Source: Seleniivibrio woodruffii
Lineage (GTDB): Bacteria > Chrysiogenota > Deferribacteres > Deferribacterales > Geovibrionaceae
Length of the DNA: 64,000 nt
Direction: 5' to 3'
Assembly: GCF_004339245.1 (NCBI RefSeq)
Contig: NZ_SMGG01000003.1
Span: 399,106-463,105 of the forward strand
In this document: positions 1 through 64,000 of the stretch, in pieces
How positions within the stretch are numbered: the stretch's first letter is position 1
How the letters are laid out: each line of letters opens with the position of its first letter
Position numbers and translations under genes: made by a program
The notes under the pieces: generated by a model
What the model was told of the DNA's origin: nothing
Seen by the model: only the letters and a program-made list of their open reading frames with translations
Databases searched by the model: none

Positions 1-218
1 TCGTGGATAATCCGGAGTGCCGTCAGTCCGTCCATAACGGGCATGTTGACGTCCAGAGTTATCACGTCGGGTTTGAGTGCCTCCGCCTTTGCTATTGCGT
101 CTTCGCCGTTTCTTGCGGTGTCGATGACCTCAATGCCGAACGATTCGTCCAGCATCTCCTTTATCTTCTTCCGCATCAGTGCGGAATCATCGACAACCAG
201 TACCCTTACTTTTTTCAT
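1..218 (-). CDS. CheB-like receiver protein, 5' part only (runs off the window)
   Basis: The ATG is at 218 and the gene continues past the left edge, so only about 72 residues are visible. They form the first part of a response-regulator receiver domain: V-L-V-V-D-D-S near residues 6-12 and the phospho-acceptor stretch T-L-D-V-N-M-P-V-M-D-G-L. The form D-V-N-M-P-x-M-D-G-L is the one typical of CheB methylesterases rather than free CheY. Its ATG overlaps the TGA of the triple-CheW gene (ATGA at 215-218), so it is translationally coupled to the chemosensory operon. A CheB catalytic domain would have to lie outside the window; a CheY-like or other receiver-fusion protein remains possible. Confidence 0.75.
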   Translation of the reverse strand, partial: MKKVRVLVVDDSALMRKKIKEMLDESFGIEVIDTARNGEDAIAKAEALKPDVITLDVNMPVMDGLTALRIIH

Positions 219-1726
219 TCCTGCTTCATCTTCTCCAGTTTTGTCATTTCGGATCTGGAAAACAGGTCTTCTATGTTCAGAAGGAGTATCATTCTCTGTT
301 TGCTTGTGATGTTCACCACGCCGCCGATAAACTCGGAACTTACAGTTGCCGAAAGAACGGGGGGAACAGGTTCGATGTCGTCCTTTTTAATTCGCAGAAC
401 CTCGTCCACCTCGTCAACAACGAAACCAACCTTCATGTTTTTAAGGTTGACTATTATCACTCGGGTGAACTCGTCACGCTCTTTTGCGTTCAGGTCGAAA
501 CGGGAGCGAAGATCAATAAGGGGGATGACCTCGCCTCTCAGGTTTATTATCCCTTCCACAAATTTGGGCGTTTTCGGAACCTTGGTTACGTTGGTGTAGC
601 GGTTTATCTCCTGCACCTTTTCAATGAGGATTCCGTACTGCTCGTTCTCTATGCGGAAAGTTACTATCTGTTTCTCTTCATCCTTTGCGGAGGTGTTCAG
701 GTCTGCCATCGTAAGGTTACCTCCGGACTGGTCGGCCACTCTGGAAAGTGCCTCCAACTCCGTTTTGTTCACTATATTCTTTGTTTCAAGCGCCATAACG
801 AGTCTTTCGCCCTTATCAAGCTTTAAAACTGCGGATATCTCGCTCTCCTCGTCGGAGAACGACTTGGGCGGTTCTTCGATAAGGGATTCGTCAACACTGA
901 GAACAGCGTTCACCTTGTCTGCGGCGAAGGCCACAAGAACGTTGTTGATGTCCACAATGATAACTCTGCTGTTCTCGTTGTGGCCGTTGTGCCTTTTGCC
1001 GAATTTGTCGTGGAGCGAAAGCAGGGGGATAACCTTGCCTCTGAGCGAAAAAATGCCCATGACATAGTCCGGCAGGCCGGGGATTGCCGTCACTTCCGGC
1101 ATCCAGATTATCTCGTTTATACGGTGTATCTCCACCGCATATTCCTGAGTTGTTATGTTGAAGCTGATGAAACGCTTGACCCGCATGTTCGCCGCTGCGG
1201 CCTCTTCCGCCCGCTCAACGGTGTTTCTGCGGAATCCCTGTTTCTCTATCTGAGCCTTAAGGGCTGTAATGTCTATCACTTCATCGGTGTTCAGAATCTG
1301 AACCAGAATTACGCTGCCGCCCTGATTCACCTTCATGATCCCTTTTACGTATCTTTTATCCACCTCTGCGTTAAGCATTTCGGGGAATGCATCCAGCTGA
1401 TGTACCTCGGTGGATTTCACCTCGCTGACGGATTCCACAACGAAACCGTTCAGAGTTCCCTCTTTTTCAACGACGATGACCCTCGTGTCGTCCGTGTTCT
1501 CACACGGATGGGCATAGCCCAGCCTGAGCGAAAGGTCGGTAAGAGGAATGACCTCGCCCCTCAGGTTGCTCATTCCCACCACATAGGGGGGCATTTTGGG
1601 CACACGGGTGATGTGTGGCAGACGTATTATCTGCTTAACATCGTCGATACCTATGCCGTACGTCTCCTGCCCCAGGCGGAACGATACATATATACTGTCC
1701 TGCGGACTTTCAACTGCTGATGCCAT
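215..1726 (-). CDS. Chemotaxis scaffold protein with three tandem CheW domains
   Basis: This 503-residue protein has three CheW-like domains at about 10-157, 183-320 and 352-495. Each carries the CheW signature around N-L-R-G-E-V-I-P-L or S-L-R-G-K-V-I-P-L. A normal CheW is about 150-170 residues with one domain. CheW links chemoreceptor tips to the CheA kinase, so a triple copy could bridge several receptors or kinases or organise an unusual baseplate. It has no kinase or receiver domain and no membrane segment. It follows the soluble chemoreceptor gene on the same strand (38 bp gap) and overlaps the next gene by 4 bp. The start has a ggagag ribosome-binding site. Confidence 0.9.
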   Translation of the reverse strand: MASAVESPQDSIYVSFRLGQETYGIGIDDVKQIIRLPHITRVPKMPPYVVGMSNLRGEVIPLTDLSLRLGYAHPCENTDDTRVIVVEKEGTLNGFVVESVSEVKSTEVHQLDAFPEMLNAEVDKRYVKGIMKVNQGGSVILVQILNTDEVIDITALKAQIEKQGFRRNTVERAEEAAAANMRVKRFISFNITTQEYAVEIHRINEIIWMPEVTAIPGLPDYVMGIFSLRGKVIPLLSLHDKFGKRHNGHNENSRVIIVDINNVLVAFAADKVNAVLSVDESLIEEPPKSFSDEESEISAVLKLDKGERLVMALETKNIVNKTELEALSRVADQSGGNLTMADLNTSAKDEEKQIVTFRIENEQYGILIEKVQEINRYTNVTKVPKTPKFVEGIINLRGEVIPLIDLRSRFDLNAKERDEFTRVIIVNLKNMKVGFVVDEVDEVLRIKKDDIEPVPPVLSATVSSEFIGGVVNITSKQRMILLLNIEDLFSRSEMTKLEKMKQE

Positions 1727-1764
1727 TTTTGCTCTCCTTGCCGATATGCCTTAAAAGAGCAATA

Positions 1765-4005
1765 TCAGAACGACTGCATTTCGTCTGCGAGGGATGCAAC
1801 CTCTTCTGCCGCCGCCGCTATCTCGCGCAGGCCTTTGACCTGTTCTTCTGCGGCGTTCTTGGCCTCTTCGGAGAGTGATTTCAGGTTGTCTGCGGCCTCT
1901 CTTCCCTCCTGACATGCTCCGTTGACCTGTTCGACCTTATGCTCTGCGGCGTCCACATGGTCGCAGCATCTTGTGTAGAGCTCTTTAAGGTGTTTGCGTA
2001 TCTCGGCAACGTCTGTAAGGTTTTCAACCGCATACTGGGATTTTGTGATCTGGATGCGGATGAGAGAGGTAATTTCTGAAAGCTCGGTCTGGAAGTTTAT
2101 GACCTGCTCATACATTTCGTCCAGAATATCTTTCATCTTGTCGGCGTTGTCTGCGGATTCGTTTGCCAGCGCACGGATGTCGGCGGCAACAACGGAGAAT
2201 CCTCTGCCGTATTCGCCGGAGCGTGCGGCTTCGATGTTTCCGTTAACAGCCAGCATGTTGGTCTGAATTGCAACGCTGTTTATGGTGTCCACGATCTTCT
2301 TTATGTTGCCGAATGATTTGTTCAGAACGGTAACTTCCTCGTGGATCTCTTTAAGGTTGTTGATTGAATACACAAAGCCTTTGATGATAAGCTCTATTCC
2401 CTGTTTGAAATCTCTGAACTGGGTTTTGAACTCATTTACTGCGGGTTTGACCTTTTCGTCATAAATTCTTCTGGCTTCCTGAAGTTTACCCTCTTTCATC
2501 AGGTGCTTTATTTCGGCTGCGCCGAGGTGTACATGATTATGGGGTTCACGGATACAGTCGTAGGCCTTCTCTTCTGTGCCCTGCTCGGGTTTGTATGTCA
2601 GATACCATGCGCCGAAAGCACACTTTGTGGGGTCGAGCTGACCGTGGAACTCTGAGTTGTTGGTAAGAGCCTCTTCCAGCTGGTTGATGTAGACTATGTG
2701 GTCTAGTGCCTTTATCTCGTTCAGAGCGTTGTCAACGAGTTTGCCGTGCTCAACCATTGTGTTCCAGCTGTTCTTTATCTGGGCTATGTGGTCGTCTATC
2801 TTGTCGAACTCTTTGGTTATTCCTGTTATCTCGGTGAATATCTCCGAAGTGCCAACGTCCATCTGGCCGATGGCTTTCTGAACTTCGTCAGCAGATGCAT
2901 CGAGTTCTTCTATTGTGGAGGAGAGCTCTTCCGCTGCAGCGGCAACCTCTTCCGATGATTTTGCTATGTCTGTGGACTGTTTAAGGTCGTCCGCCATCTC
3001 CGCCAGTTCCTGCGAGGCGATGGTCAGTTCGCCGAAGGCTTTTGACTGCTCCTCTGTGAACTTGCCGACTTCTTCTGCGGCGGCGGCATTCTGTTCGGAT
3101 GAAGACGCCAGCCTGTTAACAAGATCCATAGTGCGGGCTGTCTCTTCGCTCACAGCCAGAGCACCCCTCTTGATCTTCTGAACCTCCTGCCCGATTTCGT
3201 CTGTGTGGCTGCCCACATATCCGCAATGCTTGCTGATGAAATCGGCTTTGAAAAGGTTGGTTCTGGAGAGAATGAGGAAGTTGTCAACCTTGCTTACCAC
3301 ATGCTGAACCTGAGTAAGCGACTGGTCGATAACGTTCTTTATGTTTTTGGCTGATTTTTCGGATACTTCAGCCAGTGTACGCACTTCGTCGGCAACAACG
3401 GCAAACCCCTTTCCGTGTTCCCCTGCTCTGGCAGCCTCAATTGCAGCGTTGAGTGCCAGAAGGTTCGTCTGGTCGGCAATTTTTGTAACAACCTGAACTA
3501 TCTGGCCGATTGAATCCGCCTTCTCTTTCAGCTGATCGACAAGCTGGGTGGATTCCTCAACCTTTTCGGTTGCGTCCTTAACCGAGTCTTTCAGTTCGTT
3601 TGCGGCTATCACGGTTGCTTTGACCTTTTTGATAAGCTCGCCGGTGGAGCTTTCATATTCTATTGTGGTGGAGAGTACGTTTTTAGCGTCAACTTCAAGC
3701 AGTGACGTGTCGTTCTTGATCCCTTCTGCACTGCGGCTTGCCTGTGCGGAGGCGATGCTCACCTGTTCCATTGAAGAGTTAAGCTGAGTTGCCGCACTGG
3801 AGGCCTGTTCAATGGCCGATGCCATCTGTTCGGAGGCCGTGGCGAGTCTTTCCGCATTTGACTGCTGTTTGGCCAGAGTTCTTGCTCTTGCCTTTTCAAC
3901 GGCAATTTTTTTGGACTCCTCTCTCGTCAGCGCAGCGGATTCGGCGTCTTTCTTCAGAATACCTGTCCTTCCGGTGAGGCTGGTGGGTTTTGCCAGCTTT
4001 TTCAT
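1765..4005 (-). CDS. Cytoplasmic methyl-accepting chemotaxis protein with two signalling hairpins and a CZB zinc domain
   Basis: The protein is 746 residues with no transmembrane segment. The second ATG (4005) is chosen because the ggagg site lies 7 bases before it; the ATG at 4011 would leave 1 base. Order: a basic N-terminus containing L-T-G-R-T-G-I-L at residues 10-17; a coiled coil with a receptor tip at about 176-196 ([21 protein letters not shown]); a CZB-like zinc domain at about 430-540 with H436, C462, H489 and H493 as likely ligands; and a second, diverged tip at about 575-598 ([20 protein letters not shown]). CZB domains in other receptors sense zinc and hypochlorite, so an oxidant or metal signal is plausible. 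It lies between hsp70/parA and the triple CheW gene. Confidence 0.9.
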
Positions 4006-4025
4006 ACTCATACCTCCAAATGAAC

Positions 4026-5525
4026 CTAATATATTTTTATATCAGCTATTTTATCAGAATCCACGGTAGCTTTCAGCGTGAAATCCGCTTCCCTACCAGA
4101 ATTGACGTCTTTTGCGATAACAGTTACGATGCCGCTGTCGTCAATATCAAAGCATATATCTATAAGTTTTTCTTCTGTAACATTTTCTACTGAAAAGTTG
4201 AACTTTGCAAGGCTTACGAAAAATTCCGGATCATTTTCGGGACTGTCGGAAACGTTCAGGCTGGAATTTGCTGTGTCCTGCAGAACGTGGACCGTTATGT
4301 CGTTAATGTCTTCGCTGGCGGTTGTGAACCTTTGGGTGAAGGACACGGGGTAGGGTTCGTTCTTGCGCATTATTATCTCGAACATTCCGTTGTCATCCTC
4401 CAGTCCCATGTTGTGACTGGTGACATCGAAAAAGGTTCTGTCGCCCAAAAGCCCCTTGCGCATTGCGGCGTTTGTTGCCGCACCGCACACCACGGCCTCT
4501 TCGGGGTTCAGGTCTTTGCTCACGCTGGAGCCGAACAGAGACTCGACGAACGCCCGCACATTGCATATCCTGCTGGCTCCGCCAACAGGCAGAACACGGC
4601 TGATATCCTCAGGTTTTATATTGTTTTCACGCAGTAATTCCTCAGTTATCTCCCTGATTCCCTGAATGATAGGCTCAGTTATCTTCCCGAAAAGCTGTTT
4701 GTTCAGCTCCATCTTGAAATGCAGAGGCCCTTTGGGGGTAATGGTGATGTATGGGATAACCAGATTTGTTTCGTTAAGGCTGGAAAGCTCCATCTTGGCC
4801 TTTTCCGCCTGAAACAGAAGCTGCTGATAGGCTATGGGGTCGGTTTTCAGGTCTATCCCGTGGAGTTTGCGGAATTCGTCGTTCAGATAGTCCGCCACCG
4901 CCACGTCAAAATCCACCCCGCCTATGCGGGTGGAGCCGCCTGTTGCTATCACTTTCAGGCAGTCTTTATTCAGCTCTATCAGGCTTATGTCAAGTGTTCC
5001 GCCGCCAAGGTCGAACACCAGACACAGCTCGTTCTCTTTCTTGCCGATGTTGTTGTAATAGATTGCCGCCGCAGTGGGTTCGTTCAGCAGTGCCGAAACC
5101 TCAAAACCCGCCGCCTGTGCCGATGCACGGACAGCCTCTCTCTGGAGATGGTCAAAATAAGCCGGAACGGTGATAACTGCTTCCGCAGTTTCGTCTCCGG
5201 TGTAGTCCTTGTGCAGGCCTTTCAGCTTTTTGAAAAACAGGGTGGCCAGCTCAGCCGAAGTGTATTCCTGCCCGTAGATGCTGAATTTTTTATCGGAACC
5301 CATGTATCTTTTTACGTTTGAGATGGTGTTTTCGGACTCCAGCATCTGCATGCTGCGTGCGTTGTCGCCCGTAACCGCCTCTTTACTGTTTTTGAAATAG
5401 ATTACAGACGGAAGAAACCGTTTCCCGCTGTCGGAAGAGATGACCTCGATGACTCCCTTCTCCTTAAATATTGCTATCATGGAGTTTGTTGTCCCGAAAT
5501 CTATGCCGACCGGATATCTGCTCAT
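4026..5525 (-). CDS. Hsp70-family chaperone lacking the C-terminal lid
   Basis: The 499-residue protein has the complete Hsp70 ATPase domain: phosphate-1 motif G-I-D-F-G-T-T-N-S, phosphate-2 motif F-D-L-G-G-G-T-L-D, and adenosine motif P-V-G-G-A-S-R-I. A beta-type substrate domain follows from about 375 to the end. DnaK is about 630 residues, so the helical lid and tail are missing, as in other specialised short Hsp70 proteins. It is sandwiched between parA (4 bp overlap) and the soluble chemoreceptor, with no dnaJ or grpE nearby. A dedicated role in assembling or remodelling the chemosensory complex is inferred from this context only. Confidence 0.88.
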
Positions 5526-6310
5526 TTGGACGCTCCTTTACCGATTTTGACTCTGTCCAGTATAAAATCGGCCAAAAGGTTAAAATCCATACACCCTCTG
5601 CTGTGCGGAGCGAATAAATTTATGGGGATTCTGAATTCCGGCGCCTCGGCAACCTTTATATCGTTGCGTATCCGGGGGGAGATCATGTTTTCACCGAAGT
5701 TTTCATAGATCTCTTTCATCACTCTTTTCGAATGATTGCTTCGTATGTCGTACTGATTGGGGATTATGCCGCACATGCGCAGGTCCGGGTTGAAGGCCGC
5801 ATTTATGCGGTAGATTGTCTGGGTGAGCTGTGCGAGACCCTCTATTGCAAGGAAGTTCAGCAGAATGGGGATGAATACCGATTCCGCCGCCGCCAGTGCG
5901 TTCAGCGTCAGTGCCGCCACGGTGGGCGGAGTGTCTATAAGGATGCAGTCGTAATCGTTGCGGAAATCCAGAAGCACTTTTTTCAGCTGTCCTTCGGGGT
6001 TGGGCTTGTCCAGCAGGTGCTTTATGAAGGTGGATGAAAAAGCTGTGGATGCGGGCAGAACATCGTAAAGCCCGTGTTCCGATCTGAAAAGAGCGTCCTT
6101 TCCGGAGCATTTTCCCAACAGGGCATCATATATGCTCAGGTAGGAGTCGTAAGTGTTTACGCCCGACCAGAAAGAAAGGTGCGCCTGCGGGTCAAGGTCT
6201 ATGGTCAGAACCCTGTATCCACGGCTCCCGAGCACGCCTGCGACATTGACAACTGTCGAGGTCTTTCCGCTACCGCCTTTTTTGTTTGCAAAAGTTATAA
6301 CCGCTGACAT
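5522..6310 (-). CDS. ParA/Soj-family partitioning ATPase
   Basis: It has a deviant Walker A box (K-K-G-G-S-G-K-T) near the N-terminus and a Walker B segment C-I-L-I-D-T-P-P, and is of the usual length at 262 residues. ParA ATPases position DNA or large protein complexes. No parB gene or parS site is seen beside it; the downstream genes are hsp70, a soluble chemoreceptor and CheW. Orphan ParA proteins of this kind (PpfA and ParC systems) place chemosensory arrays, so that is the favoured role. The ATG at 6310 is chosen over an in-frame TTG at 6322; neither has a clear Shine-Dalgarno site. A perfect 14-bp palindrome directly precedes the ATG. Confidence 0.88.
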   Translation of the reverse strand: MSAVITFANKKGGSGKTSTVVNVAGVLGSRGYRVLTIDLDPQAHLSFWSGVNTYDSYLSIYDALLGKCSGKDALFRSEHGLYDVLPASTAFSSTFIKHLLDKPNPEGQLKKVLLDFRNDYDCILIDTPPTVAALTLNALAAAESVFIPILLNFLAIEGLAQLTQTIYRINAAFNPDLRMCGIIPNQYDIRSNHSKRVMKEIYENFGENMISPRIRNDIKVAEAPEFRIPINLFAPHSRGCMDFNLLADFILDRVKIGKGASK

Positions 6311-6324
6311 AATTGTATACAATT
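6311..6324. promoter_or_regulatory. Perfect 14-bp palindrome before parA
   Basis: AATTGTATACAATT abuts the parA ATG in the 74-bp divergent space between parA and gmhB. A TATAAT-like element lies just upstream on the parA strand. The position suggests an operator over the transcription start, and the absence of a Shine-Dalgarno site suggests a leaderless or nearly leaderless mRNA. AT-rich palindromes can arise by chance, so this is a candidate only. Confidence 0.4.
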
Positions 6325-6384
6325 ATAGTATAATTTTGAAAATTATGCTACATCCATGTTTATGAAAAAAATGGCGGAGACGGT

Positions 6385-6918
6385 ATGACAAAAGGACTTT
6401 TTCTGGACAGGGACGGGATTGTCAACATCGATAAAGGATACATCCACAAGGCGGCTGATATTGAATTTGTTGACGGGATATTTGACCTGTGCCTTCTTGC
6501 GAACTTTAAAGGATACAAGATATTCATAGTGACCAATCAGGCAGGGGTGGACAGAGGGTATTATACCGAAGAGGATGTTCAGACACTCCATGCGTGGATG
6601 AGGACGCAGTTTGAGGCCAGAGGCGTGGAGATAACGGATTTTTTCTATTGCCCCCATCACCCGAATTTCTCAGGCGACTGCGGCTGCCGCAAGCCTAATC
6701 CAGGGATGCTCCTTCTTGCCATGAATATGTACGATGTTGATGCATCAAAGTCAGTCATGGTTGGCGACAAGGTTTCGGATGTTCAGGCGGGCAGAAATGC
6801 AGGTGTGGGTCTTAATATCATCGTTTCCAGCGAATATTTTGACGGCAAGCCCGAAGAGGCTGACTATATGTTTTCAAGTGTGGAAGAGGTTTACGGATTT
6901 CTGAAAGAGAGGCTTTGA
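6385..6918 (+). CDS. gmhB: D-glycero-beta-D-manno-heptose 1,7-bisphosphate 7-phosphatase
   Basis: The 177-residue HAD-family phosphatase removes the 7-phosphate of heptose bisphosphate during ADP-heptose synthesis for LPS inner core. The nucleophile motif F-L-D-R-D-G places D8 and D10 in the active site. T50 sits in I-V-T-N-Q-A-G, and V-G-D-K-V-S-D near 126-132 supplies the Mg-binding acid. The zinc loop ligands C89, H91, C99 and C101 (C-P-H-H ... C-G-C-R-K-P) distinguish GmhB from the related histidinol phosphatase. It stands alone and divergent from parA; other heptose genes are not in the window. Confidence 0.93.
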   Translation: MTKGLFLDRDGIVNIDKGYIHKAADIEFVDGIFDLCLLANFKGYKIFIVTNQAGVDRGYYTEEDVQTLHAWMRTQFEARGVEITDFFYCPHHPNFSGDCGCRKPNPGMLLLAMNMYDVDASKSVMVGDKVSDVQAGRNAGVGLNIIVSSEYFDGKPEEADYMFSSVEEVYGFLKERL

Positions 6919-6954
6919 GACTCTTCGCTTACGTTTAAAGTGACGGCGTGGTTA

Positions 6955-6984
6955 CGTCATTCTGAGGCATAGCCGAAGAATCTC
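6955..6984 (+). repeat. Short dispersed intergenic repeat (CGTCATTCTGAGG ... AGAATCTC type)
   Basis: The element between the convergent ends of gmhB and the GGDEF gene reads CGTCATTCTGAG, a short spacer, then AGAATCTC. The same arrangement occurs reverse-complemented at 58974-59005. Together with GAGACTCTTCGCT just upstream (from 6915) it can form an imperfect hairpin, so it may also act as a bidirectional terminator. It overlaps the stop codon of the GGDEF gene. Confidence 0.6.
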
Positions 6985-7936
6985 ACTCCGCCTGAACGAC
7001 CTTGTTTCTGCCGGTCTGCTTGCCCAGATAGAGGGCGTCGTCGGCTTTTTTGATGCTCTGCTCAATTCCGATGTATTTGTCGAACTGGGACACGCCGAAA
7101 GTCATTGTAACGCAGAATTGTTCTCCGGCATAACTGAGTATTGCGTCTTTGATGGCCTCTCTCAGCTTTTCAGCCACAGAAACAGCCTGACCAAGTTCAG
7201 TCAGCGGCAGCATTATTAAAAATTCCTCGCCTCCCCAGCGGGATACGATATCCTGCTGACGAAGGTTGCTTTTCATGATGTCAGCCACGGTTCTGAGCAC
7301 ATAGTCTCCCGTGTCGTGGCCGAAAGTATCGTTAACCTTCTTGAAAAAGTCGATGTCGCACATTATCAGTGAAAAATAGCCCCCGTTGCGGTCGCAGCGG
7401 GAAACCTCCACAGCCATCTGGTTCATTATGCTTCTGCGGTTTGCCAGCCCTGTGAGGGAGTCGGTGAGAGCCAGTTTTTCGATGGTCTCATATGCCAGCT
7501 GAAGCTCCCTGTTCTTCTCCTCCAGCATGTCTCTGGAGAGTTTCAGGTCGAGGTGGGTGCGGATTCGCATGAGCAGTTCGGGCTCGTGGAAAGGTTTTGA
7601 TATATAGTCGACCCCGCCCGCTTCAAAGCCTTCCACAGCGTCTTCGGCTTCTGTTTTCGCCGTTATGAAGATAACCGGGATATTCGCTGTTTCGGGGTTC
7701 TTTTTGAGCTGACGGCACACCTCATATCCGTCCATATCGGGCATCATAACATCCAGAAGAACCATATCCGGCTTGGTGGAATTGATAAATTCCAGCGCTT
7801 CGTAGCCGTTCATTGCGAAGGCGAGGCCGTATTTGGTATTCTCTTTCAGAATGTTGCCCAAAACTTTCAGGTTCTGGGGGTTGTCGTCAACCACCAGAAG
7901 AAGTGTCTTGTTGTACTCGGTTGCGGGGGTGTTCAT
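6983..7936 (-). CDS. Receiver-GGDEF response regulator, diguanylate cyclase
   Basis: A receiver domain (residues about 12-128) with phospho-acceptor D62 (V-L-L-D-V-M-M-P-D-M-D-G) is joined by a short coiled coil to a GGDEF domain (about 150-315). The active site is G-G-E-E-F at 235-239 and an inhibitory site R-x-x-D is present at 226-229. It should therefore make c-di-GMP with product inhibition when phosphorylated, like PleD or WspR. It starts 1 base after the stop of the large hybrid kinase, making that kinase its probable phosphodonor. Confidence 0.93.
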   Translation of the reverse strand: MNTPATEYNKTLLLVVDDNPQNLKVLGNILKENTKYGLAFAMNGYEALEFINSTKPDMVLLDVMMPDMDGYEVCRQLKKNPETANIPVIFITAKTEAEDAVEGFEAGGVDYISKPFHEPELLMRIRTHLDLKLSRDMLEEKNRELQLAYETIEKLALTDSLTGLANRRSIMNQMAVEVSRCDRNGGYFSLIMCDIDFFKKVNDTFGHDTGDYVLRTVADIMKSNLRQQDIVSRWGGEEFLIMLPLTELGQAVSVAEKLREAIKDAILSYAGEQFCVTMTFGVSQFDKYIGIEQSIKKADDALYLGKQTGRNKVVQAE

Positions 7937-7937
7937 T

Positions 7938-10900
7938 TCAGCTCTCTTTTGCTTTTTCGTGCATCAGGCTCAATAATTTTCTTATTTTGTCAATTTCCAT
8001 ATTATCTATACATGTTTTTAGATAACCCGACAATGAAATTATAACGCTGTTTTCCGCTTTTTGCCCTTCTAAATACATCATATCAGCCAGTTTGTGAGCA
8101 AAGTCCATGTCGACTGCCGGCACTCTGTTAGACACCATGGTTATTATTTCGGGCATTTTCTCTTTATTTGCAAAAAGTTCGCTGATCATTTCCTCCGGCG
8201 GAAGATCCGGAAGTTTTTTAGGTTTTGAATGTGCGCCTACCACTGTAGGTAGGTACTTGGCTGTGACCTGCATAAGGTGGGCAAAATCAGCAGGCTTCAT
8301 AAGGAAATCGCTGAAAATTCCGCCCCTGTTGGTTTCTTCGTGCGCCGCTGTGAGGGCTATCAATGGAATGTTGGCCGTAAGCGGATTTTCTTTCAGCCTG
8401 ACAGCGGTTTCAAATCCGTCCATGTCGGGCATGCGGATATCCATTACTATAAGCGAAGGGATTATCTCCTCTGCAATGAGGGTGGCGGCGTTTCCGTTCT
8501 GTGCTTCCAGAACGGTCAGCCCGCACCGTTCATACATCTCCCGAAGGATATTCCTGCTCATCTCGTCGTCGTCAACAATCAGCACTCTGGCGGGTTTGAA
8601 TGTCATCGAGATAATGTCCGGCATCTCGGTGTAGGTTGATTCGGCCTCTTTTGTGCCGGGCAGGTAAAGGGTGAACTCTGACCCTTTGCCCACCTGACTG
8701 GTCACGGTTATGGTTCCGCCCATTATCTGAGCCAGTTTAAGGGATATGGAGAGTCCCAGTCCGGTTCCGCCGTAGCGGTTTATGTTGTGGTCGTCCCTTT
8801 GGCGGAAGGGTTCGAAGATGGTCTGGAAGTCGGATTCGGGGATGCCTATTCCGGTGTCGGAAACAGTTATGCGCAGATCCAGCCTGCCGTCGGCCAGAGG
8901 GGTTGCGAATGCTGTTATCTTAACAAAACCCTTTTCAGTGAATTTTACTGCATTGCCCACCAGATTCAGAAGTATCTGGCGGAGTCTTGCGCCGTCCAGA
9001 ATGAGTGCCGCCGGAACGGATCTGTCCACACTGCTGGATATGCTGACCCCTTTTGTAGCGGATTTCAGGGCGAACATGCTGACTGTGTCGTTTATCAGCT
9101 GTCGAAGATTCGATGGTGCAGGGCTCACTCTGGCGGCCTTCGCCTCCAGTTTCGATATGTCGAGGATGTCGTTTATGAGGTTCAGCAGTGCCCTGCCGCT
9201 GGTTTTTATGGATTTTATGTAGGAGCGTGCCTTGATGTCCTTTACTCTGGCCTCAAGCAGTTCGCTGAAACCTATGACTGCGTTCAGCGGGGTTCGGATC
9301 TCGTGGCTCATGTTGGCGAGGAACTCGCTTTTTGCCATGTCCGCTTTCTCTGCTTTTTCTTTTGACTGTTTCAGTTCGTTCTCATATTTTTTGCGGTCGG
9401 TTATATCCCTCGCGATGGTGAAGATAAGCCCGTTGTCCCTGTCGGCTGTTGCATACCAAGAGAGCCAGACTGTTCTGCCGTCTTCCGACAGATGCCTGCT
9501 TTCATAGTCGCTTATGTCCTGTCCCTGAACAAGTCTGATGAGGAAATCCGCAGCATTGACGGCCTCGTCCTTTGAAAAAAATTCAAGGAAATATTTTTTT
9601 TCTATGGCCTGAAGTCTCTTGCCGAATGTTGTTTCAAACGCCCTGTTGACGTACCTAATCATCCCTTTGAAATCCACGATGCAGATTATATCGAGGCTGT
9701 GTTCGAATATTCTGTCCCTTTCGGCTTTGGTGCGCTCGGCTTCGGTGATGTCCACCAGCTGAGCGACGATGTACATGGGTGTGTTGTTTTCATCATAGGC
9801 CAGTGCAGCACTTACGGATGCTGTGACCACATGGCCTTTCTTATGAATATATTTATTGATGGTGTAATAGTTCGGTTTTTCGCCGGAAAGGAGCGTACTG
9901 ATGAGTTTTGCGGATGCATCCGCATAGTCCGGATGCAGGAAGCTTGACGACAGTTTTCTGTCCATCTCTCCCCTGCCGTAGCCCAGCATCTTCTCCAGTG
10001 CCCTGTTAACCTGAATCACCTCTCCGGTTATGGTTGTGATGGCCATTCCGTTTGCGGATGATTCGAAAGCCGCACGGAATCTGTTTTCGCTGGCTCTGAG
10101 CTCCGCCGTGCGCTGTTCCACTTTCTTTTCCAGTTCGGCGTTCAGCCTGTTTATCTCCTCCTCTGCGTCCTTACGCTCTTTCAGCCTCCAGACGCCCTCC
10201 ATGAAATGTATCAGACCTATGGATTCGTTGGTGGTGTATGGAGTTTCCTTGCCGCCCAGACACAGAATGAGGCTCACCCCTCCCTGCGCCATTAGCGGGA
10301 TTATCATGGTGTTCCTGCCGTCCGTGCCTATGTAGGGTTCGTTTTCTGCCAGAACCTTTTCAAGACCTGGAATGGAATCGTTCTTAATGAAAACCGACTC
10401 CTGAAGAGAGTAGACGTTCTTTTTCTGCTGATCCAGAGAAGCCACAAGGCGAAGTCCGCCCGCCTCTCTGTCCATGATGCTTATTGCGCCCTCTTTGCTC
10501 TCTGTCTGCTCAACGGCACTGTCCAGAGCGTATTCCAGAATTTCTTCAAACTCCGCCTCATACATCTGGCCGAGTATCGCAAGGGAGCGGTTGCGCTTTT
10601 CGTTCATGCTGGCGAACATTTCCGACTGACGCTTGGCGGTGATGTCTCTGGCGGACACCACCATGCTGGTTATTGCGCCGTCTTCAACTATGGGGCTGAT
10701 GCTCACCTCATATATCCCGCCGAAGAAGCGGGCCTCGGTGCGTATGTGCCGCTTGTTGGCCACAGCTTTTTCAAATTCCTGCCGGATAAGCGGAATATCT
10801 TTCAGAATATCCCAGAGGCAGGTTCCCGGTGTTGTCTGGCGTTTCGTACCTGCCAGAATGAGAAACTGGACGTTGCAGTCCAGAATATTCGCCTGTCTGT

Positions 10901-12065
10901 CAACAAGCAGGATCATATCCCGTGAGGCATCCAGAATCTTCCGGAGTGCCAGCTCCCGTTCTCTCAGAGCCTTCTCAATGTTCAGGATATCTGTGAGATC
11001 CTCACCTGCGGCTATGACTGTCAGAGTGTTGTTCTGCTCGGTGATATAGGATACGTTCCAGAGTATCTCCCGTTCGGTTCCGCCCTGATAGAGCGCAGGC
11101 ACAACGGCTATGCGGCTCTGTTTCTCCGGGTTAACGAACAGTTCGGCGGCTCTTTCCTTCTGGCTGGCAGGAATATAATTGTCCAGAAAATTGGTTCCTA
11201 TCGCCGCCTCTTCCCGGTCTCCCAGAAACGCCAGTGCTTTGGAGTTGGCTCTTATGATGGTTCCATGCTCATCCAGAACAAAGAAAAGGCTGGCGGCGGA
11301 TTCCAGATATTTTTTTGCCCGTTCGGTCTCGGTTTCGGCGTTCTTCTGGGCTGTTCTGAGAGGGGTCACGTCCTTGCCAATGCAGTAAACGTTGCTGACC
11401 AGACCTTCCTGATTGTAGTGGATGCTTACGCTCCAGAGAATGTTCTTTATTCTGCCTGCCGAATCCTTCTGCCTGTTTTCGAAAGAGGCGGCGGAGACAC
11501 CCTCGACACTCCATTCGTTGAGTATTCTGGCGGTTGGCTTTATGTCTTCCGGATAGGTGAAGTCCAGTATCGTGCGTGTCAGTATCTCGTCGGTGTTCTT
11601 TCCGTAGAAAACCTCGGCCGCACGGTTCACATAGTCAATCCGTCCGGTGCTGTCCATCCGGATTATAATGCTGTCGGAATGCTCTATGAAATCTTCGTAA
11701 AGGTTTTTTTCTTCCATTCGGGAGCGCAGGTCGGCTATGGGGCCTGCGGCTGAGAGTATCTCGCTGTAGGTCACGGGGGGCTGGGCAAAGAATGCCGGCA
11801 TGCCGCCTGAGAGAGAGTTTTTTTTGACGGTGTCAAAGGTTTCCGATACGAACATCAGATTTGCGCCGCCGAGATGAATGTCGATGCTGTCCCTGTCGGG
11901 GAAGGAGTGTCCTTTTCTGGCATCAATGATAACAAGGTCGAATGGCTGGGTGGGTATCAGGTTAACGTTTTCAGGGGAAAAAAGGTCATAGTACGGGCGT
12001 CGGTCTGAAAAGAGGGAATCCGGTTCGGCAGAAACAACAGCCAGTCTGAACCTGTTGAAAGACAT
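7938..12065 (-). CDS. Giant cytoplasmic hybrid sensor histidine kinase (5 PAS, GAF, HisKA, HATPase, REC)
   Basis: The 1375-residue protein has no evident membrane span. Approximate layout: an N-terminal region of about 115 residues resembling a degenerate receiver; PAS domains at 122-236, 252-360 and 372-478; GAF at 495-628; a coiled coil; PAS at 661-776 and 785-892; HisKA with phospho-histidine H921 (A-N-M-S-H-E-I-R-T-P-L-N); HATPase at 1025-1136 with G-I-G-I-P and G-T-G-L-G-L boxes; a receiver at 1159-1270 with D1209; and a helical C-terminus that could be a diverged phosphotransfer domain. It is in one operon with an HDOD protein, another kinase and a GGDEF cyclase, so it probably feeds a c-di-GMP output. 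Confidence 0.92.
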   Translation of the reverse strand: MSFNRFRLAVVSAEPDSLFSDRRPYYDLFSPENVNLIPTQPFDLVIIDARKGHSFPDRDSIDIHLGGANLMFVSETFDTVKKNSLSGGMPAFFAQPPVTYSEILSAAGPIADLRSRMEEKNLYEDFIEHSDSIIIRMDSTGRIDYVNRAAEVFYGKNTDEILTRTILDFTYPEDIKPTARILNEWSVEGVSAASFENRQKDSAGRIKNILWSVSIHYNQEGLVSNVYCIGKDVTPLRTAQKNAETETERAKKYLESAASLFFVLDEHGTIIRANSKALAFLGDREEAAIGTNFLDNYIPASQKERAAELFVNPEKQSRIAVVPALYQGGTEREILWNVSYITEQNNTLTVIAAGEDLTDILNIEKALRERELALRKILDASRDMILLVDRQANILDCNVQFLILAGTKRQTTPGTCLWDILKDIPLIRQEFEKAVANKRHIRTEARFFGGIYEVSISPIVEDGAITSMVVSARDITAKRQSEMFASMNEKRNRSLAILGQMYEAEFEEILEYALDSAVEQTESKEGAISIMDREAGGLRLVASLDQQKKNVYSLQESVFIKNDSIPGLEKVLAENEPYIGTDGRNTMIIPLMAQGGVSLILCLGGKETPYTTNESIGLIHFMEGVWRLKERKDAEEEINRLNAELEKKVEQRTAELRASENRFRAAFESSANGMAITTITGEVIQVNRALEKMLGYGRGEMDRKLSSSFLHPDYADASAKLISTLLSGEKPNYYTINKYIHKKGHVVTASVSAALAYDENNTPMYIVAQLVDITEAERTKAERDRIFEHSLDIICIVDFKGMIRYVNRAFETTFGKRLQAIEKKYFLEFFSKDEAVNAADFLIRLVQGQDISDYESRHLSEDGRTVWLSWYATADRDNGLIFTIARDITDRKKYENELKQSKEKAEKADMAKSEFLANMSHEIRTPLNAVIGFSELLEARVKDIKARSYIKSIKTSGRALLNLINDILDISKLEAKAARVSPAPSNLRQLINDTVSMFALKSATKGVSISSSVDRSVPAALILDGARLRQILLNLVGNAVKFTEKGFVKITAFATPLADGRLDLRITVSDTGIGIPESDFQTIFEPFRQRDDHNINRYGGTGLGLSISLKLAQIMGGTITVTSQVGKGSEFTLYLPGTKEAESTYTEMPDIISMTFKPARVLIVDDDEMSRNILREMYERCGLTVLEAQNGNAATLIAEEIIPSLIVMDIRMPDMDGFETAVRLKENPLTANIPLIALTAAHEETNRGGIFSDFLMKPADFAHLMQVTAKYLPTVVGAHSKPKKLPDLPPEEMISELFANKEKMPEIITMVSNRVPAVDMDFAHKLADMMYLEGQKAENSVIISLSGYLKTCIDNMEIDKIRKLLSLMHEKAKES

Positions 12066-12090
12066 CTTATATCCCCCTTAAGCGGAGCTG

Positions 12091-13644
12091 TCAGTCTGTC
12101 CGTGTGGGAAGATGCAGAGTGAAGACCGCCCCGTTAAAGCTGTTTCTGGCCTCGATAACCCCACGCATCTGTTCCTGAACGATCAGCCGGGAGATATACA
12201 GCCCGATTCCGGTGCCTTTGCCCTGTCTTTTTGTGGTGAAATACGGCTCGAACACCCTGTCGATGATCTCTTCGGGTATGCCCCCGCCGTTATCCTCTAT
12301 GTCGACTTTGGCGGTTTCGCCGCCGCAGCTCATCCTTATGGTTATCAGGCCGTGTTCTGCCCTGCCGCTTTCCAGTCTCTGAAGGATGGCATCCTTTGAG
12401 TTGGACAGCAGGTTTATCATTATCTGCTTGAACATTCCGCTGTCGCCGCAGACAATTATTCCCTCCGGGTTCAGGTTCTTGTCGCAGCTTTCTGCACTTT
12501 CAATTTCGAAGAAAATTCCCTGCCCGTTGTACTGGCTTTCAACCAGAGATATGACCTCCCTTACGGCTGTCACAAGGTCGAAGGAGTCCTTTTCGAAATC
12601 CGAGCGCACCAGTGCGCTGAAATCGTCTATGGTGGAGGACATATGCATCACCAGTTTGAGGCTTTTGTCCACGTTCTTTATCAGATAATCTTTTGAGATG
12701 CCGTGCTCGTCGTATTCGTCCAGCAGATCCTGAATTATCATTCCCAGTGCGTTCAGCGGCTGACGCCACTGATGGGAAACAGCTTTCATCATCTGCCCCA
12801 TGGCGGCCAGCTTGCTCTGCTCGTGGAGTATGCGTTCGCTTTTGCGGCGGTTTTCAGTTTCCACAGCCACACGGCTTTCCAGAGTTTCGTTCAGTTCCTG
12901 AAGAGCCTCTTTCTGCTGGAGCAGCAGTTTTTCAATCTTCTTGCGCTCGGAGACCTCGTTTTCCAGAAGGTCGTTGGTGGCTTTCAGCTCTTTTGTGCGG
13001 TTGTAAACTTCGGCTTCCAGCTTTTCGTTGAAATTTCTCAGCTTCTGTTCCGATGCTTCGAGCCTTCTGACGCTCTCGGAGAGCATTCTGTTCGTCTCTT
13101 TATTGCGGTTGTAAAGCTCGAAACTTTCAAGCTGATGCGCCGTTTCGTTCATAACGAGGGTGACAAGGAAAAATACCGCATCGGGTATCTCCTCTTTCGG
13201 GGTGCTCAGCTGACCTATGAAAAGGCCTCTGGTGCGCGATACGGTGGACATTGCATGGAGAAGTACATGGCTTCTCAGTTCACGGCTTTTTATTACGGTG
13301 GTGTTGTTGGATTTTACGGCCATTGCAAAAGTACCGTCGGTTATGAGCCTTTCAATTTCGCCCAGAAGGAGGTCTTTGTCCTCCTGCGGAAAGAACATTG
13401 AAGGGGTGAAACTTCCGGTGTTCTCGTCCACAAGCATAAAGCCTGCGTTTTTGAACCTTGCAAGGGTGAGCATTTTGTTGAATGCGCTCTCAAGGATAAG
13501 GTTGTGGTCTTCCAGCTTGTTCAGGCTGACGTTGAAGCTTCTTGCGGAACATATCGCTTCAAGGGCTTTCAGGGTGTTGTTCTTCTCGGCCTGTAAGTGG
13601 TCAGCTTTTGCAGAAAGAAAGTCCAGATGATCTTTTTCTGTCAT
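12091..13644 (-). CDS. Soluble sensor histidine kinase, GAF-like input
   Basis: This 517-residue kinase has a GAF-like N-terminal half (about 25-175), a long coiled coil (about 180-275), HisKA with H291 in V-S-H-Q-W-R-Q-P-L-N, and a HATPase domain with D-N-G-G-G-I-P and G-K-G-T-G-I-G-L boxes. There is no transmembrane segment, so the signal is cytoplasmic. The HQWRQPLN H-box recurs in three other kinases in this window. It starts 3 bases after the HDOD gene and is followed at 25 bp by the giant hybrid kinase. Confidence 0.9.
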   Translation of the reverse strand: MTEKDHLDFLSAKADHLQAEKNNTLKALEAICSARSFNVSLNKLEDHNLILESAFNKMLTLARFKNAGFMLVDENTGSFTPSMFFPQEDKDLLLGEIERLITDGTFAMAVKSNNTTVIKSRELRSHVLLHAMSTVSRTRGLFIGQLSTPKEEIPDAVFFLVTLVMNETAHQLESFELYNRNKETNRMLSESVRRLEASEQKLRNFNEKLEAEVYNRTKELKATNDLLENEVSERKKIEKLLLQQKEALQELNETLESRVAVETENRRKSERILHEQSKLAAMGQMMKAVSHQWRQPLNALGMIIQDLLDEYDEHGISKDYLIKNVDKSLKLVMHMSSTIDDFSALVRSDFEKDSFDLVTAVREVISLVESQYNGQGIFFEIESAESCDKNLNPEGIIVCGDSGMFKQIMINLLSNSKDAILQRLESGRAEHGLITIRMSCGGETAKVDIEDNGGGIPEEIIDRVFEPYFTTKRQGKGTGIGLYISRLIVQEQMRGVIEARNSFNGAVFTLHLPTRTD

Positions 13645-13647
13645 AAA

Positions 13648-14886
13648 TCACCCGAAAAATGCATCTTCGATTTCTTCGATCTGCCTTTCAGACTGGGTTA
13701 CGACGTTGGCAATTACAGAAGTTGAGATCCCCAGCGAATCCCAGACATCTTTTGATATTGAAGGGGCAATGAACGAACTGGTAACGGGTGAGCCGAAGGT
13801 TACCGCCATGCAGTCTGCGGCGGAAGTTATCGATGCTTCTATATGAACGTTTTTGACTCCGTGATGAAATTTTACGTTTTTGACCAGTTGGGTCGGGAAT
13901 TTCCATTTTTCAAGGAGCAGTGCGCCCACATCCGAGTGGTCGAACCCGAGCACTTCATATTCTATATCCGCAAGGCTCTTGTTCAGCTTGTGGGCAAGGA
14001 AAAGAGTGTATGCGGATTCCTCCGGAAGGGTTCTGAAGATGACAAGGCGGCCTATGTCGTGGAGCAGGCCGGAGACGAACAGCCGCTCTGTGGATACCTC
14101 GTCGATATGGGTTCCGAGCAGGCGGGCGAAAACGCCGCATGCTATTGAGTGCCGCCAGAATTTTTTCATGTTGGTCAGCTCCACAGGGATGCCTTTGAAG
14201 GCCTCTATTGCGGAGATGCCCACTGCGAGTGTGCCCAGTTCCTTAGTGCCGATGATGGTTATGGCTCTTCGGATGGAATCTATTCTGGATGGGAAGCTGT
14301 AGAATGCGCTGTTGACTATTTTAAGGAGTTTTGCCGAAAGGCTCGTGTCCTTTTCAACCACGTCCGCCATGTGTGAAGCGGAGCTTGCGGGGTTCGACAG
14401 AACGTCTTTGATTTTATAGTAGATATCCGGAAACGATGCCAGCCCCACCTCTTTTTCGACGATGGATTCGGCTGTGACCGCACCTTTAACAAATCCTTTG
14501 GGAAGTCTGGCCTCCGGAACCGAAGACGGTTTGGGAAGAGCCTGCACACCCTTCTGTTCAACCAGTTTGCAGAGCATCAGGCGTTTTATCCTGTGTATCT
14601 CGTGCATGGCGGGAACGGAGAGGTCGGCATATTTAAAAATGAGCGAGAGGTATTGGTCGACAGGTTCGACAACCTCAGGGCTGAAAGCGGATTGCGCTTC
14701 CAGATTGAGCGTCTCCCTGTCCATTCCGACGACATAAGCCTCGGTGATACCCCATGAGCGGGCTATCCTGATGTGTTTCTCTTCCAGCACGGAGCCTGAA
14801 CTGAGCAGAAAGCGTCCGTTAGGGCAAATCAGATCATGTTCCAGCTTCATACCGGGTTTCAGGTCATCAATATAGATTAGTCCCAT
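13648..14886 (-). CDS. HDOD domain signalling protein
   Basis: The 412-residue protein has an N-terminal region of about 130 residues with no confident assignment, then an HDOD domain at about 145-345. HDOD features are S-A-K-L-L-K-I-V-N-S-A-F-Y and an HD-like L-L-H-D-I-G-R-L. HDOD proteins are often non-catalytic relatives of HD phosphohydrolases that act in c-di-GMP or stress signalling. It is the first gene of the four-gene signalling operon that ends in a GGDEF cyclase. An ATG in M-G-L-I-Y-I is used. Confidence 0.88.
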   Translation of the reverse strand: MGLIYIDDLKPGMKLEHDLICPNGRFLLSSGSVLEEKHIRIARSWGITEAYVVGMDRETLNLEAQSAFSPEVVEPVDQYLSLIFKYADLSVPAMHEIHRIKRLMLCKLVEQKGVQALPKPSSVPEARLPKGFVKGAVTAESIVEKEVGLASFPDIYYKIKDVLSNPASSASHMADVVEKDTSLSAKLLKIVNSAFYSFPSRIDSIRRAITIIGTKELGTLAVGISAIEAFKGIPVELTNMKKFWRHSIACGVFARLLGTHIDEVSTERLFVSGLLHDIGRLVIFRTLPEESAYTLFLAHKLNKSLADIEYEVLGFDHSDVGALLLEKWKFPTQLVKNVKFHHGVKNVHIEASITSAADCMAVTFGSPVTSSFIAPSISKDVWDSLGISTSVIANVVTQSERQIEEIEDAFFG

Positions 14887-14951
14887 AATCTGCCTTTACA
14901 CCGTTATGCTATGAATTTATCATAAATATGAAGCGAATACAACCTCTGGTG

Positions 14952-17630
14952 TCAATTGTTATACGTAAGGGTGATAGAGAACAGTGCGCCGGTCTTGGTG
15001 TTCTGAGCCACCAGAAGGCCATCCATATGGTCTTCAATGATAATTTTAGACATATAAAGTCCTATGCCCGTGCCTTCTCCCTCGGGTTTTGTCGTAAAAT
15101 AGGGGTCGAATATCCGGCTTAAAGTATCTTCGGGAATATTTCCGCCGTCATTTTCGATGTCTATCTTGAGCCTGTCGGATTTATAGGTAACTGTTATTAT
15201 CAGGTTGCCCACCTTCTCGCCCGTGGACTTCCTGTGGTCGATAATGGCATCCTTCGCATTCTGGAAGATGTTCAGAAGCACCTGTTTCAGCTCGCTGGAG
15301 AAGATGTTCAGCGTGATATCGTTTATGGGAGTGTAGTCCTCGGGTATCCTGTTTTCGTATATCTGTTCCTTGTCCCCGGACTTTATCTGCACCTTGTAGT
15401 TTATCATCTGGCTGCGCATCTGGGTTGTCACCAGAGAGAGGGATTCGAGGATGACAGAGGGCACGTCAACTTTTTCGGTGGAGTTTGCCGAGTGGAAGAA
15501 GTTGCGGAAGTCGTCAATTGTCGATGACATGTGGTCGATGAGCCGCATTGCGTTTGAAGCGAAGCTGACCAGATAGTTTCTGTCCACCTCGCCGGAGTCG
15601 TGGGCGTCCTCGATGTCCTGAACATAAAGTGCAAGTGCGTTGAGCGGCTGACGCCACTGGTGGGCTATTGCGCTTATCATCTGCCCCATTGCGGCGAACT
15701 TTGCCTGTTCGAAAAGCATCTGTTCGTTCTTGCGGCGTTTCTCGGTCTCTTCCTGAACACGCTTTTCGAGGCTTTTGTTGATATCCTCCAGCATCTTTTT
15801 GCGGCTGATAAGCTCCTGCTCCATCTTCATACGGTCGGTGATGTCTCTGAAAACGTATACCGAACCGATTATCTCGCCCCTGTTGTTTGTCATTGCGGAG
15901 GAGGTTATGAAAACGGTTATCACTCCTGCATCCTTGGTGACCATGTTCGCCCTGAAGGTGCGGTTGGATTTCGGGGAAAGATCGGTGATCCTCTCTGTGA
16001 GGGATTTTCCGGTCTCATAGTCGTAAACCTGAAGCACTTCGTTTATGTTGTGTCCCAGGATAAATCTGTATTTCTGGCCGAGAATATTCTCAGCACTGCT
16101 GTTTACAAGTGTTATGCGGCCGAACTTGTCCGCCGCAACCACGCCCTCGCCGATACTGCGCAGGGTAACGTCAAGACGTTCCTTCTCGCTCTCAAGCTCG
16201 CTCTGCACACGGGTTATCTCGGTTATATCAATGCATACGCAGATAAATCCCTGAATATGTCCGTTAGAACCGAACAGAGGATAAACAGAACAGAGCACAG
16301 GGAAGTTGAGCCCGTTCTTTTTCACCATCTCCAGCTGTTTTGTGACCATGACATCTGTGCGGCGGCTCTCTTTGCACATCTCCGAAAGCTCGTTGCCCAG
16401 CTCTTTTATCAGAGCGGCGGTGGGCAGGCCGAGAAGCTCGGAAAGCTTATAGCCGAAGATTATCTGTGTTCCCACGTTTGCGTCCATTATTATGGGTTCG
16501 TCGTCCATGGAGATTATCAGGATTCCCGTTGTCGTGGTGGAGTCGAACACCGAGCGCAGATATTCCTCTTTGTCCCTCAGTTCCTTCTCTCTGCGGTCGA
16601 TGGTTATCATCATTTTTTCAAAACTGTCGTAAAGGGTTCTCAGTTCTTTGAAAACGCCTTTTTCCGAATCCTTGAACTGTATGAACATTCCCTGCGATAT
16701 CATCTCGCTGCGCTCTGTGAGCAGGCGCATGGGAACTATCAGCTTGGCTCTTATGAAAAACAGGATGAACACCGAGAACGCCAGCAGAACAACCACAGAA
16801 AGAATGTTCATTGTCAGAATCTGAGTGAAGTAGACGAATGCCGAGGCGGCAGTCTGTTCGTAAAGCAGGAACCAGCCGGGGGTTTTCAGGGTTTTTATGG
16901 TTCCGACCCTGTCCTCGTTCATATATTTGTATTTCAGCATCATCGGGTCGAAACTGCCGGTGTGCCTGAGCAGGGGGTGGTTTGCCAGACTGCCCGTCAC
17001 AGAGCGTATTGACGATGCGATTATCTTTCCGTCCGGAGCTGTAATGCTTATTACAGTGTTCGTGTCCGGAACCGATTCGGCCAGCATTTCGCTGATGAAA
17101 TCGGTACCTATGTCGCCGACTATGTAGCCTCCGTCAAAGGGAACCACCGCCCGCACCACCATGTTGTTTGAAAGGGGCGAAATGGCCGCCCTGCTCCACT
17201 TTGTGTCGGCAATTGTGCCTGTGGCTATTTCCGGAAGCGGGATGCCGATGAAATCGTTCTTGTTGTAGCTTTTATAATAGGCGGAATCGAACAGCAGTAT
17301 TCTTCCCTTACTGTCGAGAATGTATATCGCTTCAAAAATCTGGAAACTTTTTATGCCGGATATCAGCATGGAGTTCATCTGCGGTTCCTCATGGCCGTAT
17401 TCCTGCGTCATTTCGGCCACGGTTTCCAGAAACTTGTAAGGGTTTTCCAGTTTGGAGCTTATTCTGTCGGTGAGTGACGAGGCTATTACGTTCAGCCTGT
17501 TGCTTACGCTGTCCTCCTGGCTGGAGTATGAGTTCAGCAGGAAAATGACGACCACTGCCGCCAGCGGAAGCAGAAGAAAGAGGGAGAAAGACACCAGGAA
17601 GAGTCTGCTGAGGGATTTATTGGGTTTCAC
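14952..17630 (-). CDS. Membrane sensor histidine kinase (dCache, HAMP, two PAS)
   Basis: The 892-residue protein has a membrane span at about 10-33, a periplasmic dCache-type domain (about 35-270), a second span at about 272-295, HAMP, PAS domains at about 355-470 and 482-598, a coiled coil, HisKA with H657 (I-A-H-Q-W-R-Q-P-L-N) and HATPase with G-T-G-I-G-L. Its ATG overlaps the stop of the upstream periplasmic-binding lipoprotein by 4 bp, so the two are co-translated. The lipoprotein is likely to present a ligand to the periplasmic domain. No response regulator is adjacent. Confidence 0.92.
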   Translation of the reverse strand: MKPNKSLSRLFLVSFSLFLLLPLAAVVVIFLLNSYSSQEDSVSNRLNVIASSLTDRISSKLENPYKFLETVAEMTQEYGHEEPQMNSMLISGIKSFQIFEAIYILDSKGRILLFDSAYYKSYNKNDFIGIPLPEIATGTIADTKWSRAAISPLSNNMVVRAVVPFDGGYIVGDIGTDFISEMLAESVPDTNTVISITAPDGKIIASSIRSVTGSLANHPLLRHTGSFDPMMLKYKYMNEDRVGTIKTLKTPGWFLLYEQTAASAFVYFTQILTMNILSVVVLLAFSVFILFFIRAKLIVPMRLLTERSEMISQGMFIQFKDSEKGVFKELRTLYDSFEKMMITIDRREKELRDKEEYLRSVFDSTTTTGILIISMDDEPIIMDANVGTQIIFGYKLSELLGLPTAALIKELGNELSEMCKESRRTDVMVTKQLEMVKKNGLNFPVLCSVYPLFGSNGHIQGFICVCIDITEITRVQSELESEKERLDVTLRSIGEGVVAADKFGRITLVNSSAENILGQKYRFILGHNINEVLQVYDYETGKSLTERITDLSPKSNRTFRANMVTKDAGVITVFITSSAMTNNRGEIIGSVYVFRDITDRMKMEQELISRKKMLEDINKSLEKRVQEETEKRRKNEQMLFEQAKFAAMGQMISAIAHQWRQPLNALALYVQDIEDAHDSGEVDRNYLVSFASNAMRLIDHMSSTIDDFRNFFHSANSTEKVDVPSVILESLSLVTTQMRSQMINYKVQIKSGDKEQIYENRIPEDYTPINDITLNIFSSELKQVLLNIFQNAKDAIIDHRKSTGEKVGNLIITVTYKSDRLKIDIENDGGNIPEDTLSRIFDPYFTTKPEGEGTGIGLYMSKIIIEDHMDGLLVAQNTKTGALFSITLTYNN

Positions 17631-18730
17631 TGAGATGTTCCCAGCCGGACTATCCGGCCTGATCTTATGATATATGCGTGCAGGGGCAGATGTGCGTCGC
17701 CGTATTCGTCGATCTCTGCGCCTTTGAGTATCCGCACCTTGTCTGTGTTGCGGATTATCGCCTCTTTGAAGGTTGTGCCCTTCTCTATGCTTTTAAAACC
17801 GGAGAAGAATATCATTCCGGAGTCGTATCCGTGGACACTCATCCATGTGGGTTCGGTTGTGAACCTTTCAATGTATCTTTTGCGGAAGTCTTTGTAGGCG
17901 GGAGATCCGGAATCGATATAATAGTCGAAAATATATGCGCCTTCAATGGCCTGACCGCCAAGACGGAAAAATTCGTTGCTGGCAGCCCACGCCCTGACGG
18001 AAAGTTTTGACGGATAGCCGGCCTTCTTTATCTGCCAGATGAGGAGTGCGGAATCGAGGGAGGAGGTTATCAGATAATACATTTGCGGCGGATTATCCCT
18101 GTCGGGACTTATGAGAGCCTGCATGCTTTCGCCGGATTCGGGGTTCAGCGCCCTTATGTCGCGCACAGTGCCGCCGGCTCTGGTGAAGGATGCCGTCATG
18201 TTTTTGACGATATCAGTGGAATATGCGCTGTTGCGTGCATCGTATATAATGACCATGTCTTTTATGCTGAGTTTTTTTACGAGATATTCGGATATGCCGT
18301 CGGTCTGCTTTATGTTGTTGTGGGGGAGGAGCCGGAAGAATCTGTCGTCCTTTCCCGCCAGATCCGTTGTGCTCACTGTCGGGCTGAACATGTAGAGCTT
18401 GCTTTTGTTAAGAAGCGGGACAATTCCTTCGGCGACAGCGCTTATGCTTGGGCCTAAAACATATTTGACCTTTTTTTCGCTTAGTCGTGAAAGTGCGCTG
18501 ACACCGTCGGCCGGAACACCCATATCGTCATGAATTATAAGATTAATGTCGTTTTCCATGTTCAGATCCGACATAGCCAACATAATACCCTTCAGGGCAT
18601 CCTGACCAATATCCGAGTATCTGCCTGAAAGCGTACCGATGAAACCCACATCAATTTTTTCGTTTCCCCTGCTGCATCCCGCAGCGGATATAAGAACGAA
18701 AATAAGCAGGAAGACATACTTTGTGTACAT
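17627..18730 (-). CDS. Periplasmic-binding lipoprotein (branched-chain amino acid-type, Peripla_BP_6)
   Basis: The 367-residue protein begins with a lipoprotein signal (I-S-A-A-G-C, acylated C19). It is followed by a type I periplasmic-binding fold with the family opening V-G-F-I-G-T-L-S-G-R-Y-S-D-I-G and Y-V-L-G-P-S-I-S. LivJ-like proteins normally feed ABC transporters, but no permease or ATPase gene is nearby. Instead it overlaps a dCache histidine kinase gene by 4 bp, which points to a ligand-sensing accessory role. Its ligand cannot be told from the sequence. Confidence 0.9.
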   Translation of the reverse strand: MYTKYVFLLIFVLISAAGCSRGNEKIDVGFIGTLSGRYSDIGQDALKGIMLAMSDLNMENDINLIIHDDMGVPADGVSALSRLSEKKVKYVLGPSISAVAEGIVPLLNKSKLYMFSPTVSTTDLAGKDDRFFRLLPHNNIKQTDGISEYLVKKLSIKDMVIIYDARNSAYSTDIVKNMTASFTRAGGTVRDIRALNPESGESMQALISPDRDNPPQMYYLITSSLDSALLIWQIKKAGYPSKLSVRAWAASNEFFRLGGQAIEGAYIFDYYIDSGSPAYKDFRKRYIERFTTEPTWMSVHGYDSGMIFFSGFKSIEKGTTFKEAIIRNTDKVRILKGAEIDEYGDAHLPLHAYIIRSGRIVRLGTSQ

Positions 18731-18793
18731 TGTATCTCCGGCTTAATAATAACATAGCGTAGATTAATGTACAATATTTATCCCTTAATCCTG

Positions 18794-19042
18794 TCAGGCA
18801 TAAACATCGAGATTATATCCGGGCGTGCCGAATCTGCGTTCTTTCCGCACGCTGTCCTGATTCTGACTTTCGATGGGTTCTGCTCTGTTGGCCTGACGGT
18901 AGGTGGCGTCATCATTATATGAGCGTATGCGCTCGCTATGATGGTATGCCTGATACATCTTCTCAGTGCTTTTCTGCCGCTGTTCTTCCAGCATTCTTGA
19001 GTAGGCTTCGTTTGATGAGGAACCGCCTATTACACGAGACAT
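18794..19042 (-). CDS. Small hydrophilic protein of unknown function
   Basis: The 82-residue product is not recognised. It is charged, rich in Ser, Gln, Arg and Tyr, has no signal peptide or membrane segment, and is probably helical in the middle and disordered at the ends. The ATG has an aaggtg ribosome-binding site 7 bases upstream. It is separate from its neighbours: 63 bp before the lipoprotein gene and beside the structured repeats at 19152-19332. Confidence 0.55.
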   Translation of the reverse strand: MSRVIGGSSSNEAYSRMLEEQRQKSTEKMYQAYHHSERIRSYNDDATYRQANRAEPIESQNQDSVRKERRFGTPGYNLDVYA

Positions 19043-19151
19043 GGACGCACCTTACGGAACATCCCTGTATGAAATTGCGCATCCGTGCACTTATCGTATC
19101 GTCATATTATGGCATTACTTAAGAAAAAAGAAAGTAAAAGATTGAAAATTC

Positions 19152-19302
19152 TGCCGACCGCAGCGTTGATAGCAAATGACAGGAGGTCACAGATGAAATG
19201 ACCAAGCCCCATGGATGGGGCTCACGCAGAGAGTATCAACGGCTTTGCCGTTCAGACGAACGGAGTGTGAGCGGAGGAAGGCTTATGCCGACCGCAGCGT
19301 TG
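19152..19302. repeat. Structured intergenic element with a 19-bp direct repeat
   Basis: TGCCGACCGCAGCGTTGAT occurs at 19152-19170 and again at 19286-19304. Between the copies are nested inverted repeats: GTTGATA 19165-19171 with TATCAAC 19234-19240, GGTCA 19185-19189 with TGACC 19199-19203, AGCCCCAT 19205-19212 with ATGGGGCT 19215-19222, and AACGGC 19238-19243 with GCCGTT 19247-19252. A ggaggtcac-ATG stretch at 19183 leads only to a 2-codon ORF. It resembles a REP-like or small structured RNA element; function unknown. The rest of the 19043-19338 gap shows nothing recognisable. Confidence 0.5.
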
Positions 19303-19332
19303 ATGAAAAAACACATGGAGGTGTTTTTTCAT
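19303..19332 (-). terminator. Rho-independent terminator of the ClC gene
   Basis: A perfect 12-bp stem (ATGAAAAAACAC / GTGTTTTTTCAT) with a 6-base loop lies 6 bases past the ClC stop codon. The stem carries its own U-rich 3' arm on the minus strand. Confidence 0.75.
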
Positions 19333-19338
19333 AATAAT

Positions 19339-21132
19339 CTAAAAGTCGTCTTTCTCCCGCTCTGCCATCTGGCGGCGGCGTATCATTTTGTTATAGGTGG
19401 TGATTATATCCCTGCGGGTAATTATGCCCAATAGCTTCGAATGGTCGGCGGGGTCGAGAACGGGCAGAAGCTCAACGTTCTTGAAACCGATACTGTCAAT
19501 GGCGTCCGCAAGTGTGGTTTCAGGTATCACAAAGGGGATATCCTTTTCGCAGACCTCGCCCGCAACAACGATATCCTCAAGTCCCTCCTCAAAAACGAAC
19601 TCACGCAGTTCCTCAAACAGCAGAACCCCCGCAAAAGTTCCGTCGTCTTTCAGAACAGGGAAATTGTTGTGCTTTGTTCTGGCGATAAAATGCACTACAT
19701 CGCTGAACTTCATGGTTTCGGGAATGGTTATTGGGTCGGTGCGCATTACGTTTCTGACCTTGATATCCTGAAGAACCTGAAGAAAGAACTCTCCCTTGTG
19801 CGCCGGAGAGTCGCTTCGCTGAGGAACCTGTGCCGGATAGAGCAGGGTTTTTCTGAGCAGAAGGAAGGTAAGTGTCGAAACCCACATTGAGGGAACCAGC
19901 AGGTGGTAGTTCCCCGTCATTTCGCTCACCATTATGATGGTGGAAAGGGGGGTGTTCGCAACGCCGCTGAAAAATCCGGCCATGCCCACGACTGCGTATG
20001 CTCCGGGTTCGGGAGCCACAACAGGAAGCACCATGTTTATGCTTACGCCGACCATGCCGCCCACACAGGCGCCGATGACCATCGACGGGCCGAACGATCC
20101 GGCCGAGCCGCCAGAGCCTATCGTGAATGCGGTTGCGAATATTTTTGCGAAAATGAACAGCACAAGGAACATTAACCCAAGATTGTTCGACATTGCGTGG
20201 TCTATCTGTGCGTAGCCGCCTGAAAGAACCTCCGGAATAAGTATGGCGATACATCCGGTTATGAATCCGCCTATCATTGGTTTCAGATAGGGTCTTATGT
20301 TGAGTTTTTTGAAATAGCCGCTTACCCGCTGGTAGATATTTACGAACAGCCAGCCGAAGAATGCACATGCGAAGCCGAGCACGGTATAACCCAGAAGCTC
20401 TGCAGGGTTTCTGAACGAGAAATTGTGCGCCGCAAACAGCGGCTCCCACCCGAAAACACTGCAGAATACGGAATATGCGATGATGGATGTTATGGCTGAG
20501 GGCAGAAGTGCTTCGTATTCCATATCAGAGGATGAATACAGAACCTCAGCGGCGAATATCGCACCTGCCAGCGGCGAACGGAATATGGCTCCCACGCCTG
20601 CGCCCATGCCGGCGGCGGTGAGTATCCTTTTTTCCCTGTCGGTGAGGCTGAGTGTGTTGCCCAGAAACGATGCGAACCCCGCACCGATATGGGATATCGG
20701 ACCCTCTCGTCCGCCTGAACCGCCCGTTCCAATGGTTATTGCGCTGGTGAATATTTTTACAATGGGAACCTGCCAGCGGATGTTGCCTTTTTTCTGGTGG
20801 ATGGCATCTATTGCGGTGTTCGTGCCCGCACCCTGTGCTTCGGGAGCGAAACGGTATACTATATAGCCGCTCACCAGACCGCCCAAAGCGGGGATTATGA
20901 GGAGCAGCCAGCGGTTGAACTCTTTTCCTGAGTGCCCGAAAAGCGAAGGTTCGCCGGATGTTTCACCAACAGGCCAGCCGACTATTGAATCGAGAAAGTA
21001 AAATTCGCATGCCTGAATCATGAAGAAGAGGGCGATCGATGCCAGTCCGGCAAAAATGCCCACGAGAGAACCTAGAATGAACCATCTGCCCACTACAGGC
21101 AGTGTGAGTTTTTTAAATTTAAAACGTTTCAT
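19339..21132 (-). CDS. ClC-family chloride channel or Cl-/H+ antiporter with CBS pair
   Basis: The 597-residue membrane protein contains the ClC selectivity-filter signatures. G-S-G-G-R-E-G-P includes the gating glutamate, and a second filter G-S-G-G-S-A-G-S-F-G-P is present. About 10-12 hydrophobic helices are followed by a C-terminal pair of CBS domains (about 455-580) starting V-R-N-V-M-R-T-D-P-I. CBS pairs in ClC proteins bind nucleotides and regulate gating. The presence of the gating glutamate permits proton-coupled exchange, but the direction is not decidable here. It is monocistronic with its own terminator. Confidence 0.92.
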   Translation of the reverse strand: MKRFKFKKLTLPVVGRWFILGSLVGIFAGLASIALFFMIQACEFYFLDSIVGWPVGETSGEPSLFGHSGKEFNRWLLLIIPALGGLVSGYIVYRFAPEAQGAGTNTAIDAIHQKKGNIRWQVPIVKIFTSAITIGTGGSGGREGPISHIGAGFASFLGNTLSLTDREKRILTAAGMGAGVGAIFRSPLAGAIFAAEVLYSSSDMEYEALLPSAITSIIAYSVFCSVFGWEPLFAAHNFSFRNPAELLGYTVLGFACAFFGWLFVNIYQRVSGYFKKLNIRPYLKPMIGGFITGCIAILIPEVLSGGYAQIDHAMSNNLGLMFLVLFIFAKIFATAFTIGSGGSAGSFGPSMVIGACVGGMVGVSINMVLPVVAPEPGAYAVVGMAGFFSGVANTPLSTIIMVSEMTGNYHLLVPSMWVSTLTFLLLRKTLLYPAQVPQRSDSPAHKGEFFLQVLQDIKVRNVMRTDPITIPETMKFSDVVHFIARTKHNNFPVLKDDGTFAGVLLFEELREFVFEEGLEDIVVAGEVCEKDIPFVIPETTLADAIDSIGFKNVELLPVLDPADHSKLLGIITRRDIITTYNKMIRRRQMAEREKDDF

Positions 21133-21186
21133 TATGATATATCTTACCAGCCGGAACCGTTACAGTAAACACCGCAGGCGGTTAAG

Positions 21187-21903
21187 TCAAGGTTTCATGA
21201 AAATAAAAAAGCCCTTTTTATCTGTGTAGGAGACTACACGGCCGTTTTCGGTCTCCATGCGGTATTTCTGCTTATAGTCTTCCGGAAGCGACAGGAATTC
21301 GCTTTCGATACGCTCCCTGAGCTGTGCAGACGGGTTCAGTCTGTCCGCCCATTCAGAGAAATTGTGCCGTTTGTGGAAGAGTGCAAAATCCTTTACCTCA
21401 AAACCCTCGCATTCCGCCATGGCGATAATATGGTCTGCGGTGTGGCTTTTTCTGTGGGTTTCGTCACGAACCAGTTCCAGACGGTTCATGTGCTCATCGC
21501 CTTCGTCCACAACGGAATCGATCAGAACGAATATTCCGCCCTCTTTGAGCACACGGAAGACCTCTCCCATGAACATGCAGGGGCTTCTGAAATGGTGCAT
21601 CGCTATGCGGCATCCGGCAAAATCGAAGGAGGCTTCCGCAAAGGGGAGAAACTCTGCCGCAGAAACGGCTGAAATGTCCAGCCCGAAGGCATCTCCTGCG
21701 GTTTTTAGCATGTTGAGGCTCATATCGCAGACGATTTTTGTGTCGGCGTTTACCGCCTGTGCGAAGTGTCCCGCTGCGCAGGCGATGTCCAGAGCACGCT
21801 CAAACCTTGTGCCGCCGAATTTTCCGGCAAAATATTCAAGATCGGAACCTGTCCGGTGGTCGCTGCTGTTCAGATAGTTGCGGGAACTGCTGTCGAAGCT
21901 CAT
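21187..21903 (-). CDS. Class I SAM-dependent methyltransferase in the methionine operon
   Basis: The 238-residue protein has the SAM-binding motif I A-L-D-I-A-C-A-A-G-H-F, an acidic motif II (V-C-D-M-S-L-N-M-L) and a post-motif F-D-F-A-G-C-R-I-A-M-H-H-F. This fits the Methyltransf_11/BioC/UbiE-like group. It begins immediately after the metX stop (TAAATG). MetX is often paired with MetW, but this protein is not an obvious MetW. The substrate is unknown; co-regulation with sulfur amino acid synthesis by the S-box is inferred from the layout. Confidence 0.82.
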   Translation of the reverse strand: MSFDSSSRNYLNSSDHRTGSDLEYFAGKFGGTRFERALDIACAAGHFAQAVNADTKIVCDMSLNMLKTAGDAFGLDISAVSAAEFLPFAEASFDFAGCRIAMHHFRSPCMFMGEVFRVLKEGGIFVLIDSVVDEGDEHMNRLELVRDETHRKSHTADHIIAMAECEGFEVKDFALFHKRHNFSEWADRLNPSAQLRERIESEFLSLPEDYKQKYRMETENGRVVSYTDKKGFFIFMKP

Positions 21904-23019
21904 TTACACCCTGCTCAGGAAATCTTTTATCAGCCCTGTCTGCACCTCGAATTCCAGCAGAAAGGCATCGTGGCCGTAGTCGGAGGTGATGTTTATCCAG
22001 TCGGTCTCTTTGCCCTGCTTCTTCATTATAGCAACTATCTCTTCAGCCTGATAGGGCGGGAAGAGAAAATCCGATGTGAAAGTGAGGAAAAGGGACTTTG
22101 CCGTTATGGCCGACAGCGCCTCATCAAGGTTGCCCCTGCCGTATGACAGGTCGAAGATGTCCATGGCTTTCAGCACATAAAGATATGTGTTGGCATCGAA
22201 CACCTCGGTGAACTTGTAGCCGTTGTAGCGCAGGTAGTTCTCAACTTCGAACATGCCTTTGAAGTCGTAGATACCCTCAAAATTGGCGTATCTCCTGCCG
22301 AATTTATTGTGGAATGCCTGATCTGACAGATAGGTTATGTGCCCTGCCATTCTTGCGATGGCAAGCCCGTCCACAGGTATCTCCTCGTCGTAGTAGTCGC
22401 CGCCGTTCCAGCGGGGATCCTTCATTATGGCGAATTTCGCTATGGCGTTGAACGCAATGGACATGGGCGTTATGTGTGCCGAAGTCGCTATGGGCAGAAT
22501 GCTTCTGGTGCTGTCGGGGAAGGTTGCTCCCCACTCAAGAGCCTGCATGCCCCCCATTGAACCCCCTGCAATGCAGAAGAGTTTTTCTATTCCGAGGTAA
22601 TCGATAAGGCGTTTTTGCAGTCGAACCATGTCTCTGATGGTGACCACAGGAAATTTAAGCCCGTATCTCTTGCCCGTTGACGGGTCTATGGAGGAGGGGC
22701 CTGTGGTGCCGAAACAGGAGCCTAAGAAGTTGGAGCAGATAACAAAATATTTATCGGTGTCGAAAGCCTTTCCGGGGCCTATCATGGCATCCCACCAGCC
22801 GGGCTTCTGTTCGTCCTCACGGTTGAACCCTGCCGCATGCGCCGAACCCGTCAGGGCATGGCACACGAGTATGGCATTGTCCTTCGCTCCGTTCAGCTGG
22901 CCATAGGTCTCATAGGCAACCGTTACAGAGGATACGACCCTGCCGCTTTCGAAAAAGAAATCGTCTCTGAATGTGACGTATTGGGTTTTAACAACCCCTA
23001 CCGAAGCCTTGTCTGTCAT
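21904..23019 (-). CDS. metX: Homoserine O-acetyltransferase
   Basis: The 371-residue alpha/beta hydrolase activates homoserine by acylation in methionine synthesis. The nucleophile elbow A-G-G-S-M-G-G-M-Q-A-L-E-W puts the catalytic serine at 154, with the acid in T-S-D-F-L-F-P-P and the histidine in D-Y-G-H-D-A-F-L. The N-terminal Y-E-T-Y-G and C-H-A-L-T-G-S-A-H blocks are typical of MetX. The sequence alone does not fully separate acetyl- from succinyl-specific enzymes, but the length and the partner metY support acetyl. Its start overlaps the metY stop by 4 bp. Confidence 0.95.
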   Translation of the reverse strand: MTDKASVGVVKTQYVTFRDDFFFESGRVVSSVTVAYETYGQLNGAKDNAILVCHALTGSAHAAGFNREDEQKPGWWDAMIGPGKAFDTDKYFVICSNFLGSCFGTTGPSSIDPSTGKRYGLKFPVVTIRDMVRLQKRLIDYLGIEKLFCIAGGSMGGMQALEWGATFPDSTRSILPIATSAHITPMSIAFNAIAKFAIMKDPRWNGGDYYDEEIPVDGLAIARMAGHITYLSDQAFHNKFGRRYANFEGIYDFKGMFEVENYLRYNGYKFTEVFDANTYLYVLKAMDIFDLSYGRGNLDEALSAITAKSLFLTFTSDFLFPPYQAEEIVAIMKKQGKETDWINITSDYGHDAFLLEFEVQTGLIKDFLSRV

Positions 23020-24296
23020 TTAACCGCCTTCATGGCCTGATCGAAATCCTCGATTATGTCGTCAATGTTCTCAATGCCGACGGCCACTCTGATAAGTTCA
23101 TCCGGAATGCCGCCCTTGGTGCGCTGCTCCTGAGAGAGCTGGCGGTGGGTGGTGCTCGCCGGATGGGTGACGATTGTTCTGGCATCGCCAAGGTTCGTTG
23201 CGTGTATGGCGAGCTTAACGTTCTCTATAAAGTTTCTGCCCGCTTCCAGTCCGCCCTTAAGGCCGAACGAAAGCATTGCTCCGGAACCTTTGGGCAGATA
23301 TTTTTTAACGGCCTGATAGTTTCTGTTGTCTGCGAGGTCGGGGTAGTTGACCCATGCCACCTTGTCGTTGCTGAGCAGCCAGCCAGCCAGCCTTTTTGCG
23401 TTTTCGCAGTGGCGGGGCATGCGCAGGTGGAGGGTTTCAAGTCCGTTGAGTATCATGAAAGCGTTGGTGGGCGAGAGGCATCCGCCAACGTCACGCAGTA
23501 TCTGTGCTCTCATTTTCACCGCAAGAGCCATGTTGCCGAATTTTTCGGCATATACCGTGCCGTGGTAGCTGGGATCCGGCTCTGTGAAGGAGGGGAATCT
23601 GCCGCTGGCGAACCAGTCGAAAGTTCCGCCGTCAACAACTATTCCGCCCATGGCCGCCCCGTGGCCGCCTATGAACTTGGTCATTGAGTGCAGAACTATG
23701 TCCGCTCCGTGCTCAAGGGGACGGAAAAGATAGGGCGTCGTATAGGTGTTATCCACAATAAGGGGTATCTTATGTTTTTTTGCGACTTCGGATATCTTTT
23801 CAATGTCCGGGATATCACAGCCTGGGTTGCTGACGGATTCGATGTATATGGCTTTTGTTCTTGCATCCACAGCCGAGTCGAATGCGCCGATGTTGTCCTG
23901 ATCCACCATGCGTATCTCTATTCCGAGTTTGCGGAAGGTCTGGGAGAACAGGTTATACGTACCGCCGTAGAGCTTGCTTGAGGCTATTATGTTGTCGCCG
24001 TGCTCGGCAAGGGTGGTTATGACCATGTATGTGGCAAACTGTCCGGCAGAGGTGGCAACCGCCGCCGAGCCGCCTTCGAGCATCGCTATCCTGTTTTCCA
24101 GAACCTCAACTGTTGGGTTTGAAAGCCTTGAGTAAATGTGTCCTGCAACGTTCAGATCGAAAAGATCCGCCGCATGCTGTGTGTCTTTGAACTGATAGGC
24201 GTTTGAGTGATAGATAGGCACCTGGGTTGCGCCCGTTTTCTCATCGGGTCTGTAGCCCCCGTGGATGGCGATGGTTTCGAATCTGTGTTTGCTCAT
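23016..24296 (-). CDS. metY: O-acetylhomoserine sulfhydrylase (PLP enzyme)
   Basis: The 426-residue Cys/Met-metabolism PLP enzyme converts O-acetylhomoserine and sulfide to homocysteine. The PLP lysine is K207 in [10 protein letters not shown], and Y-S-R-L-S-N-P-T and S-V-S-N-P-G are family motifs. The ATG at 24296 is chosen because a gagga site precedes it by 6 bases. An in-frame extension to 24362 would run through the riboswitch terminator and is not credible. First gene of metY-metX-methyltransferase, under a SAM-I riboswitch. Confidence 0.95.
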
Positions 24297-24313
24297 GTTT
24301 TTCCTCGTATAAC

Positions 24314-24348
24314 AAAAAAAGCCTCTTATCCGGAGAGGAAAGAGGCTT
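24314..24348 (-). terminator. Riboswitch expression-platform terminator
   Basis: The stem AAGCCTCTT / AAGAGGCTT followed by a run of seven T residues on the minus strand lies between the SAM-I aptamer and metY. It would stop transcription when SAM is bound. Confidence 0.9.
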
Positions 24349-24367
24349 ATGCTTGTATACATATAGG

Positions 24368-24473
24368 CTTATCTTTCCTAAATCGGCAGGATTTAGCACC
24401 AAGACATCGGCTTATTATGCCGACCGGCTGCTGTAGCTTCACAGGGCCTTTTCCCTCCGCTACTCTGGATAAG
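24368..24473 (-). promoter_or_regulatory. SAM-I (S-box) riboswitch aptamer
   Basis: On the minus strand the P1 stem is CTTATC / GATAAG. The conserved S-box core follows: AGAG-N2-GC-GAGGGA-AAA-GGCCCT-N-TGA, then CAGCA and GGTGCTAA-TCC-N-CC before the closing GATAAG. Placement directly before a terminator and the metY-metX operon matches OFF-type S-box control, in which high SAM represses methionine synthesis. Confidence 0.93.
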
Positions 24474-24482
24474 TGAAACTAC

Positions 24483-24509
24483 GTTATACTTAAAAACAGG
24501 ATTTGTCAA
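24483..24509 (-). promoter_or_regulatory. Predicted promoter of the metY operon
   Basis: On the minus strand TTGACA, a 15-base spacer and TATAAC lie about 10 bases before the riboswitch. The -35 box overlaps the end of the O-antigen ligase gene. Confidence 0.6.
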
Positions 24510-25642
24510 AGGTTTTTGTTCTGGCCGACCCTTGCTGTGAGCACAGCCAGCAGAAGCATTGTGAGCATGACCACTTCGGAATCGCCGAAGTTGTTTTCGG
24601 TCAGCCCCTCCAGAAGAAAGACAAGAAGAACGAAGATGGCGGCTTTTGCAGGGGGATATTCCTTTGACCGCCTTATGGTATATCTGAACAGACTGACTAT
24701 GAATCCTGTCAGCAGTGCCAGACCCAGAAGTCCGTTGCTGTAGGCATAGTGCAGGTATGAGTTGTGGGCGTGAGCCTTGCTCAGAACTAGTTCGGTTACG
24801 TTTTTATCGACGTATTCCTTAAAGGTTCCGCTGCCGAATCCGAAGACAGGTCTTTCGGAAATAGCTTTTACGGCGGCTTTCCAGAGAACAATTCTTGTTC
24901 CTACGGATGATGCGGATGTGGTTCCGACCTGCCGTTCTCTGTCTGTCATCAGTTTTTTGCGGAAATCGGGTGATGATGCTGTGAAGAGTGCAAAACCGAC
25001 CACAAGAACCGATATGACGGCAACTGCTTTGAGCCTGTACAGATATATAGAGAGCAGGAACACCGTGAGAAGCGTTGAAAGAATGGGGCCTCTGCTGCCT
25101 GAAAATATAAGAGCGATGAGCGAAAGCACTGCGGCGGCGTATATCAGATACCTGAGTTTCAGGTCTTTAAACTTAACGAAAAAGGACAGTCCCAGAGCCG
25201 CTATGAAGACCACTGCGGCAGCGTTGCCGTAGGTCAGGGCGTGGGTGTAGTATCCTATCGCTCTTTCCATGCCTGTAATGGTGACGTCATATATTCCTGA
25301 GAATGCGTTCAGGATGCTTCCTGCAAAAAAAGCCGCAAGAACCCTGTTCAGGTTCTTTCCGTCGAAAAGTATCATGCATGCGAAAAGATAAAGGTAGGTC
25401 CATGTGGATGTTACTGCGCTGAGGGAAACCGAAGGATTGATTCCTGCAAAGGCGGATGTCAGCTGAGAGGCTGCCATGAGAATGAAAAACTTTGCCGGCC
25501 AGTCGTTCAGGACGGTAAAATCTTTTGTCTTATATAGCTTTACAGCTGAAAACACTATCAGAAGTGCCAGAAACAGCTGGGCAACCGAAATGGAAACGTT
25601 CACGGAGAACGCTCCCAGTGCTATCAAAATGGTCTCAAACAA
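24506..25642 (-). CDS. O-antigen ligase / polymerase family membrane protein
   Basis: The 378-residue protein has about 10-12 hydrophobic segments. Its large loop carries the Wzy_C/WaaL hallmark: G-F-G-S-G-T-F followed about 20 residues later by A-H-A-H-N-S-Y-L-H. Such proteins attach O-antigen or capsule-like polymers to lipid A-core, or polymerise them, at the periplasmic face. Ligase and polymerase cannot be separated by sequence alone. It follows rsmB on the same strand (11 bp gap) and its end overlaps the -35 box of the metY operon promoter. Confidence 0.85.
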   Translation of the reverse strand: MFETILIALGAFSVNVSISVAQLFLALLIVFSAVKLYKTKDFTVLNDWPAKFFILMAASQLTSAFAGINPSVSLSAVTSTWTYLYLFACMILFDGKNLNRVLAAFFAGSILNAFSGIYDVTITGMERAIGYYTHALTYGNAAAVVFIAALGLSFFVKFKDLKLRYLIYAAAVLSLIALIFSGSRGPILSTLLTVFLLSIYLYRLKAVAVISVLVVGFALFTASSPDFRKKLMTDRERQVGTTSASSVGTRIVLWKAAVKAISERPVFGFGSGTFKEYVDKNVTELVLSKAHAHNSYLHYAYSNGLLGLALLTGFIVSLFRYTIRRSKEYPPAKAAIFVLLVFLLEGLTENNFGDSEVVMLTMLLLAVLTARVGQNKNL

Positions 25643-25653
25643 GCAAAAACCCC

Positions 25654-26784
25654 TTATTTCTTTTTCAGCACAGCGGCAAAGAAGCCGTCAGCATCGCATT
25701 TGTATGGAAGAGACATAAAATAATTTCCGTGTTTGAACCTGTCGTCACAAACGGGGGGCACAAGACTGAACTCTGGGTTTGCTTTGAGAAACCCTTCGAT
25801 AACGTCTGTGGTCTCCTCCTGCTCCAGTGAGCAGACGGAATATATCATTGTACTACCTTTTCCCGTAAATTGCGCCGCTTTTTCAAGCATTTCTTTCTGT
25901 CTGCGGGAGCAGTCGGCTATGTCCCTGTTCTTTCTCAGCCAGCGAACTTCGGGGTGACGCTTTATTGTGCCCAGAGCCGTGCAGGGAGCATCCAGAAGCA
26001 CAAGGTCAAATTCGGCCTCGGTCTGAAGTTCCAGAATATCGGCACAGACGCAGTCTACGTTTTTGTAGTCAGCGGTAACGGCTTTCAGCTGTTCATAGCG
26101 TTTTCTGTTCTTTTCAACGGCGAAAACCCTTGAATCGGGGTAGGTGTGGGAGAGGACAAATGTTTTTCCTCCGGGAGCGGCACAGCAGTCCAGAATTGAC
26201 ATGGGGTCAATGTTGCCCGCCAGCCTTGCAACGCTGTAGGAGGCCAGATCCATTATATAGCCGTCGGCTTCGCCTTCGGCCTTTTCAATGTTCATGGTTG
26301 CGGGGTCGACACTGTAAAATGACGGCTTGGTGTTCAAATCCGACAGGAACAGATCGACCTCCGCTCCCAGACGTTTTTCCCATTTTATTACAAACCATTC
26401 AGGAAAATCCTGTCTGATATTGTAATCTTTCATAAGTTCGGCCTTGCGCCTTGCCAGATTTCGGAGCACTGCGTTAACAAAGCTTCGCTTGCTCTGGGGC
26501 ACAAGGGACACGCTCTCGTTCACGGCGGCATACTCGGGTATGTCGTTCATGAAGAGAATCTGGCATGCGCCCAGAGCCAGAGCCGCACGGGCATCCGCCT
26601 CCGGCGCATGAGAATATAGCTTGCCCAGCGACTTCTCTATGAAGCCGAGGTGTCTGAACGTCTCAAAATATATCTTGCGGTAAAGCCTTTTTTCCGCCGA
26701 GTCCTGAAAATAGTCCTCTTTCAGGCTGCCCTGATAATAGGCTTTCAGGATATCAAAAAGGCGGAAACGGAACTTATCCGCCAT
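25654..26784 (-). CDS. rsmB: 16S rRNA (cytosine-967-C5)-methyltransferase
   Basis: The 376-residue protein has an N-terminal NusB-like RNA-binding region (about 1-130) and a C-terminal RNA m5C methyltransferase domain. Motifs are the SAM loop C-C-A-A-P-G-G-K-T, D-A-P-C-T-A-L-G with the cysteine that assists product release, and Y-S-V-C-S-L-E with the catalytic cysteine. The C-terminus is shorter than in some RsmB proteins. It overlaps htpX by one base (TAATG) in the fmt-DUF116-htpX-rsmB run. Confidence 0.93.
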   Translation of the reverse strand: MADKFRFRLFDILKAYYQGSLKEDYFQDSAEKRLYRKIYFETFRHLGFIEKSLGKLYSHAPEADARAALALGACQILFMNDIPEYAAVNESVSLVPQSKRSFVNAVLRNLARRKAELMKDYNIRQDFPEWFVIKWEKRLGAEVDLFLSDLNTKPSFYSVDPATMNIEKAEGEADGYIMDLASYSVARLAGNIDPMSILDCCAAPGGKTFVLSHTYPDSRVFAVEKNRKRYEQLKAVTADYKNVDCVCADILELQTEAEFDLVLLDAPCTALGTIKRHPEVRWLRKNRDIADCSRRQKEMLEKAAQFTGKGSTMIYSVCSLEQEETTDVIEGFLKANPEFSLVPPVCDDRFKHGNYFMSLPYKCDADGFFAAVLKKK

Positions 26785-27647
26785 TAACGCTGTCCTCTTG
26801 CCTGCTCACGCAGTCTCTTAACACGCTCCTCAACAGGGGGGTGTGTTGAAAACAGGCTCATCATTTTGCCTGCGGAGAAGGGGTTCATGATCATCATGTG
26901 GGCTGTTGCGGGTCTGGCCTCTTCCATAGGTCTGTATTCCACACCTTTGGATATTTTCTCCAGAGCCGAAGCCAGCGAAAGAGGTCTTCCGCAGAGATGT
27001 CCGCCCTCTTCGTCCGCTCTGTATTCCCTTGAGCGTGAGATTGCCATCTGAATGAGCATAGCCGCAAGGGGAGCAAGGATGGACACGACTATCATTCCCA
27101 CCATACCCAGAGGGTTCTGGTTCTCTTCATCGTTGTTGTTCATTCCGCCCAGAATTGCAGACCAGCGTGCCATATCCGCAAGCATCATAACCGCACCTGC
27201 GATTGTCGCCGCAACGGTTCCGATGAGGATGTCACGTCCGTTTATGTGTGCAAGCTCGTGGGCGATAACGCCTTCAAGCTCATCTTCCGTAAGCAGACCC
27301 ATTATTGCAGTTGTAACGGCTACCACTCCGTGCTTGGGGTTTCTGCCTGTTGCGAATGCGTTGGGTGTTGCGCTCTGCATAACGCAGATCTTGGGCATGG
27401 GTATCCCCGCTCTTGCGGAGAGGTTGCGCACCATGCGGTACAGGGCGGGATATTCCGCCTCGGACACTTCTTTCGCTCCGTACATCTTAAGGATGATGGA
27501 ACTGCTGAACCAGTAAGAGAAGATGTTCATGGCGAAAGCCATACCGAATGCGATGTACATACCGGTTCGCCCGCCAATGAGCCCTCCGATAAACACGAAG
27601 AAGACCATCAGCGCAGTCATGAGCAGAACAGTCTTAAGGGTGTTCAT
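26784..27647 (-). CDS. htpX: Membrane-bound zinc metalloprotease HtpX
   Basis: The 287-residue M48 peptidase has two N-terminal membrane spans (about 8-27 and 32-52), a zinc site [10 protein letters not shown], two further spans and the third-ligand motif S-R-E-Y-R-A-D-E-E. HtpX degrades misfolded inner-membrane proteins. It overlaps DUF116 by 4 bp and rsmB by 1 bp. Confidence 0.94.
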
Positions 27648-28417
27648 ATTGCCTCCTTGAAATTATATATAGATTTTATTTCTTCCTCTATCAGTCGGGT
27701 ATCTATCCTTGTGCTGGTGCACTCGCCGTTGGGTCTTTCGTTGCAGAAACCCAGAACGGGCAGCGGATAGGTATCCTGAATGCCGCTGAGAAGGTCACGC
27801 TCGCATGCCACCGCCAGAATAAGGTCGGGGCGGGTGTCCTTCACGATTTTCCGTGCCACCGTTCCTCCGGTGGCTATGTTGATTGAAATATTATACCTGT
27901 CAGCAATATTGACAAGGTCTTTTACATCACATCCTCCGCATCCTGTGCATCGTGATATATCTTTTGTCAGTTTCAGGTCACAGCCGTAGAGCTGGATACA
28001 GTGGGGCAGAAGGATAAGGAGCTTTCGCACCTGTCTGCGCTTTATTATCCCACGCACCATGTCGTTGTTGATGTTGACAAAAGCACGCACAAGCCTGTCT
28101 CTGTCCATTCCGGCGGTCTTAGCCACACGGAGCATAAAGGGCAGGGTCAGCCTTGTTGCTACTCTGCGCAGCCCTTTCACCATGTTCAGGTCTTTTCCGG
28201 TCAGCGCCGTGTAGGCGAAGATGACCGAAAACAGCGTCACAGAGGACGCAAAGACCAGAAACAGCCCGGTTATGATGTTTGCCGCCACAGGCGATATCGT
28301 CGCCGCACCGATCATCATCAAAAACCAGACCATAAGGCCTGCACAAAATATCACGCTTCCGCAGAGGAAGAACAGAGCCATAAAGATAGCCCTGTCTTTG
28401 GAGATAAGTTTACTCAA
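27644..28417 (-). CDS. DUF116 family membrane-anchored protein
   Basis: The 257-residue protein has two N-terminal hydrophobic segments (about 12-35 and 42-68) and the DUF116 domain. Features are L-L-P-H-C-I-Q, a cysteine group C-T-G-C-G-G-C likely to bind metal or an Fe-S centre, [16 protein letters not shown] and a C-terminal C-N-E-R-P-N-G-E-C. Biochemical function is unknown. Its start overlaps the end of fmt by 8 bp, an arrangement that suggests a conserved housekeeping operon. Confidence 0.88.
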
Positions 28418-29336
28418 ATTTTTCGCCGCCTGTCAGTTTGGCTCCTGCCAGAAAGCTGACAGCGGGCATCCTCTTTTTCCCCTCGGGCTGAAGTTCGGTT
28501 ATCATAAGGGCGTCTTTTGCGCATTTAACGCAAAAACTTTTTTTAGTGACATCGAATATCGTTCCGGGTTCAATATTATTTTCTATGTTGACAATTTCAG
28601 CGGCAAAAAGTTTGAACATCTTGCCGTCCATAAATGTATATGCCGCAGGCCAGGGCACAAAACCCCTGATCATGCACTCGATTTCCTTTGCTGTTTTTTC
28701 CGCCCATTTTATATGCCCGTCCTCTTTTTTCATCATGGGCGCATAGGTCATGTCGGCGTCGTTCTGCTTAACGGGTATTATGCTGTCGAACTCTTTAAGG
28801 GTCTTTATCAGAAGCTGTGCGCCTGTTTCGGCAAGTTCTTCGGCTATCATCACAGCATCCTTTTTGCCGATAGGAGTCTTCTCAACCAGAAGAATGTCTC
28901 CCGTGTCAAGTCCCGCATCCATAAGCATTGTGGCGACTCCCGTTTCGTCCTCGCCTCTTATCACCGCCCAGTTTACGGGGGCTGCGCCTCTGTATTTGGG
29001 AAGCAGTGAGAAATGCACGTTCACCGGAGCTTTTTTGGGAACGTCCAGAACCTCCTGAGGAAGTATCTTTCCGTATGCCGCAACCACTATGAAATCGGGG
29101 GCTATGGATCTGAGTTTCTCCAGAACCTCCGGATTGTTCCTGAGACTTTTGGGCTGAATTACCTCGATCCCCAGAGAGTCCGCATATTCCTTAACGGGCG
29201 GGGACTGCATCTGGTTGCCTCTGCCTTTGGGCTTGTCGGTCTGGGTTATGACCAGAGCAACATCTATATTATTTTCCACCAGTGCTTTAAGTGTCGGTAC
29301 GGCCATCTCCGGCGTACCCATGAAAACCGTCTTCAT
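28410..29336 (-). CDS. fmt: Methionyl-tRNA formyltransferase
   Basis: The 308-residue enzyme formylates initiator Met-tRNA. The N-terminal F-M-G-T-P-E-M-A-V, the catalytic segment N-V-H-F-S-L-L-P-K-Y-R-G-A-A-P and D-T-G-D-I-L are the expected motifs, and the C-terminal OB-like domain is present. It heads the fmt-DUF116-htpX-rsmB run; def is not in the window. Confidence 0.95.
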   Translation of the reverse strand: MKTVFMGTPEMAVPTLKALVENNIDVALVITQTDKPKGRGNQMQSPPVKEYADSLGIEVIQPKSLRNNPEVLEKLRSIAPDFIVVAAYGKILPQEVLDVPKKAPVNVHFSLLPKYRGAAPVNWAVIRGEDETGVATMLMDAGLDTGDILLVEKTPIGKKDAVMIAEELAETGAQLLIKTLKEFDSIIPVKQNDADMTYAPMMKKEDGHIKWAEKTAKEIECMIRGFVPWPAAYTFMDGKMFKLFAAEIVNIENNIEPGTIFDVTKKSFCVKCAKDALMITELQPEGKKRMPAVSFLAGAKLTGGEKFE

Positions 29337-29388
29337 ATCCTCTCCACAACTTTATAATATGCACAGTTTATATTATAGCGGGAGAAAA

Positions 29389-30294
29389 TCAAGGCGTTTG
29401 AATTGAGTCGAGAGTTTCCTGATAGACATCAATGTTTTTTCCGCCTATGGCAACCGCTCTGCGTGCGGCATATAGAGCCAGTCGGCTCAGTCCGGTCTCG
29501 TTCAGGACGTGTGCAAGGTTGTTCCAGCCGTCGCCGTCATCGGGATATTTTTCTGTTATACGGCGGAAGATGTCGATGGATTCGGTTTTTCTGCCTGAAA
29601 TGTAAAGTGCTGTGGCATAAGAGAACATTACAGGTTTGCTGTCGTACAGTTCATAGGCGTATGAAAGGGTGGCTATTGCTCCCGAAGCATCGGAGAGCGC
29701 ATAGGCCGAGGCCGCTTCGGACAGACGTACGGGGTCTATGCCGTCAGGCACTTCGCCGGGTTTCAGCAGAACGAATCCCCAGTAGCCTGCCCTTGACCAT
29801 ATCTTGTCAAAAACTGCCGTTTTAAGCCTTTCGTCCGGAGTGTCGCCGGAGTGCATTGTGATGTATCCGCCGTGGATTCCTGTCACAACCGCATAGTGCC
29901 AGATGGGGTACATGTCCAGTCCCAGATTAAGAAACACAAGAACGGGTCTGCCTGTACGCAGAAATCCGTAGAGGTCGTGGGGGCTGTCTATTGTGTAGGG
30001 TATTCTGCCGCTTCGGCGTGCGCCTGTGAGCATATCCTCTTTGAATGAGCCTTTTTTGGAGGGGGTGAATACTTTTTCAGCTATTTCGTCGGGGTTCGAT
30101 TTAATCCCGCTGTATTCCAGCATCATTGCCAGCGAAGCGGGGCCGCAGAAATAATCCTGCTGATCATAGAACGGAACGGACAGGGCGACAGAGGGATTAT
30201 CCGCCGTCACCCCGTCCCATTTTGAAGAAACCTTTGCCGCACAGCCTGCGGTGAGAACCCACACACAGAACAGCAGCGTCAGGCTTTTTTTCAT
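29389..30294 (-). CDS. PA2778-family C39-like cysteine peptidase lipoprotein with TPR region
   Basis: The 301-residue protein has a lipoprotein signal (L-T-A-G-C, C18). A papain-like C39-type domain follows with candidate catalytic C50 in Y-F-C-G-P-A-S-L-A and a histidine in I-W-H-Y-A-V-V. The last 110 residues are TPR-like helices. It overlaps by 4 bp the PA2779-family gene, the usual genomic partner of this family. A role in processing a small exported peptide is suspected for the family but is not shown here. Confidence 0.85.
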   Translation of the reverse strand: MKKSLTLLFCVWVLTAGCAAKVSSKWDGVTADNPSVALSVPFYDQQDYFCGPASLAMMLEYSGIKSNPDEIAEKVFTPSKKGSFKEDMLTGARRSGRIPYTIDSPHDLYGFLRTGRPVLVFLNLGLDMYPIWHYAVVTGIHGGYITMHSGDTPDERLKTAVFDKIWSRAGYWGFVLLKPGEVPDGIDPVRLSEAASAYALSDASGAIATLSYAYELYDSKPVMFSYATALYISGRKTESIDIFRRITEKYPDDGDGWNNLAHVLNETGLSRLALYAARRAVAIGGKNIDVYQETLDSIQTP

Positions 30295-30704
30295 CTTAAT
30301 GACCTTGTGAACTTGAATACCTTGGTGAATCCGAGTATGTCGGTTATCAGAAGCAGAACGAACACGAACAGAACCGCACCGATAAGCATCCCTGCCGAAC
30401 CGCCTGCGGGTGCGTTCTCCATCTGGTCGGCAAAAGCCACCGCTTCGGAGTCGGAAAGACCTGCCGCTCTTGCCTTGGCCTCGTCAGGGGATATGCCCAT
30501 AGCCGTCAGGCTCTTCTGCACGTCCTCACGGGCAAGGAAGGTGTTGATCTGCTCTTTTGCCTCTGCTGCTTTTGCGGTGTCGATAACCGTCTGCGGGCTG
30601 ATCATTGCTGCATGGGCAGCGGTCTGCACGGGACCTGCCAGAAACATCATACTGAATATCAGAAGCAGACATACGGCTGTCCTCTGTTTTCTCATAAATT
30701 CCAT
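30291..30704 (-). CDS. PA2779-family exported membrane protein
   Basis: The 137-residue protein has a signal peptide (about 8-32), a conserved middle (F-L-A-R-E-D-V-Q-K-S-L; G-I-S-P-D-E-A-K-A-R), then a glycine turn and a C-terminal membrane helix ending in a basic tail. This layout resembles a sorting-type tail. The start is the ATG at 30704, 6 bases after an aaggag site; a TTG at 30710 is less likely. It is translationally coupled to the C39-like peptidase. Confidence 0.82.
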   Translation of the reverse strand: MEFMRKQRTAVCLLLIFSMMFLAGPVQTAAHAAMISPQTVIDTAKAAEAKEQINTFLAREDVQKSLTAMGISPDEAKARAAGLSDSEAVAFADQMENAPAGGSAGMLIGAVLFVFVLLLITDILGFTKVFKFTRSLR

Positions 30705-30793
30705 GGTCAACTCCTTATCTGTTGATATCAGTGATTATAGGACGGGGTGTGATATTTTTCCAGTTGTAAACTATTATTGACAGTGAATTTTCA

Positions 30794-31114
30794 CTAAAAG
30801 ATGGCTGCGAGGATATCTACGAACATGTCAGCAAAGAGCATTATAAGGTCTTCAATGACGGAAAGAACTCCGCCCGCAGCGGGCACATTGTCTATTGATG
30901 CCGCAAGCTTTTCAGCCTCCTGCGGTGAGAGGGCGGCGGCTCTTGCCTGAGCCTCTGCGGCGGATATTCCGAGTTTTTCAAGACTCGCTTTTACATCCTG
31001 CCGTGCGATAAAGCTGTTTATTTTTTCTCCGCTTGCGTCCGGCTGAACCAGAGCGGCGTTTGCCTGAAAGGCGGTCAGCAGAATACAGAACGCAATAGCC
31101 TGCGCAGTTTTCAT
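30794..31114 (-). CDS. Second PA2779-like exported protein
   Basis: The 106-residue protein has a signal peptide (about 1-20) and a paralogous core: F-I-A-R-Q-D-V-K-A-S-L-E-K-L-G-I-S, A-Q-A-R-A-A-A-L-S and N-V-P-A-A-G-G. Its hydrophobic C-terminus lacks the basic tail of its neighbour. The ATG follows gaggagag. It lies 83 bp upstream of the other PA2779 gene, so a tandem duplication is likely. Confidence 0.78.
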   Translation of the reverse strand: MKTAQAIAFCILLTAFQANAALVQPDASGEKINSFIARQDVKASLEKLGISAAEAQARAAALSPQEAEKLAASIDNVPAAGGVLSVIEDLIMLFADMFVDILAAIF

Positions 31115-31240
31115 GATCCTCTCCTCATATCTTCATTTAACCATACATAAATGCTTTTCCGGTGATGAGAATATGGTTTAAGTGTGTTCAGTTTATAAAT
31201 TTTATACTGATGAGTTTTTAAATCTAAACTTCATGAGTTG

Positions 31241-31249
31241 TGATATAAT
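31241..31249 (+). promoter_or_regulatory. Extended -10 promoter of the CHASE kinase
   Basis: TGATATAAT lies 34 bases before the ATG of the CHASE kinase. No strong -35 box is seen, which fits an extended -10 promoter. Confidence 0.5.
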
Positions 31250-31282
31250 GGTTTACAAACATATGATCCTTCGGAGTTTCAG

Positions 31283-33829
31283 ATGGGCAAGCTGCGGTCA
31301 ATGACCGGATTTATTCCAATATCTGTTTTCATATTCGTAACAGCTCTTGCCATCATTCTCTATGAATCCTCTTTGTTTTCTCTTCAAAAAGGCATGCAGA
31401 GCACATTCCGCATGTACACCAAAGAAACTGCAAACGCCATAACGGTCCGGATGGGAACCTATGAGCAGGTTCTGCGGGGTGTTGAAGGTTTTCTCTCGGC
31501 AAATAAAGATACGATAACCAGAGAAATGTGGAAGGAATACGCTTCCACTCTGGAGCTTTCCAACCTTTATCCGGGGGTTCAGGCCATCGGGTTTGCAAAA
31601 ATTGTGAAACAGAGCGAGCTTGAGAGCCATATAAACGATGTGCGCAGATCCGGAGTGTTTTATTACAGGGTGCATCCCGAACAGAAGAAGGATTATTATG
31701 TTCCGGTGATGATGATGTATCCGGAGGACAGGATAAACCTGAAGGTCATGGGATATGACCTCTCCAGCGAGCCTGTACGCTCAGGTATGCTTAAAGAGGC
31801 TGGAGAGTCCGGCAAAACAGCTCTTACAGGTAAAATGGTGCTGAAGCAGGAGGCGGATATGAAAAATCCTCCCTCCGGAGTGCTGATGGCCATGCCTGTT
31901 TACAGACACGGGGAGCTTTACGGATACGTTGCGGCTCCTTTCAGAATGAACGATCTTATGCGGGGCATCTTCGGCACTTATGTGCAGGGGCTCTCCCTTA
32001 AAATATACGATACCGAGGTTTCCCCTGCAAACCTTATGTACTCCACAGGCGACAGCGGTGAAGAGACCATAATGTCCGCTGTTCTGCCCGTTGCCATGTA
32101 CGGCAGAACATGGCAGCTTAAGTTTGATGCGGGTGAGGTTTTCTTCAGCCAGTTCGACAGGAGCAAGCCGCTTCAGGTTCTTGTGGGCGGAGTCCTTACG
32201 GGTTTTCTGCTGGCGATGCTCAGCTATATCCTGCTTAAAACCAGAAGCCGTGCATATGAGATGGCGGAGCAGATGGCGCAGAGGTTTTATGAGAGTGAGG
32301 AACGCTACCGCAGAACCTTTGAACAGGCCGCAGTGGGTATAGTGATGACTTCGCTGGACGGCAGGTTCATGAAGCCCAACTCCTGTTTCTGCCGCATAAC
32401 CGGATACACCGTTGCCGAACTTCTGAAAAAGACAATGCTGGATATAACCTATGTCAAAGATCTGAAAGATAACGAAGGTTGCGGGACAGATCTTATCGCA
32501 GGAAGAACCGACACCTATGTCACCGAACGGCGGCTGGTTCGCAAGGACGGCAGTATTATCTGGGCGGTGATAACCGCATCGGTTCTTAAAGACAACGAGG
32601 GCGCACCGAAGAACATAATCATGGTTGTTGAAGACATATCCCGCAAAAAGAACACCGAAGATGCGCTTATAAACCTTAACACCAGACTGACGGCCATCAT
32701 CGAAAACTCGCTGGTGGGCATAATTCAGGTGAGGGAGCGGAGGTTTCAGTGGGCAAACAACGCCTTTCTGGAGATTTTCGGATACAGGTCTGAAGACATC
32801 ATAGGCAAATCCACCATGGCAATTCATCCCGACGAAAAGCATTATGAGGATTTCGGCAGATTCGTTGACTCTGAACTTGTGTTTTCAAAGAACGGCTACG
32901 CCAGCGTCAGAACAGAGATGCGCAAGTGCGACGGCAGTCTTGTCTGGGTGGAGATGGCCGGAAAGCGGATAAAGGATGAGGACGGCGAACCCTGTTCCGT
33001 TTGGGTGGTTATGGACGTCACCGAGAGGAAACTGGCCGAGGACAGGCTTCTGGAGCTTAACAACACTCTGGAATCGAAGGTTGCCGAGGAAACCCACCGC
33101 AGGATAGAGCAGGAGAGGCTTTTCATGCAGCAGGGCAGGCTGGCGGCCATGGGCGAGATGATAGGCGCAATAGCCCACCAGTGGCGGCAGCCGCTGAACG
33201 TCATGGCTCTCATGGTGCAGAATATTCAGGAGGAATACGAACTGGATATGCTGGACAGGGACATAATGAAGGAATTTGCGGATATAAGCATGAAACAGAT
33301 ATTGTTTATGTCCAACACCATAGACGATTTCAGGAATTTCTTCAGGACGGATAAGGAGCGGGTGGAGTTTTCAGCCGTTCAGCAGATATCTGCGGTTATT
33401 GATCTTGTGAACCAGCAGTTCACTGCGCATAACATAAAAGTCAGGATAGTCAGGCATGCGGACGCAATTCTTTATGGGGTTGCAAACGAGTTCGCACAGG
33501 TGATACTGAATCTGCTGTCCAACAGCAAGGACGCATTTCTGCTGAACCACAGGAGCGATCCCGAGATAAAAATCGAAATTTCATGCAGTGAGGGGGTTTT
33601 CAGAATAACTGTTGCCGACAATGCCGGGGGTATAGCCGACGACATATCTGATAAGATTTTCGATCCCTACTTTACCACCAAAGGACCTGAAAAGGGCACT
33701 GGGATAGGGCTTTACATGAGCAAGCTGATAATCAACGATCATTATAACGGAGTACTTTCGTTCAGAAACTGCGAAGAGGGGGCAGAGTTCATAATAGAAC
33801 TGCCTGTGGTCTCCTGTTGTAAAATATAA
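31283..33829 (+). CDS. CHASE-domain membrane sensor histidine kinase with two PAS domains
   Basis: The 848-residue protein has a span at about 10-30, a periplasmic CHASE domain (about 60-285; G-V-E-G-F-L-S and Y-P-G-V-Q-A-I-G-F-A), a second span at about 297-318, PAS domains at about 338-455 and 465-585, HisKA with H632 (I-A-H-Q-W-R-Q-P-L-N) and HATPase with G-T-G-I-G-L. CHASE domains bind small ligands such as cytokinin-like or peptide signals, but the ligand here is unknown. It is monocistronic, with the TetR gene 125 bp downstream. Confidence 0.93.
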   Translation: MGKLRSMTGFIPISVFIFVTALAIILYESSLFSLQKGMQSTFRMYTKETANAITVRMGTYEQVLRGVEGFLSANKDTITREMWKEYASTLELSNLYPGVQAIGFAKIVKQSELESHINDVRRSGVFYYRVHPEQKKDYYVPVMMMYPEDRINLKVMGYDLSSEPVRSGMLKEAGESGKTALTGKMVLKQEADMKNPPSGVLMAMPVYRHGELYGYVAAPFRMNDLMRGIFGTYVQGLSLKIYDTEVSPANLMYSTGDSGEETIMSAVLPVAMYGRTWQLKFDAGEVFFSQFDRSKPLQVLVGGVLTGFLLAMLSYILLKTRSRAYEMAEQMAQRFYESEERYRRTFEQAAVGIVMTSLDGRFMKPNSCFCRITGYTVAELLKKTMLDITYVKDLKDNEGCGTDLIAGRTDTYVTERRLVRKDGSIIWAVITASVLKDNEGAPKNIIMVVEDISRKKNTEDALINLNTRLTAIIENSLVGIIQVRERRFQWANNAFLEIFGYRSEDIIGKSTMAIHPDEKHYEDFGRFVDSELVFSKNGYASVRTEMRKCDGSLVWVEMAGKRIKDEDGEPCSVWVVMDVTERKLAEDRLLELNNTLESKVAEETHRRIEQERLFMQQGRLAAMGEMIGAIAHQWRQPLNVMALMVQNIQEEYELDMLDRDIMKEFADISMKQILFMSNTIDDFRNFFRTDKERVEFSAVQQISAVIDLVNQQFTAHNIKVRIVRHADAILYGVANEFAQVILNLLSNSKDAFLLNHRSDPEIKIEISCSEGVFRITVADNAGGIADDISDKIFDPYFTTKGPEKGTGIGLYMSKLIINDHYNGVLSFRNCEEGAEFIIELPVVSCCKI

Positions 33830-33954
33830 ATGAACGTCTGCGTATTATTAGTAAACTACACCGTATAGTTTAAAATTGCTTGCGGAAAGACATTTTACAA
33901 TTTATTGTAAAATGAAACCTACGTCAGTATAATTTCGATGTACGGGAGGAGCGG

Positions 33955-34548
33955 GTGGAAAAAACACTGAGTCAGCGGAAGAAGAGGGCTATTGTTCAGG
34001 CTGCTGCGGAGCTGTTTCTGGACAAAGGCTACGGCAGCGTAAGCATGGACAACATAGCAGAGCTTGCCAATGTTTCAAAGCGCACCGTCTATAATCACTT
34101 CCCTTCAAAAGAACTGCTTTTCTCAGAAATTGTGCTTGAGGTTCGTAACGACTTCGGTTTTCCCGAGCTGGAATATATGCCGGGCGGAAACGTTTCCGCA
34201 GACCTTCAGGACTATGCGAAAAAAATACTGGCAATGATCCGCAACGAAAGATTTCTCAAACTATTAAGGCTTGTGATGGGCGAATCGGGGCGTTTTCCCG
34301 AACTGCGCATCGCCTATTCCGATCAGGGCATGAAATCCATTCTGGACACGGTCAGCGACTATCTGGAAGCTGTGGGCAGACCTGTGGACGACAGGCTCCT
34401 TGCCTCTCAGCAGTATGTGGGCATGATAAAAGAATGCCTTTTCTGGCCTGTGCTTCTGGGGCTTATCCCGATGCCGACCCCCGAAAAGGACGAATATGTA
34501 ATAAAAGACTGTGTAGAGAAGTTTATAAAACTCTACGATCTGGCCTGA
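33955..34548 (+). CDS. TetR/AcrR-family transcriptional regulator
   Basis: The 197-residue protein starts at GTG, supported by a ggagg site 5 bases before it. The N-terminal helix-turn-helix contains S-M-D-N-I-A-E-L-A-N-V-S-K-R-T-V-Y-N-H-F. The ligand domain is of AcrR type. The 3' end overlaps the convergent PAP2 gene by 16 bp. No operator or efflux gene is adjacent, so the target is unknown. Confidence 0.92.
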   Translation: MEKTLSQRKKRAIVQAAAELFLDKGYGSVSMDNIAELANVSKRTVYNHFPSKELLFSEIVLEVRNDFGFPELEYMPGGNVSADLQDYAKKILAMIRNERFLKLLRLVMGESGRFPELRIAYSDQGMKSILDTVSDYLEAVGRPVDDRLLASQQYVGMIKECLFWPVLLGLIPMPTPEKDEYVIKDCVEKFIKLYDLA

Positions 34549-35129
34549 AACATCCGCCTGTAGATTATCAGAGCGGTTCCTATCCCCAGAATCATCCCTG
34601 CCAGAGTGTCACTCAGAAAATGGTTCAGGGTTGAAAGCCTTGTCACTGCCATCAGAATAACGAATATTACCGCCGGAATCGTCAGTTTTCTCCAGTGGAG
34701 TGCTGTCATTGCGCCCAGAGCAGCCGCAACAGTTGTGTGGCCGGATGGGAAGGACGTTTTATAATATCTGGTGTGCAGAAATTCAAAACCGTAGGTGTCG
34801 AAGTCGTAAAGCATTACGGGGCGGTTGCGTCCGAAAAAGAATTTGAGCAGGTTTGAGGCCATTCCGGATATGATTATAGCCAGAAAGAACGAAAGGGCTA
34901 TTCTGGCCACCAGCGGGTTTCTTTTTCTGAAAATAACCCAGACAGCCAGCGAAACGGGAAGATATATGTCGGATTTGCCCAGCTCGGTGATCTCCGTGCT
35001 GAAACGGAAGAATACTTTGTTTTCGTGGGATTTGAAAAACTCAGCTACGGGAATGTCGAGAAACATCAGTGAAACCCCGCAGGCAAGAAGCAGAAAAATA
35101 AGAAGCCGGTATGATGCCGATACGGTCAT
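34533..35129 (-). CDS. PAP2-family membrane phosphatase
   Basis: The 198-residue protein has about six hydrophobic segments and the three-part PAP2 active site: F-G-R-N-R-P (variant of K-x6-R-P), S-F-P-S-G-H-T and S-x4-H-F-L-S-D with the catalytic histidine. It may dephosphorylate undecaprenyl pyrophosphate, lipid A or phosphatidic acid. It begins immediately after the PAS-kinase stop codon and ends convergently within the TetR gene. Confidence 0.9.
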   Translation of the reverse strand: MTVSASYRLLIFLLLACGVSLMFLDIPVAEFFKSHENKVFFRFSTEITELGKSDIYLPVSLAVWVIFRKRNPLVARIALSFFLAIIISGMASNLLKFFFGRNRPVMLYDFDTYGFEFLHTRYYKTSFPSGHTTVAAALGAMTALHWRKLTIPAVIFVILMAVTRLSTLNHFLSDTLAGMILGIGTALIIYRRMFQARS

Positions 35130-37484
35130 TTAGTCCCTTTTAGGCTTTATTGACGGCAGGTCGATGGTTATACAGGCTCCGTCTTCTGTGTTGTTAACCC
35201 GTATGTCTCCGTCCATCTTGCGAATTATCAGCTTAACCATATACATGCCGATCCCTGTGCCCTTGTCCCCTTTGGTGGTGAAATAGGGATCGAATATGTG
35301 GTCTATAATGTCCTTGGGGATGCCGCCGCCGTTGTCGTATATTCTGACGCTTATCATGGAGTCGTCCCCGTCTATGACGATTCTGACCTGTCCGCTGAAA
35401 TCCCTCTGAACGTTCACTCTGTTCTGAATAGCATCCTTTGCGTTGCTCAGAATGTTGATTATGCAGTGGCGGAACTCGTTTGCAACCCCGTAAACAGCCT
35501 CTCTTGCAGAGAGCTTGTTTTCAACCTCGATCTGTGTTCCCCTTACTGCGAACAGCGGAAGGAGCAGGCGTACGGTATTGTTGACCGTGCTGATGAGGTC
35601 GAATGGTCTGGGGTCTTTGTCGTGGCTGAAGAAATTTCGGAAATCGTCTATTGTCTCCGCCATGAACCTGACCTGCTCCAGTGAGGTGTCGGTCATGCGG
35701 ATTATCTCCTCAAAGTCGCCTTTTCCGGTCTCAATGCTGTCCTTAATGTTGTCCAGCACCAGATTAAGCACGTTCAGGGGCTGTTTCCACTGGTGACCGA
35801 TAACGCCTATCATCTCTCCCATGGCCGCCATTTTCGACTGCTGGATGAGCAGCTGTTCCTGATCTTTCTGTTCGGAGAGGATTGATATCCTGTCGGTTAT
35901 GTCGGTGAAGGCATAAACGCTGTATGTGGTTTTTTCGTCTGCGCTGTAGCGGGTAACGTTCATATAGGCATATTTCTGACTGCCGTCCTTTGCGGTCAGG
36001 ATTATCTCTGATGTGTTTTCTGCGGCGTTGCGGACGTATTTTTCATAGTCGCTTTTGTGAGAGATTATGTTGAGGCAGTCCAAACCTCTGCCCAGAATTT
36101 CCTGTTCGGCATATCCTGTCAGCCTTGCGAACTCCCTGTTGACACGCATTATGACACCTTCGGAATCGAGGATAAGGAAGCCGATGTCCGCTATGTCGAA
36201 AAGTGAGGCCAGAAGCCTCTCTTTATCCTTTATCTGCTTTTCAAGCTCTCTGATATCGGTCAGGTCCTGCATTGTGACCAGAAGGCGTTTCCCCTCCCTT
36301 TCACTGCCCAGCACCTTGCCGTATATGTCCACAGGCTTTTTTCTGCCGCTTTTGCTGATTATTTCGGAGAACACGGAAAAGCTGTCCATCTTGTTTTCCA
36401 TGGTTTTCTGGCAGAGTTTTTTTATCCCCTCTGCATGATTGCCGTGGAAGAATCTGTGGATATCTTCAACAGAGTTTGGTTTGAAGTCAGGATCCCCCAG
36501 AATGTTCTTCATCCCCTGACTGACCTTTATGGTTCCGTCGGTGCAGAAATATTCGAAACTTCCGGAGCGTGCGACCTCCTGAGCCAGCTGGAGCTGGTCA
36601 CGGCTGCGTGTCAGCTCGAAGTTCAGCTTTTTCAGTTCGATGTTCTTCTCGTCATATCGCCTGCTGAGTTCGTTGTTTATATCCTGAAGGAGTTTTTCCT
36701 TGTTTTTGAGTCTTGTTATGTCGGTCATGGAGACTATTATGTAGTTCTCCCTTTCAGGCATTCTGCGTGCGCTGAAGATAAAGGTGCGCTCCTTGCCGTT
36801 GGTGTCGGTGACCGTTATGCGGTTGGTGATGTCCGATTCCAGGCTTTTGGTTATAAAGCTGTAGAAGCTGGTCTCTTTTGTGGTCAGATAGCTGTCGTGG
36901 GTGATGAAATCCATCAGGTCGGCGGCACCTGAGTTGATCCGCTCGTCAATATCGTATCCGAAAAGCTCCATAAAGCTGTAGTTCCAGTTGATGAGCCGCT
37001 TTTCGCTCATGACGAATATTATGTTCGTCTGAAAATCCATTGTGTTCTGGAGAAGAAGGTGCTGTTCCGCCAGATTTGCCGCACTTATCTCCAGATTTGT
37101 TCTGGTCTCAAAGAGTGAGGTCTGATCGTATATCATGCAGAGTGCCTGTCTGTTCGCTTTGTCGTAAATGGTTATTACTGCGTTCTGGAGCATGAACGGA
37201 AACAGGCTGCCCGTAAGCTTCCGGCTCGGTATCTTTATGAGGTATTTTTCAGCCTCTGCGTTTATGAATGCGGGTGTGTTCAGCAGAAACACCTGTTTCA
37301 GCTTTCGTTTCAGCATTCCGGAGTTTATATCGGGAAAATAATCGGTGATGGGTGAGCCTTCGATATCGGCCCGTTTGATTCCTGTCTGCACCTCCAGCCA
37401 GTGGTTGAAGTAGTGCACGTTCAGATTCTCATCCAGAACCATTGCTCCGTTCAGGATATGGTCGAGGTAATTGAGTGATGCCAT
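35130..37484 (-). CDS. Soluble multi-PAS sensor histidine kinase
   Basis: The 784-residue protein has no membrane span. It has about four PAS-like domains (roughly 5-125, 140-265, 310-420, 425-535), a coiled coil, HisKA with H564 (I-G-H-Q-W-K-Q-P-L-N) and HATPase with D-N-G-G-G-I-P and K-G-T-G-I-G-M. It starts 7 bp after the CheC gene in a CheY-CheC-kinase-PAP2 run, so the CheY at 38137-38496 is a plausible partner. Confidence 0.9.
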   Translation of the reverse strand: MASLNYLDHILNGAMVLDENLNVHYFNHWLEVQTGIKRADIEGSPITDYFPDINSGMLKRKLKQVFLLNTPAFINAEAEKYLIKIPSRKLTGSLFPFMLQNAVITIYDKANRQALCMIYDQTSLFETRTNLEISAANLAEQHLLLQNTMDFQTNIIFVMSEKRLINWNYSFMELFGYDIDERINSGAADLMDFITHDSYLTTKETSFYSFITKSLESDITNRITVTDTNGKERTFIFSARRMPERENYIIVSMTDITRLKNKEKLLQDINNELSRRYDEKNIELKKLNFELTRSRDQLQLAQEVARSGSFEYFCTDGTIKVSQGMKNILGDPDFKPNSVEDIHRFFHGNHAEGIKKLCQKTMENKMDSFSVFSEIISKSGRKKPVDIYGKVLGSEREGKRLLVTMQDLTDIRELEKQIKDKERLLASLFDIADIGFLILDSEGVIMRVNREFARLTGYAEQEILGRGLDCLNIISHKSDYEKYVRNAAENTSEIILTAKDGSQKYAYMNVTRYSADEKTTYSVYAFTDITDRISILSEQKDQEQLLIQQSKMAAMGEMIGVIGHQWKQPLNVLNLVLDNIKDSIETGKGDFEEIIRMTDTSLEQVRFMAETIDDFRNFFSHDKDPRPFDLISTVNNTVRLLLPLFAVRGTQIEVENKLSAREAVYGVANEFRHCIINILSNAKDAIQNRVNVQRDFSGQVRIVIDGDDSMISVRIYDNGGGIPKDIIDHIFDPYFTTKGDKGTGIGMYMVKLIIRKMDGDIRVNNTEDGACITIDLPSIKPKRD

Positions 37485-37491
37485 GCCGTGG

Positions 37492-38115
37492 TTATCCGGA
37501 GTAACTTTCGATGAAATAGTCGAGAGCCTGCTTGAACTTGCCGAAGGATTCCTCTTTCAGCAGAATGTACATATTGCCCTTTATCTCCGTTGTGTCCACA
37601 TCGATTATTATTTTTATGACTATTACCTGTGTGAACTCCTGATTTTTATTCATCTCCGCAATCCGTGCGGGTTCGTATATGCGTATCTCAGGCGGCTGAA
37701 AGTATATTTCGGTGTTTGTGAGGTCGGCTATGCGCCCCAGAAGTGCGGAGGATATTATGTTGGTTATCTCAAGAGAGCAGCTTTTAACATCGTCCGGTTC
37801 TTCCGGATTCAGTGTTTCGTCCAGCTTTGAGTAACACTCGGTGAGAGCCTTTGCGGAGCGGGTGCTCATCAGCATAACCGATTCGCCTTCGAGATAGTTC
37901 AGAAAAACCTGCGAAACAATGAAATAGCCTCTGTCCGGATCCATGGATTTGTAGGCCACGTTTGCAAATTCGTCGATGCTGACGATCTCCATTTCGGGGA
38001 CATACATTGTTGAATGCATTCCTATGGAGTCGGAGATCAGCGATGTGGCCATTCCGTATGCAATGTTGAAAAGCTCAATCATCGCCTCGGTCTGAATTTC
38101 GGATAGATGATTCAT
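37492..38115 (-). CDS. CheC-like CheY-P phosphatase
   Basis: The 207-residue protein has two repeats of the CheC active-site helix pattern: E-L-F-N-I-A-Y-G-M-A and, near residue 115, L-E-I-T-N-I-I-S-S-A-L. In each the acidic residue and asparagine three positions later are retained, followed by a proline (V-P-E-M-E and P-P-E-I-R). CheC dephosphorylates CheY-P. It lies 21 bp after a stand-alone receiver gene and just before a PAS kinase. Confidence 0.85.
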   Translation of the reverse strand: MNHLSEIQTEAMIELFNIAYGMATSLISDSIGMHSTMYVPEMEIVSIDEFANVAYKSMDPDRGYFIVSQVFLNYLEGESVMLMSTRSAKALTECYSKLDETLNPEEPDDVKSCSLEITNIISSALLGRIADLTNTEIYFQPPEIRIYEPARIAEMNKNQEFTQVIVIKIIIDVDTTEIKGNMYILLKEESFGKFKQALDYFIESYSG

Positions 38116-38136
38116 TTTAATATGCCTCTGTGTTTG

Positions 38137-38496
38137 TCAGCACATGACTGTTGTCAGAGCCTGGGCTATCTTCTCGGCGTTTATGGGCTTGTTCACCATA
38201 TAGTCGGCTCCCAGTGCCATGACGTTTTCTCTGGTTTTCTGCTGAATATCGGCAGAGACCACGATTATCTTCGATGTCCTGTCAAAGGAGCGTATCTCTT
38301 CCAGAATCTCTTCTCCTCTGACATCGGGCATTGTGAGGTCGAGAAACACAAGGTCTGGCTGGTGCTGTCTGAAAAGGGACACAGCCTGCTTCCCGTCTCC
38401 CGTATCCGTAACCTCCCAGCCTTCCAGCTGTTCATTTATAAGTTTTATGAGTGCCCTTCTGGCAAATCCCGAATCGTCTACTACGAGTATCTTCAC
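38137..38496 (-). CDS. CheY-like single-domain response regulator
   Basis: The 119-residue receiver has acidic residues D7/D8, phospho-acceptor D53 (V-F-L-D-L-T-M-P-D-V) and the conserved lysine in V-N-K-P-I. No output domain is present, so it acts by protein contact or phosphorelay. It is first in the operon with the CheC phosphatase and PAS kinase. Confidence 0.93.
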   Translation of the reverse strand: MKILVVDDSGFARRALIKLINEQLEGWEVTDTGDGKQAVSLFRQHQPDLVFLDLTMPDVRGEEILEEIRSFDRTSKIIVVSADIQQKTRENVMALGADYMVNKPINAEKIAQALTTVMC

Positions 38497-38662
38497 ACTT
38501 AAGCTCCGGTATAAATTTCATTCAAATATATCAAAAAAACTTCCTTATGTCATTTTAATAAATATCTTTTTATCGCAGGTGTGAATAATCACCCTTCGGG
38601 GCGGAGAATGGTATGGATATTAACATGTATGAACAGTATCATTGTCAAATAAGGAGGCATGT

Positions 38663-38809
38663 ATGAGAACAATCGCTCTGACGCTCGTCATGGCCTTTTC
38701 TCTGGCAATATTCTACGGTTGCGCCGGACACGGAACAGGAAAGGCGACCGCTCCCGGCCAGATAAAAAAGGACACGGGCTACAATTACAAATCAGGAAAA
38801 CAGAAATAA
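38663..38809 (+). CDS. Small exported lipoprotein-like peptide (48 aa)
   Basis: The ATG at 38663 follows an aaggaggc site by 5 bases, with an in-frame terminator after the stop. The product has a hydrophobic leader and a lipobox-like F-Y-G-C (C20), then a short polar tail with G-x-G-K, basic residues and N-Y-K-S-G. The -3 position is Phe rather than Leu, so the lipid attachment call is tentative. Function unknown; it sits between cheY and the catalase gene. Confidence 0.6.
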   Translation: MRTIALTLVMAFSLAIFYGCAGHGTGKATAPGQIKKDTGYNYKSGKQK

Positions 38810-38834
38810 AAAAGAGCCGGAAGGCTCTTTTTTT
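38808..38834 (+). terminator. Rho-independent terminator after the 48-aa lipoprotein
   Basis: The stem AAAGAGCC / GGCTCTTT with a ggaa loop is followed by a T run, starting at the stop codon of the small gene. Confidence 0.9.
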
Positions 38835-38873
38835 ATGACCTTTCGTGCAGAATCTGAGAAATCGTGCTATTCT

Positions 38874-38940
38874 TAATAATAATTATCTCATAAAAGCGAA
38901 TATCACCTCTTGAATATTAATAAAAATTATCATAAGATAA
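38874..38940 (+). promoter_or_regulatory. Candidate PerR/Fur-type operators upstream of catalase
   Basis: TAATAATAATTATCT at 38874-38888 contains the perfect 11-base palindrome ATAATAATTAT, matching the core of the PerR box TTATAATNATTATAA at 11 of 14 defined positions. TTATC-N4-GATAA follows at 38927-38940. The region is very AT-rich, so chance matches are possible. Peroxide control of a catalase gene makes PerR biologically sensible. Confidence 0.45.
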
Positions 38941-38974
38941 CTAATGCTATTTGGTTTCACAGGAGGTAGTAAAA

Positions 38975-40438
38975 ATGAGTAAGAAAGAGGATAAGCATCT
39001 CACCACAGCGGCGGGAGTTCCCGTTGCGGACAACCAGAACGTGGCGACAGCCGGAAAAAGAGGCCCGATGCTCCTTCAGGACATATGGTTTCTTGAAAAA
39101 CTCGCCCATTTCGACAGAGAGGTCATCCCCGAAAGAAGGATGCACGCAAAAGGCTCCGGAGCCTTCGGAACCTTCACCGTAACCCATGACATAACCGGAT
39201 ATACAAAAGCTAAGATATTCTCCGAAATAGGAAAAAAGACCGATCTGTTTGTGCGTTTCTCAACTGTGGCAGGTGAAAGGGGAGCGGCGGACGCCGAGAG
39301 GGATATCAGAGGCTTTGCCATAAAGTTTTATACCGAAGAGGGAAACTGGGACCTTGTGGGAAACAACACTCCGGTGTTCTTCCTGCGTGATCCGCTGAAG
39401 TTTCCCGACCTCAACCATGCGGTAAAGCGCGACCCCAGAACAAACATGCGCAGTGCCCAGAACAACTGGGACTTCTGGACATCACTCCCCGAAGCTCTCC
39501 ATCAGGTTACAATAACTATGAGCGACAGAGGAATCCCTAGATCATACAGACACATGCACGGATTCGGAAGCCATACGTTCAGCTTTATCAACGCAGAGAA
39601 CAAGCGCACATGGGTAAAATTCCACTTAGTGACCCAGCAGGGCATTCAGAATCTTACGGATGAAGAGGCGGAAAAGGTCATCGGCAAGTGCCGTGAGAGC
39701 CACCAGAGAAACCTGCTTGAGAGCATAGACAAGGGCGATTTCCCCAGATGGAAAATGTTCGTTCAGCTTATGACCGAGGAGCAGGCGGCAAAACTGCCTT
39801 ACAACCCCTTCGACCTCACAAAGGTATGGTTCAAAAAGGACGCTCCCCTCATAGAGGTAGGTGTTCTGGAGCTTAACAAGAACCCCGAAAACTATTTCGC
39901 CGACGTTGAGCAGGCGGCGTTCAACCCTGCAAACATCGTTCCAGGCATCAGCTTCTCGCCCGACAGAATGCTTCAGGGCAGGCTGTTCTCATACGGAGAT
40001 ACCCAGAGATACAGACTCGGTGTCAACCACCACTCCATCCCCGTTAACGCTCCCCGCTGTCCTTTCCACAGCTACCACAGGGACGGCCAGATGCGTGTTG
40101 ACGGAAATAAAGGCTCGACCCTTGCCTATGAGCCGAACAGCTACGGCGAGTGGAAGGACCAGTGGCAGTTGAAAGAGCCGCCTCTGGCTCTGGACGGCCC
40201 CGCATATCAGTACGATTTCCGTGAGGATGACGACGATTACTACACTCAGCCCGGTCTCCTCTTCCGTCTGATGTCACCCGCTCAGCAGAAGGTTCTTTGC
40301 GAGAACACCGCAAGAGCCATGGGCGACGCTCCTGAGATGATAAAGATCCGCCACATAGGCAACTGTCTGAAGGCTGATCCGGCATACGGCAAGGGAGTTG
40401 CGGATGCCATGGGCATTTCCCTTGATAAAGTGAAGTAA
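38975..40438 (+). CDS. katA: Monofunctional haem catalase
   Basis: The 487-residue small-subunit catalase has the distal histidine in [12 protein letters not shown] (H57), an asparagine in [10 protein letters not shown] and the proximal tyrosine in [11 protein letters not shown]. The ATG at 38975 is chosen because an aggaggt site precedes it by 8 bases; the upstream TTG at 38951 has none. It destroys hydrogen peroxide in the cytoplasm. It has its own terminator and candidate PerR-like sites upstream. Confidence 0.96.
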
Positions 40439-40459
40439 GGTTACTATCTTATAGACTTC

Positions 40460-40487
40460 AGGGGGCGGAGCTTCCGTCCCCTTTTAT
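40460..40487 (+). terminator. Terminator after katA
   Basis: The stem GGGGGCGG / CCGTCCCC with an agctt loop is followed by TTTTATT. Confidence 0.85.
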
Positions 40488-40511
40488 TATTTATGTTTTC
40501 GGGAGAGTCGT

Positions 40512-40925
40512 TTGAAAAAGAATTTGTTTATGGCGCTGGGGGTGTTTTTCACTCTGCTGGCCGTCATAGGAATAATTGTACCTGTTCTGCCCACCACACC
40601 TTTTCTGCTTGTAGCCTCGTTCTGTTTTGTCCGCAGTTCTGAAAAGATGAACAACTGGCTTATAAATCATAGAATATTCGGTGCATACATCGGAACCTAC
40701 ATGAAATATCGTGCTGTGCGCAAGGATATGAAGATAAGGGCGGTTCTTTTGCTCTGGGGATCACTTCTGCTTTCAGCTCTTCTGGTGCGCAACCTCCACG
40801 TTATCTTTGTTCTGCTTGTTGTGGGCATGGGGGTGACAGCCTATATTCTGTCGCTTAAAACCATGACAGCGGAGATGGAGAGGGAAGCGGCCCTGTTGAC
40901 ATCCGGCACGGGCAGTGTAGAATAG
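40512..40925 (+). CDS. YbaN/DUF454 family inner-membrane protein
   Basis: The 137-residue protein has hydrophobic segments at about 5-38 and 75-112 and the DUF454 pattern G-I-I-V-P-V-L-P-T-T-P-F-L-L with R-S-S-E-K. The start is TTG, supported by a gggagag site 8 bases before it and a sensible M-K-K-N-L-F N-terminus; an ATG 6 codons later is the alternative. Function is unknown for the family. It is 16 bp before tag. Confidence 0.85.
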   Translation: MKKNLFMALGVFFTLLAVIGIIVPVLPTTPFLLVASFCFVRSSEKMNNWLINHRIFGAYIGTYMKYRAVRKDMKIRAVLLLWGSLLLSALLVRNLHVIFVLLVVGMGVTAYILSLKTMTAEMEREAALLTSGTGSVE

Positions 40926-40941
40926 ACAGGTGGAGGCGGAT

Positions 40942-41514
40942 ATGTCTGATAATAAAGTGCGCTGCAGCTGGTGTGAGGGAAAGGATTTTTATGAGAAGTA
41001 TCATGACGAGGAGTGGGGCGTGCCCGTTCGGGACGACAGAACCCATTTCGAGTTCCTTATCCTCGAAGGTGCGCAGGCGGGCTTAAGCTGGGAGACCATC
41101 CTGAAAAAAAGGGAAGGCTACCGCAAGGCGTTTAAGAATTTCGACCCGAAACTGGTGGCCGAAATGACGGACGAAGAGCTTGAAGCACTGATACTTAACC
41201 CCGAGATAATCCGCAACAGACTTAAAATATTCGCCGCAAGGAAGAATGCCCGTGTTTTTCTGAAGATTCAGGAAGAGTTCGGCAGTTTCGATGCCTACGT
41301 CTGGCGTTTTGTAGGCGGCAAACCCATCATAAATAAACTCGGATCAATGTCCGATGCGGTGGCCACTTCACCGGAGTCGGACGCCCTTTCCAAAGATCTG
41401 AAAAAACGGGGAATGACATTTGTCGGTTCCACCATAATCTATGCCCATATGCAGGCAACAGGACTGGTGAATGACCATTTCACCGACTGCTTCAGGCACG
41501 CAGAACTTTCATAA
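40942..41514 (+). CDS. tag: DNA-3-methyladenine glycosylase I
   Basis: The 190-residue base-excision enzyme removes 3-methyladenine from alkylated DNA. The N-terminal R-C-S-W-C, the Y-H-D-E-E-W-G-V-P segment and C-terminal H-F-T-D-C supply the zinc ligands, and F-L-I-L-E-G-A-Q-A-G-L-S-W is the family core. The ATG at 40942 is preceded by ggaggcgg; an in-frame GTG at 40930 is less likely. Confidence 0.95.
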   Translation: MSDNKVRCSWCEGKDFYEKYHDEEWGVPVRDDRTHFEFLILEGAQAGLSWETILKKREGYRKAFKNFDPKLVAEMTDEELEALILNPEIIRNRLKIFAARKNARVFLKIQEEFGSFDAYVWRFVGGKPIINKLGSMSDAVATSPESDALSKDLKKRGMTFVGSTIIYAHMQATGLVNDHFTDCFRHAELS

Positions 41515-41546
41515 ATAACTTATCTCTTTAACGCATATTTTACATC

Positions 41547-41579
41547 TGCTATGTAGGCTATGTCTGTTTGACATAGCAG
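41547..41579. promoter_or_regulatory. Overlapping inverted repeats in the chemoreceptor leader
   Basis: GACATAGCAG at 41570-41579 can pair with GCTATGTC at 41557-41564 (8 bp, 5-base loop) or with CTGCTATGT at 41547-41555 (9 bp). The two pairings exclude each other. The element lies in the 250-bp gap between tag and the dCache chemoreceptor; the rest of the gap is AT-rich with no gene. It could be an operator or an RNA switch. Confidence 0.35.
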
Positions 41580-41764
41580 GTGCCCTGTGCTAAGATAAAC
41601 CCTTGTGAATATTATATTTATACAATTTTTGTCGGAATATTCACTCTTATGAGCGCAGGATTATTTTTTCCGGTTGCGGGATACTGATTATTCTATTTAC
41701 ACAGGACAAATAATGCAAAAAGCAGCAGAAGCCGGCAATATCGCTGTCTCTGCGGAGAGGTTTT

Positions 41765-43675
41765 ATGAGTTTGAAGTTAAAAATCATTCTGACGGCACTG
41801 GCAGTGTTCCTTGCCATCGTCTCGACCCTTGTTCTAAGGTCATATTTTTACACCCAGTCGGCGGCTGTTGAAAATATCGAAATCCAGCAGATAAACCGCA
41901 GTGATGAGGTTGCGGCTCTTATGGGGCTTTGGGCCGAGTCGAAAAAAGCGGCCATCACAGCAGAAGCCAAAAGGCTGAAAGCAAAGGGCGACGCTTTTAA
42001 TGCCGAACCCGAAAAGAACATAGAGGACTATGCGCTTGTGGCAGAGGCCAACGCATTCGACCTGGTATATTTCGGAAGCGAGCAGGACGGCAGTTTCTGG
42101 ATGTCCAAGCAGTCACAGCTTCCGGAAGGTTATGACCCCAGGGTCAGACCATGGTATCAGATGGGAAAATCCAAGACCGGAACACAGTTCACCGAACCCT
42201 ATGTTGACATGATAACAGGCGGACTGGTGGTCTCGATCATCGAAGGGATAAGCATAAACGGAGATTTTGCGGGTGTCCTCGGTTCGGATGTTCCGCTTAA
42301 ATCTATAATAGATAAAGTAATGAACGTCGGCTCCGGCGACAAGGGAAGACCCTTTGTAACCGACAGCGCAGGAAAAATACTGATACACGACGACAGCGGC
42401 CTTGTTCTTAAAAAGAGCATAGGGGAGCTTGATCCCAGCCTTTCAAACCTTATGAATGAGGTTGAAAAGAACGACAGCGGTGTTTTCCACTATTCACTGG
42501 AAGGTAAAAACATGCTGCTGGCATATTCAAAAGTTCCCGAGCTTGGCTGGGTCTCTTTTGTGACCGCCGATGAAGCGTCTGTGCTTGCTCCGGCAAAAAA
42601 GGAGGCGTTCAATCTTACGTTCCTTTCACTTATTCCCGTTTTATTCGGCATAGCTTTGTTCTGGTATCTTGTGTCCAGACAGCTTAAGCCCATCGACACC
42701 CTCATTCAGCGACTGAGAGACATTGCAGAGGGCGAAGCCGATCTTACGAAAACTCTGGACGACTCACGAACAGACGAACTGGGCGATGTTGCCAGACTTT
42801 TCAACAGGTTCATAGGCCGTGTTAAAGACATTATGGAGTCAGTTTCGGATCTGTCCCACAATATGACAAAATCAATATCCGAGCTTTCAACTACCGTCAG
42901 CGATATATCCAGAGGAATGCACAACCAGACGGACGAGACAAACAGCCTCGCAACCGCCGTTGAAGAGATGAACCAGACCATCAGCCAGATAGCCGAAAGC
43001 GCAAACGAGACTTCGGTTCAGGCGAACGCTACAATAAAAAGTGCCGAAGGCAGCAAGATGTCTGTCACCGACACGGTGTCAAAAATGCAGCAGATAGCGG
43101 AAAACGTCCGTGAATCCGCAGAGGTAATCACCAGACTGGGTGAATCTTCGGCTCAGATCGGCGACATCATAAACGTTATCAACGATATTGCAGACCAGAC
43201 AAACCTGCTGGCGCTTAATGCGGCCATCGAGGCGGCAAGAGCCGGAGAAGCGGGAAGGGGATTTGCGGTTGTTGCAGACGAGGTTCGTAAGCTTGCGGAA
43301 CGCACTCAGTCGGCCACAAAAGAGATATCCGACATGATATCAATGCTCCAGACCGAATCCAAGAATGCTGTTGTAAAGGTTGAGAGCGGGGTTGGGCAGG
43401 TTGAGGCCGGAACCAGATCGGCAGATTCAGCTGAAAAGTCAATAAGCCTGATCGTTGAGCAGACAACAGTGGCAACTGACATGGTAAACCAGATAGCCTC
43501 CGCTGCAGAAGAGCAGGCGGCAACAACAACAGAGATAGCCAAGAACGTTGAGAAGATAAACAATATCGCAGAAGTGAACAACAGGGAGCTTGCTGAGATA
43601 ACGGATTTTGCAAGGCAGATTCATACCGATGCCGAGGATCTGCTTAGAACCATCAATCAGTTCCGAATCAGATAA
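41765..43675 (+). CDS. Transmembrane methyl-accepting chemotaxis protein with dCache sensor
   Basis: The 636-residue receptor has a span at about 7-27, a periplasmic dCache domain (about 30-275), a second span at about 280-302, HAMP (about 303-355) and a signalling hairpin whose tip is [19 protein letters not shown]. The sensor contains D-P-R-V-R-P-W-Y and a later Y and D arranged as in amino-acid-binding dCache domains, so an amino acid or amine ligand is plausible. The ggagag site precedes the ATG. Confidence 0.93.
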
Positions 43676-43681
43676 ACTATC

Positions 43682-43722
43682 ATTGCCGCTCAGAGCCGAA
43701 GTGTTCCGGGCGGCAATTTTTT
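43682..43722 (+). terminator. Terminator of the chemoreceptor gene
   Basis: The perfect stem ATTGCCGC / GCGGCAAT is followed by TTTTT, between the convergent chemoreceptor and citG genes. Confidence 0.88.
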
Positions 43723-44521
43723 ATTGTGATCTATTGAAGTCCTTCAGGGCAAAGCTCAGTGCCAGAAGATCGGCACAGCCGCCCATCGTAAGGTTTATAG
43801 ATCTGTAATATTCGTTTCTGGCCGCAAGCCATTTTTCAGCGGGTTCGCCCTCTTCTATCAGCTTTTTCAGCTCAGCTCCGTCTCTCCGTACGATTTTGAG
43901 TCCTTCCATGCCGCATCTGTGTATCGATGTGGAATCGTCCGCACGCTCCATTATGCATGCAAGGGCATAGTGGGGATTATCGGGTCTCCGGTTCAGTGCG
44001 GGGATGCCGGCTTCAAAAACAGACGGCAGCCCTTCCAGACACTCAAGCTTTATGCCGCCCGTGTGAAAGTTGCGTCTGACAGAAGAACCGTTGGATTCGG
44101 GCAGAGGGTTTGAGAAAAATTCCTCAGAAAGCTCGGAGATACCTGTCCGAATATCCTCAAAGACTATATGGGACAGCAGAACCAGTCCGCTTAAGAATAT
44201 AAAACCCTTGTGGGTGTTGCTCTGGCATTTCTGCATCATCCGCTTTTCGGCGGCCATGCCAACGGCACGAAGTTCGCTTATGCTTCCGCCGTCATACAGA
44301 CAGAGAGCCAGCTCCTCGTAATATCTTGGCAGAAGCATTACGGAAAGCTCCATCAGCTCGTATGACAGATCGGGATGGGAACCGTTGTCAAGCCTGTCAA
44401 CCAGACCGGGCTTCGGCGTCAGCTCCAGTTCCCTCAGGGCTCCCATTGTCAGAGATTCAGCAAGATTCCTGAAATCCCGTGAGAAGGCGGTGCGTTTCTG
44501 CAATGATGTCAGGGTATGCAT
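43721..44521 (-). CDS. citG: Triphosphoribosyl-dephospho-CoA synthase
   Basis: The 266-residue enzyme makes the precursor of the citrate lyase prosthetic group from dephospho-CoA and ATP. Motifs are T-P-K-P-G-L-V-D-R-L-D-N-G-S-H, S-N-T-H-K-G-F-I-F and the C-terminal G-G-C-A-D-L-L-A-L. The ATG at 44521 gives a 65-base overlap with citX; a shorter start near T-M-G-A-L-R-E is possible. Last gene of the citrate lyase operon. Confidence 0.93.
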   Translation of the reverse strand: MHTLTSLQKRTAFSRDFRNLAESLTMGALRELELTPKPGLVDRLDNGSHPDLSYELMELSVMLLPRYYEELALCLYDGGSISELRAVGMAAEKRMMQKCQSNTHKGFIFLSGLVLLSHIVFEDIRTGISELSEEFFSNPLPESNGSSVRRNFHTGGIKLECLEGLPSVFEAGIPALNRRPDNPHYALACIMERADDSTSIHRCGMEGLKIVRRDGAELKKLIEEGEPAEKWLAARNEYYRSINLTMGGCADLLALSFALKDFNRSQ

Positions 44522-44966
44522 GTCTTTGCGTCCTTATGCAGTCGGCGGCAGGTTCGTTGCAGAGCAGGCATCTGCGGGGCGGTATGCCCATTGATGCTCT
44601 GTCGGCGGCCTGTCCGTCGGTATTGTAAATGTCTATGTCCAGCAGTCTGTTCCGTTCGTGTTTGGTTTCGAGAGCCACGGCGGCTGATTTTGCACTCTTT
44701 GCGTCCAGCGGTGAATGCATGAAAACGATATAGCCCGCCGCATCGCCGTATGCGCCTATGGTCAGAGCATCAGCATCTTTTGCCATGCATTCTTCGGCAC
44801 AAGCTATGAGCCTGCGCATGGCGGGAGTGTCCTTCTCTTCGCCCGCCGCATTGCAGACGATGGTTATGACGCACCCGTCCCGATATGAGCCCGTAAGACG
44901 GGACAGGGTCTCCCATCGCTGCTCACGGGCATTCAGTATGCTATTCCTTAACTCTTCTGACCGCAT
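44457..44966 (-). CDS. citX: Citrate lyase holo-ACP synthase (phosphoribosyl-dephospho-CoA transferase)
   Basis: The 169-residue protein attaches the prosthetic group to the CitD acyl carrier. Typical segments are R-L-L-D-I-D-I-Y, G-I-P-P-R-R-C-L-L-C and C-I-R-T-Q-R-H. It overlaps citF by 26 bases and citG by 65 bases. Confidence 0.92.
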   Translation of the reverse strand: MRSEELRNSILNAREQRWETLSRLTGSYRDGCVITIVCNAAGEEKDTPAMRRLIACAEECMAKDADALTIGAYGDAAGYIVFMHSPLDAKSAKSAAVALETKHERNRLLDIDIYNTDGQAADRASMGIPPRRCLLCNEPAADCIRTQRHAYPDIIAETHRLLTGFQESC

Positions 44967-46479
44967 CTATGATGCTTCCGTCTCTGTATTCTATGAGAGC
45001 CGCTATCTCGTCAGTGAACTGAACGGGGCGGGGTACGCCTGTGATATCGGTTATCTCCTTTTTGATGTCATGAATGTCCTTAACGGGGAGTTTTGCCTTC
45101 AGAAGCTCCTTTTTAAGCTCCGGATGCTTGTCGTTGACGGCAATGCCCCTTTCGGTGACGATTATGTCTATATTTTCGCCAGGGGTGGTGACTGTTATCA
45201 CGTTGTCCATGATGATGGGCAGGCGACCCCTTATGGATGGTGCAACGATGATCGCAAGTTTTGCTCCTGCGGCCGTGTCTGTGTGTCCGCCTGTGTTGTG
45301 GAGGAGATAACCGTTGGATTCGGTGTTGACGTTTACGTTGAAGTTAACGTCTATCTCAGTGGCTCCAAGGATAACAACGTCGAGCATGTTCACTATTGCG
45401 CCCATGTTGAAGGGGTTGGCGTACAGGTCTGCGCTTATCTCCTGATGGTTCATGCTCTCGCCGATTGATTTGACGGCGTTCAGGTCGAAGCACTGAACGT
45501 CCATCAGTGTCTGAAAAAGCCCTTCATTCAGCATATCGACGAAATATCCCGTGATGCCGCCTGAACCGAACGAACCTTTTATTTTCTTTTCGAGCATCTT
45601 TTTACGGACGTTTTCGGCCACGGCAAGGGATGTTCCCCCTGCGCCTGTCTGGAAAGAGAATCCGTCTTTGAGCAGTCCGGAGGCTTCAATTACCTCCGCA
45701 GTGTTCCTTGCTATCATAAGCCCTATGGGGTCTTTGGTCACTTTTGTTGTGGTGGAGACTATCTTTGTCGGGTCTCCGAGGGATTCCACGGCAACAACGT
45801 AGTCCACACAGGTCTGGGAGATTGCAATGGGGCTTACAGGGTGCTGAACGAGGTTGTCGGTTACGGCTATAACCTTGTCGGCATAGCGTGCGTCCACATG
45901 GGAATAGCCGAGGCTTCCGCATGCGGATTTGCCGTAGTAGCCGTTCATATTGCCGTATTCGTCGCAGCAGGGGGCTGCTATGAATGCAACGTCGACCTTT
46001 ACCTCCCCTGTCATCATTGAGCGGGCACGTCCGCCGTGGCTTCGCACAATTATGGGGATGTCCAGTTCGCCTTTTGTCGCCAGTTCGCCTATGAGTCCGT
46101 TAACGCCGCACTCAAGGCTGGTTATGACCCCTTTCCTGATGTAGGGGATTATCTCCGCATGAACGGGATGTATTGAGCTTGAGGCAATGGTTATGTTGCC
46201 GATGCCTAGTTCATCCAGAATCTTTACCACTGCGTTCAGCAGAAGGTCGCCGTTGCGCAGGTGGTGGTGGGTGGATATCGTCATTCCGTCTTTGAGTCCG
46301 GAGGCTATGATTGCCTCACGCAGTGAACCCACGAGCTTTTTGTCGCCTGGGCGGAATGTCTTGATGGGGCGTGCGTATTCTCTGCCTGCCGGAGTGATGG
46401 CGTTCGGAGAGGTGTAGGGTATCCGCTTTTTGCCGTTGTAAACTTCGGGGATGAAGCGTCCCAGACTATTTTGCACCAT
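44941..46479 (-). CDS. citF: Citrate lyase alpha subunit (citrate CoA-transferase)
   Basis: The 512-residue subunit swaps acetyl for citryl on the acyl carrier. The N-terminal V-Y-N-G-K-K-R-I-P-Y, S-T-H-H-H-L-R-N-G-D and S-H-G-G-R-A-R segments match CitF over its full length. Its start overlaps citE by 14 bases. Confidence 0.96.
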   Translation of the reverse strand: MVQNSLGRFIPEVYNGKKRIPYTSPNAITPAGREYARPIKTFRPGDKKLVGSLREAIIASGLKDGMTISTHHHLRNGDLLLNAVVKILDELGIGNITIASSSIHPVHAEIIPYIRKGVITSLECGVNGLIGELATKGELDIPIIVRSHGGRARSMMTGEVKVDVAFIAAPCCDEYGNMNGYYGKSACGSLGYSHVDARYADKVIAVTDNLVQHPVSPIAISQTCVDYVVAVESLGDPTKIVSTTTKVTKDPIGLMIARNTAEVIEASGLLKDGFSFQTGAGGTSLAVAENVRKKMLEKKIKGSFGSGGITGYFVDMLNEGLFQTLMDVQCFDLNAVKSIGESMNHQEISADLYANPFNMGAIVNMLDVVILGATEIDVNFNVNVNTESNGYLLHNTGGHTDTAAGAKLAIIVAPSIRGRLPIIMDNVITVTTPGENIDIIVTERGIAVNDKHPELKKELLKAKLPVKDIHDIKKEITDITGVPRPVQFTDEIAALIEYRDGSIIDAVRRVKE

Positions 46480-47389
46480 GTATCACCTCGTCGCTTATCT
46501 CTATATCCACCATGCCCAGAGCCGCCGCTGTGCGTATCACCCTTGCGGCACGCTTAACAATGGGAGCATCTATCATTTTGCCACGCAGTGAGATAACGCC
46601 TGTTCCCATCTCACGTGCCTGTTTTATGGCTTCGATGATTTCCAGCGCACTGTCTATCTCATCTTTGCTGGGTGCGAAGACCTTGTGAACAATGTCTATC
46701 TGTCTGGGGTTTACCAGTGATTTTCCGGTGAAGCCCAGACCTTTTATCAGCTTGACCTCACGGGTGAAGTTCTCTTCGTCGGAAACGTCGGCGAATATCG
46801 TGTCAATTGCCTGAATGCCTGCGGCTTTTGCCGCCCATGCCACACGGTTTCGTGCCTGAAACAGCTCTTCGCCTGTTTTGGTACGTTCAATGCCCATGCT
46901 GGTGGTGTAGTCCTCTGCGCCGAACGCAAGGGCAATTACCCTTGATGAGCATCTGGCGGTTTTAATACAGTTGATGACGCCCTGAGCACTTTCTATTGAA
47001 GGGATTATCTTGAATCGGCCTATCTCAAGCCCCAGATTTTCCTCGCACTCTGTCAGAAAGGTGTCGAGCCTCTCAACAATCTCCGGAGTGTCGGCCTTGG
47101 GCAGACGAACTCCGTCGGGAAGAGCGGGGAGAACCGTCAGCAGGTCGTCATAGCCCCATTCGGTGTCCAGCGGGTTTATGCGGAAAAAGACCTCTTTGTT
47201 CCGGTCTTTGTATGATTCTATGAAGGATTTAACCAGTATTCTCGCCGCATCCTTTTCGTTCAGCGGCACTGCGTCTTCAAGGTCGATGAAAACCGCATCG
47301 CAGTTGAATATGGGAATGTTCTGGAGCATGGAGGGCATGTTGCCCGGCACATACAGCAGAGAGCGTCTTATCGACAGTGTTTCTTCCAT
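46466..47389 (-). CDS. citE: Citrate lyase beta subunit (citryl-ACP lyase)
   Basis: The 307-residue HpcH/HpaI-fold lyase splits citryl-ACP into oxaloacetate and acetyl-ACP. Motifs include R-S-L-L-Y-V-P-G-N, F-I-D-L-E-D-A-V, R-I-N-P-L-D-T, R-L-P-K-A-D and A-F-G-A-E-D-Y. It is separated from citD by an inserted PPC-domain gene, unlike the usual citD-citE adjacency. Confidence 0.95.
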   Translation of the reverse strand: MEETLSIRRSLLYVPGNMPSMLQNIPIFNCDAVFIDLEDAVPLNEKDAARILVKSFIESYKDRNKEVFFRINPLDTEWGYDDLLTVLPALPDGVRLPKADTPEIVERLDTFLTECEENLGLEIGRFKIIPSIESAQGVINCIKTARCSSRVIALAFGAEDYTTSMGIERTKTGEELFQARNRVAWAAKAAGIQAIDTIFADVSDEENFTREVKLIKGLGFTGKSLVNPRQIDIVHKVFAPSKDEIDSALEIIEAIKQAREMGTGVISLRGKMIDAPIVKRAARVIRTAAALGMVDIEISDEVIHGAK

Positions 47390-47390
47390 G

Positions 47391-47858
47391 TCAGTCCTCT
47401 ATGAAGATGGTGGGAGTTCCGGCGGATTTTGAAACGTGGCGTTCGATGCCGTCCGCAGAAAGCTCGGTTATCATTATTTCGCAGGATGCGAACACTCTGG
47501 CGTTGAAAAGGTGACCGCCCAGAACCTCGCCGGATGATTTTGACATCTGGATGTGGAGGTGGCAGTCGGGCTCGCCGTTCTCATCGGGAAAGATGTTTCC
47601 GTTCAGCCCCAGAAGCTCCATGGGATAGGCTATCTGGTGAACGGTCATTCTGGGCACTGTTATGGGCAGTGTCGCTCCGGTTTTGATGCCTCTGAACTTG
47701 ACATCGGTTACTGAGCCGACAGCGGATACTATCACGCTGTACTGAACGTCCAGCTCTTTAACAGCTTCAACCAGTTTGTCGGCGATGAGTTCGCCGGGCA
47801 GAATCTTGATTATGAAACTGCGGGCAGTTTTTGCCTCTTTATACCATAAACCCTGCAT
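47391..47858 (-). CDS. PPC/DUF296-domain protein inserted in the citrate lyase operon
   Basis: The 155-residue protein matches the PPC (DUF296) fold: F-I-I-K-I-L-P-G-E near the N-terminus, S-A-V-G-S-V-T-D, C-H-L-H-I-Q and G-G-H-L. In plants PPC domains accompany AT-hooks, but stand-alone bacterial versions have unknown function and may bind a metal through their histidines. The ATG at 47858 has an aggagg site 7 bases upstream and lies 1 base after the citD stop. A link to citrate metabolism is inferred from position only. Confidence 0.85.
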   Translation of the reverse strand: MQGLWYKEAKTARSFIIKILPGELIADKLVEAVKELDVQYSVIVSAVGSVTDVKFRGIKTGATLPITVPRMTVHQIAYPMELLGLNGNIFPDENGEPDCHLHIQMSKSSGEVLGGHLFNARVFASCEIMITELSADGIERHVSKSAGTPTIFIED

Positions 47859-47859
47859 C

Positions 47860-48123
47860 CTATGCCTCCTGCGAGCGCAGAACAGCAGCCTGCACCCTTG
47901 CATCGATGGCATAGTCCAGTGCGCCTCTGTCTTTAATGCGGATTATTCCGGCGGTGACGTTCATCCGGTTAAGCACTTCCTCAACCTTGGCCTGAATCAG
48001 GTGTCCGTACTGCTTTGCCACGGTGGAATCGATCTGGATATCCAGTGTGTCCGCAGGTTCTGTGAAAACCATCAGGTCGCTGGACTGCATTGTCCCTGCC
48101 TGTGCCTTCTTTTCTATCTTCAT
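47860..48123 (-). CDS. citD: Citrate lyase gamma subunit (acyl carrier protein)
   Basis: The 87-residue acyl carrier aligns end to end with known CitD from M-K-I onward. S14 (in A-G-T-M-Q-S-S-D) is the expected prosthetic-group attachment site. The ATG at 48123 is preferred over a GTG at 48132 because of an aggtg site and the better N-terminal match. Confidence 0.94.
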   Translation of the reverse strand: MKIEKKAQAGTMQSSDLMVFTEPADTLDIQIDSTVAKQYGHLIQAKVEEVLNRMNVTAGIIRIKDRGALDYAIDARVQAAVLRSQEA

Positions 48124-48132
48124 GTTTTGCAC

Positions 48133-49143
48133 CTATGAACTGAGCACGGGGGTTGCGTTCTTACTGATGAGCACTCCCGTGTTCTCGGTCAGATATTTAT
48201 ATGTCGCTTCGGGAACCATCTCCCTTAATTTATCATATTCTCCGGCAAGAAGCATGCGGCGAACAGCGGATGCGCTGATTATGTGTCCGCCTGCGGTCTT
48301 GCGCTCTATTTCGGTGAACTCTATTCCGTACTGAGGCAGAATCTCACGCATGGCCTCGTTATACATGGCAGTCAGACGGCATACAGGCTCCTGTCCGGCA
48401 AAGCGTCTGGTTATGCCGAATACGGGGGCTATCTGTTCGCAGAAGATCGACAGGTCGAGTCTAAGCTGTTCGCTGGTAACTTTTTCGCTGTCTTTCAGAA
48501 AGTATGACGGAAAGGTTATGCGGCTCACCGCATAAGGTCCTGTGGGGATCACATGTACGTTCGCCAGATCCTCCACCCCTTTTTTCACCAGATTCAGCCT
48601 TGCGCTGAAAGGAATGAGGGAAGAGTCCTCCTCCACAACGAACAGATATACGTTGTCGGAGCAGGCGGATGCGGTTTCCACAAGGTAGCGGTGGCCGTTT
48701 GTGAAAGGGTTGCAGTTCATCACCAGCCCGCTGTTCTTTCCTGGCCTGACTTCGCTTTTCCACTTTTTCAGATAATCCTTTATGCTGTGTCCGTATTCCA
48801 GAACGGCGACCGAATCTGTCTGTGCCAAAGGGCTGAAGTTGAGGTATCTGAAGCTCTGAACGTAAACCGGTTTTGTGAATACAAAGGTATGCTCGTAGCC
48901 CGCACGGAATGCGTCTGTGATGAGTGCGTTTATGATCTCTGCGAATACACCGGTATCCCTGTGGTCGGGATGAACGGCGACCATTTTCAGAATGTTTTTG
49001 GATCTTGCTCCGGTTGCAATGAGACTGTCATGCTCATACACCCCCAGGAACACATCAAAATCAGGGTCAAAATCGAGACCCGAATCTGTTAAAAGATTTC
49101 TGGCTTCCTGAATCCGGTTGTCCGTCAGCAGGTAACTAACCAT
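48133..49143 (-). CDS. citC: [Citrate (pro-3S)-lyase] ligase
   Basis: The 336-residue enzyme acetylates the citrate lyase prosthetic group to activate it. A GNAT-like N-terminal half (about 1-130; V-A-V-H-P-D-H-R-D-T-G) is followed by a nucleotidyltransferase half with N-P-F-T-N-G-H-R-Y-L and I-S-A-S-A-V-R. First gene of the operon. A perfect inverted repeat lies 60-90 bases upstream at 49203-49231. No citrate transporter or CitAB sensor pair is nearby. Confidence 0.95.
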   Translation of the reverse strand: MVSYLLTDNRIQEARNLLTDSGLDFDPDFDVFLGVYEHDSLIATGARSKNILKMVAVHPDHRDTGVFAEIINALITDAFRAGYEHTFVFTKPVYVQSFRYLNFSPLAQTDSVAVLEYGHSIKDYLKKWKSEVRPGKNSGLVMNCNPFTNGHRYLVETASACSDNVYLFVVEEDSSLIPFSARLNLVKKGVEDLANVHVIPTGPYAVSRITFPSYFLKDSEKVTSEQLRLDLSIFCEQIAPVFGITRRFAGQEPVCRLTAMYNEAMREILPQYGIEFTEIERKTAGGHIISASAVRRMLLAGEYDKLREMVPEATYKYLTENTGVLISKNATPVLSS

Positions 49144-49202
49144 TTATCACCAGATAATTGCGGCGGCAAAAAAATAATAATATGCCGAATCCTGCATTAT
49201 TT

Positions 49203-49231
49203 CATAAAACAAAGCGTAACTTTGTTTTATG
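49203..49231. promoter_or_regulatory. Perfect 12-bp inverted repeat upstream of the citrate lyase operon
   Basis: CATAAAACAAAG, five bases, CTTTGTTTTATG. It lies in the citC leader or promoter region on the minus strand and could be an operator or an RNA hairpin. The rest of the 49144-49467 gap holds a weak CCCCTG/CAGGGG hairpin at 49344-49372 and the next gene's promoter. Confidence 0.5.
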
Positions 49232-49392
49232 CCCTCCAATATATGCACAATCGAAGCTAATGCTAGCACTGTTTGGTTTTTGCTTCAACGATGAAATTCC
49301 TGTTTTGCATATTTTAATGTTATCATGAACTTTTTATAAATTCCCCCTGTCAGTTTCCTGATGCCGCAGGGGATCGATGCGTATCATTTTGT

Positions 49393-49419
49393 TTGACACA
49401 GAGAGAATGTGTGTATAAT
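49393..49419 (+). promoter_or_regulatory. Promoter of the thioredoxin-fold gene
   Basis: TTGACA and TATAAT hexamers are both perfect, with a short 15-base spacer, about 50 bases before the ATG. Confidence 0.65.
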
Positions 49420-49467
49420 GATAAACCTCAAAGGCTGAACAGATTCAGATTTATTCGGAGAGTTATG

Positions 49468-49863
49468 ATGAACAAGAAGCTGTTTCCAATATTTGTTGTT
49501 TTTGTGCTGGTTCTCATAGGCATCAGCACCTGGCCCTATGTTGTGGAATCCAGAATGCCCGTAAACCAGTTCATCTCGAAAGAGAAGAAATCAGGCATGG
49601 TTCCGATAGTGCAGTTTGTGACTGACGACATGCAGGTTAAGATAGCCGAAACCGCCGCTGCGCAGTTCAACGAGAAAGCACCCACAAAAGTTATCGTAGG
49701 GGCGTTTAAGATCGGCGAAAACCAGAAGTCGGCCGAGCAGTACGGAATGAAGGTTCCCGGATATGTTATTTTCGATGCCGACGGCAAGGTTGCCGTTCAG
49801 GAGTTCGGAGTTATATCTCAGGAAAAACTGACAGAGATCATTTCGGGCGTTCACACCCATTAA
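49468..49863 (+). CDS. Membrane-anchored thioredoxin-fold protein without a CxxC active site
   Basis: The 131-residue protein has an N-terminal membrane anchor (about 5-24). The following domain ends like thioredoxin: Y-G-M-K-V-P-G-Y-V-I-F-D-A-D-G-K with the cis-proline loop, then Q-E-F-G-V-I-S-Q-E-K-L. There is no cysteine at all, so it cannot do dithiol exchange; a structural or binding role is more likely. Two adjacent ATGs exist (49465, 49468); the second has better spacing from ggag. Confidence 0.75.
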   Translation: MNKKLFPIFVVFVLVLIGISTWPYVVESRMPVNQFISKEKKSGMVPIVQFVTDDMQVKIAETAAAQFNEKAPTKVIVGAFKIGENQKSAEQYGMKVPGYVIFDADGKVAVQEFGVISQEKLTEIISGVHTH

Positions 49864-49875
49864 TTAATATTTCAG

Positions 49876-49899
49876 CGGGCAGGGGCTTCACTCTGCCCG
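49876..49899 (+). terminator. Possible terminator after the thioredoxin-fold gene
   Basis: The stem CGGGCAG / CTGCCCG with a 10-base loop follows the stop codon closely, but the T tract behind it is weak. Confidence 0.5.
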
Positions 49900-50064
49900 T
49901 CCGGCTTTCAAAGCGTTATTTCATCCGTTTCTTTATTAAAATAATTCTTGACCATTCTGTATTTGTTCATTAAAAGTATTTCAGAAGCGTTATATAAATA
50001 AAAACATATCGAACTCTTTAAGGCAGCTTGACAAACAGGAACCTCTTGGGTAATCGTTGGATCT

Positions 50065-50111
50065 GGGAGCTTGCCATGCTCTGTATGGGGTACGGGGTAT
50101 GGAAAGCTCCC
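50065..50111. ncRNA. Structured intergenic element, candidate small RNA
   Basis: GGGAGCTT (50065-50072) pairs with AAGCTCCC (50104-50111). Inside, CCAT (50074-50077) pairs with ATGG (50099-50102) and GTA with TAC around a TGGGG loop. A TTGACA lies just upstream at 50028-50033. The arm could be a small RNA, a REP-like element or a leader structure for the frameshifted HD-GYP gene. The remainder of 49900-50200 is AT-rich with nothing else recognised. Confidence 0.35.
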
Positions 50112-50200
50112 CCTTTCATTTTCTTATTTTCAAAACTGATAGTAATAAATTTTCGCTTTTGTGTTAAAATAGTCAAAATGGATATACAAGAGCGATAATC

Positions 50201-52551
50201 ATGAAAAAATATACTTTTACTTTCAGCATCCTTACACTTTTTGCCGCACTGACCCTTCTGCTGTCTGTTTTTCTCATGGGCAACTTCTTTATAAGAGGCA
50301 TGAAACAGGCCTACAGGATAACGGAAAACAAGATATCCGAAGCAAACCGTACAATCAGCAACACCCTTACTGAAACCATCAGTCAGCATCAACAAGTATT
50401 TCCATTCTGCTGTATATCAACTCCGACAACAGTATAATCGAATCTGCCGACATGTATCTAAGGGTCATGTGGGAACAGCTCAACTCCGGAAAGCATATCT
50501 CCAGCATATTTCTGGCGGATGAAACCGGAAACTTTCTTCAGGCAAGGTGCAGTCCGAAACTGGCCGTCAGGGTTATCGACAGAACGGCTGAGAAACCTAC
50601 GGACACCTATTATTTTAAAGATACGGGCTATGGAACTGTAGGGGAGGAGATTTCTCCTGCAATGTATGACCCCAGAATAAGAAGCTGGTACAAAAATGCC
50701 CGTGCCCACGAAATAAGCTGGTCGGAGCCATATATTTTCGCATCCACGGGTAAGCCCGGCATAACCCTTTCAACAGCGGTTTTCGACAGCTCCGGCAGAA
50801 GGATACGCACTGTGGCCGCCGACTATTCTACAGAATCCCTTTCCGCCATGCTTAAATCAAAATCGGGAGTTATAAAGGGTGATCTGGTGATGTTTGCGGA
50901 GGACGGAAACGTTATTGCCGCTTCTTTCGACCTCAGGGGCGAGACGGTTCCGACCTTGGAAGGTCTTACAAATCCCGCTTATAAAGGCATACTGGATAAT
51001 GCCCGAACAGGAAAAATGAACGGAAGCCTGAAAGGTTCGGACGATACTTATGAGTACTTCATTGAGAAACTTCCGGAATACACCGGGCAGAAATGGTATC
51101 TTGCATCGTTCGTAAAGCGAAGCGTAATACTGAATGAAATACGGCAGACGATGCTGACAACCCTTCTGATATCAGTGCTTATAATCGGCATAACATATTT
51201 CCCTGTTCTTTATGTTCTGAAAAGACTGTTCATAAACCCCATTGAAAAGCTGAAAGGTATGACCGATGAGGTTTGCAGAAAGAACTACGACAAAGTTAAG
51301 AGGATAGACACGGTTGTGGAGGAGTTCCACGGGCTTTCGGATTCCATGGTCAACATGTCTGCATCCATAAGCCGTTATGAGGCGGAACTGAAAGAGCTGA
51401 TGGACTCATTTATAAAGATCATAGCAGGAGCCATCGACGCCAAATCCAAATATACTGCCGGACACTGCCTGCGTGTGCCTGAACTTGCCATAATGATTGC
51501 CGAAACTTTACAGAAAAGAGATGATGAGGCGTTCAAAGATTTCCGTCTGGAGACCGATGCCCAGTGGAGAGAGTTTTCCATTGCGGCGTGGATGCATGAC
51601 TGCGGAAAGGTCACCACTCCCGAATACGTTGTGGACAAGGCCACAAAACTTGAGGCCATCCATAATCGCATCCACGAGATACGCACCCGTTTCGAGGTTC
51701 TGCACAGGGATGCGCAGATAGATTATTATGAAAAACTGCAAAAGGATCCGGAAAAAGAGGCAGAACTGAAAGCAGAGCTTGAAAAAGCCTGGGCACAGCT
51801 TCAGGACGATTTTGCATTCATAGCCAAATGCAATGTCGGCGGCGAGTTTATGGACGATGCGGACATTGAGCGGCTTCGAAATATTGCTGAAAAGACGTGG
51901 ATAAGGAATTTTGACGACAGACAGGGATTGAGCATTGCGGAGAATCAGAGGCTCGGCGGCCGTCCCCCTGTTCCTGTTCCGGCCGTTGAAAAACTGCTGG
52001 CGGACAAACCCGAACATCTCATCGAGCGTGAGTATTTCATCGACGAGCAGGAATACAGAGAGTTCGGATTTCAGACCCTGGTTCCCAGATATGCCTTTAA
52101 CTACGGCGAGGTATACAACCTTTCAGTGAAGAGGGGAACGCTCACCGAAGAGGAGAGGTATAAGATAAACGAACATATCATCATGACCATAAAAATGCTC
52201 TCCGCACTGCCTCTGCCCGAGAACATGAAGCATGTGCCTGAGTATGCTGGCGGCCACCACGAGACCATGGACGGCAAAGGATATCCCCGCAGACTATATA
52301 AAAGTGAGATATCCATCCCCGCCAGAATAATTGCCATAGCCGATATATTCGAGGCTCTGACGGCGGCTGACAGACCGTATAAAAAACCCAAGACACTGTC
52401 GGAATCACTCAGAATAATGGAGTTTATGAAAAAGGACGGCCATATAGACGGCGATATCTTTGATGTGTTTGTTCAGGAAAAGCTGTATATGAAGTATGCC
52501 GAGAAGTTTCTGGATAAAAGCCAGATTGACGAAATCAAACCGGCAGGCTAA
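50201..52551 (+). pseudogene. dCache/HAMP/HD-GYP c-di-GMP phosphodiesterase gene split by a frameshift
   Basis: Codons 1-60 or so from 50201 encode a membrane span (about 7-30) and the start of a dCache domain, then the frame ends at 50437. The remainder continues in the -1 frame, where an open stretch begins after the stop at 50371-50373. The first ATG there is 50452 (699 codons). The second part holds the rest of dCache (D-P-R-I-R-S-W-Y), a span at 236-257, HAMP, HD with H382/D383 (W-M-H-D-C-G-K) and the GYP motif D-G-K-G-Y-P at 607-612. About 145 extra residues separate HD and GYP. One missing base near 50374-50400 would restore the gene. Confidence 0.85.
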
Positions 52552-52584
52552 TATCCTTCAACAAATTACTTAAAAGGATTAACT

Positions 52585-53007
52585 ATGAAAGCTGTTCTTG
52601 TTCTAATTTTTGCACTTACATCGGTTTTTGCCTTTGCGGCATCTCCCGCCGGTCTCTGGAAGACCATAGACGACAAAACGGGCAAAGAGAAATCTCTGGT
52701 ACGCATAACGGAGAACGGAGGCGTTCTCAGCGGTGCTATAGAAAAACTGCTCGATCCTAATGCCAAAAAGGATATGGTCTGTGACGAATGTACGGACGAC
52801 AGAAAGGGCAAACCCGTTGTCGGACTGAACATTATCCGGGGACTGAAACAGGACGGCGAGAAATGGGAAGGGGGAACCATCCTCGACCCTAAAAGCGGAA
52901 AAATATATAAAGCTACAATAAAGGTCATTGAGGGCGGAAAAAAACTGGAACTCAGAGGCTACATAGGCCCCTTCTTCCGCACTCAGGTTTGGCTTAGGGC
53001 CGACTGA
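52585..53007 (+). CDS. DUF2147 periplasmic protein
   Basis: The 140-residue protein has a cleavable signal peptide (about 1-18) and the DUF2147 pattern P-A-G-L-W-K-T-I-D-D, C-D-E-C-T-D-D, P-V-V-G-L-N-I-I, K-I-Y-K-A and L-R-G-Y-I-G-P-F-F-R-T-Q-V-W. Likely a small beta-barrel of unknown function in the periplasm. It is 8 bp before the Rrf2 gene and probably co-transcribed. Confidence 0.88.
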   Translation: MKAVLVLIFALTSVFAFAASPAGLWKTIDDKTGKEKSLVRITENGGVLSGAIEKLLDPNAKKDMVCDECTDDRKGKPVVGLNIIRGLKQDGEKWEGGTILDPKSGKIYKATIKVIEGGKKLELRGYIGPFFRTQVWLRAD

Positions 53008-53015
53008 GAGCTTTC

Positions 53016-53498
53016 ATGCAGTTTTCTGTCGGTGTCGAATATGCGCTCCACTGCCTCTGCTACATAGGGCAGGAGAGGCCTGTGGGCGTTAAAGAACTTG
53101 CTGCGTTTCAGGGGATTTCCGAAACCTATCTTTCGAAAATGCTCACAAAACTCCGTAAGGCGGGGGTGGTTCGGTCTGTGTCCGGCGTAAACGGCGGCTA
53201 TGAGCTGACCCGTCCGGCGGACGAGATAACCTTCTGGGATGTTGTTCAGGCAATAGAGGGCAGTTCGCCCCTGTTCCAGTGCGCAGAGGTGCGCCAGAAC
53301 AATATAATAGTTGATAAGAATAACCTGCCGGATGCCTACTGCAAGGAACCCTGCCTCATAAAAGTCGTTATGCTGGAGGCGGAGGACAGAATGCGGGATT
53401 ATCTGCGGAGCAAAACCATCGGCTGGCTGATGGGCGAGGTCAGGAAGAAGGTTGATCCGAAGCAGTTGAAGGATGCCGAAGAATTCTTTAAAAAATAA
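53016..53498 (+). CDS. Rrf2-family transcriptional regulator
   Basis: The 160-residue protein has the Rrf2 winged helix (F-S-V-G-V-E-Y-A; I-S-E-T-Y-L-S-K-M-L-T-K-L; G-V-N-G-G-Y). Cysteines C89, C109 and C113 could hold an Fe-S cluster, though their spacing differs from IscR and NsrR. A palindrome over the promoter of the convergent gene at 53942-53966 is one possible target. Confidence 0.9.
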   Translation: MQFSVGVEYALHCLCYIGQERPVGVKELAAFQGISETYLSKMLTKLRKAGVVRSVSGVNGGYELTRPADEITFWDVVQAIEGSSPLFQCAEVRQNNIIVDKNNLPDAYCKEPCLIKVVMLEAEDRMRDYLRSKTIGWLMGEVRKKVDPKQLKDAEEFFKK

Positions 53499-53535
53499 TG
53501 CTGCCTAGAACTCTTCGGTTCTAAGCAGCATTTTA
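53497..53535. terminator. Bidirectional terminator between the Rrf2 and split-barrel genes
   Basis: AATGCTGC-C-TAGAAC, a six-base loop, GTTCTA-A-GCAGCATT gives a 14-bp stem with one mismatch, flanked by A and T runs on either side. Confidence 0.85.
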
Positions 53536-53550
53536 TGTTTCATTTAAAAA

Positions 53551-53922
53551 CTATACCGTCTGTTTCACAAGTTCAGGTTTAATTTCAAGAACCCTCGTAA
53601 GGAAAGGATATTTTTCTTTCATCATCTCATATTCAGCACCTTCGGCGAACAGTCTGGCCGTGCCTTCAAGTCTGAATCCTGTGCCCATTGCAAAAAGCCC
53701 CTGAACGTTCTTGCTGCCGAGGGTAACTTTTACTCTGCTGTTCACCGCAAGGTCGGCCTCTGTGCTGGTCATGCCTGCGGCGGGGATAAGAATGCGGCTG
53801 TCATCGGTTATGGTCAGATATGAGTTCCATGTGTTTACAATGTGGGGTTCGCCGCTGCCCCATGTAACGATTGATACCACGCCTTCGTTTTTAACTACTT
53901 CCAGAAATGTCTCGCTGAACAT
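53551..53922 (-). CDS. Pyridoxamine 5'-phosphate oxidase-like split-barrel flavoprotein
   Basis: The 123-residue protein has the split-barrel pattern: G-V-V-S-I-V-T-W-G near the start, H-I-V-N-T-W-N-S-Y, I-L-I-P-A-A-G-M-T-S-T and G-F-R-L-E-G-T-A-R-L. It is at the short end of the family and probably binds FMN or F420-like cofactors. It has a strong promoter with a palindrome covering the start point and an aaggag ribosome-binding site. Confidence 0.85.
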   Translation of the reverse strand: MFSETFLEVVKNEGVVSIVTWGSGEPHIVNTWNSYLTITDDSRILIPAAGMTSTEADLAVNSRVKVTLGSKNVQGLFAMGTGFRLEGTARLFAEGAEYEMMKEKYPFLTRVLEIKPELVKQTV

Positions 53923-53941
53923 ATTTTTCTCCTTAAAAGAT

Positions 53942-53966
53942 ATCGCAGATAGATGTTATCTGCGAT
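53942..53966. promoter_or_regulatory. Perfect 10-bp palindrome at the transcription start of the split-barrel gene
   Basis: ATCGCAGATA, five bases, TATCTGCGAT lies between the -10 box and the ribosome-binding site, over the expected +1. An operator for a repressor is the simplest reading; the neighbouring Rrf2 protein is a candidate. Confidence 0.6.
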
Positions 53967-53967
53967 T

Positions 53968-53996
53968 AAGATAGTATTAAAATATAAACAGGTCAA
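53968..53996 (-). promoter_or_regulatory. Promoter of the split-barrel flavoprotein gene
   Basis: TTGACC, a 17-base spacer and TATCTT on the minus strand. Confidence 0.65.
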
Positions 53997-54040
53997 CAGA
54001 TAAAATGGTGCTATGTCTTTATTCGTCGGCGTAAGCCTGA

Positions 54041-54463
54041 CTACGACGGTGACTGAGCCTTTTTTGCCACTCTCTGGTTAAAACGCTCAACGTTTATGGT
54101 GAACCTGTCGTGGCTTCCCTTGCCGATAAGCTCTTTTTCGTCGTATGCTTCCACATACCATGATGTCTTCTGGCCATCCACAGCCGTACAGCGGACTTTT
54201 GCCCGCACCTTCATCCCCACTGGGGTTGCGGCGCAGTGGGAAACATTGACATGCACGCCCACGCTGTGCTCGCCTTCATCCAGATGGGGTGCAAGAGCGT
54301 CCATGCATGCCCACTCCATGAAACCCACCATAAAGCCTGTGGCAAAGACCTCCGGCATAGTCCTGAAAAGCTCCGATTCCGGGTATAACTTAGGTACGGT
54401 CTTGTTTTCATTGACGGTGAACTCTATCTCGTGCTCAAGTTCGGCTTTAATGCTGTCTTTCAT
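54041..54463 (-). CDS. Hotdog-fold thioesterase (FlK-like)
   Basis: The 140-residue protein has the hotdog pattern with V-F-A-T-G-F-M-V-G-F-M-E-W-A, E-G-E-H-S-V-G-V-H-V-N-V-S-H and D-G-Q-K-T-S-W. The E-W-A helix and the H in V-S-H resemble the fluoroacetyl-CoA thioesterase group. A small acyl-CoA is the likely substrate. It lies 118 bp before the split-barrel gene on the same strand, which has its own promoter. Confidence 0.82.
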   Translation of the reverse strand: MKDSIKAELEHEIEFTVNENKTVPKLYPESELFRTMPEVFATGFMVGFMEWACMDALAPHLDEGEHSVGVHVNVSHCAATPVGMKVRAKVRCTAVDGQKTSWYVEAYDEKELIGKGSHDRFTINVERFNQRVAKKAQSPS

Positions 54464-54548
54464 GGTTTTCCCTCCGTTAGATTGATTTAACTAATATCGG
54501 CCGTGTGTAAACGATTTGCAAGTATCAGAGGATATGTGAGGTTAAATC

Positions 54549-54700
54549 TTGAGATATATTTCGAAATTACTATAATTTGTCTGGCCGGGGTACGGGCTTT
54601 AGGCGCTCTGCGATGGTCTGAAATCGGAGATTTCGTCCAGTTAGCGTTGGGTTGACAATCGTGGAATTATGTACCGAAAGCCCGCTCGGGCACCCCGTTA
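54549..54700 (+). ncRNA. Candidate structured small RNA with its own promoter
   Basis: TTGAGA, 16 bases and TATAAT (54549-54576) precede a region that folds on itself. GGGGT 54587-54591 pairs with ACCCC 54692-54696, and GGGCTTT 54594-54600 pairs with AAAGCCC 54677-54683. Inside, GAAATC 54620-54625 pairs with GATTTC 54629-54634. It shows no SRP, tmRNA, RNase P or tRNA signatures. A Fur-like box lies just beyond its end, and on the opposite strand that box could control a transcript through the same structure. Most of the 54464-54767 gap is this element. Confidence 0.45.
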
Positions 54701-54724
54701 AAACATGCCGCAGGGACATTGTTG

Positions 54725-54743
54725 AAAATGAATATCATTATCC
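54725..54743. promoter_or_regulatory. Fur-box-like sequence
   Basis: GAAAATGAATATCATTATC matches the Fur consensus GATAATGATAATCATTATC at 16 of 19 positions. It sits 24 bases past the end of the FeoA-domain gene and next to the structured RNA candidate. Confidence 0.65.
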
Positions 54744-54767
54744 GCTTGTGATATCAAGAGGAAAAAT

Positions 54768-55454
54768 CTATTCTGCGGATATTTTTTCTGCCGTTGCTGC
54801 GGAGATGAACACCCGTAGACCCTCTGCGGTGCATATCACCATGTCCGGATAGTCGTCCAGATGGACTGATTTTCCTGTTTCGATTCCTTCGAGGTTCAGA
54901 ACCGTTCCTTTCGATATACCGTTAACAGCCATTACTTCGCTGTATGTATCCTGACTTATCAGTTCTTTAACGGTGAAATCCCTGTTCTTTGATGCGAACG
55001 AGAACTGGCGGTTTTCTCCCAGAATGCATGCCGCATGAGCTTCGGACAGTCTGCATCTTGTCTTGTGACCCACCAGTGTGATGTATTCCATATGCGGAAG
55101 TTTTTTTATGACCTGAACAGAGTCTCCGTTCTTTATGCCAAGTTTCGTCATATCTTTTGAGTAGTTTCGGGGAACAACAACGGTGAACTCCGTGTTCAGC
55201 TCCTGTTCGTAGATGCTCCTCTTCTCGCCGGAGGGCGAACTGTAAAAAAGATGCCTCGCCATTGAGCCGCTGAGAGCAATGGTGGTTTCACCAATAGCCA
55301 GTTTCAGTGTGGCAAGCTCTATCTCGCCTCTGCCAACCTTGGAAACCAGACTTCCGGCAAAAATACCGTATGCGCCCAGCTTTCTGGCAAGTTCAGGTTC
55401 TTTGACCGATGTTATCCTGTAAAATCCGCCGCTTTTTGCTTCGGAAAGTTTCAT
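54768..55454 (-). CDS. Protein with three FeoA-like (SH3) domains
   Basis: The 228-residue soluble protein has three FeoA-like repeats at about 1-75, 83-150 and 157-225. Each has a K-L-G-A-Y-G-I-F / K-L-G-I-K-N-G-D / V-N-G-I-S-K-G-T type turn. Normal FeoA is about 75-85 residues with one domain and works with the FeoB ferrous iron transporter; no FeoB is here. It overlaps the P1B ATPase by 4 bp and is the last gene of the ferrosome-like cluster, so it may act in iron handling with that ATPase. Confidence 0.85.
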   Translation of the reverse strand: MKLSEAKSGGFYRITSVKEPELARKLGAYGIFAGSLVSKVGRGEIELATLKLAIGETTIALSGSMARHLFYSSPSGEKRSIYEQELNTEFTVVVPRNYSKDMTKLGIKNGDSVQVIKKLPHMEYITLVGHKTRCRLSEAHAACILGENRQFSFASKNRDFTVKELISQDTYSEVMAVNGISKGTVLNLEGIETGKSVHLDDYPDMVICTAEGLRVFISAATAEKISAE

Positions 55455-57553
55455 TTTTGTCTCCCGCTCTGGGACAGGCTCAGAGCATAAAGCAGAGTGC
55501 CGAGTGTGGTTCCGTTGTGCAGAACAGCCGACTGGAGGGGGCTGATGCGTCCCATGACAGACAGCAGAACCGTCATTGTGTTTATACCTATATTTGCAAC
55601 GGAAACCCGTTTGATAACCTTCATTGTTTTTGCCGCCGTGATGCGTGCGGTGACTATGCCCCTCAGGTCGTTGCGCAGAAGGATAACGTCCGAAGTCTCT
55701 CTCGCAAGGTCAGCCCCTTCGGGCATGCTTATGCCGACGTGTGCCGAAAGCAAAGCCGGAGCATCGTTCACTCCGTCGCCCACAAAGGCAATTTTGTGCC
55801 CTTCGGACTTGAGCCTGTTAACAACGCTCAGCTTGTCCTCGGGTTTCATTTCGTAGTAGACCTCTTTTATTCCCAGTTCTCCCGCAACGTGCATGGCGGT
55901 GTCCCTGTGGTCGCCCGTCAGCATAACGACCCTGCTGACCCCTCTCTTTTTCAGTTCTTTTATGACCTCTGCGGATTCTGCTCGGGGAACGTCCTTCAGG
56001 GCTATTATACCCGCCAGAACCCCGTCACATGCCACATAAAGAATGCTTCTGCCGGTTTTGCGCAGTGCATCCGCCGTTTCGTCTGCGGCGCAGCAGTCGA
56101 TGTTCTCGTCGTCATGTATGAAATGGCGGCTGCCCGCCAGAATGTGCCTTTTGCCGACGTAGGCCGAAACCCCGTGTGCGATGATGAAGTCCACCTCCCC
56201 TGTCTCTTCCAGCGGTATGTTCCTCCGCTCCGCCTCTTTGACCACTGCGGAGGCTATGGGGTGGCTGTAATGCTCTTCGGCACTGGCGGCGGTTCTGAGA
56301 ATCTCCCGTTCGTCCATGTCCGAAAAGCTGATAATATCTGAAACCTCAAGGGAGCCTTTTGTCAGAGTTCCGGTTTTATCGAAAATGATGGTGTCTATCT
56401 CCGCCATGTTTTCCAATGACTGCGCACCCTTTATGAAGATGCCCTCGGATGCGGCGCAGTACATGCTGGATTTGATTGCTGTTGGTGTCACCAGTTTCAG
56501 GGCGCATGAGTAGTCCACTGACAGAACCGAGGATGCCCTGCGGAAATCACGGGTGAGAAGCAGTGTAGCAAGGCCTATTCCGAATGTGACGGGAACCATG
56601 CGGTCTGCTATTTTGAAGGCCCGAACCTCGGTGTTGGATTTATTCTTAAGTGAGTTGTTGATGAATTTTGCAATTCTGGCGGTGGTGGTCTCTGCGCCCA
56701 CCTTTCGGGCTTCTATGACCAGTCTGCCTTCGGCGACCACAGTTCCTGCGAAAACTTCGCTGTCGGGACCTGCGGTAACGGGCAGGCTCTCTCCGGTAAC
56801 GGATGCCTGATTGATAAGGCCTTCGCCGCCTCTGACAATTCCGTCAACAGGGATCATCTCCCCTGCGCCGACAATCACCAGGCTGCCCACCAGAACTTCG
56901 CCCATGGCGACCTTTTTCTCTGTTTTGCCGTCCAGAATCCAGACGTATTCCACCTCGGGCTTTATAAGGCTTTTGAGCATCCTGTCGGATTTGTACTGGG
57001 TGGACGCTTCAAGATAATGCCCCAGATTAAGCAGGAAAGTTATTGAACCCGCAGTGAAATAATCCTTTCGAAGAAGAAGCATGGATATGACGGTGGCATC
57101 CAGAACCTCTACCTTGAGGCCTTCGTTCACCAGAGTGTCTATACCTTTCATAAGGACGGGAGCCGCTCCGGCAAATGTGAGCGGAGTGCGGAACCACTGA
57201 GGCAGAAACATCTTCGACAGCCACATGGAACCCGCCCAGTAAACGTTTATAAGGTCGGGTGAGTCCTGAATCTCCTCCTCCGCCTGAAAAACCGCATGGG
57301 AGAAGGTCTGAAGGGTTTTCAGCAGAACCTCGGTGATGTCTTTGTCCCTGTCGTGGCAGACCACGAGGGTGTTCGCCCGTTGGTTGACCCGAACGGATAT
57401 CACCCCGCTGATGCATTCCAGTGTGGATTCCAGCAGGGTACAGTCCAGGGCGGGGTTGCCGAGCACCCCCGCCTTAAGACGTATCCTTCCATCGGTTTTG
57501 TGGGCTATGCCGACTTTTTCAAGTCCCGTTGAATAGGTTTTAAATCTTGTCAT
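55451..57553 (-). CDS. P1B-type (P1B-6-like, FezB-like) metal-transporting ATPase
   Basis: The 700-residue P-type ATPase has a cysteine-free HMA-like N-terminus with D-G-R-I-R-L-K at 21-27, actuator motif T-G-E-S near 253-256 and phosphorylation site D392 in F-D-K-T-G-T. It also has the P1B histidine-proline pair (Y-S-H-P-I-A-S) and G-D-G-V-N-D-A-P. The membrane metal site reads D-Y-S-C-A-L-K-L-V-T-P at 347-357 instead of C-P-C, as in the P1B-6 group that includes the ferrosome ATPase FezB. Iron is the favoured substrate by that comparison. It overlaps the triple-FeoA gene by 4 bp and follows four small membrane-protein genes. Confidence 0.88.
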   Translation of the reverse strand: MTRFKTYSTGLEKVGIAHKTDGRIRLKAGVLGNPALDCTLLESTLECISGVISVRVNQRANTLVVCHDRDKDITEVLLKTLQTFSHAVFQAEEEIQDSPDLINVYWAGSMWLSKMFLPQWFRTPLTFAGAAPVLMKGIDTLVNEGLKVEVLDATVISMLLLRKDYFTAGSITFLLNLGHYLEASTQYKSDRMLKSLIKPEVEYVWILDGKTEKKVAMGEVLVGSLVIVGAGEMIPVDGIVRGGEGLINQASVTGESLPVTAGPDSEVFAGTVVAEGRLVIEARKVGAETTTARIAKFINNSLKNKSNTEVRAFKIADRMVPVTFGIGLATLLLTRDFRRASSVLSVDYSCALKLVTPTAIKSSMYCAASEGIFIKGAQSLENMAEIDTIIFDKTGTLTKGSLEVSDIISFSDMDEREILRTAASAEEHYSHPIASAVVKEAERRNIPLEETGEVDFIIAHGVSAYVGKRHILAGSRHFIHDDENIDCCAADETADALRKTGRSILYVACDGVLAGIIALKDVPRAESAEVIKELKKRGVSRVVMLTGDHRDTAMHVAGELGIKEVYYEMKPEDKLSVVNRLKSEGHKIAFVGDGVNDAPALLSAHVGISMPEGADLARETSDVILLRNDLRGIVTARITAAKTMKVIKRVSVANIGINTMTVLLSVMGRISPLQSAVLHNGTTLGTLLYALSLSQSGRQK

Positions 57554-57555
57554 TC

Positions 57556-57753
57556 TCAGCTTCTTTTTTTATAAAGTGCCGTATGGTAAGCCGCCAGACC
57601 GATCAGGGCGAAACCCGCCGCCGTGTGTACTGTTCTGGCCGTCTTTCCCTTCTGAAACCCCGACACCACCAGAATACCCAGTGAAGCCGCCATGGCATAT
57701 TTGGTGTATCTGCGCTTTATCTGCAAGGGTGACAGTTTTTTCTCTTCGGGCAT
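57556..57753 (-). CDS. Small two-helix membrane protein
   Basis: The 65-residue protein has a charged N-terminus and two hydrophobic segments (about 19-33 and 42-58) split by F-Q-K-G-K-T-A-R. The ATG at 57753 lies 1 base after the previous stop; a longer in-frame start overlaps that gene and is not used. Family not recognised. Position between the 105-aa protein and the FezB-like ATPase suggests a part in the same membrane assembly. Confidence 0.7.
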   Translation of the reverse strand: MPEEKKLSPLQIKRRYTKYAMAASLGILVVSGFQKGKTARTVHTAAGFALIGLAAYHTALYKKRS

Positions 57754-57754
57754 G

Positions 57755-58072
57755 TTATTCGCCGCCCATTTCCGCCTGAACGTCACGGATCTGCTCTTTC
57801 AGCTCCTCCACTCCGCCCTGAAGTCCACCCCAGAGCTTAACCACACCCTTGACCAGTGCTTTTTTCACTGCGGGGTTGGTGAGGATGAGTGCGACGCCTG
57901 CGCCGATGACAAAGCCTTTAACGTATGAAGGCTCACGGAAGTTGAACCACTCTTTAACGTGGCTTGCGGCTGAGTGCTGGGGTGCATAAGGCTGCTGATA
58001 GTAGCCCTGCTGAGGCTGCTGGGGTGCGTAATACTGCTGCTGTGCGGGGTCGAAAGGCTGTTGTGTGCTCAT
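57755..58072 (-). CDS. Gln/Pro/Tyr-rich small membrane protein with GAGVA module
   Basis: The 105-residue protein has a low-complexity N-terminus rich in Gln, Pro and Tyr (about 3-33). The membrane-like segment V-K-G-F-V-I-G-A-G-V-A-L-I-L (about 51-64) follows, then a charged amphipathic helix. The segment is closely similar to one in the protein at 58398-58925, so the two look paralogous. It overlaps the 110-aa gene by 4 bp. Confidence 0.75.
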   Translation of the reverse strand: MSTQQPFDPAQQQYYAPQQPQQGYYQQPYAPQHSAASHVKEWFNFREPSYVKGFVIGAGVALILTNPAVKKALVKGVVKLWGGLQGGVEELKEQIRDVQAEMGGE

Positions 58073-58401
58073 GATAGATCTCCTTGTTCAGTTGTACATT
58101 CTTCTTTTGTGCATTCGCTTACTTTTGAATCCCAAAGATATTTCATTCCTGCGGAAACCACTGTGAAAGCCGCCAGAGAGGCGAAAAGTCCCAGACCGAG
58201 TGTTCCGGCCACAGCCGCTCCCGCTGCCGTGGCAAGTCCTGTTCCTGCCGCTTCCTTCACTGTGTTTTCAGCCGCTTTTTCTTTCGTCACTTTTCCGTCT
58301 TTAAAGTCTCTGTACTGTTTTGCGGCAGAGACTGCGCCGCCTATGACCGCTCCCGCAACTGCGCCTGCGGCCGCTGTTTTCACCAGAACATGCCTGCTCA
58401 T
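58069..58401 (-). CDS. Glycine-zipper membrane protein
   Basis: The 110-residue protein has two Ala/Gly-rich hydrophobic hairpins (about 5-27 and 53-85; A-A-A-G-A-V-A-G-A-V-I-G-G-A) linked by a basic loop. A C-terminal E-C-T-K-E-E-C segment with two cysteines could bind metal. The pattern resembles proteins that tightly pack or curve membranes. Family not recognised. A ggagg site precedes the ATG. Confidence 0.72.
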   Translation of the reverse strand: MSRHVLVKTAAAGAVAGAVIGGAVSAAKQYRDFKDGKVTKEKAAENTVKEAAGTGLATAAGAAVAGTLGLGLFASLAAFTVVSAGMKYLWDSKVSECTKEECTTEQGDLS

Positions 58402-58925
58402 ATCTCTTCCTCCGTCTCTTCGGTAAACATTCCCGTCGCCTTGCCCAGAATATCTGTCAGTGCCGAACGGATAGATTCACTGCTTAAAAGCATTGCCACT
58501 CCTGCGCCCACCACAAGCCCCTTCATAAAGTCGCTTCCTGTGGCATTCACCATCCTGCTCACCTCCGAAAGCTGGGGGTTGTTCTCGATCATCTGCCCGA
58601 ACATGCCGAAAAGCCCGTTCATGGGGTCTTCCTGCCCCTGTCCGTGGCATTCGTCATGGTGCGGCGGCTGCTGCTGATGATGATGAAACTGCGGGGGATA
58701 GGGCTGATATCCGTACTGAGGCGGATACGGCGGATAGCCGTATGGCGGGTACGGAGGCATCTGGGGCGGGTAGGGTGCATAGCCGTACATGGGCTGAAAT
58801 CCCTGCGGGGGATACATATAGGGGTTATAGTATCCGTTGGCATAGGGGTTTGTTTCCGGCTGTGCTCCCGCTGTGTTTTCTGTTTCCTGTCCGGGTGTTG
58901 TTTCGTTTATCTCGTTTTCTTCCAC
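58398..58925 (-). CDS. Pro/Tyr-rich protein with histidine cluster and GAGVA membrane module
   Basis: The start is GTG at 58925, five bases after an aaggagg site; the longer reading frame upstream has none. The 175-residue product has an acidic start, a Y-P-P / P-Y-G-Y repeat region (about 27-80) and a His/Gln cluster H-H-H-Q-Q-Q-P-P-H-H-D-E-C-H (81-94) that could bind metal. The membrane segment M-K-G-L-V-V-G-A-G-V-A-M-L-L (about 134-147) is shared with the 105-aa protein. It is the first small gene after the HMA-like one. Confidence 0.75.
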   Translation of the reverse strand: MEENEINETTPGQETENTAGAQPETNPYANGYYNPYMYPPQGFQPMYGYAPYPPQMPPYPPYGYPPYPPQYGYQPYPPQFHHHQQQPPHHDECHGQGQEDPMNGLFGMFGQMIENNPQLSEVSRMVNATGSDFMKGLVVGAGVAMLLSSESIRSALTDILGKATGMFTEETEEEI

Positions 58926-58973
58926 AATACCCTCCTTTATGTTTTTAGTTTGTATGCTGTTTAAAATCCGGTT

Positions 58974-59038
58974 GAGATTCTGCACCCTGCGGGCTCAGAA
59001 TGACGACTAACGTCACCCTGAACGGAGCGAAGGGCCTC
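58974..59038. repeat. Dispersed intergenic repeat pair
   Basis: GAGATTCT ... GGCTCAGAATGACG at 58974-59005 is the reverse complement of the element at 6955-6984. A related half, CGTCACCCTGAACGGAGCG, follows at 59011. Together they form an inverted pair inside the cluster, between the HMA-like gene and the Pro/Tyr-rich gene, and could partly terminate transcription there. Confidence 0.6.
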
Positions 59039-59333
59039 ATTTTATAAACTCTTCGTATTTTTTAAGTATTGCCAGACTCTCCCCATCTGATGCTCCCAGC
59101 AGAACAGCCATATCCTGCGGCTTTATCACCGCCGGGTCATAGCGCAGAACAACGGAGCGGGCGAGCATGTTCACCCTTTTGTCCAGAACTCCGGGGATGG
59201 ATGCGCTTATCTCCTCCAGCCTCTTGCTGACGGGATCTTTCAGAATGGCGGGGTCGACCTTTAGCCGTATACGCCCTTCCACATGGTGCACCACAGAAAC
59301 GTACTTTTTGACCGCCAGAAGTTCCTCAATCAT
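59037..59333 (-). CDS. HMA-like protein lacking the CxxC metal site
   Basis: The 98-residue protein has an HMA-like fold pattern, with V-V-H-H-V-E-G-R-I-R-L-K at about 14-25 and I-P-G-V-L-D-K-R-V-N later. It has no cysteine, so it cannot bind Cu or Zn through CxxC. The H-x-x-(E/P)-G-R-(I/L)-R motif also begins both ATPases of the cluster and is a marker of ferrosome-type ATPases. It overlaps the upstream ATPase by 8 bp. Confidence 0.78.
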   Translation of the reverse strand: MIEELLAVKKYVSVVHHVEGRIRLKVDPAILKDPVSKRLEEISASIPGVLDKRVNMLARSVVLRYDPAVIKPQDMAVLLGASDGESLAILKKYEEFIK

Positions 59334-61524
59334 TTTTGTCCTCTCCGTTATAGGTTATGAGTCTGGATGAATTTGCCATTATCCCGCCTGTGTGGACAAT
59401 GTGCAGAAGTCCCGCCATTAAGGGGTTCAGCATGCCCACCGCACCGAGCACGGCTCCTGCGGCGTTTGTTGATGTGGCGATGGTAAAGTTCTGATTTATT
59501 ATTGTTTTGGTTTTTTTGCTCAGCTGTCGCAGGAAGACTATTTTGTTCAGATCGTCATCCACAAGGGCAATATCCGCCGCTTCCACTGCAACATCAGATC
59601 CGGCCGCACCCATTGCGATGCCAAGGTCGGACTGGGCAAGAGCCAGTACGTCGTTTATTCCGTCGCCTATCATTGCGACCTTGTGGTCCTTCTGGATCTG
59701 GCGGATGATGTCCGCCTTGTCCTGCGGCAGAACGGAGTAGTGACATTCGTCAAAACCCAGACGCTGTGCCAGAGGTTCTGCGGACTGTCGTTCGTCCCCT
59801 GTTACCATTATCAGGTTTTTCACACCGTCTTTGCGCAGAGTTTCGATCATCTCCGCAACTCCCTCTTTGTCTTTGGTCTGCACAGAGAGGATTCCCAGAA
59901 GTCTGTTTCCTTCTGCAACGTAAAGAACGCTTTTGCCCTCGTTCGCCCAGAGTTCGGCCTTTTTTGCAACGGTTCCGGTTTTGATTGAAAACCTGTCCAT
60001 GAGCTTTCTGTTGCCCACGCACACAGTGCCTTCCGCAGTGTCGGCCGCAACACCCATGCCCAGAATGGTTTCGCATACGGCGTGGTCGGGTTTTTCCAGA
60101 CAGTAGGACTCCGCCTTTTTGCGGATGGCCGCCGCCATGGGGTGGCGGTTGTGCAGTTCTGCGGCGTATGCACGCATCAGCACATCCTGCTCCGAGAAGC
60201 CTTTAAGGGCATGAACGTCTATAACTTCGGGCATGTCAGTTGTGATGGTGCCCGTTTTGTCGAAGCAGAATGATTCCTGTTCTCCCGCATCCTCAAGATA
60301 TCTGCCGCCTTTGATAAGCACGCCCTTTGATGCGGCGTTGCCTATGGATGCGCTCACTGCGGACGATGCCGCCAGAGCCGTTGCACAGGGACAGGTCATG
60401 ACCAGCATCACCGAAAGGGTTCTGGACAGGTTACGGGTGAGAAGCCATGTTCCCGCCGTCATGATGAGGCCGATGTTAACCAGTTTTTTTGCCAGTCTGT
60501 CCGCCTCAAGCTCGATTGGGGCTTTGTTTTCCAGCGATGTCTCCACCGCCGCCAGAATGCGTGAAAGGTATGTGCTGTCGCCCACCCTGTCCGCACGGAT
60601 GTATATCAGCCCGTCCTGAACGTAGGTTCCGGCGTAGACTGTGTCTGATTTAACTTTATGGATGAGTTCCTGTCTGCCGTTTATGGGAGCCTCGTTAACC
60701 ATGGCCTCTCCACGGATAATCTCACCGTCGACAGATATCTTTTCGCCTGTGCGGACTATCACTGTTGACTGAGGCTCAATGCGCTCAACGGGAACTTCAA
60801 TCTCACGCCCGTTGACGAGGATGAAGGCTGTTTTTGCGGTGACATCCAGAATGCTCTTGATAGAGGTTCGGGATTTTTCGGTGATATGCTCCTGCATAAG
60901 CTCTGCGCCGCTGTTGACCCAGAGAATTTCAAGGGCGGTCATGGTTTCTCCGCCCAGCAGTGCCGCACCGATACCCGCTCCCAGAAACGAATCCAGACCT
61001 ATCTTTTTATCTTTTATGCTTTTTGAGACCGCAGAATAGACAAGGGGAGCGGCGAAGAACGCCGTAAACATCCACATGGGGCTGAAAAGTGCCTGAGAAA
61101 ACGCACGTCCGAGGAACCGCTTTGATATGAAAGATGCGCCCGCTGCAACTGACAGGGCAGTAAATTCAGATTTTCTGGAGAGCAGTGCCAGGCTGTCCTT
61201 TGCATCGTCGCATGCGCAGTCGGCCTTTGCAGACTGTGAGACTGTCAGGGGTGCGGGCTTGATGCTCACCACCAGATTGACAATGTCCGAAACCGACAGA
61301 GAGTCGCTTTTGTATTCCACAATAAGGCTGGCGCACTTGCGGTTGCACCGGACAGATTTTATTCCGTTTTTTGATGATAGAACGCTGACTATGGACGAAC
61401 AGAGGTTTTGCTCTGACCGCAGTACAGGATATTTTAATCTGACCCTTTCGGGGGATGATGAGACAATCTTTAACACACTAACCGTCCTGCGCGTCCCATG
61501 CCCGAAGGAACGCAGATTCGTCAA
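59326..61524 (-). CDS. P1B-type ATPase with CPC metal site and altered actuator motif
   Basis: The protein is up to 732 residues: an HMA-like N-terminus with P-E-R-V-R-L-K at 25-31, two cysteine-bearing spots (R-C-N-R-K-C; D-C-A-C), membrane motif T-C-P-C-A-T-A-L (377-384), D422 in F-D-K-T-G-T, the H-P pair (N-R-H-P-M) and G-D-G-I-N-D. The actuator segment reads N-E-A-P-I-N-G-R-Q-E where its neighbour has N-Q-A-S-V-T-G-E-S-L, so T-G-E-S is replaced by N-G-R-Q and the dephosphorylation glutamate is missing. The start may be TTG 61524 or GTG 61476, the latter with aggacgg upstream. First gene of the cluster. Confidence 0.85.
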   Translation of the reverse strand: MTNLRSFGHGTRRTVSVLKIVSSSPERVRLKYPVLRSEQNLCSSIVSVLSSKNGIKSVRCNRKCASLIVEYKSDSLSVSDIVNLVVSIKPAPLTVSQSAKADCACDDAKDSLALLSRKSEFTALSVAAGASFISKRFLGRAFSQALFSPMWMFTAFFAAPLVYSAVSKSIKDKKIGLDSFLGAGIGAALLGGETMTALEILWVNSGAELMQEHITEKSRTSIKSILDVTAKTAFILVNGREIEVPVERIEPQSTVIVRTGEKISVDGEIIRGEAMVNEAPINGRQELIHKVKSDTVYAGTYVQDGLIYIRADRVGDSTYLSRILAAVETSLENKAPIELEADRLAKKLVNIGLIMTAGTWLLTRNLSRTLSVMLVMTCPCATALAASSAVSASIGNAASKGVLIKGGRYLEDAGEQESFCFDKTGTITTDMPEVIDVHALKGFSEQDVLMRAYAAELHNRHPMAAAIRKKAESYCLEKPDHAVCETILGMGVAADTAEGTVCVGNRKLMDRFSIKTGTVAKKAELWANEGKSVLYVAEGNRLLGILSVQTKDKEGVAEMIETLRKDGVKNLIMVTGDERQSAEPLAQRLGFDECHYSVLPQDKADIIRQIQKDHKVAMIGDGINDVLALAQSDLGIAMGAAGSDVAVEAADIALVDDDLNKIVFLRQLSKKTKTIINQNFTIATSTNAAGAVLGAVGMLNPLMAGLLHIVHTGGIMANSSRLITYNGEDKND

Positions 61525-61592
61525 TGTGTCAACCCTAACGCTTATTTAATGTTAAGCACCGCAGATGTGAAAAGTCAACGCTTTTTCTGGAT

Positions 61593-61611
61593 TGAAATTG
61601 AATATCAGTAA
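61593..61611. promoter_or_regulatory. Second Fur-like box upstream of the ATPase cluster
   Basis: GAAATTGAATATCAGTAAT matches the Fur consensus at 12 of 19 positions, and the box at 54725-54743 at 15 of 19. It lies upstream of a TTGACT-N17-TTAACA promoter for the cluster. Confidence 0.45.
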
Positions 61612-61622
61612 TAACTTAGAAA

Positions 61623-61656
61623 GAAAAAAGGCGGCCTGATAGGTTCAGACCGCCTT
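61623..61656 (-). terminator. Terminator of the AGCS symporter gene
   Basis: The stem AAGGCGG / CCGCCTT, with a further CTGA/TCAG pairing inside, is followed by a T run on the minus strand, 14 bases past the stop. Confidence 0.88.
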
Positions 61657-61669
61657 GTAAAGGATAGGA

Positions 61670-63010
61670 TTATTTTTTTAAAGTTGCAAAATAGTCTTTC
61701 GTTTCAGAGATAACAACGGAGGACAGACCCAGAAGACCTATAAGGTTTGGCAGAGCCATAAGTCCGTTGAAAATATCTGACAGCAGCCACACAATGTCCA
61801 GTTTCGCCATTGCGCCGACACCGATGAAAAGGATGAAAATGTATCTGTAGGGCTTGATTGATTTAACGCCGAACAGGTATTCCATGGCTTTTTCACCATA
61901 GTAGCACCAGCCGAGGATGGTTGAGTATGCGAACAGCGCAAGGCTGATTGCCACGATAACCGGACCTGCGGAGAAACCGAGAGAGAATGCGTGGTTTGTG
62001 AGAGCCGCACCGTTTTTGCCTACGTCCCATGCGCCTGTGCAGATGAGCACCAGACCTGTCATTGTGCACACAACGAGTGTGTCGATGAAAGTCTGCGTCA
62101 TTGATACCAGAGCCTGAGCAACGGGGTGTTTTGTGCGCGCCGCTGCCGCTGCGATGGGTGAGCTTCCCAGACCGGATTCGTTGGAGAAAACGCCTCTGGC
62201 AACACCCATGCGGATGGCAAGCATAACGCTTGCACCTGCGAAACCGCCCGAAGCGGCTGAGGGAGAAAATGCCTTTTCAAAAATGAGGGCGAATGCTCCG
62301 GGGATGTTCTCTGCGAATATTACAAGGATGATAATTGAGCTGACGATATAGAAAATGATCATCACGGGAACCAGAACGCTTGTGACCCTTCCTATTGCCT
62401 TGATCCCGCCGAGGATAACAAGTGCGCTGAAAATCATCAGAATGATACCCGTTACATAGGTGGGTACGCTGAAGGTGTGGTTAAGTGCGTCTGCAACCGA
62501 GTTTGCCTGAACCATGTTCCCGATTCCGAATGAAGCAACCACAGCGAACACCGCAAAGAGTGCGCCCAGTTTTTTCCAGCCGAGACCGTTTGAAATGTAA
62601 TACATAGGGCCGCCGCTCATGTTGCCGTTTTCGTCAACCTCACGGTATTTAACTGCGAGAACTGCCTCTGCATATTTTGTGGCCATTCCCACAAGACCTG
62701 TGACCCACATCCAGAACATTGCGCCGGGACCGCCGATTGCAATTGCGGTTGCCACGCCTGCGATGTTTCCTGTTCCCACTGTTGCGGACATAGCCGTCAT
62801 CAGTGCCTGAAAGTGTGAGATATCGCCGGGTTCGTCGTCGGCCTCTTTGCGTTTGACGAGAGCCAGCCAGAGTGCGTAGAAAAGTTTTGTAAACTGAAGA
62901 AATTTAAGACTGAAGGTGAGGTAGATACCTGTTCCCACCAGAAGCACAAGGAGCGGAACACCCCAGACGAAGCCCCCGATGGCATTTAATATGTTCTCAA
63001 ACTGTTCCAA
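61670..63010 (-). CDS. AGCS-family sodium:alanine/glycine symporter
   Basis: The start is TTG at 63010, seven bases after aggagg; the upstream in-frame ATGs have no such site. The 446-residue transporter has about 11 membrane spans, the opening [16 protein letters not shown], and the family signature [13 protein letters not shown]. It imports alanine or glycine with sodium. Monocistronic, with its own terminator. Confidence 0.93.
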
Positions 63011-63151
63011 AATAAATCCTCCTGTATTTGGCTGCATTGAACTTAGCATTAATTATTGAAAATCTCAATAGATTATGGGGTGTGAATATGATTGATGAAT
63101 AGGTCTTTATTCGTGTTGCTGTATGGTGAAAATAAATTCGGTTAAGTTTTG

Positions 63152-64000
63152 CTAAATGCTGTTTTCCCTTATGGGCAGGTTTATCAGTGCGGCGAATGAC
63201 GCAAGTGCAATGTCAAGATACCACATCCAGAGGTAGTTCCCGTCGTGAGCCATGAACAGCCCGCCAAGCCACGCTCCCAGGAACCCGCCTATCTGATGGG
63301 AGAGAAGGGTCAGGCCGAAAAGAGTGGCCAGATATTTCGTTCCGAAGAGTTTGCCAACCAGTCCCGCTGTGGGAGGAACGGTTGCAAGCCATGTGAATCC
63401 GAGAAAGGCGGCGAAAACATAGAATGTCAGCGGTGTTTTGGGAGAGACCAGATAGACAGCTATCATAAGTGCACGGCTGGCATAGAGAGCGGCAAGAATA
63501 TATTTCATCTTCATTCTGGATCCGAGATGTCCCGCAAAAAGGCTTCCGGCTATGTTAGCAAGTCCGATTATTGATATGGACATGGCCGAAACAGCCGCCG
63601 AATGTCCGCAGAGTGCCACCTCGCCTGGCAGATGGGTGACAAGGAAGGCGATGTGGAATCCGCATGTGAAAAAGCCAAGATGCAGGCATATGTAGCTGTG
63701 GTTTCTTGTGGAATCCATTATCTGCCGCCAGAGTCCCGTTTCCGGTTCCGCCGCTGCGGCAGGTGCCGGTTTTCCCCGCAGTTTCAGAGCCATAGGTATG
63801 GTGAGAAGTGCTGTTGAGGCCAGAGAGACCATGGAAACTATAATGCCGAATCCGCTGATGAGAGCCTGAGCCAAGGGGGCGAAGATGAACTGGCCGAATG
63901 AGCCTCCGGCGTTTATGAATCCCCCTGCAAAAGCCCGTTTTTCAAGCGGAAGCTGTCTGAGTGTTGCTCCTATGAGAATGGAGAAACTGCCTGCGCCGGC
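63152..64000 (-). CDS. MFS transporter, C-terminal part (start outside the window)
   Basis: The reading frame is open to the right edge, so the first membrane helices are missing; about 283 residues and eight to nine helices are visible. The R-Q-L-P-L-E-K-R-A-F-A-G-G-F-I-N-A-G segment and G-H-L-G-S-R-M-K loop fit major-facilitator proteins. The substrate is not recognisable. An internal TTG at 63874 is not the true start. Confidence 0.85.
   Translation of the reverse strand, partial: AGAGSFSILIGATLRQLPLEKRAFAGGFINAGGSFGQFIFAPLAQALISGFGIIVSMVSLASTALLTIPMALKLRGKPAPAAAAEPETGLWRQIMDSTRNHSYICLHLGFFTCGFHIAFLVTHLPGEVALCGHSAAVSAMSISIIGLANIAGSLFAGHLGSRMKMKYILAALYASRALMIAVYLVSPKTPLTFYVFAAFLGFTWLATVPPTAGLVGKLFGTKYLATLFGLTLLSHQIGGFLGAWLGGLFMAHDGNYLWMWYLDIALASFAALINLPIRENSI

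Follow-up and report, generated by a model that had tools for sequence, protein, structure and literature searches.

What an operon that brings together two P1B-type ATPases, several small membrane proteins, and a FeoA-repeat protein might do is the question raised by a locus of Seleniivibrio woodruffii. The locus lies in the 64,000-nucleotide stretch analyzed here (the window; part of contig NZ_SMGG01000003.1 of a 2.9-Mb genome in 11 contigs). An earlier note, made from the sequence alone, had read it as a ferrosome-like gene cluster whose order and extra proteins looked new. Our analysis suggests that the locus is very likely an extended form of the ferrosome (fez) operon. The elements that appear to be new are its first ATPase (A) and its FeoA-repeat protein (H), to which a MamC-like protein (D) should be added if a link between MamC and ferrosomes has not already been published.

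Gene layout and upstream elements

The eight minus-strand open reading frames described earlier between 54768 and 61524 were all found again, at the same coordinates. The starts of A, C, and F were then corrected from the alignment of orthologs and from Shine-Dalgarno sites. ATPase A (716 amino acids) starts at the GTG at 61476, the TTG at 61524 assumed earlier falling within a conserved leader hairpin; C (175 amino acids) starts at the GTG at 58925, behind a good Shine-Dalgarno site; and F (65 amino acids) starts at the ATG at 57753. With these starts, the statement that nearly all genes overlap or touch holds for six of the seven junctions: A and B overlap by 8 nt, and C/D, D/E, and G/H by 4 nt each, while E and F are 1 nt and F and G 2 nt apart. 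The exception is the B-C junction, with a gap of 111 nt.

Upstream of A, a candidate promoter (TTGACT, an 18-nt spacer, and TAACAT; 61549 to 61578, minus strand) can be read from the sequence. It is preceded by a weak Fur-box-like sequence, ATTACTGATATTCAATTTC (61594 to 61612, minus strand), which agrees with the Escherichia coli consensus at 13 of 19 positions, a score reached by 14 of 300 shuffles in the window. Four further genomes of the genus have a like box at a comparable position (score reached by 2 to 7 of 300 shuffles), and no signal was seen in other genera. The likeness to the E. coli consensus is marginal and suggestive only. Downstream of the operon, but encoded on the plus strand, are genes for an Rrf2-family regulator (53016 to 53498) and a DUF2147 protein (52585 to 53007); an open reading frame of like size is found close to the operon in further genomes of this genus.

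The second ATPase groups with FezB

The second ATPase, encoded by gene G (55451 to 57553, minus strand; 700 amino acids), had been credited with an S-C-A-L-K-L site, and this is indeed present, as VDYSCALKL in transmembrane segment 4 (TM4). The protein also carries HN in TM6 (LHNGTT) and HKTDGRIR at its N terminus, lacks CxxC, and has an intact TGE. FezB-type ATPases are marked by HxxxxRxR, DYSCA(L/M/V)(K/Q)L, and HN. A careful maximum-likelihood analysis of 48 P1B ATPases (support given as UFBoot/SH-aLRT; a larger, quick tree was made besides) joined the 21 FezB-type sequences in a single clade (100/99). The FezB of the window belongs to a 12-member subclade (100/100) together with sequences of Desulfurispirillum indicum (strain S5, as we take genome G048 of the same phylum to be), Rhodomicrobium, Sulfurospirillum, a Desulfarculaceae metagenome-assembled genome (MAG), and others, whereas the genome's own other P1B pumps, which carry CxxC, are placed outside the FezB clade. 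The phylogeny proposed earlier as a check on this ATPase thus puts it in the FezB/P1B-6 clade, and not among Cu, Zn, or Mn pumps. That FezB might act on copper or zinc was considered and rejected because of this placement. The tree was built without the reference sequences of Desulfovibrio magneticus, Rhodopseudomonas palustris, Shewanella putrefaciens, and Clostridioides difficile, and our comparison with the clusters of these four is indirect.

At the gene level, the ferrosome-like character claimed for the cluster is supported by this clade membership and by the FezC-like, HMA_2, and small membrane proteins that recur in fez-type clusters of other phyla. As in fez clusters, FezB is encoded together with small hydrophobic membrane proteins.

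Another family of the order (L044 to L050) has a compact locus of FezB and an HMA_2-like protein of 98 to 101 amino acids, which in several genomes is divergent from a CxxC/CPC copper-type ATPase. The FezB copies of genomes G036 and G029 have in-frame stops within the match.

Conservation and spread of the cluster

Of 12 genomes of the family, which belongs to the Deferribacterota, nine have the block from A to H with the same gene order and on one strand. They represent three genera and include Denitrovibrio acetiphilus (presumably genome G007), and the block is therefore not a chance arrangement. In the three family genomes without ATPase A, FezB is missing too. Genes B, D, E, F, and G make up a core common to fez clusters of several phyla, which was seen in Desulfarculaceae, Gammaproteobacteria, Sulfurospirillum, Rhodomicrobium, and other loci. 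The core is also found in complete-looking clusters on plasmids of an Arcobacter sp. and of Azospirillum brasilense (L139 and L140), which implies that ferrosome genes can be plasmid-borne. In the Desulfarculaceae MAG, the genes from C to H are ordered as in the window, and the contig stops before A could appear. Consequently, the supposed novelty of the gene order and extra proteins does not extend to the shared core or to the run from C to H; it stands for ATPase A, whose actuator motif is altered, and with less certainty for H and the leader.

Two sets of 339 and 384 genomes, which overlap in part, yielded ATPase A only in the window's family and in G286, which belongs to a different and sparsely sampled phylum. 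Taxonomic counts from a contig scan with the generic pattern DKTGTL are to be read as "at least." The order in G286 is a DtxR-like regulator, A, C, D, E, F, FezB, and H, with no B. At this locus (L151, 10115 to 15464), the DtxR/MntR-like regulator and an apparent metal ABC transporter precede the fez-type cluster, a hint at iron or manganese control.

ATPase A has lost the TGE motif of the actuator domain

That the first gene, A (59326 to 61476, minus strand), encodes a P1B-type ATPase was confirmed. The protein has CPC in TM4 and an HMA_2-like N-domain without CxxC. It is not a FezB, given its TM4 motif and its separate clade (100/100), though a larger group (100/99) holds both. In an alignment of 117 P-type ATPases, NGR stands at the TGE position in all nine family orthologs. 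The 108 other sequences, which include FezB and further pumps of the same genome, all have TGE or SGE there. With the NGRAE of the G286 protein, TGE is replaced in 10 of 10 A orthologs, and N-G-R-x-E is invariant over the eight orthologs aligned, G286 included. A TGE suggested for A by pattern matching was rejected, since it had matched RTGEKISVDG elsewhere in the protein and the alignment has NGR at the actuator site. DKTGT, TGD, GDGIND, HP, and CPC are intact in all orthologs, and the gene is under strong purifying selection, with dN/dS values of about 0.03 to 0.10 that are rough because synonymous sites are near saturation in most pairs.

TGE is responsible for dephosphorylation in P1B ATPases (PMC8880997), and from its replacement by NGRxE we infer that A does not cycle normally. 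We expect A to be able to bind ATP and metal, and it may also become phosphorylated. It is probably unable to complete the cycle of an ordinary pump and is probably a non-canonical partner of FezB. Deprived of the TGE glutamate it should turn over poorly, making a sensor, scaffold, or lock likelier than a second pump. It is possible, if somewhat unlikely, that A is an ordinary P1B pump despite NGRxE, which would return iron to the cytosol or bring a second metal into the same compartment and would be compatible with a ferrosome. Such a pump would account for the intact catalytic and metal-site motifs and for the purifying selection, and the invariant glutamate two residues past the lost one might restore activity. 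It is harder to reconcile with the retention of TGE or SGE in every other P-type ATPase of the set and with the need for TGE for dephosphorylation in characterized P1B pumps (PMC8880997).

Translation of A may be subject to control of its own. A 64-nt leader hairpin (61469 to 61532, minus strand) lies upstream of and overlaps the start of A, and its 3' arm includes the GTG start codon (61474 to 61476). In six genomes the fold is more stable than those of dinucleotide shuffles (z of about -3.9 to -6.3). Three pairs of the alignment are changed on both sides; because eight outer pairs are invariant and the 3' arm extends into the coding sequence, the support from covariation is thin. A covariance model found six strong sites only in 55 genomes, all at A genes, and the lack of further convincing copies argues against a general iron-regulon element. 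The hairpin had no riboswitch match in Rfam at gathering or relaxed thresholds, and it was not recognized in the third genus, where another and weaker hairpin is present. It may set the level of A translation. Elsewhere in the window, a SAM riboswitch was identified at 24366 to 24475 (minus strand; Rfam RF00162, 68.8 bits).

Small proteins and the FeoA-repeat protein

Protein B (59037 to 59333, minus strand) is, as noted earlier, a small HMA-like protein without CxxC; its HMA_2 score of 29.3 bits is just under the Pfam threshold of 30. It has an HxxxGRxR motif, the RxR of which is shared with FezB and ATPase A, and a fold search returned weak matches only, among them metal-binding domains of Cu-ATPases. 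Protein C (58398 to 58925, minus strand) is a low-complexity protein rich in Pro, Tyr, Met, and His, with a glycine-rich hydrophobic C-terminal segment. In D. indicum (L040, 6006 to 6626) and on the Arcobacter plasmid (L139, 4336 to 5019), the slot of C is taken by a ferritin-like-looking protein, which belongs to DUF2202 in Arcobacter and has a glycine-rich C-terminal segment in D. indicum. Protein E (57755 to 58072, minus strand) has a Gln/Tyr/Pro-rich N terminus and a glycine-rich hydrophobic segment; it is homologous to the equivalent D. indicum protein and to the protein before FezB that is annotated as a YtxH-domain protein in Arcobacter and Azospirillum.

Protein F (57556 to 57753, minus strand) is a FezC-like small membrane protein and a candidate heme b cytochrome. 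It is homologous to the protein encoded beside FezB in D. indicum (1.8e-11), and two histidines are kept in 12 of 12 aligned sequences. The Pfam DUF4405 score is 24.9 bits for the ortholog in L051 and a weak 14.9 bits for F itself. The FezC of D. indicum binds heme b and resembles DUF4405 (PMC11334425), although the accession assayed there may not be the gene compared here.

The last gene, H (54768 to 55454, minus strand), had been described as encoding a triple FeoA protein. Two Pfam FeoA stretches are present (51 bits). An AlphaFold model (pLDDT, 88.7) consists of several small, repeated, beta-rich units, and FeoA structures top the Foldseek list obtained with it, at weak E-values (at least 0.008), so that a third unit is plausible rather than proven.

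Small membrane proteins beside P1B ATPases are also found outside ferrosomes, and the operon might be taken for a metal-efflux platform at the plasma membrane of the PacL/CtpC kind, in which glycine-rich small proteins would cluster one or two P1B ATPases expelling iron or another metal, with no organelle. CtpC, an ATPase described as P1B6-like, carries CPC in TM4 and HN in TM6 (PMC9374683), small membrane proteins assemble such pumps (PMC13043812), and in our tree the A clade adjoins actinobacterial CPC/HN ATPases, with weak support (88/84). However, neither DUF1490 nor DUF6110 was matched by any of proteins B to F, the set of genes corresponds to fez clusters, and FezC-like and MamC-like proteins have no obvious role in simple efflux. 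We therefore consider an efflux platform quite improbable.

A MamC-like protein in fez-type clusters

Protein D (58069 to 58401, minus strand) is a small membrane protein that resembles magnetosome MamC (Mms13). It matches the NCBIfam MamC profile (NF038051) at 4.7e-19 over positions 5 to 92 of 97, with a score of 68.5 bits that lies below the curated equivalog cut-off of 100 bits. The reversed sequence gave no match and a hand-scrambled one gave 0.051, while orthologs of D in L051, L054, L058, L052, and L151 also match, with E-values of 6e-15 to 3e-5. A PDB search with D returned low-complexity chance matches only. MamC is a predicted two-helix protein whose 21-residue loop would project into the lumen of the magnetosome and be in contact with the mineral (PMC6206293); by sequence, the layout of D is similar. 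No link between MamC and ferrosome genes was found in a literature search whose scope did not include the primary ferrosome papers. The resemblance of D to MamC notwithstanding, a cluster that derives from or makes a magnetite-type compartment is hardly credible, as scans of the cluster proteins matched no other magnetosome family, FezB shares the phylogeny of fez clusters, and the MamC-like gene occurs in fez-type clusters of several lineages with no sign of other magnetosome genes nearby.

Discussion

Taking the operon as that of a ferrosome, we propose that FezB would pump Fe(II) from the cytosol into the lumen of an iron-containing membrane compartment, which the small proteins B to E would shape and stabilize. 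F would move electrons across the membrane and so set the balance of Fe(II) and Fe(III), and the charged loop of D would face the lumen and contact the mineral, as in MamC. H would dock on the cytosolic side and, in an iron-dependent manner, serve the pump as an adaptor or regulator. A would act as a sensor, scaffold, or lock in partnership with FezB, at a level of translation that the leader hairpin may set. For A, H, D, and the leader, these are functions that we infer from sequence.

A more ambitious reading joins several of these points, and as a whole we regard it as unlikely. A would be a conserved P-type pseudo-pump that binds metal and ATP and becomes phosphorylated without turning over. 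Retained in the ferrosome operons of two or more phyla, it would serve FezB as a sensor or lock, and a dedicated leader RNA would set its translation. Ferrosomes would also have a MamC-type mineral-contact protein in common with magnetosomes, which would point to a shared ancestral toolkit for iron compartments. If A is indeed a regulatory pseudo-pump, the P-type ATPase fold would be put to an unusual use here. Likewise, if D is a true relative of MamC, ferrosomes and magnetosomes have a component in common, and this is relevant to how bacterial iron organelles evolved. In any case, ATPase A, which should not cycle normally, the putative FeoA-repeat adaptor, and the MamC-like protein are candidates for explaining how ferrosomes form, load, and release iron, and the operon also occurs in D. 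acetiphilus, a cultured strain whose genome is finished.

Comparison with known systems

The operon resembles the fez clusters of D. indicum, R. palustris, and D. magneticus in combining, within one operon, a P1B-6 FezB, a FezC-like protein related to DUF4405, an HMA_2 protein, and several small glycine-rich membrane proteins. In R. palustris, six fez genes are known, RPA2333 to RPA2338 (PMC12016538). Relative to these clusters, the window adds a first gene encoding the NGRxE ATPase A, a last gene encoding FeoA repeats, and the Pro/Tyr/Met-rich protein C, in place of which Arcobacter has the ferritin-like DUF2202 protein and D. indicum a similar-looking one. With the mycobacterial PacL/CtpC platforms it shares a P1B6-like CPC ATPase accompanied by small membrane proteins; it differs from them in having FezB, FezC-like, and MamC-like proteins, no DUF1490 or DUF6110, and a CPC ATPase without TGE. 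D and MamC both consist of two hydrophobic segments with a charged loop between them, but D scores under the NCBIfam cut-off and is encoded in fez operons rather than in magnetosome islands. Finally, H has the FeoA domain in common with FeoA, yet it carries two to three such units in one chain and is encoded with FezB instead of FeoB.

Follow-up and report, generated by a model that had tools for sequence, protein, structure and literature searches.

A clade of P1B-type ATPases without the TGE glutamate, represented in a putative ferrosome-type gene cluster of Seleniivibrio woodruffii

The stretch of Seleniivibrio woodruffii DNA considered here (the window, 64,000 nucleotides in length, to which all positions refer) carries on its reverse strand, at 59326-61524, a gene for a P1B-type ATPase without the TGE glutamate, as judged from its open reading frame, domains, motifs and predicted structure. 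The open reading frame of this protein, termed ATPase-R, is full length, and a Pfam-type domain search finds E1-E2_ATPase, hydrolase (HAD) and HMA_2 domains in it. Membership of the P1B family is indicated by a score of 461.6 bits against TIGR01525 (cut-off 346), as well as by the presence of DKTGT (residues 422-426), HP, GDGxND (here GDGIND, residues 620-625) and, within transmembrane segment 4 (TM4), CPC (residues 378-380). Based on the agreement of the N-termini of orthologues and on an upstream AGGA, the GTG at 61476 is more likely to be the true start than the TTG at 61524. The predicted structure has a complete P-type architecture (mean pLDDT 76.8; pTM 0.62); its best matches in the PDB are CopA, ATP7B and ZntA, and the fold also matches CoaT.

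On the same strand, and at spacings of -32 to 51 bp, ATPase-R is accompanied by seven genes, the first of which (59037-59333) overlaps the end of the ATPase-R gene by 8 bp and encodes a stand-alone small HMA_2-type protein (Pfam HMA_2, 29.3 bits, just below the cut-off of 30). There follow a Pro/Tyr-rich protein with a hydrophobic segment at its C-terminus (58398-58985), a MamC-like small membrane protein (58069-58401; NCBIfam MamC, 68.5 bits, below the equivalog cut-off of 100), a small membrane protein named 'VKGF' that is a conserved member of the cluster (57755-58072), a two-helix FezC/DUF4405-like protein (57556-57786; DUF4405 E 0.039, below the Pfam cut-off, as is the E of 0.0017 obtained for the homologue at locus L040), a P1B ATPase with TGE and with SCA in TM4 (55451-57553; FezB-like and, by its motifs, of P1B-6 type) and, closing the conserved run, a FeoA-domain protein (54768-55454; PF04023, 51 bits). 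This order is kept in Deferribacterota and many Desulfobacterota, and ATPase-R leads the operon in most members of the clade described below. FezC, a cytochrome of fez clusters, has been reported to be DUF4405-like (PMC10979944).

ATPase-R has CPC in TM4, and the SCA of this cluster belongs to its neighbour at 55451-57553, which by its SCA and TGE motifs is assigned as the P1B-6 FezB expected of a fez cluster; SCA in TM4 is the mark of the P1B-6 ATPases, the FezB class. The FezB of fez clusters resembles ATPase-R in its HMA_2 N-terminus and P1B core, and the two share a type of operon in which FezC/DUF4405-like and MamC-like small membrane proteins are encoded. The simplest reading of the gene content is a putative ferrosome-type (fez) cluster, a context on which the initial annotation did not remark; ferrosomes are iron-storage compartments, a recently discovered type of organelle, and appear as iron-filled vesicles upon iron starvation. 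The fez gene names applied to the cluster follow secondary papers.

The actuator loop of ATPase-R (N277-E-A-P-I-N-G-R-Q-E286) was located by pattern match at 60667-60696 (contig positions 459772-459801), and the codon for Arg284, the residue that replaces the catalytic glutamate, lies at 60673-60675 on the reverse strand; N282, G283, Q285 and E286 surround it. An initial annotation of this DNA had held that the TGE motif is lost while the rest of the catalytic core is intact, and the first part of that claim is borne out by alignments that need no gap, in which N-E-A-P-I-N-G-R-Q-E stands against N-Q-A-S-V-T-G-E-S-L of the neighbour at 55451-57553, with 24 residues between the loop asparagine and A-G-T in both proteins, and in which, as aligned with HMMER, NGR pairs with I-S-G-E of AfCopA and I-T-G-E of CoaT (7qbz). 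A shifted alignment that masks another glutamate is thereby rejected, as the pairing is free of gaps and the sole nearby acid on the far side lies two residues after the arginine (the +2 position). All other P-type ATPases of the Seleniivibrio genome, i.e., six encoded elsewhere plus the neighbour, retain TGE, as do the FezB-like partners in all 24 cases aligned.

When homologues were collected from a scan of GTDB genomes and from searches of the Desulfobacterota (395 genomes) and of the order that includes Pararhodospirillum (248 genomes), the loss proved to be wider than the initial annotation could see, defining a clade that spans Deferribacterota, Desulfobacterota and Rhodospirillales. Deferribacterial orthologues occur in nine genomes (55-100 % identity), all of them with NGR but with differing arginine codons; beyond that phylum, the gene is carried by Desulfovibrionaceae, Desulfobacteraceae, Syntrophobacteraceae-like MAGs and two Rhodospirillales. 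Among 33 non-redundant members, whose mean pairwise identity is only 44 %, the position of the TGE glutamate is occupied by Arg in 28, Cys in two, and Gly, Gln and Val in one each, and by Glu or Asp in none of those aligned. That five members have C, G, Q or V means that the arginine itself is dispensable, and where it is present it is written with five kinds of codon (CGG, AGG, CGC, AGA and CGT). Sequencing error, chance and an isolated mutation are excluded by the nine NGR orthologues with their differing codons and by the lack of the glutamate in 33 of 33 sequences. Two later sequences, L174 and L105, also have TGR; L105 is the same gene as L123, which was already among the 33, so that one extra member, from Rhodospirillales, comes on top of the 33. 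Sequences just outside the clade keep TGE, including L049, the second ATPase of locus L114, and the SCA- and SCG-type ATPases. With the motif columns taken out of the alignment, a tree still shows the clade as monophyletic (support 1.0), with the TGES-containing L049 as its sister, implying that the glutamate was lost once. At locus L114 (3138-7969), two CPC-type ATPases, one with TGR and the other with TGE, are neighbours with a small HMA protein encoded in between, and this couple is a natural pair for comparison.

The second part of the earlier claim also stands, and for the clade as a whole. Invariant in 33 of 33 members are D422 (the phosphorylation aspartate), K423, T424, G425, H461-P462, G489 and G491 of the GxG, the catalytic lysine K603, GDGxND and CPC, and in the TGD motif the glycine is found in all 33 and the aspartate in 32. 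Between Seleniivibrio-type sequences, dN/dS for ATPase-R is 0.03-0.10, the FezB-like neighbour giving similar values, and the gene is under purifying selection. These values rule out a pseudogene; a decaying, functionless gene, which the loss of a catalytic residue might bring to mind, is extremely improbable given also the conservation across phyla, the intact frames and the conserved operon.

Compared with known systems, ATPase-R is a mixture. Its CPC in TM4 is shared with CopA and ZntA (P1B-1 and P1B-2), and its TM6 histidine, His708, aligns with the histidine in the HEGST of CoaT (P1B-4). However, it departs from CopA, ZntA and CoaT in the replacement of the TGE glutamate and in its TM5 and TM6 ligands, and in many members of the clade GEKIP, as in the P1B-1, P1B-2 and P1B-4 pumps, has become GEKIS; from its FezB-like neighbours, with their SCA in TM4 and retained TGE, it differs by CPC and by the absence of the TGE glutamate. 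The match to CoaT in TM6, along with a score that passes the NCBIfam cut-off for the cadmium family (TIGR01512) but not that for the copper family, points to a divalent metal as the probable ligand, and the context of the cluster suggests that this may be iron. Outside the P1B family, ERMA/TMEM94, a transporter of P-type fold resembling an ER magnesium ATPase, has also been reported to lack TGES, although it additionally lacks GDGVND, and has DKQGI and an occluded nucleotide site (PMC13322241), whereas ATPase-R has lost TGE alone. In KdpB, alteration of the TGES loop, be it by phosphorylation of the serine of TGES162 or by the substitution E161Q, arrests the pump in a stable phosphorylated state, the E161Q form having no ATPase activity and accumulating an ADP-insensitive E2-P state (PMC7535926). 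Those cases are, respectively, a regulatory modification and a laboratory mutant, whereas the replacement in ATPase-R is natural and fixed.

In P-type pumps, the TGE glutamate normally brings about dephosphorylation and so resets the cycle. By analogy with such mutants, the change from Glu to Arg should at least slow the breakdown of the phosphoenzyme, and glutamate mutants of other pumps lead us to infer that the phosphoenzyme of ATPase-R may be trapped. In the mechanism that we favour, metal would be bound by the CPC of TM4 and by His708 of TM6, ATP would be bound and an aspartyl phosphate formed, hydrolysis of that phosphate would be slow or absent, and ATPase-R, charged by ATP upon metal, would stay charged, which would make it a switch gated by metal, or else a transporter of very low rate, in the membrane of a ferrosome-type compartment, next to the FezB-like iron pump encoded at 55451-57553. 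Because all residues for the steps that precede hydrolysis are strictly kept, a switch or very slow transporter of this kind is the best-supported account, and we give this mechanism as a whole a probability of roughly 0.55. The suggestion of the initial annotation that the enzyme may be slow, trapped or regulatory thus appears to be its best reading. A more tentative extension, which we consider possible but rather doubtful, is that a long-lived aspartyl phosphate, stabilised by the arginine, forms a metal-charged switch governing the filling of the organelle with iron or its release, in a clade that does without phosphoenzyme hydrolysis.

Weighing against the favoured mechanism are the five members with C, G, Q or V in place of the arginine and the position of some deep members outside fez-type clusters. 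The strong conservation of the whole ATP-hydrolysing core likewise admits another reading, that of continuing turnover, and this is where the main rival enters, namely an active pump in which the catalytic acid has been relocated, such that the +2 glutamate of T/N-G-R-x-E positions the water while the arginine helps to hold the phosphate. An acid does occur at +2 in 29 of the 33 members (27 Glu and two Asp), whereas the FezB-like partners have Val, Leu, Ala, Met, Ser or Arg there; such a pump would moreover account for a hydrolytic core that is entirely conserved. Yet in four members (L051, L116, L119 and L122) the +2 residue is Met, Val or Gln, although three of these keep the arginine, and no gap in the alignment puts the +2 glutamate into the place of that of TGE, at which no other glutamate falls. 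We therefore regard takeover of catalysis by the +2 acid as unlikely.

A further proposal, and one made by the initial annotation, is that ATPase-R serves as a partner of the other ATPase, i.e., as a non-pumping subunit of a heteromer in which the cycle is completed by the FezB-like protein alone. That the two genes share an operon in Deferribacterota and in many of the Desulfobacterota speaks for it, as does their distribution over the 395 Desulfobacterota genomes, with ATPase-R in 18, a strict FezB in 10 and both in nine, a count that is biased, since clusters of this kind supplied the sequences for the FezB profile. However, between Pararhodospirillum (L038) and Solidesulfovibrio the identity is 73-74 % for ATPase-R but only 39-40 % for FezB, meaning that the pair did not travel together and suggesting that ATPase-R entered, by a transfer of its own, a cluster that was already in place. 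ATPase-R is also absent from some fez-like clusters (L131 and L132), and deep members of the clade (L117, L122, L123 and L125) have no adjoining FezB. Separate acquisition, taken together with these two kinds of locus, disfavours an obligate heteromer with FezB, and a pure partner would have no need to keep the full set of ATP-site residues. With ATPase-R occurring beside very different FezBs, or beside none, the idea of a partner subunit is weakened, and we hold it to be less probable still than a relocated acid. In the Pararhodospirillum locus itself (L038, 5098-11689), the TGE-less ATPase comes after FezB and not at the head of the operon, and the donor seems to have been Desulfovibrionaceae-like.

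Some deep members of the clade sit outside fez-type clusters, and the surroundings of L117, L122, L123 and L125 represent a second, non-ferrosome type of cluster. There, the TGE-less ATPase is near a P2-like ATPase of ~1000 aa, with PEGLP in TM4 and an N-terminal region that resembles HMA_2; an apparent S-adenosylmethionine synthetase lies alongside in three of the four loci, and alkaline-phosphatase-like or phosphate-transport-like genes are close by in some.

To our knowledge, the TGE glutamate is treated as near-universal among P-type ATPases, and here an entire clade, distributed over three bacterial groups and under strong selection, lacks that one residue only. Probably a slow or locked switch, not an ordinary pump, to go by its motifs and by analogy, ATPase-R is a natural case on which to test whether useful work is possible for a P-type ATPase that does not hydrolyse its phosphoenzyme, and it would add an apparently undescribed component to what we infer to be a ferrosome-type iron organelle. 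Literature searches found no P-type pseudo-ATPases, and a limited search, with the primary ferrosome papers outside its scope, found no description of this TGE-less clade; the gene may have been seen before without the missing glutamate being noticed.

As regards regulation, the window has a single strong Fur-box-like site (54724-54742; two mismatches to the 19-bp consensus, with 0.01 such sites expected by chance in the window), located 25 bp past the stop of the FeoA gene and not upstream of the operon; it is conserved at L031-L033, L047 and L136, which represent Seleniivibrio and one other genus. A Fur site upstream of the window's own ATPase-R gene is unconvincing, having six mismatches. 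At L035, L038, L042 and L110, Fur-like sites with four mismatches lie within ~140 bp upstream of the ATPase-R gene or at its start. An Rrf2-family regulator of the iron-sulphur type is encoded near the cluster on the opposite strand (53016-53498) and is also a neighbour at L031-L033.
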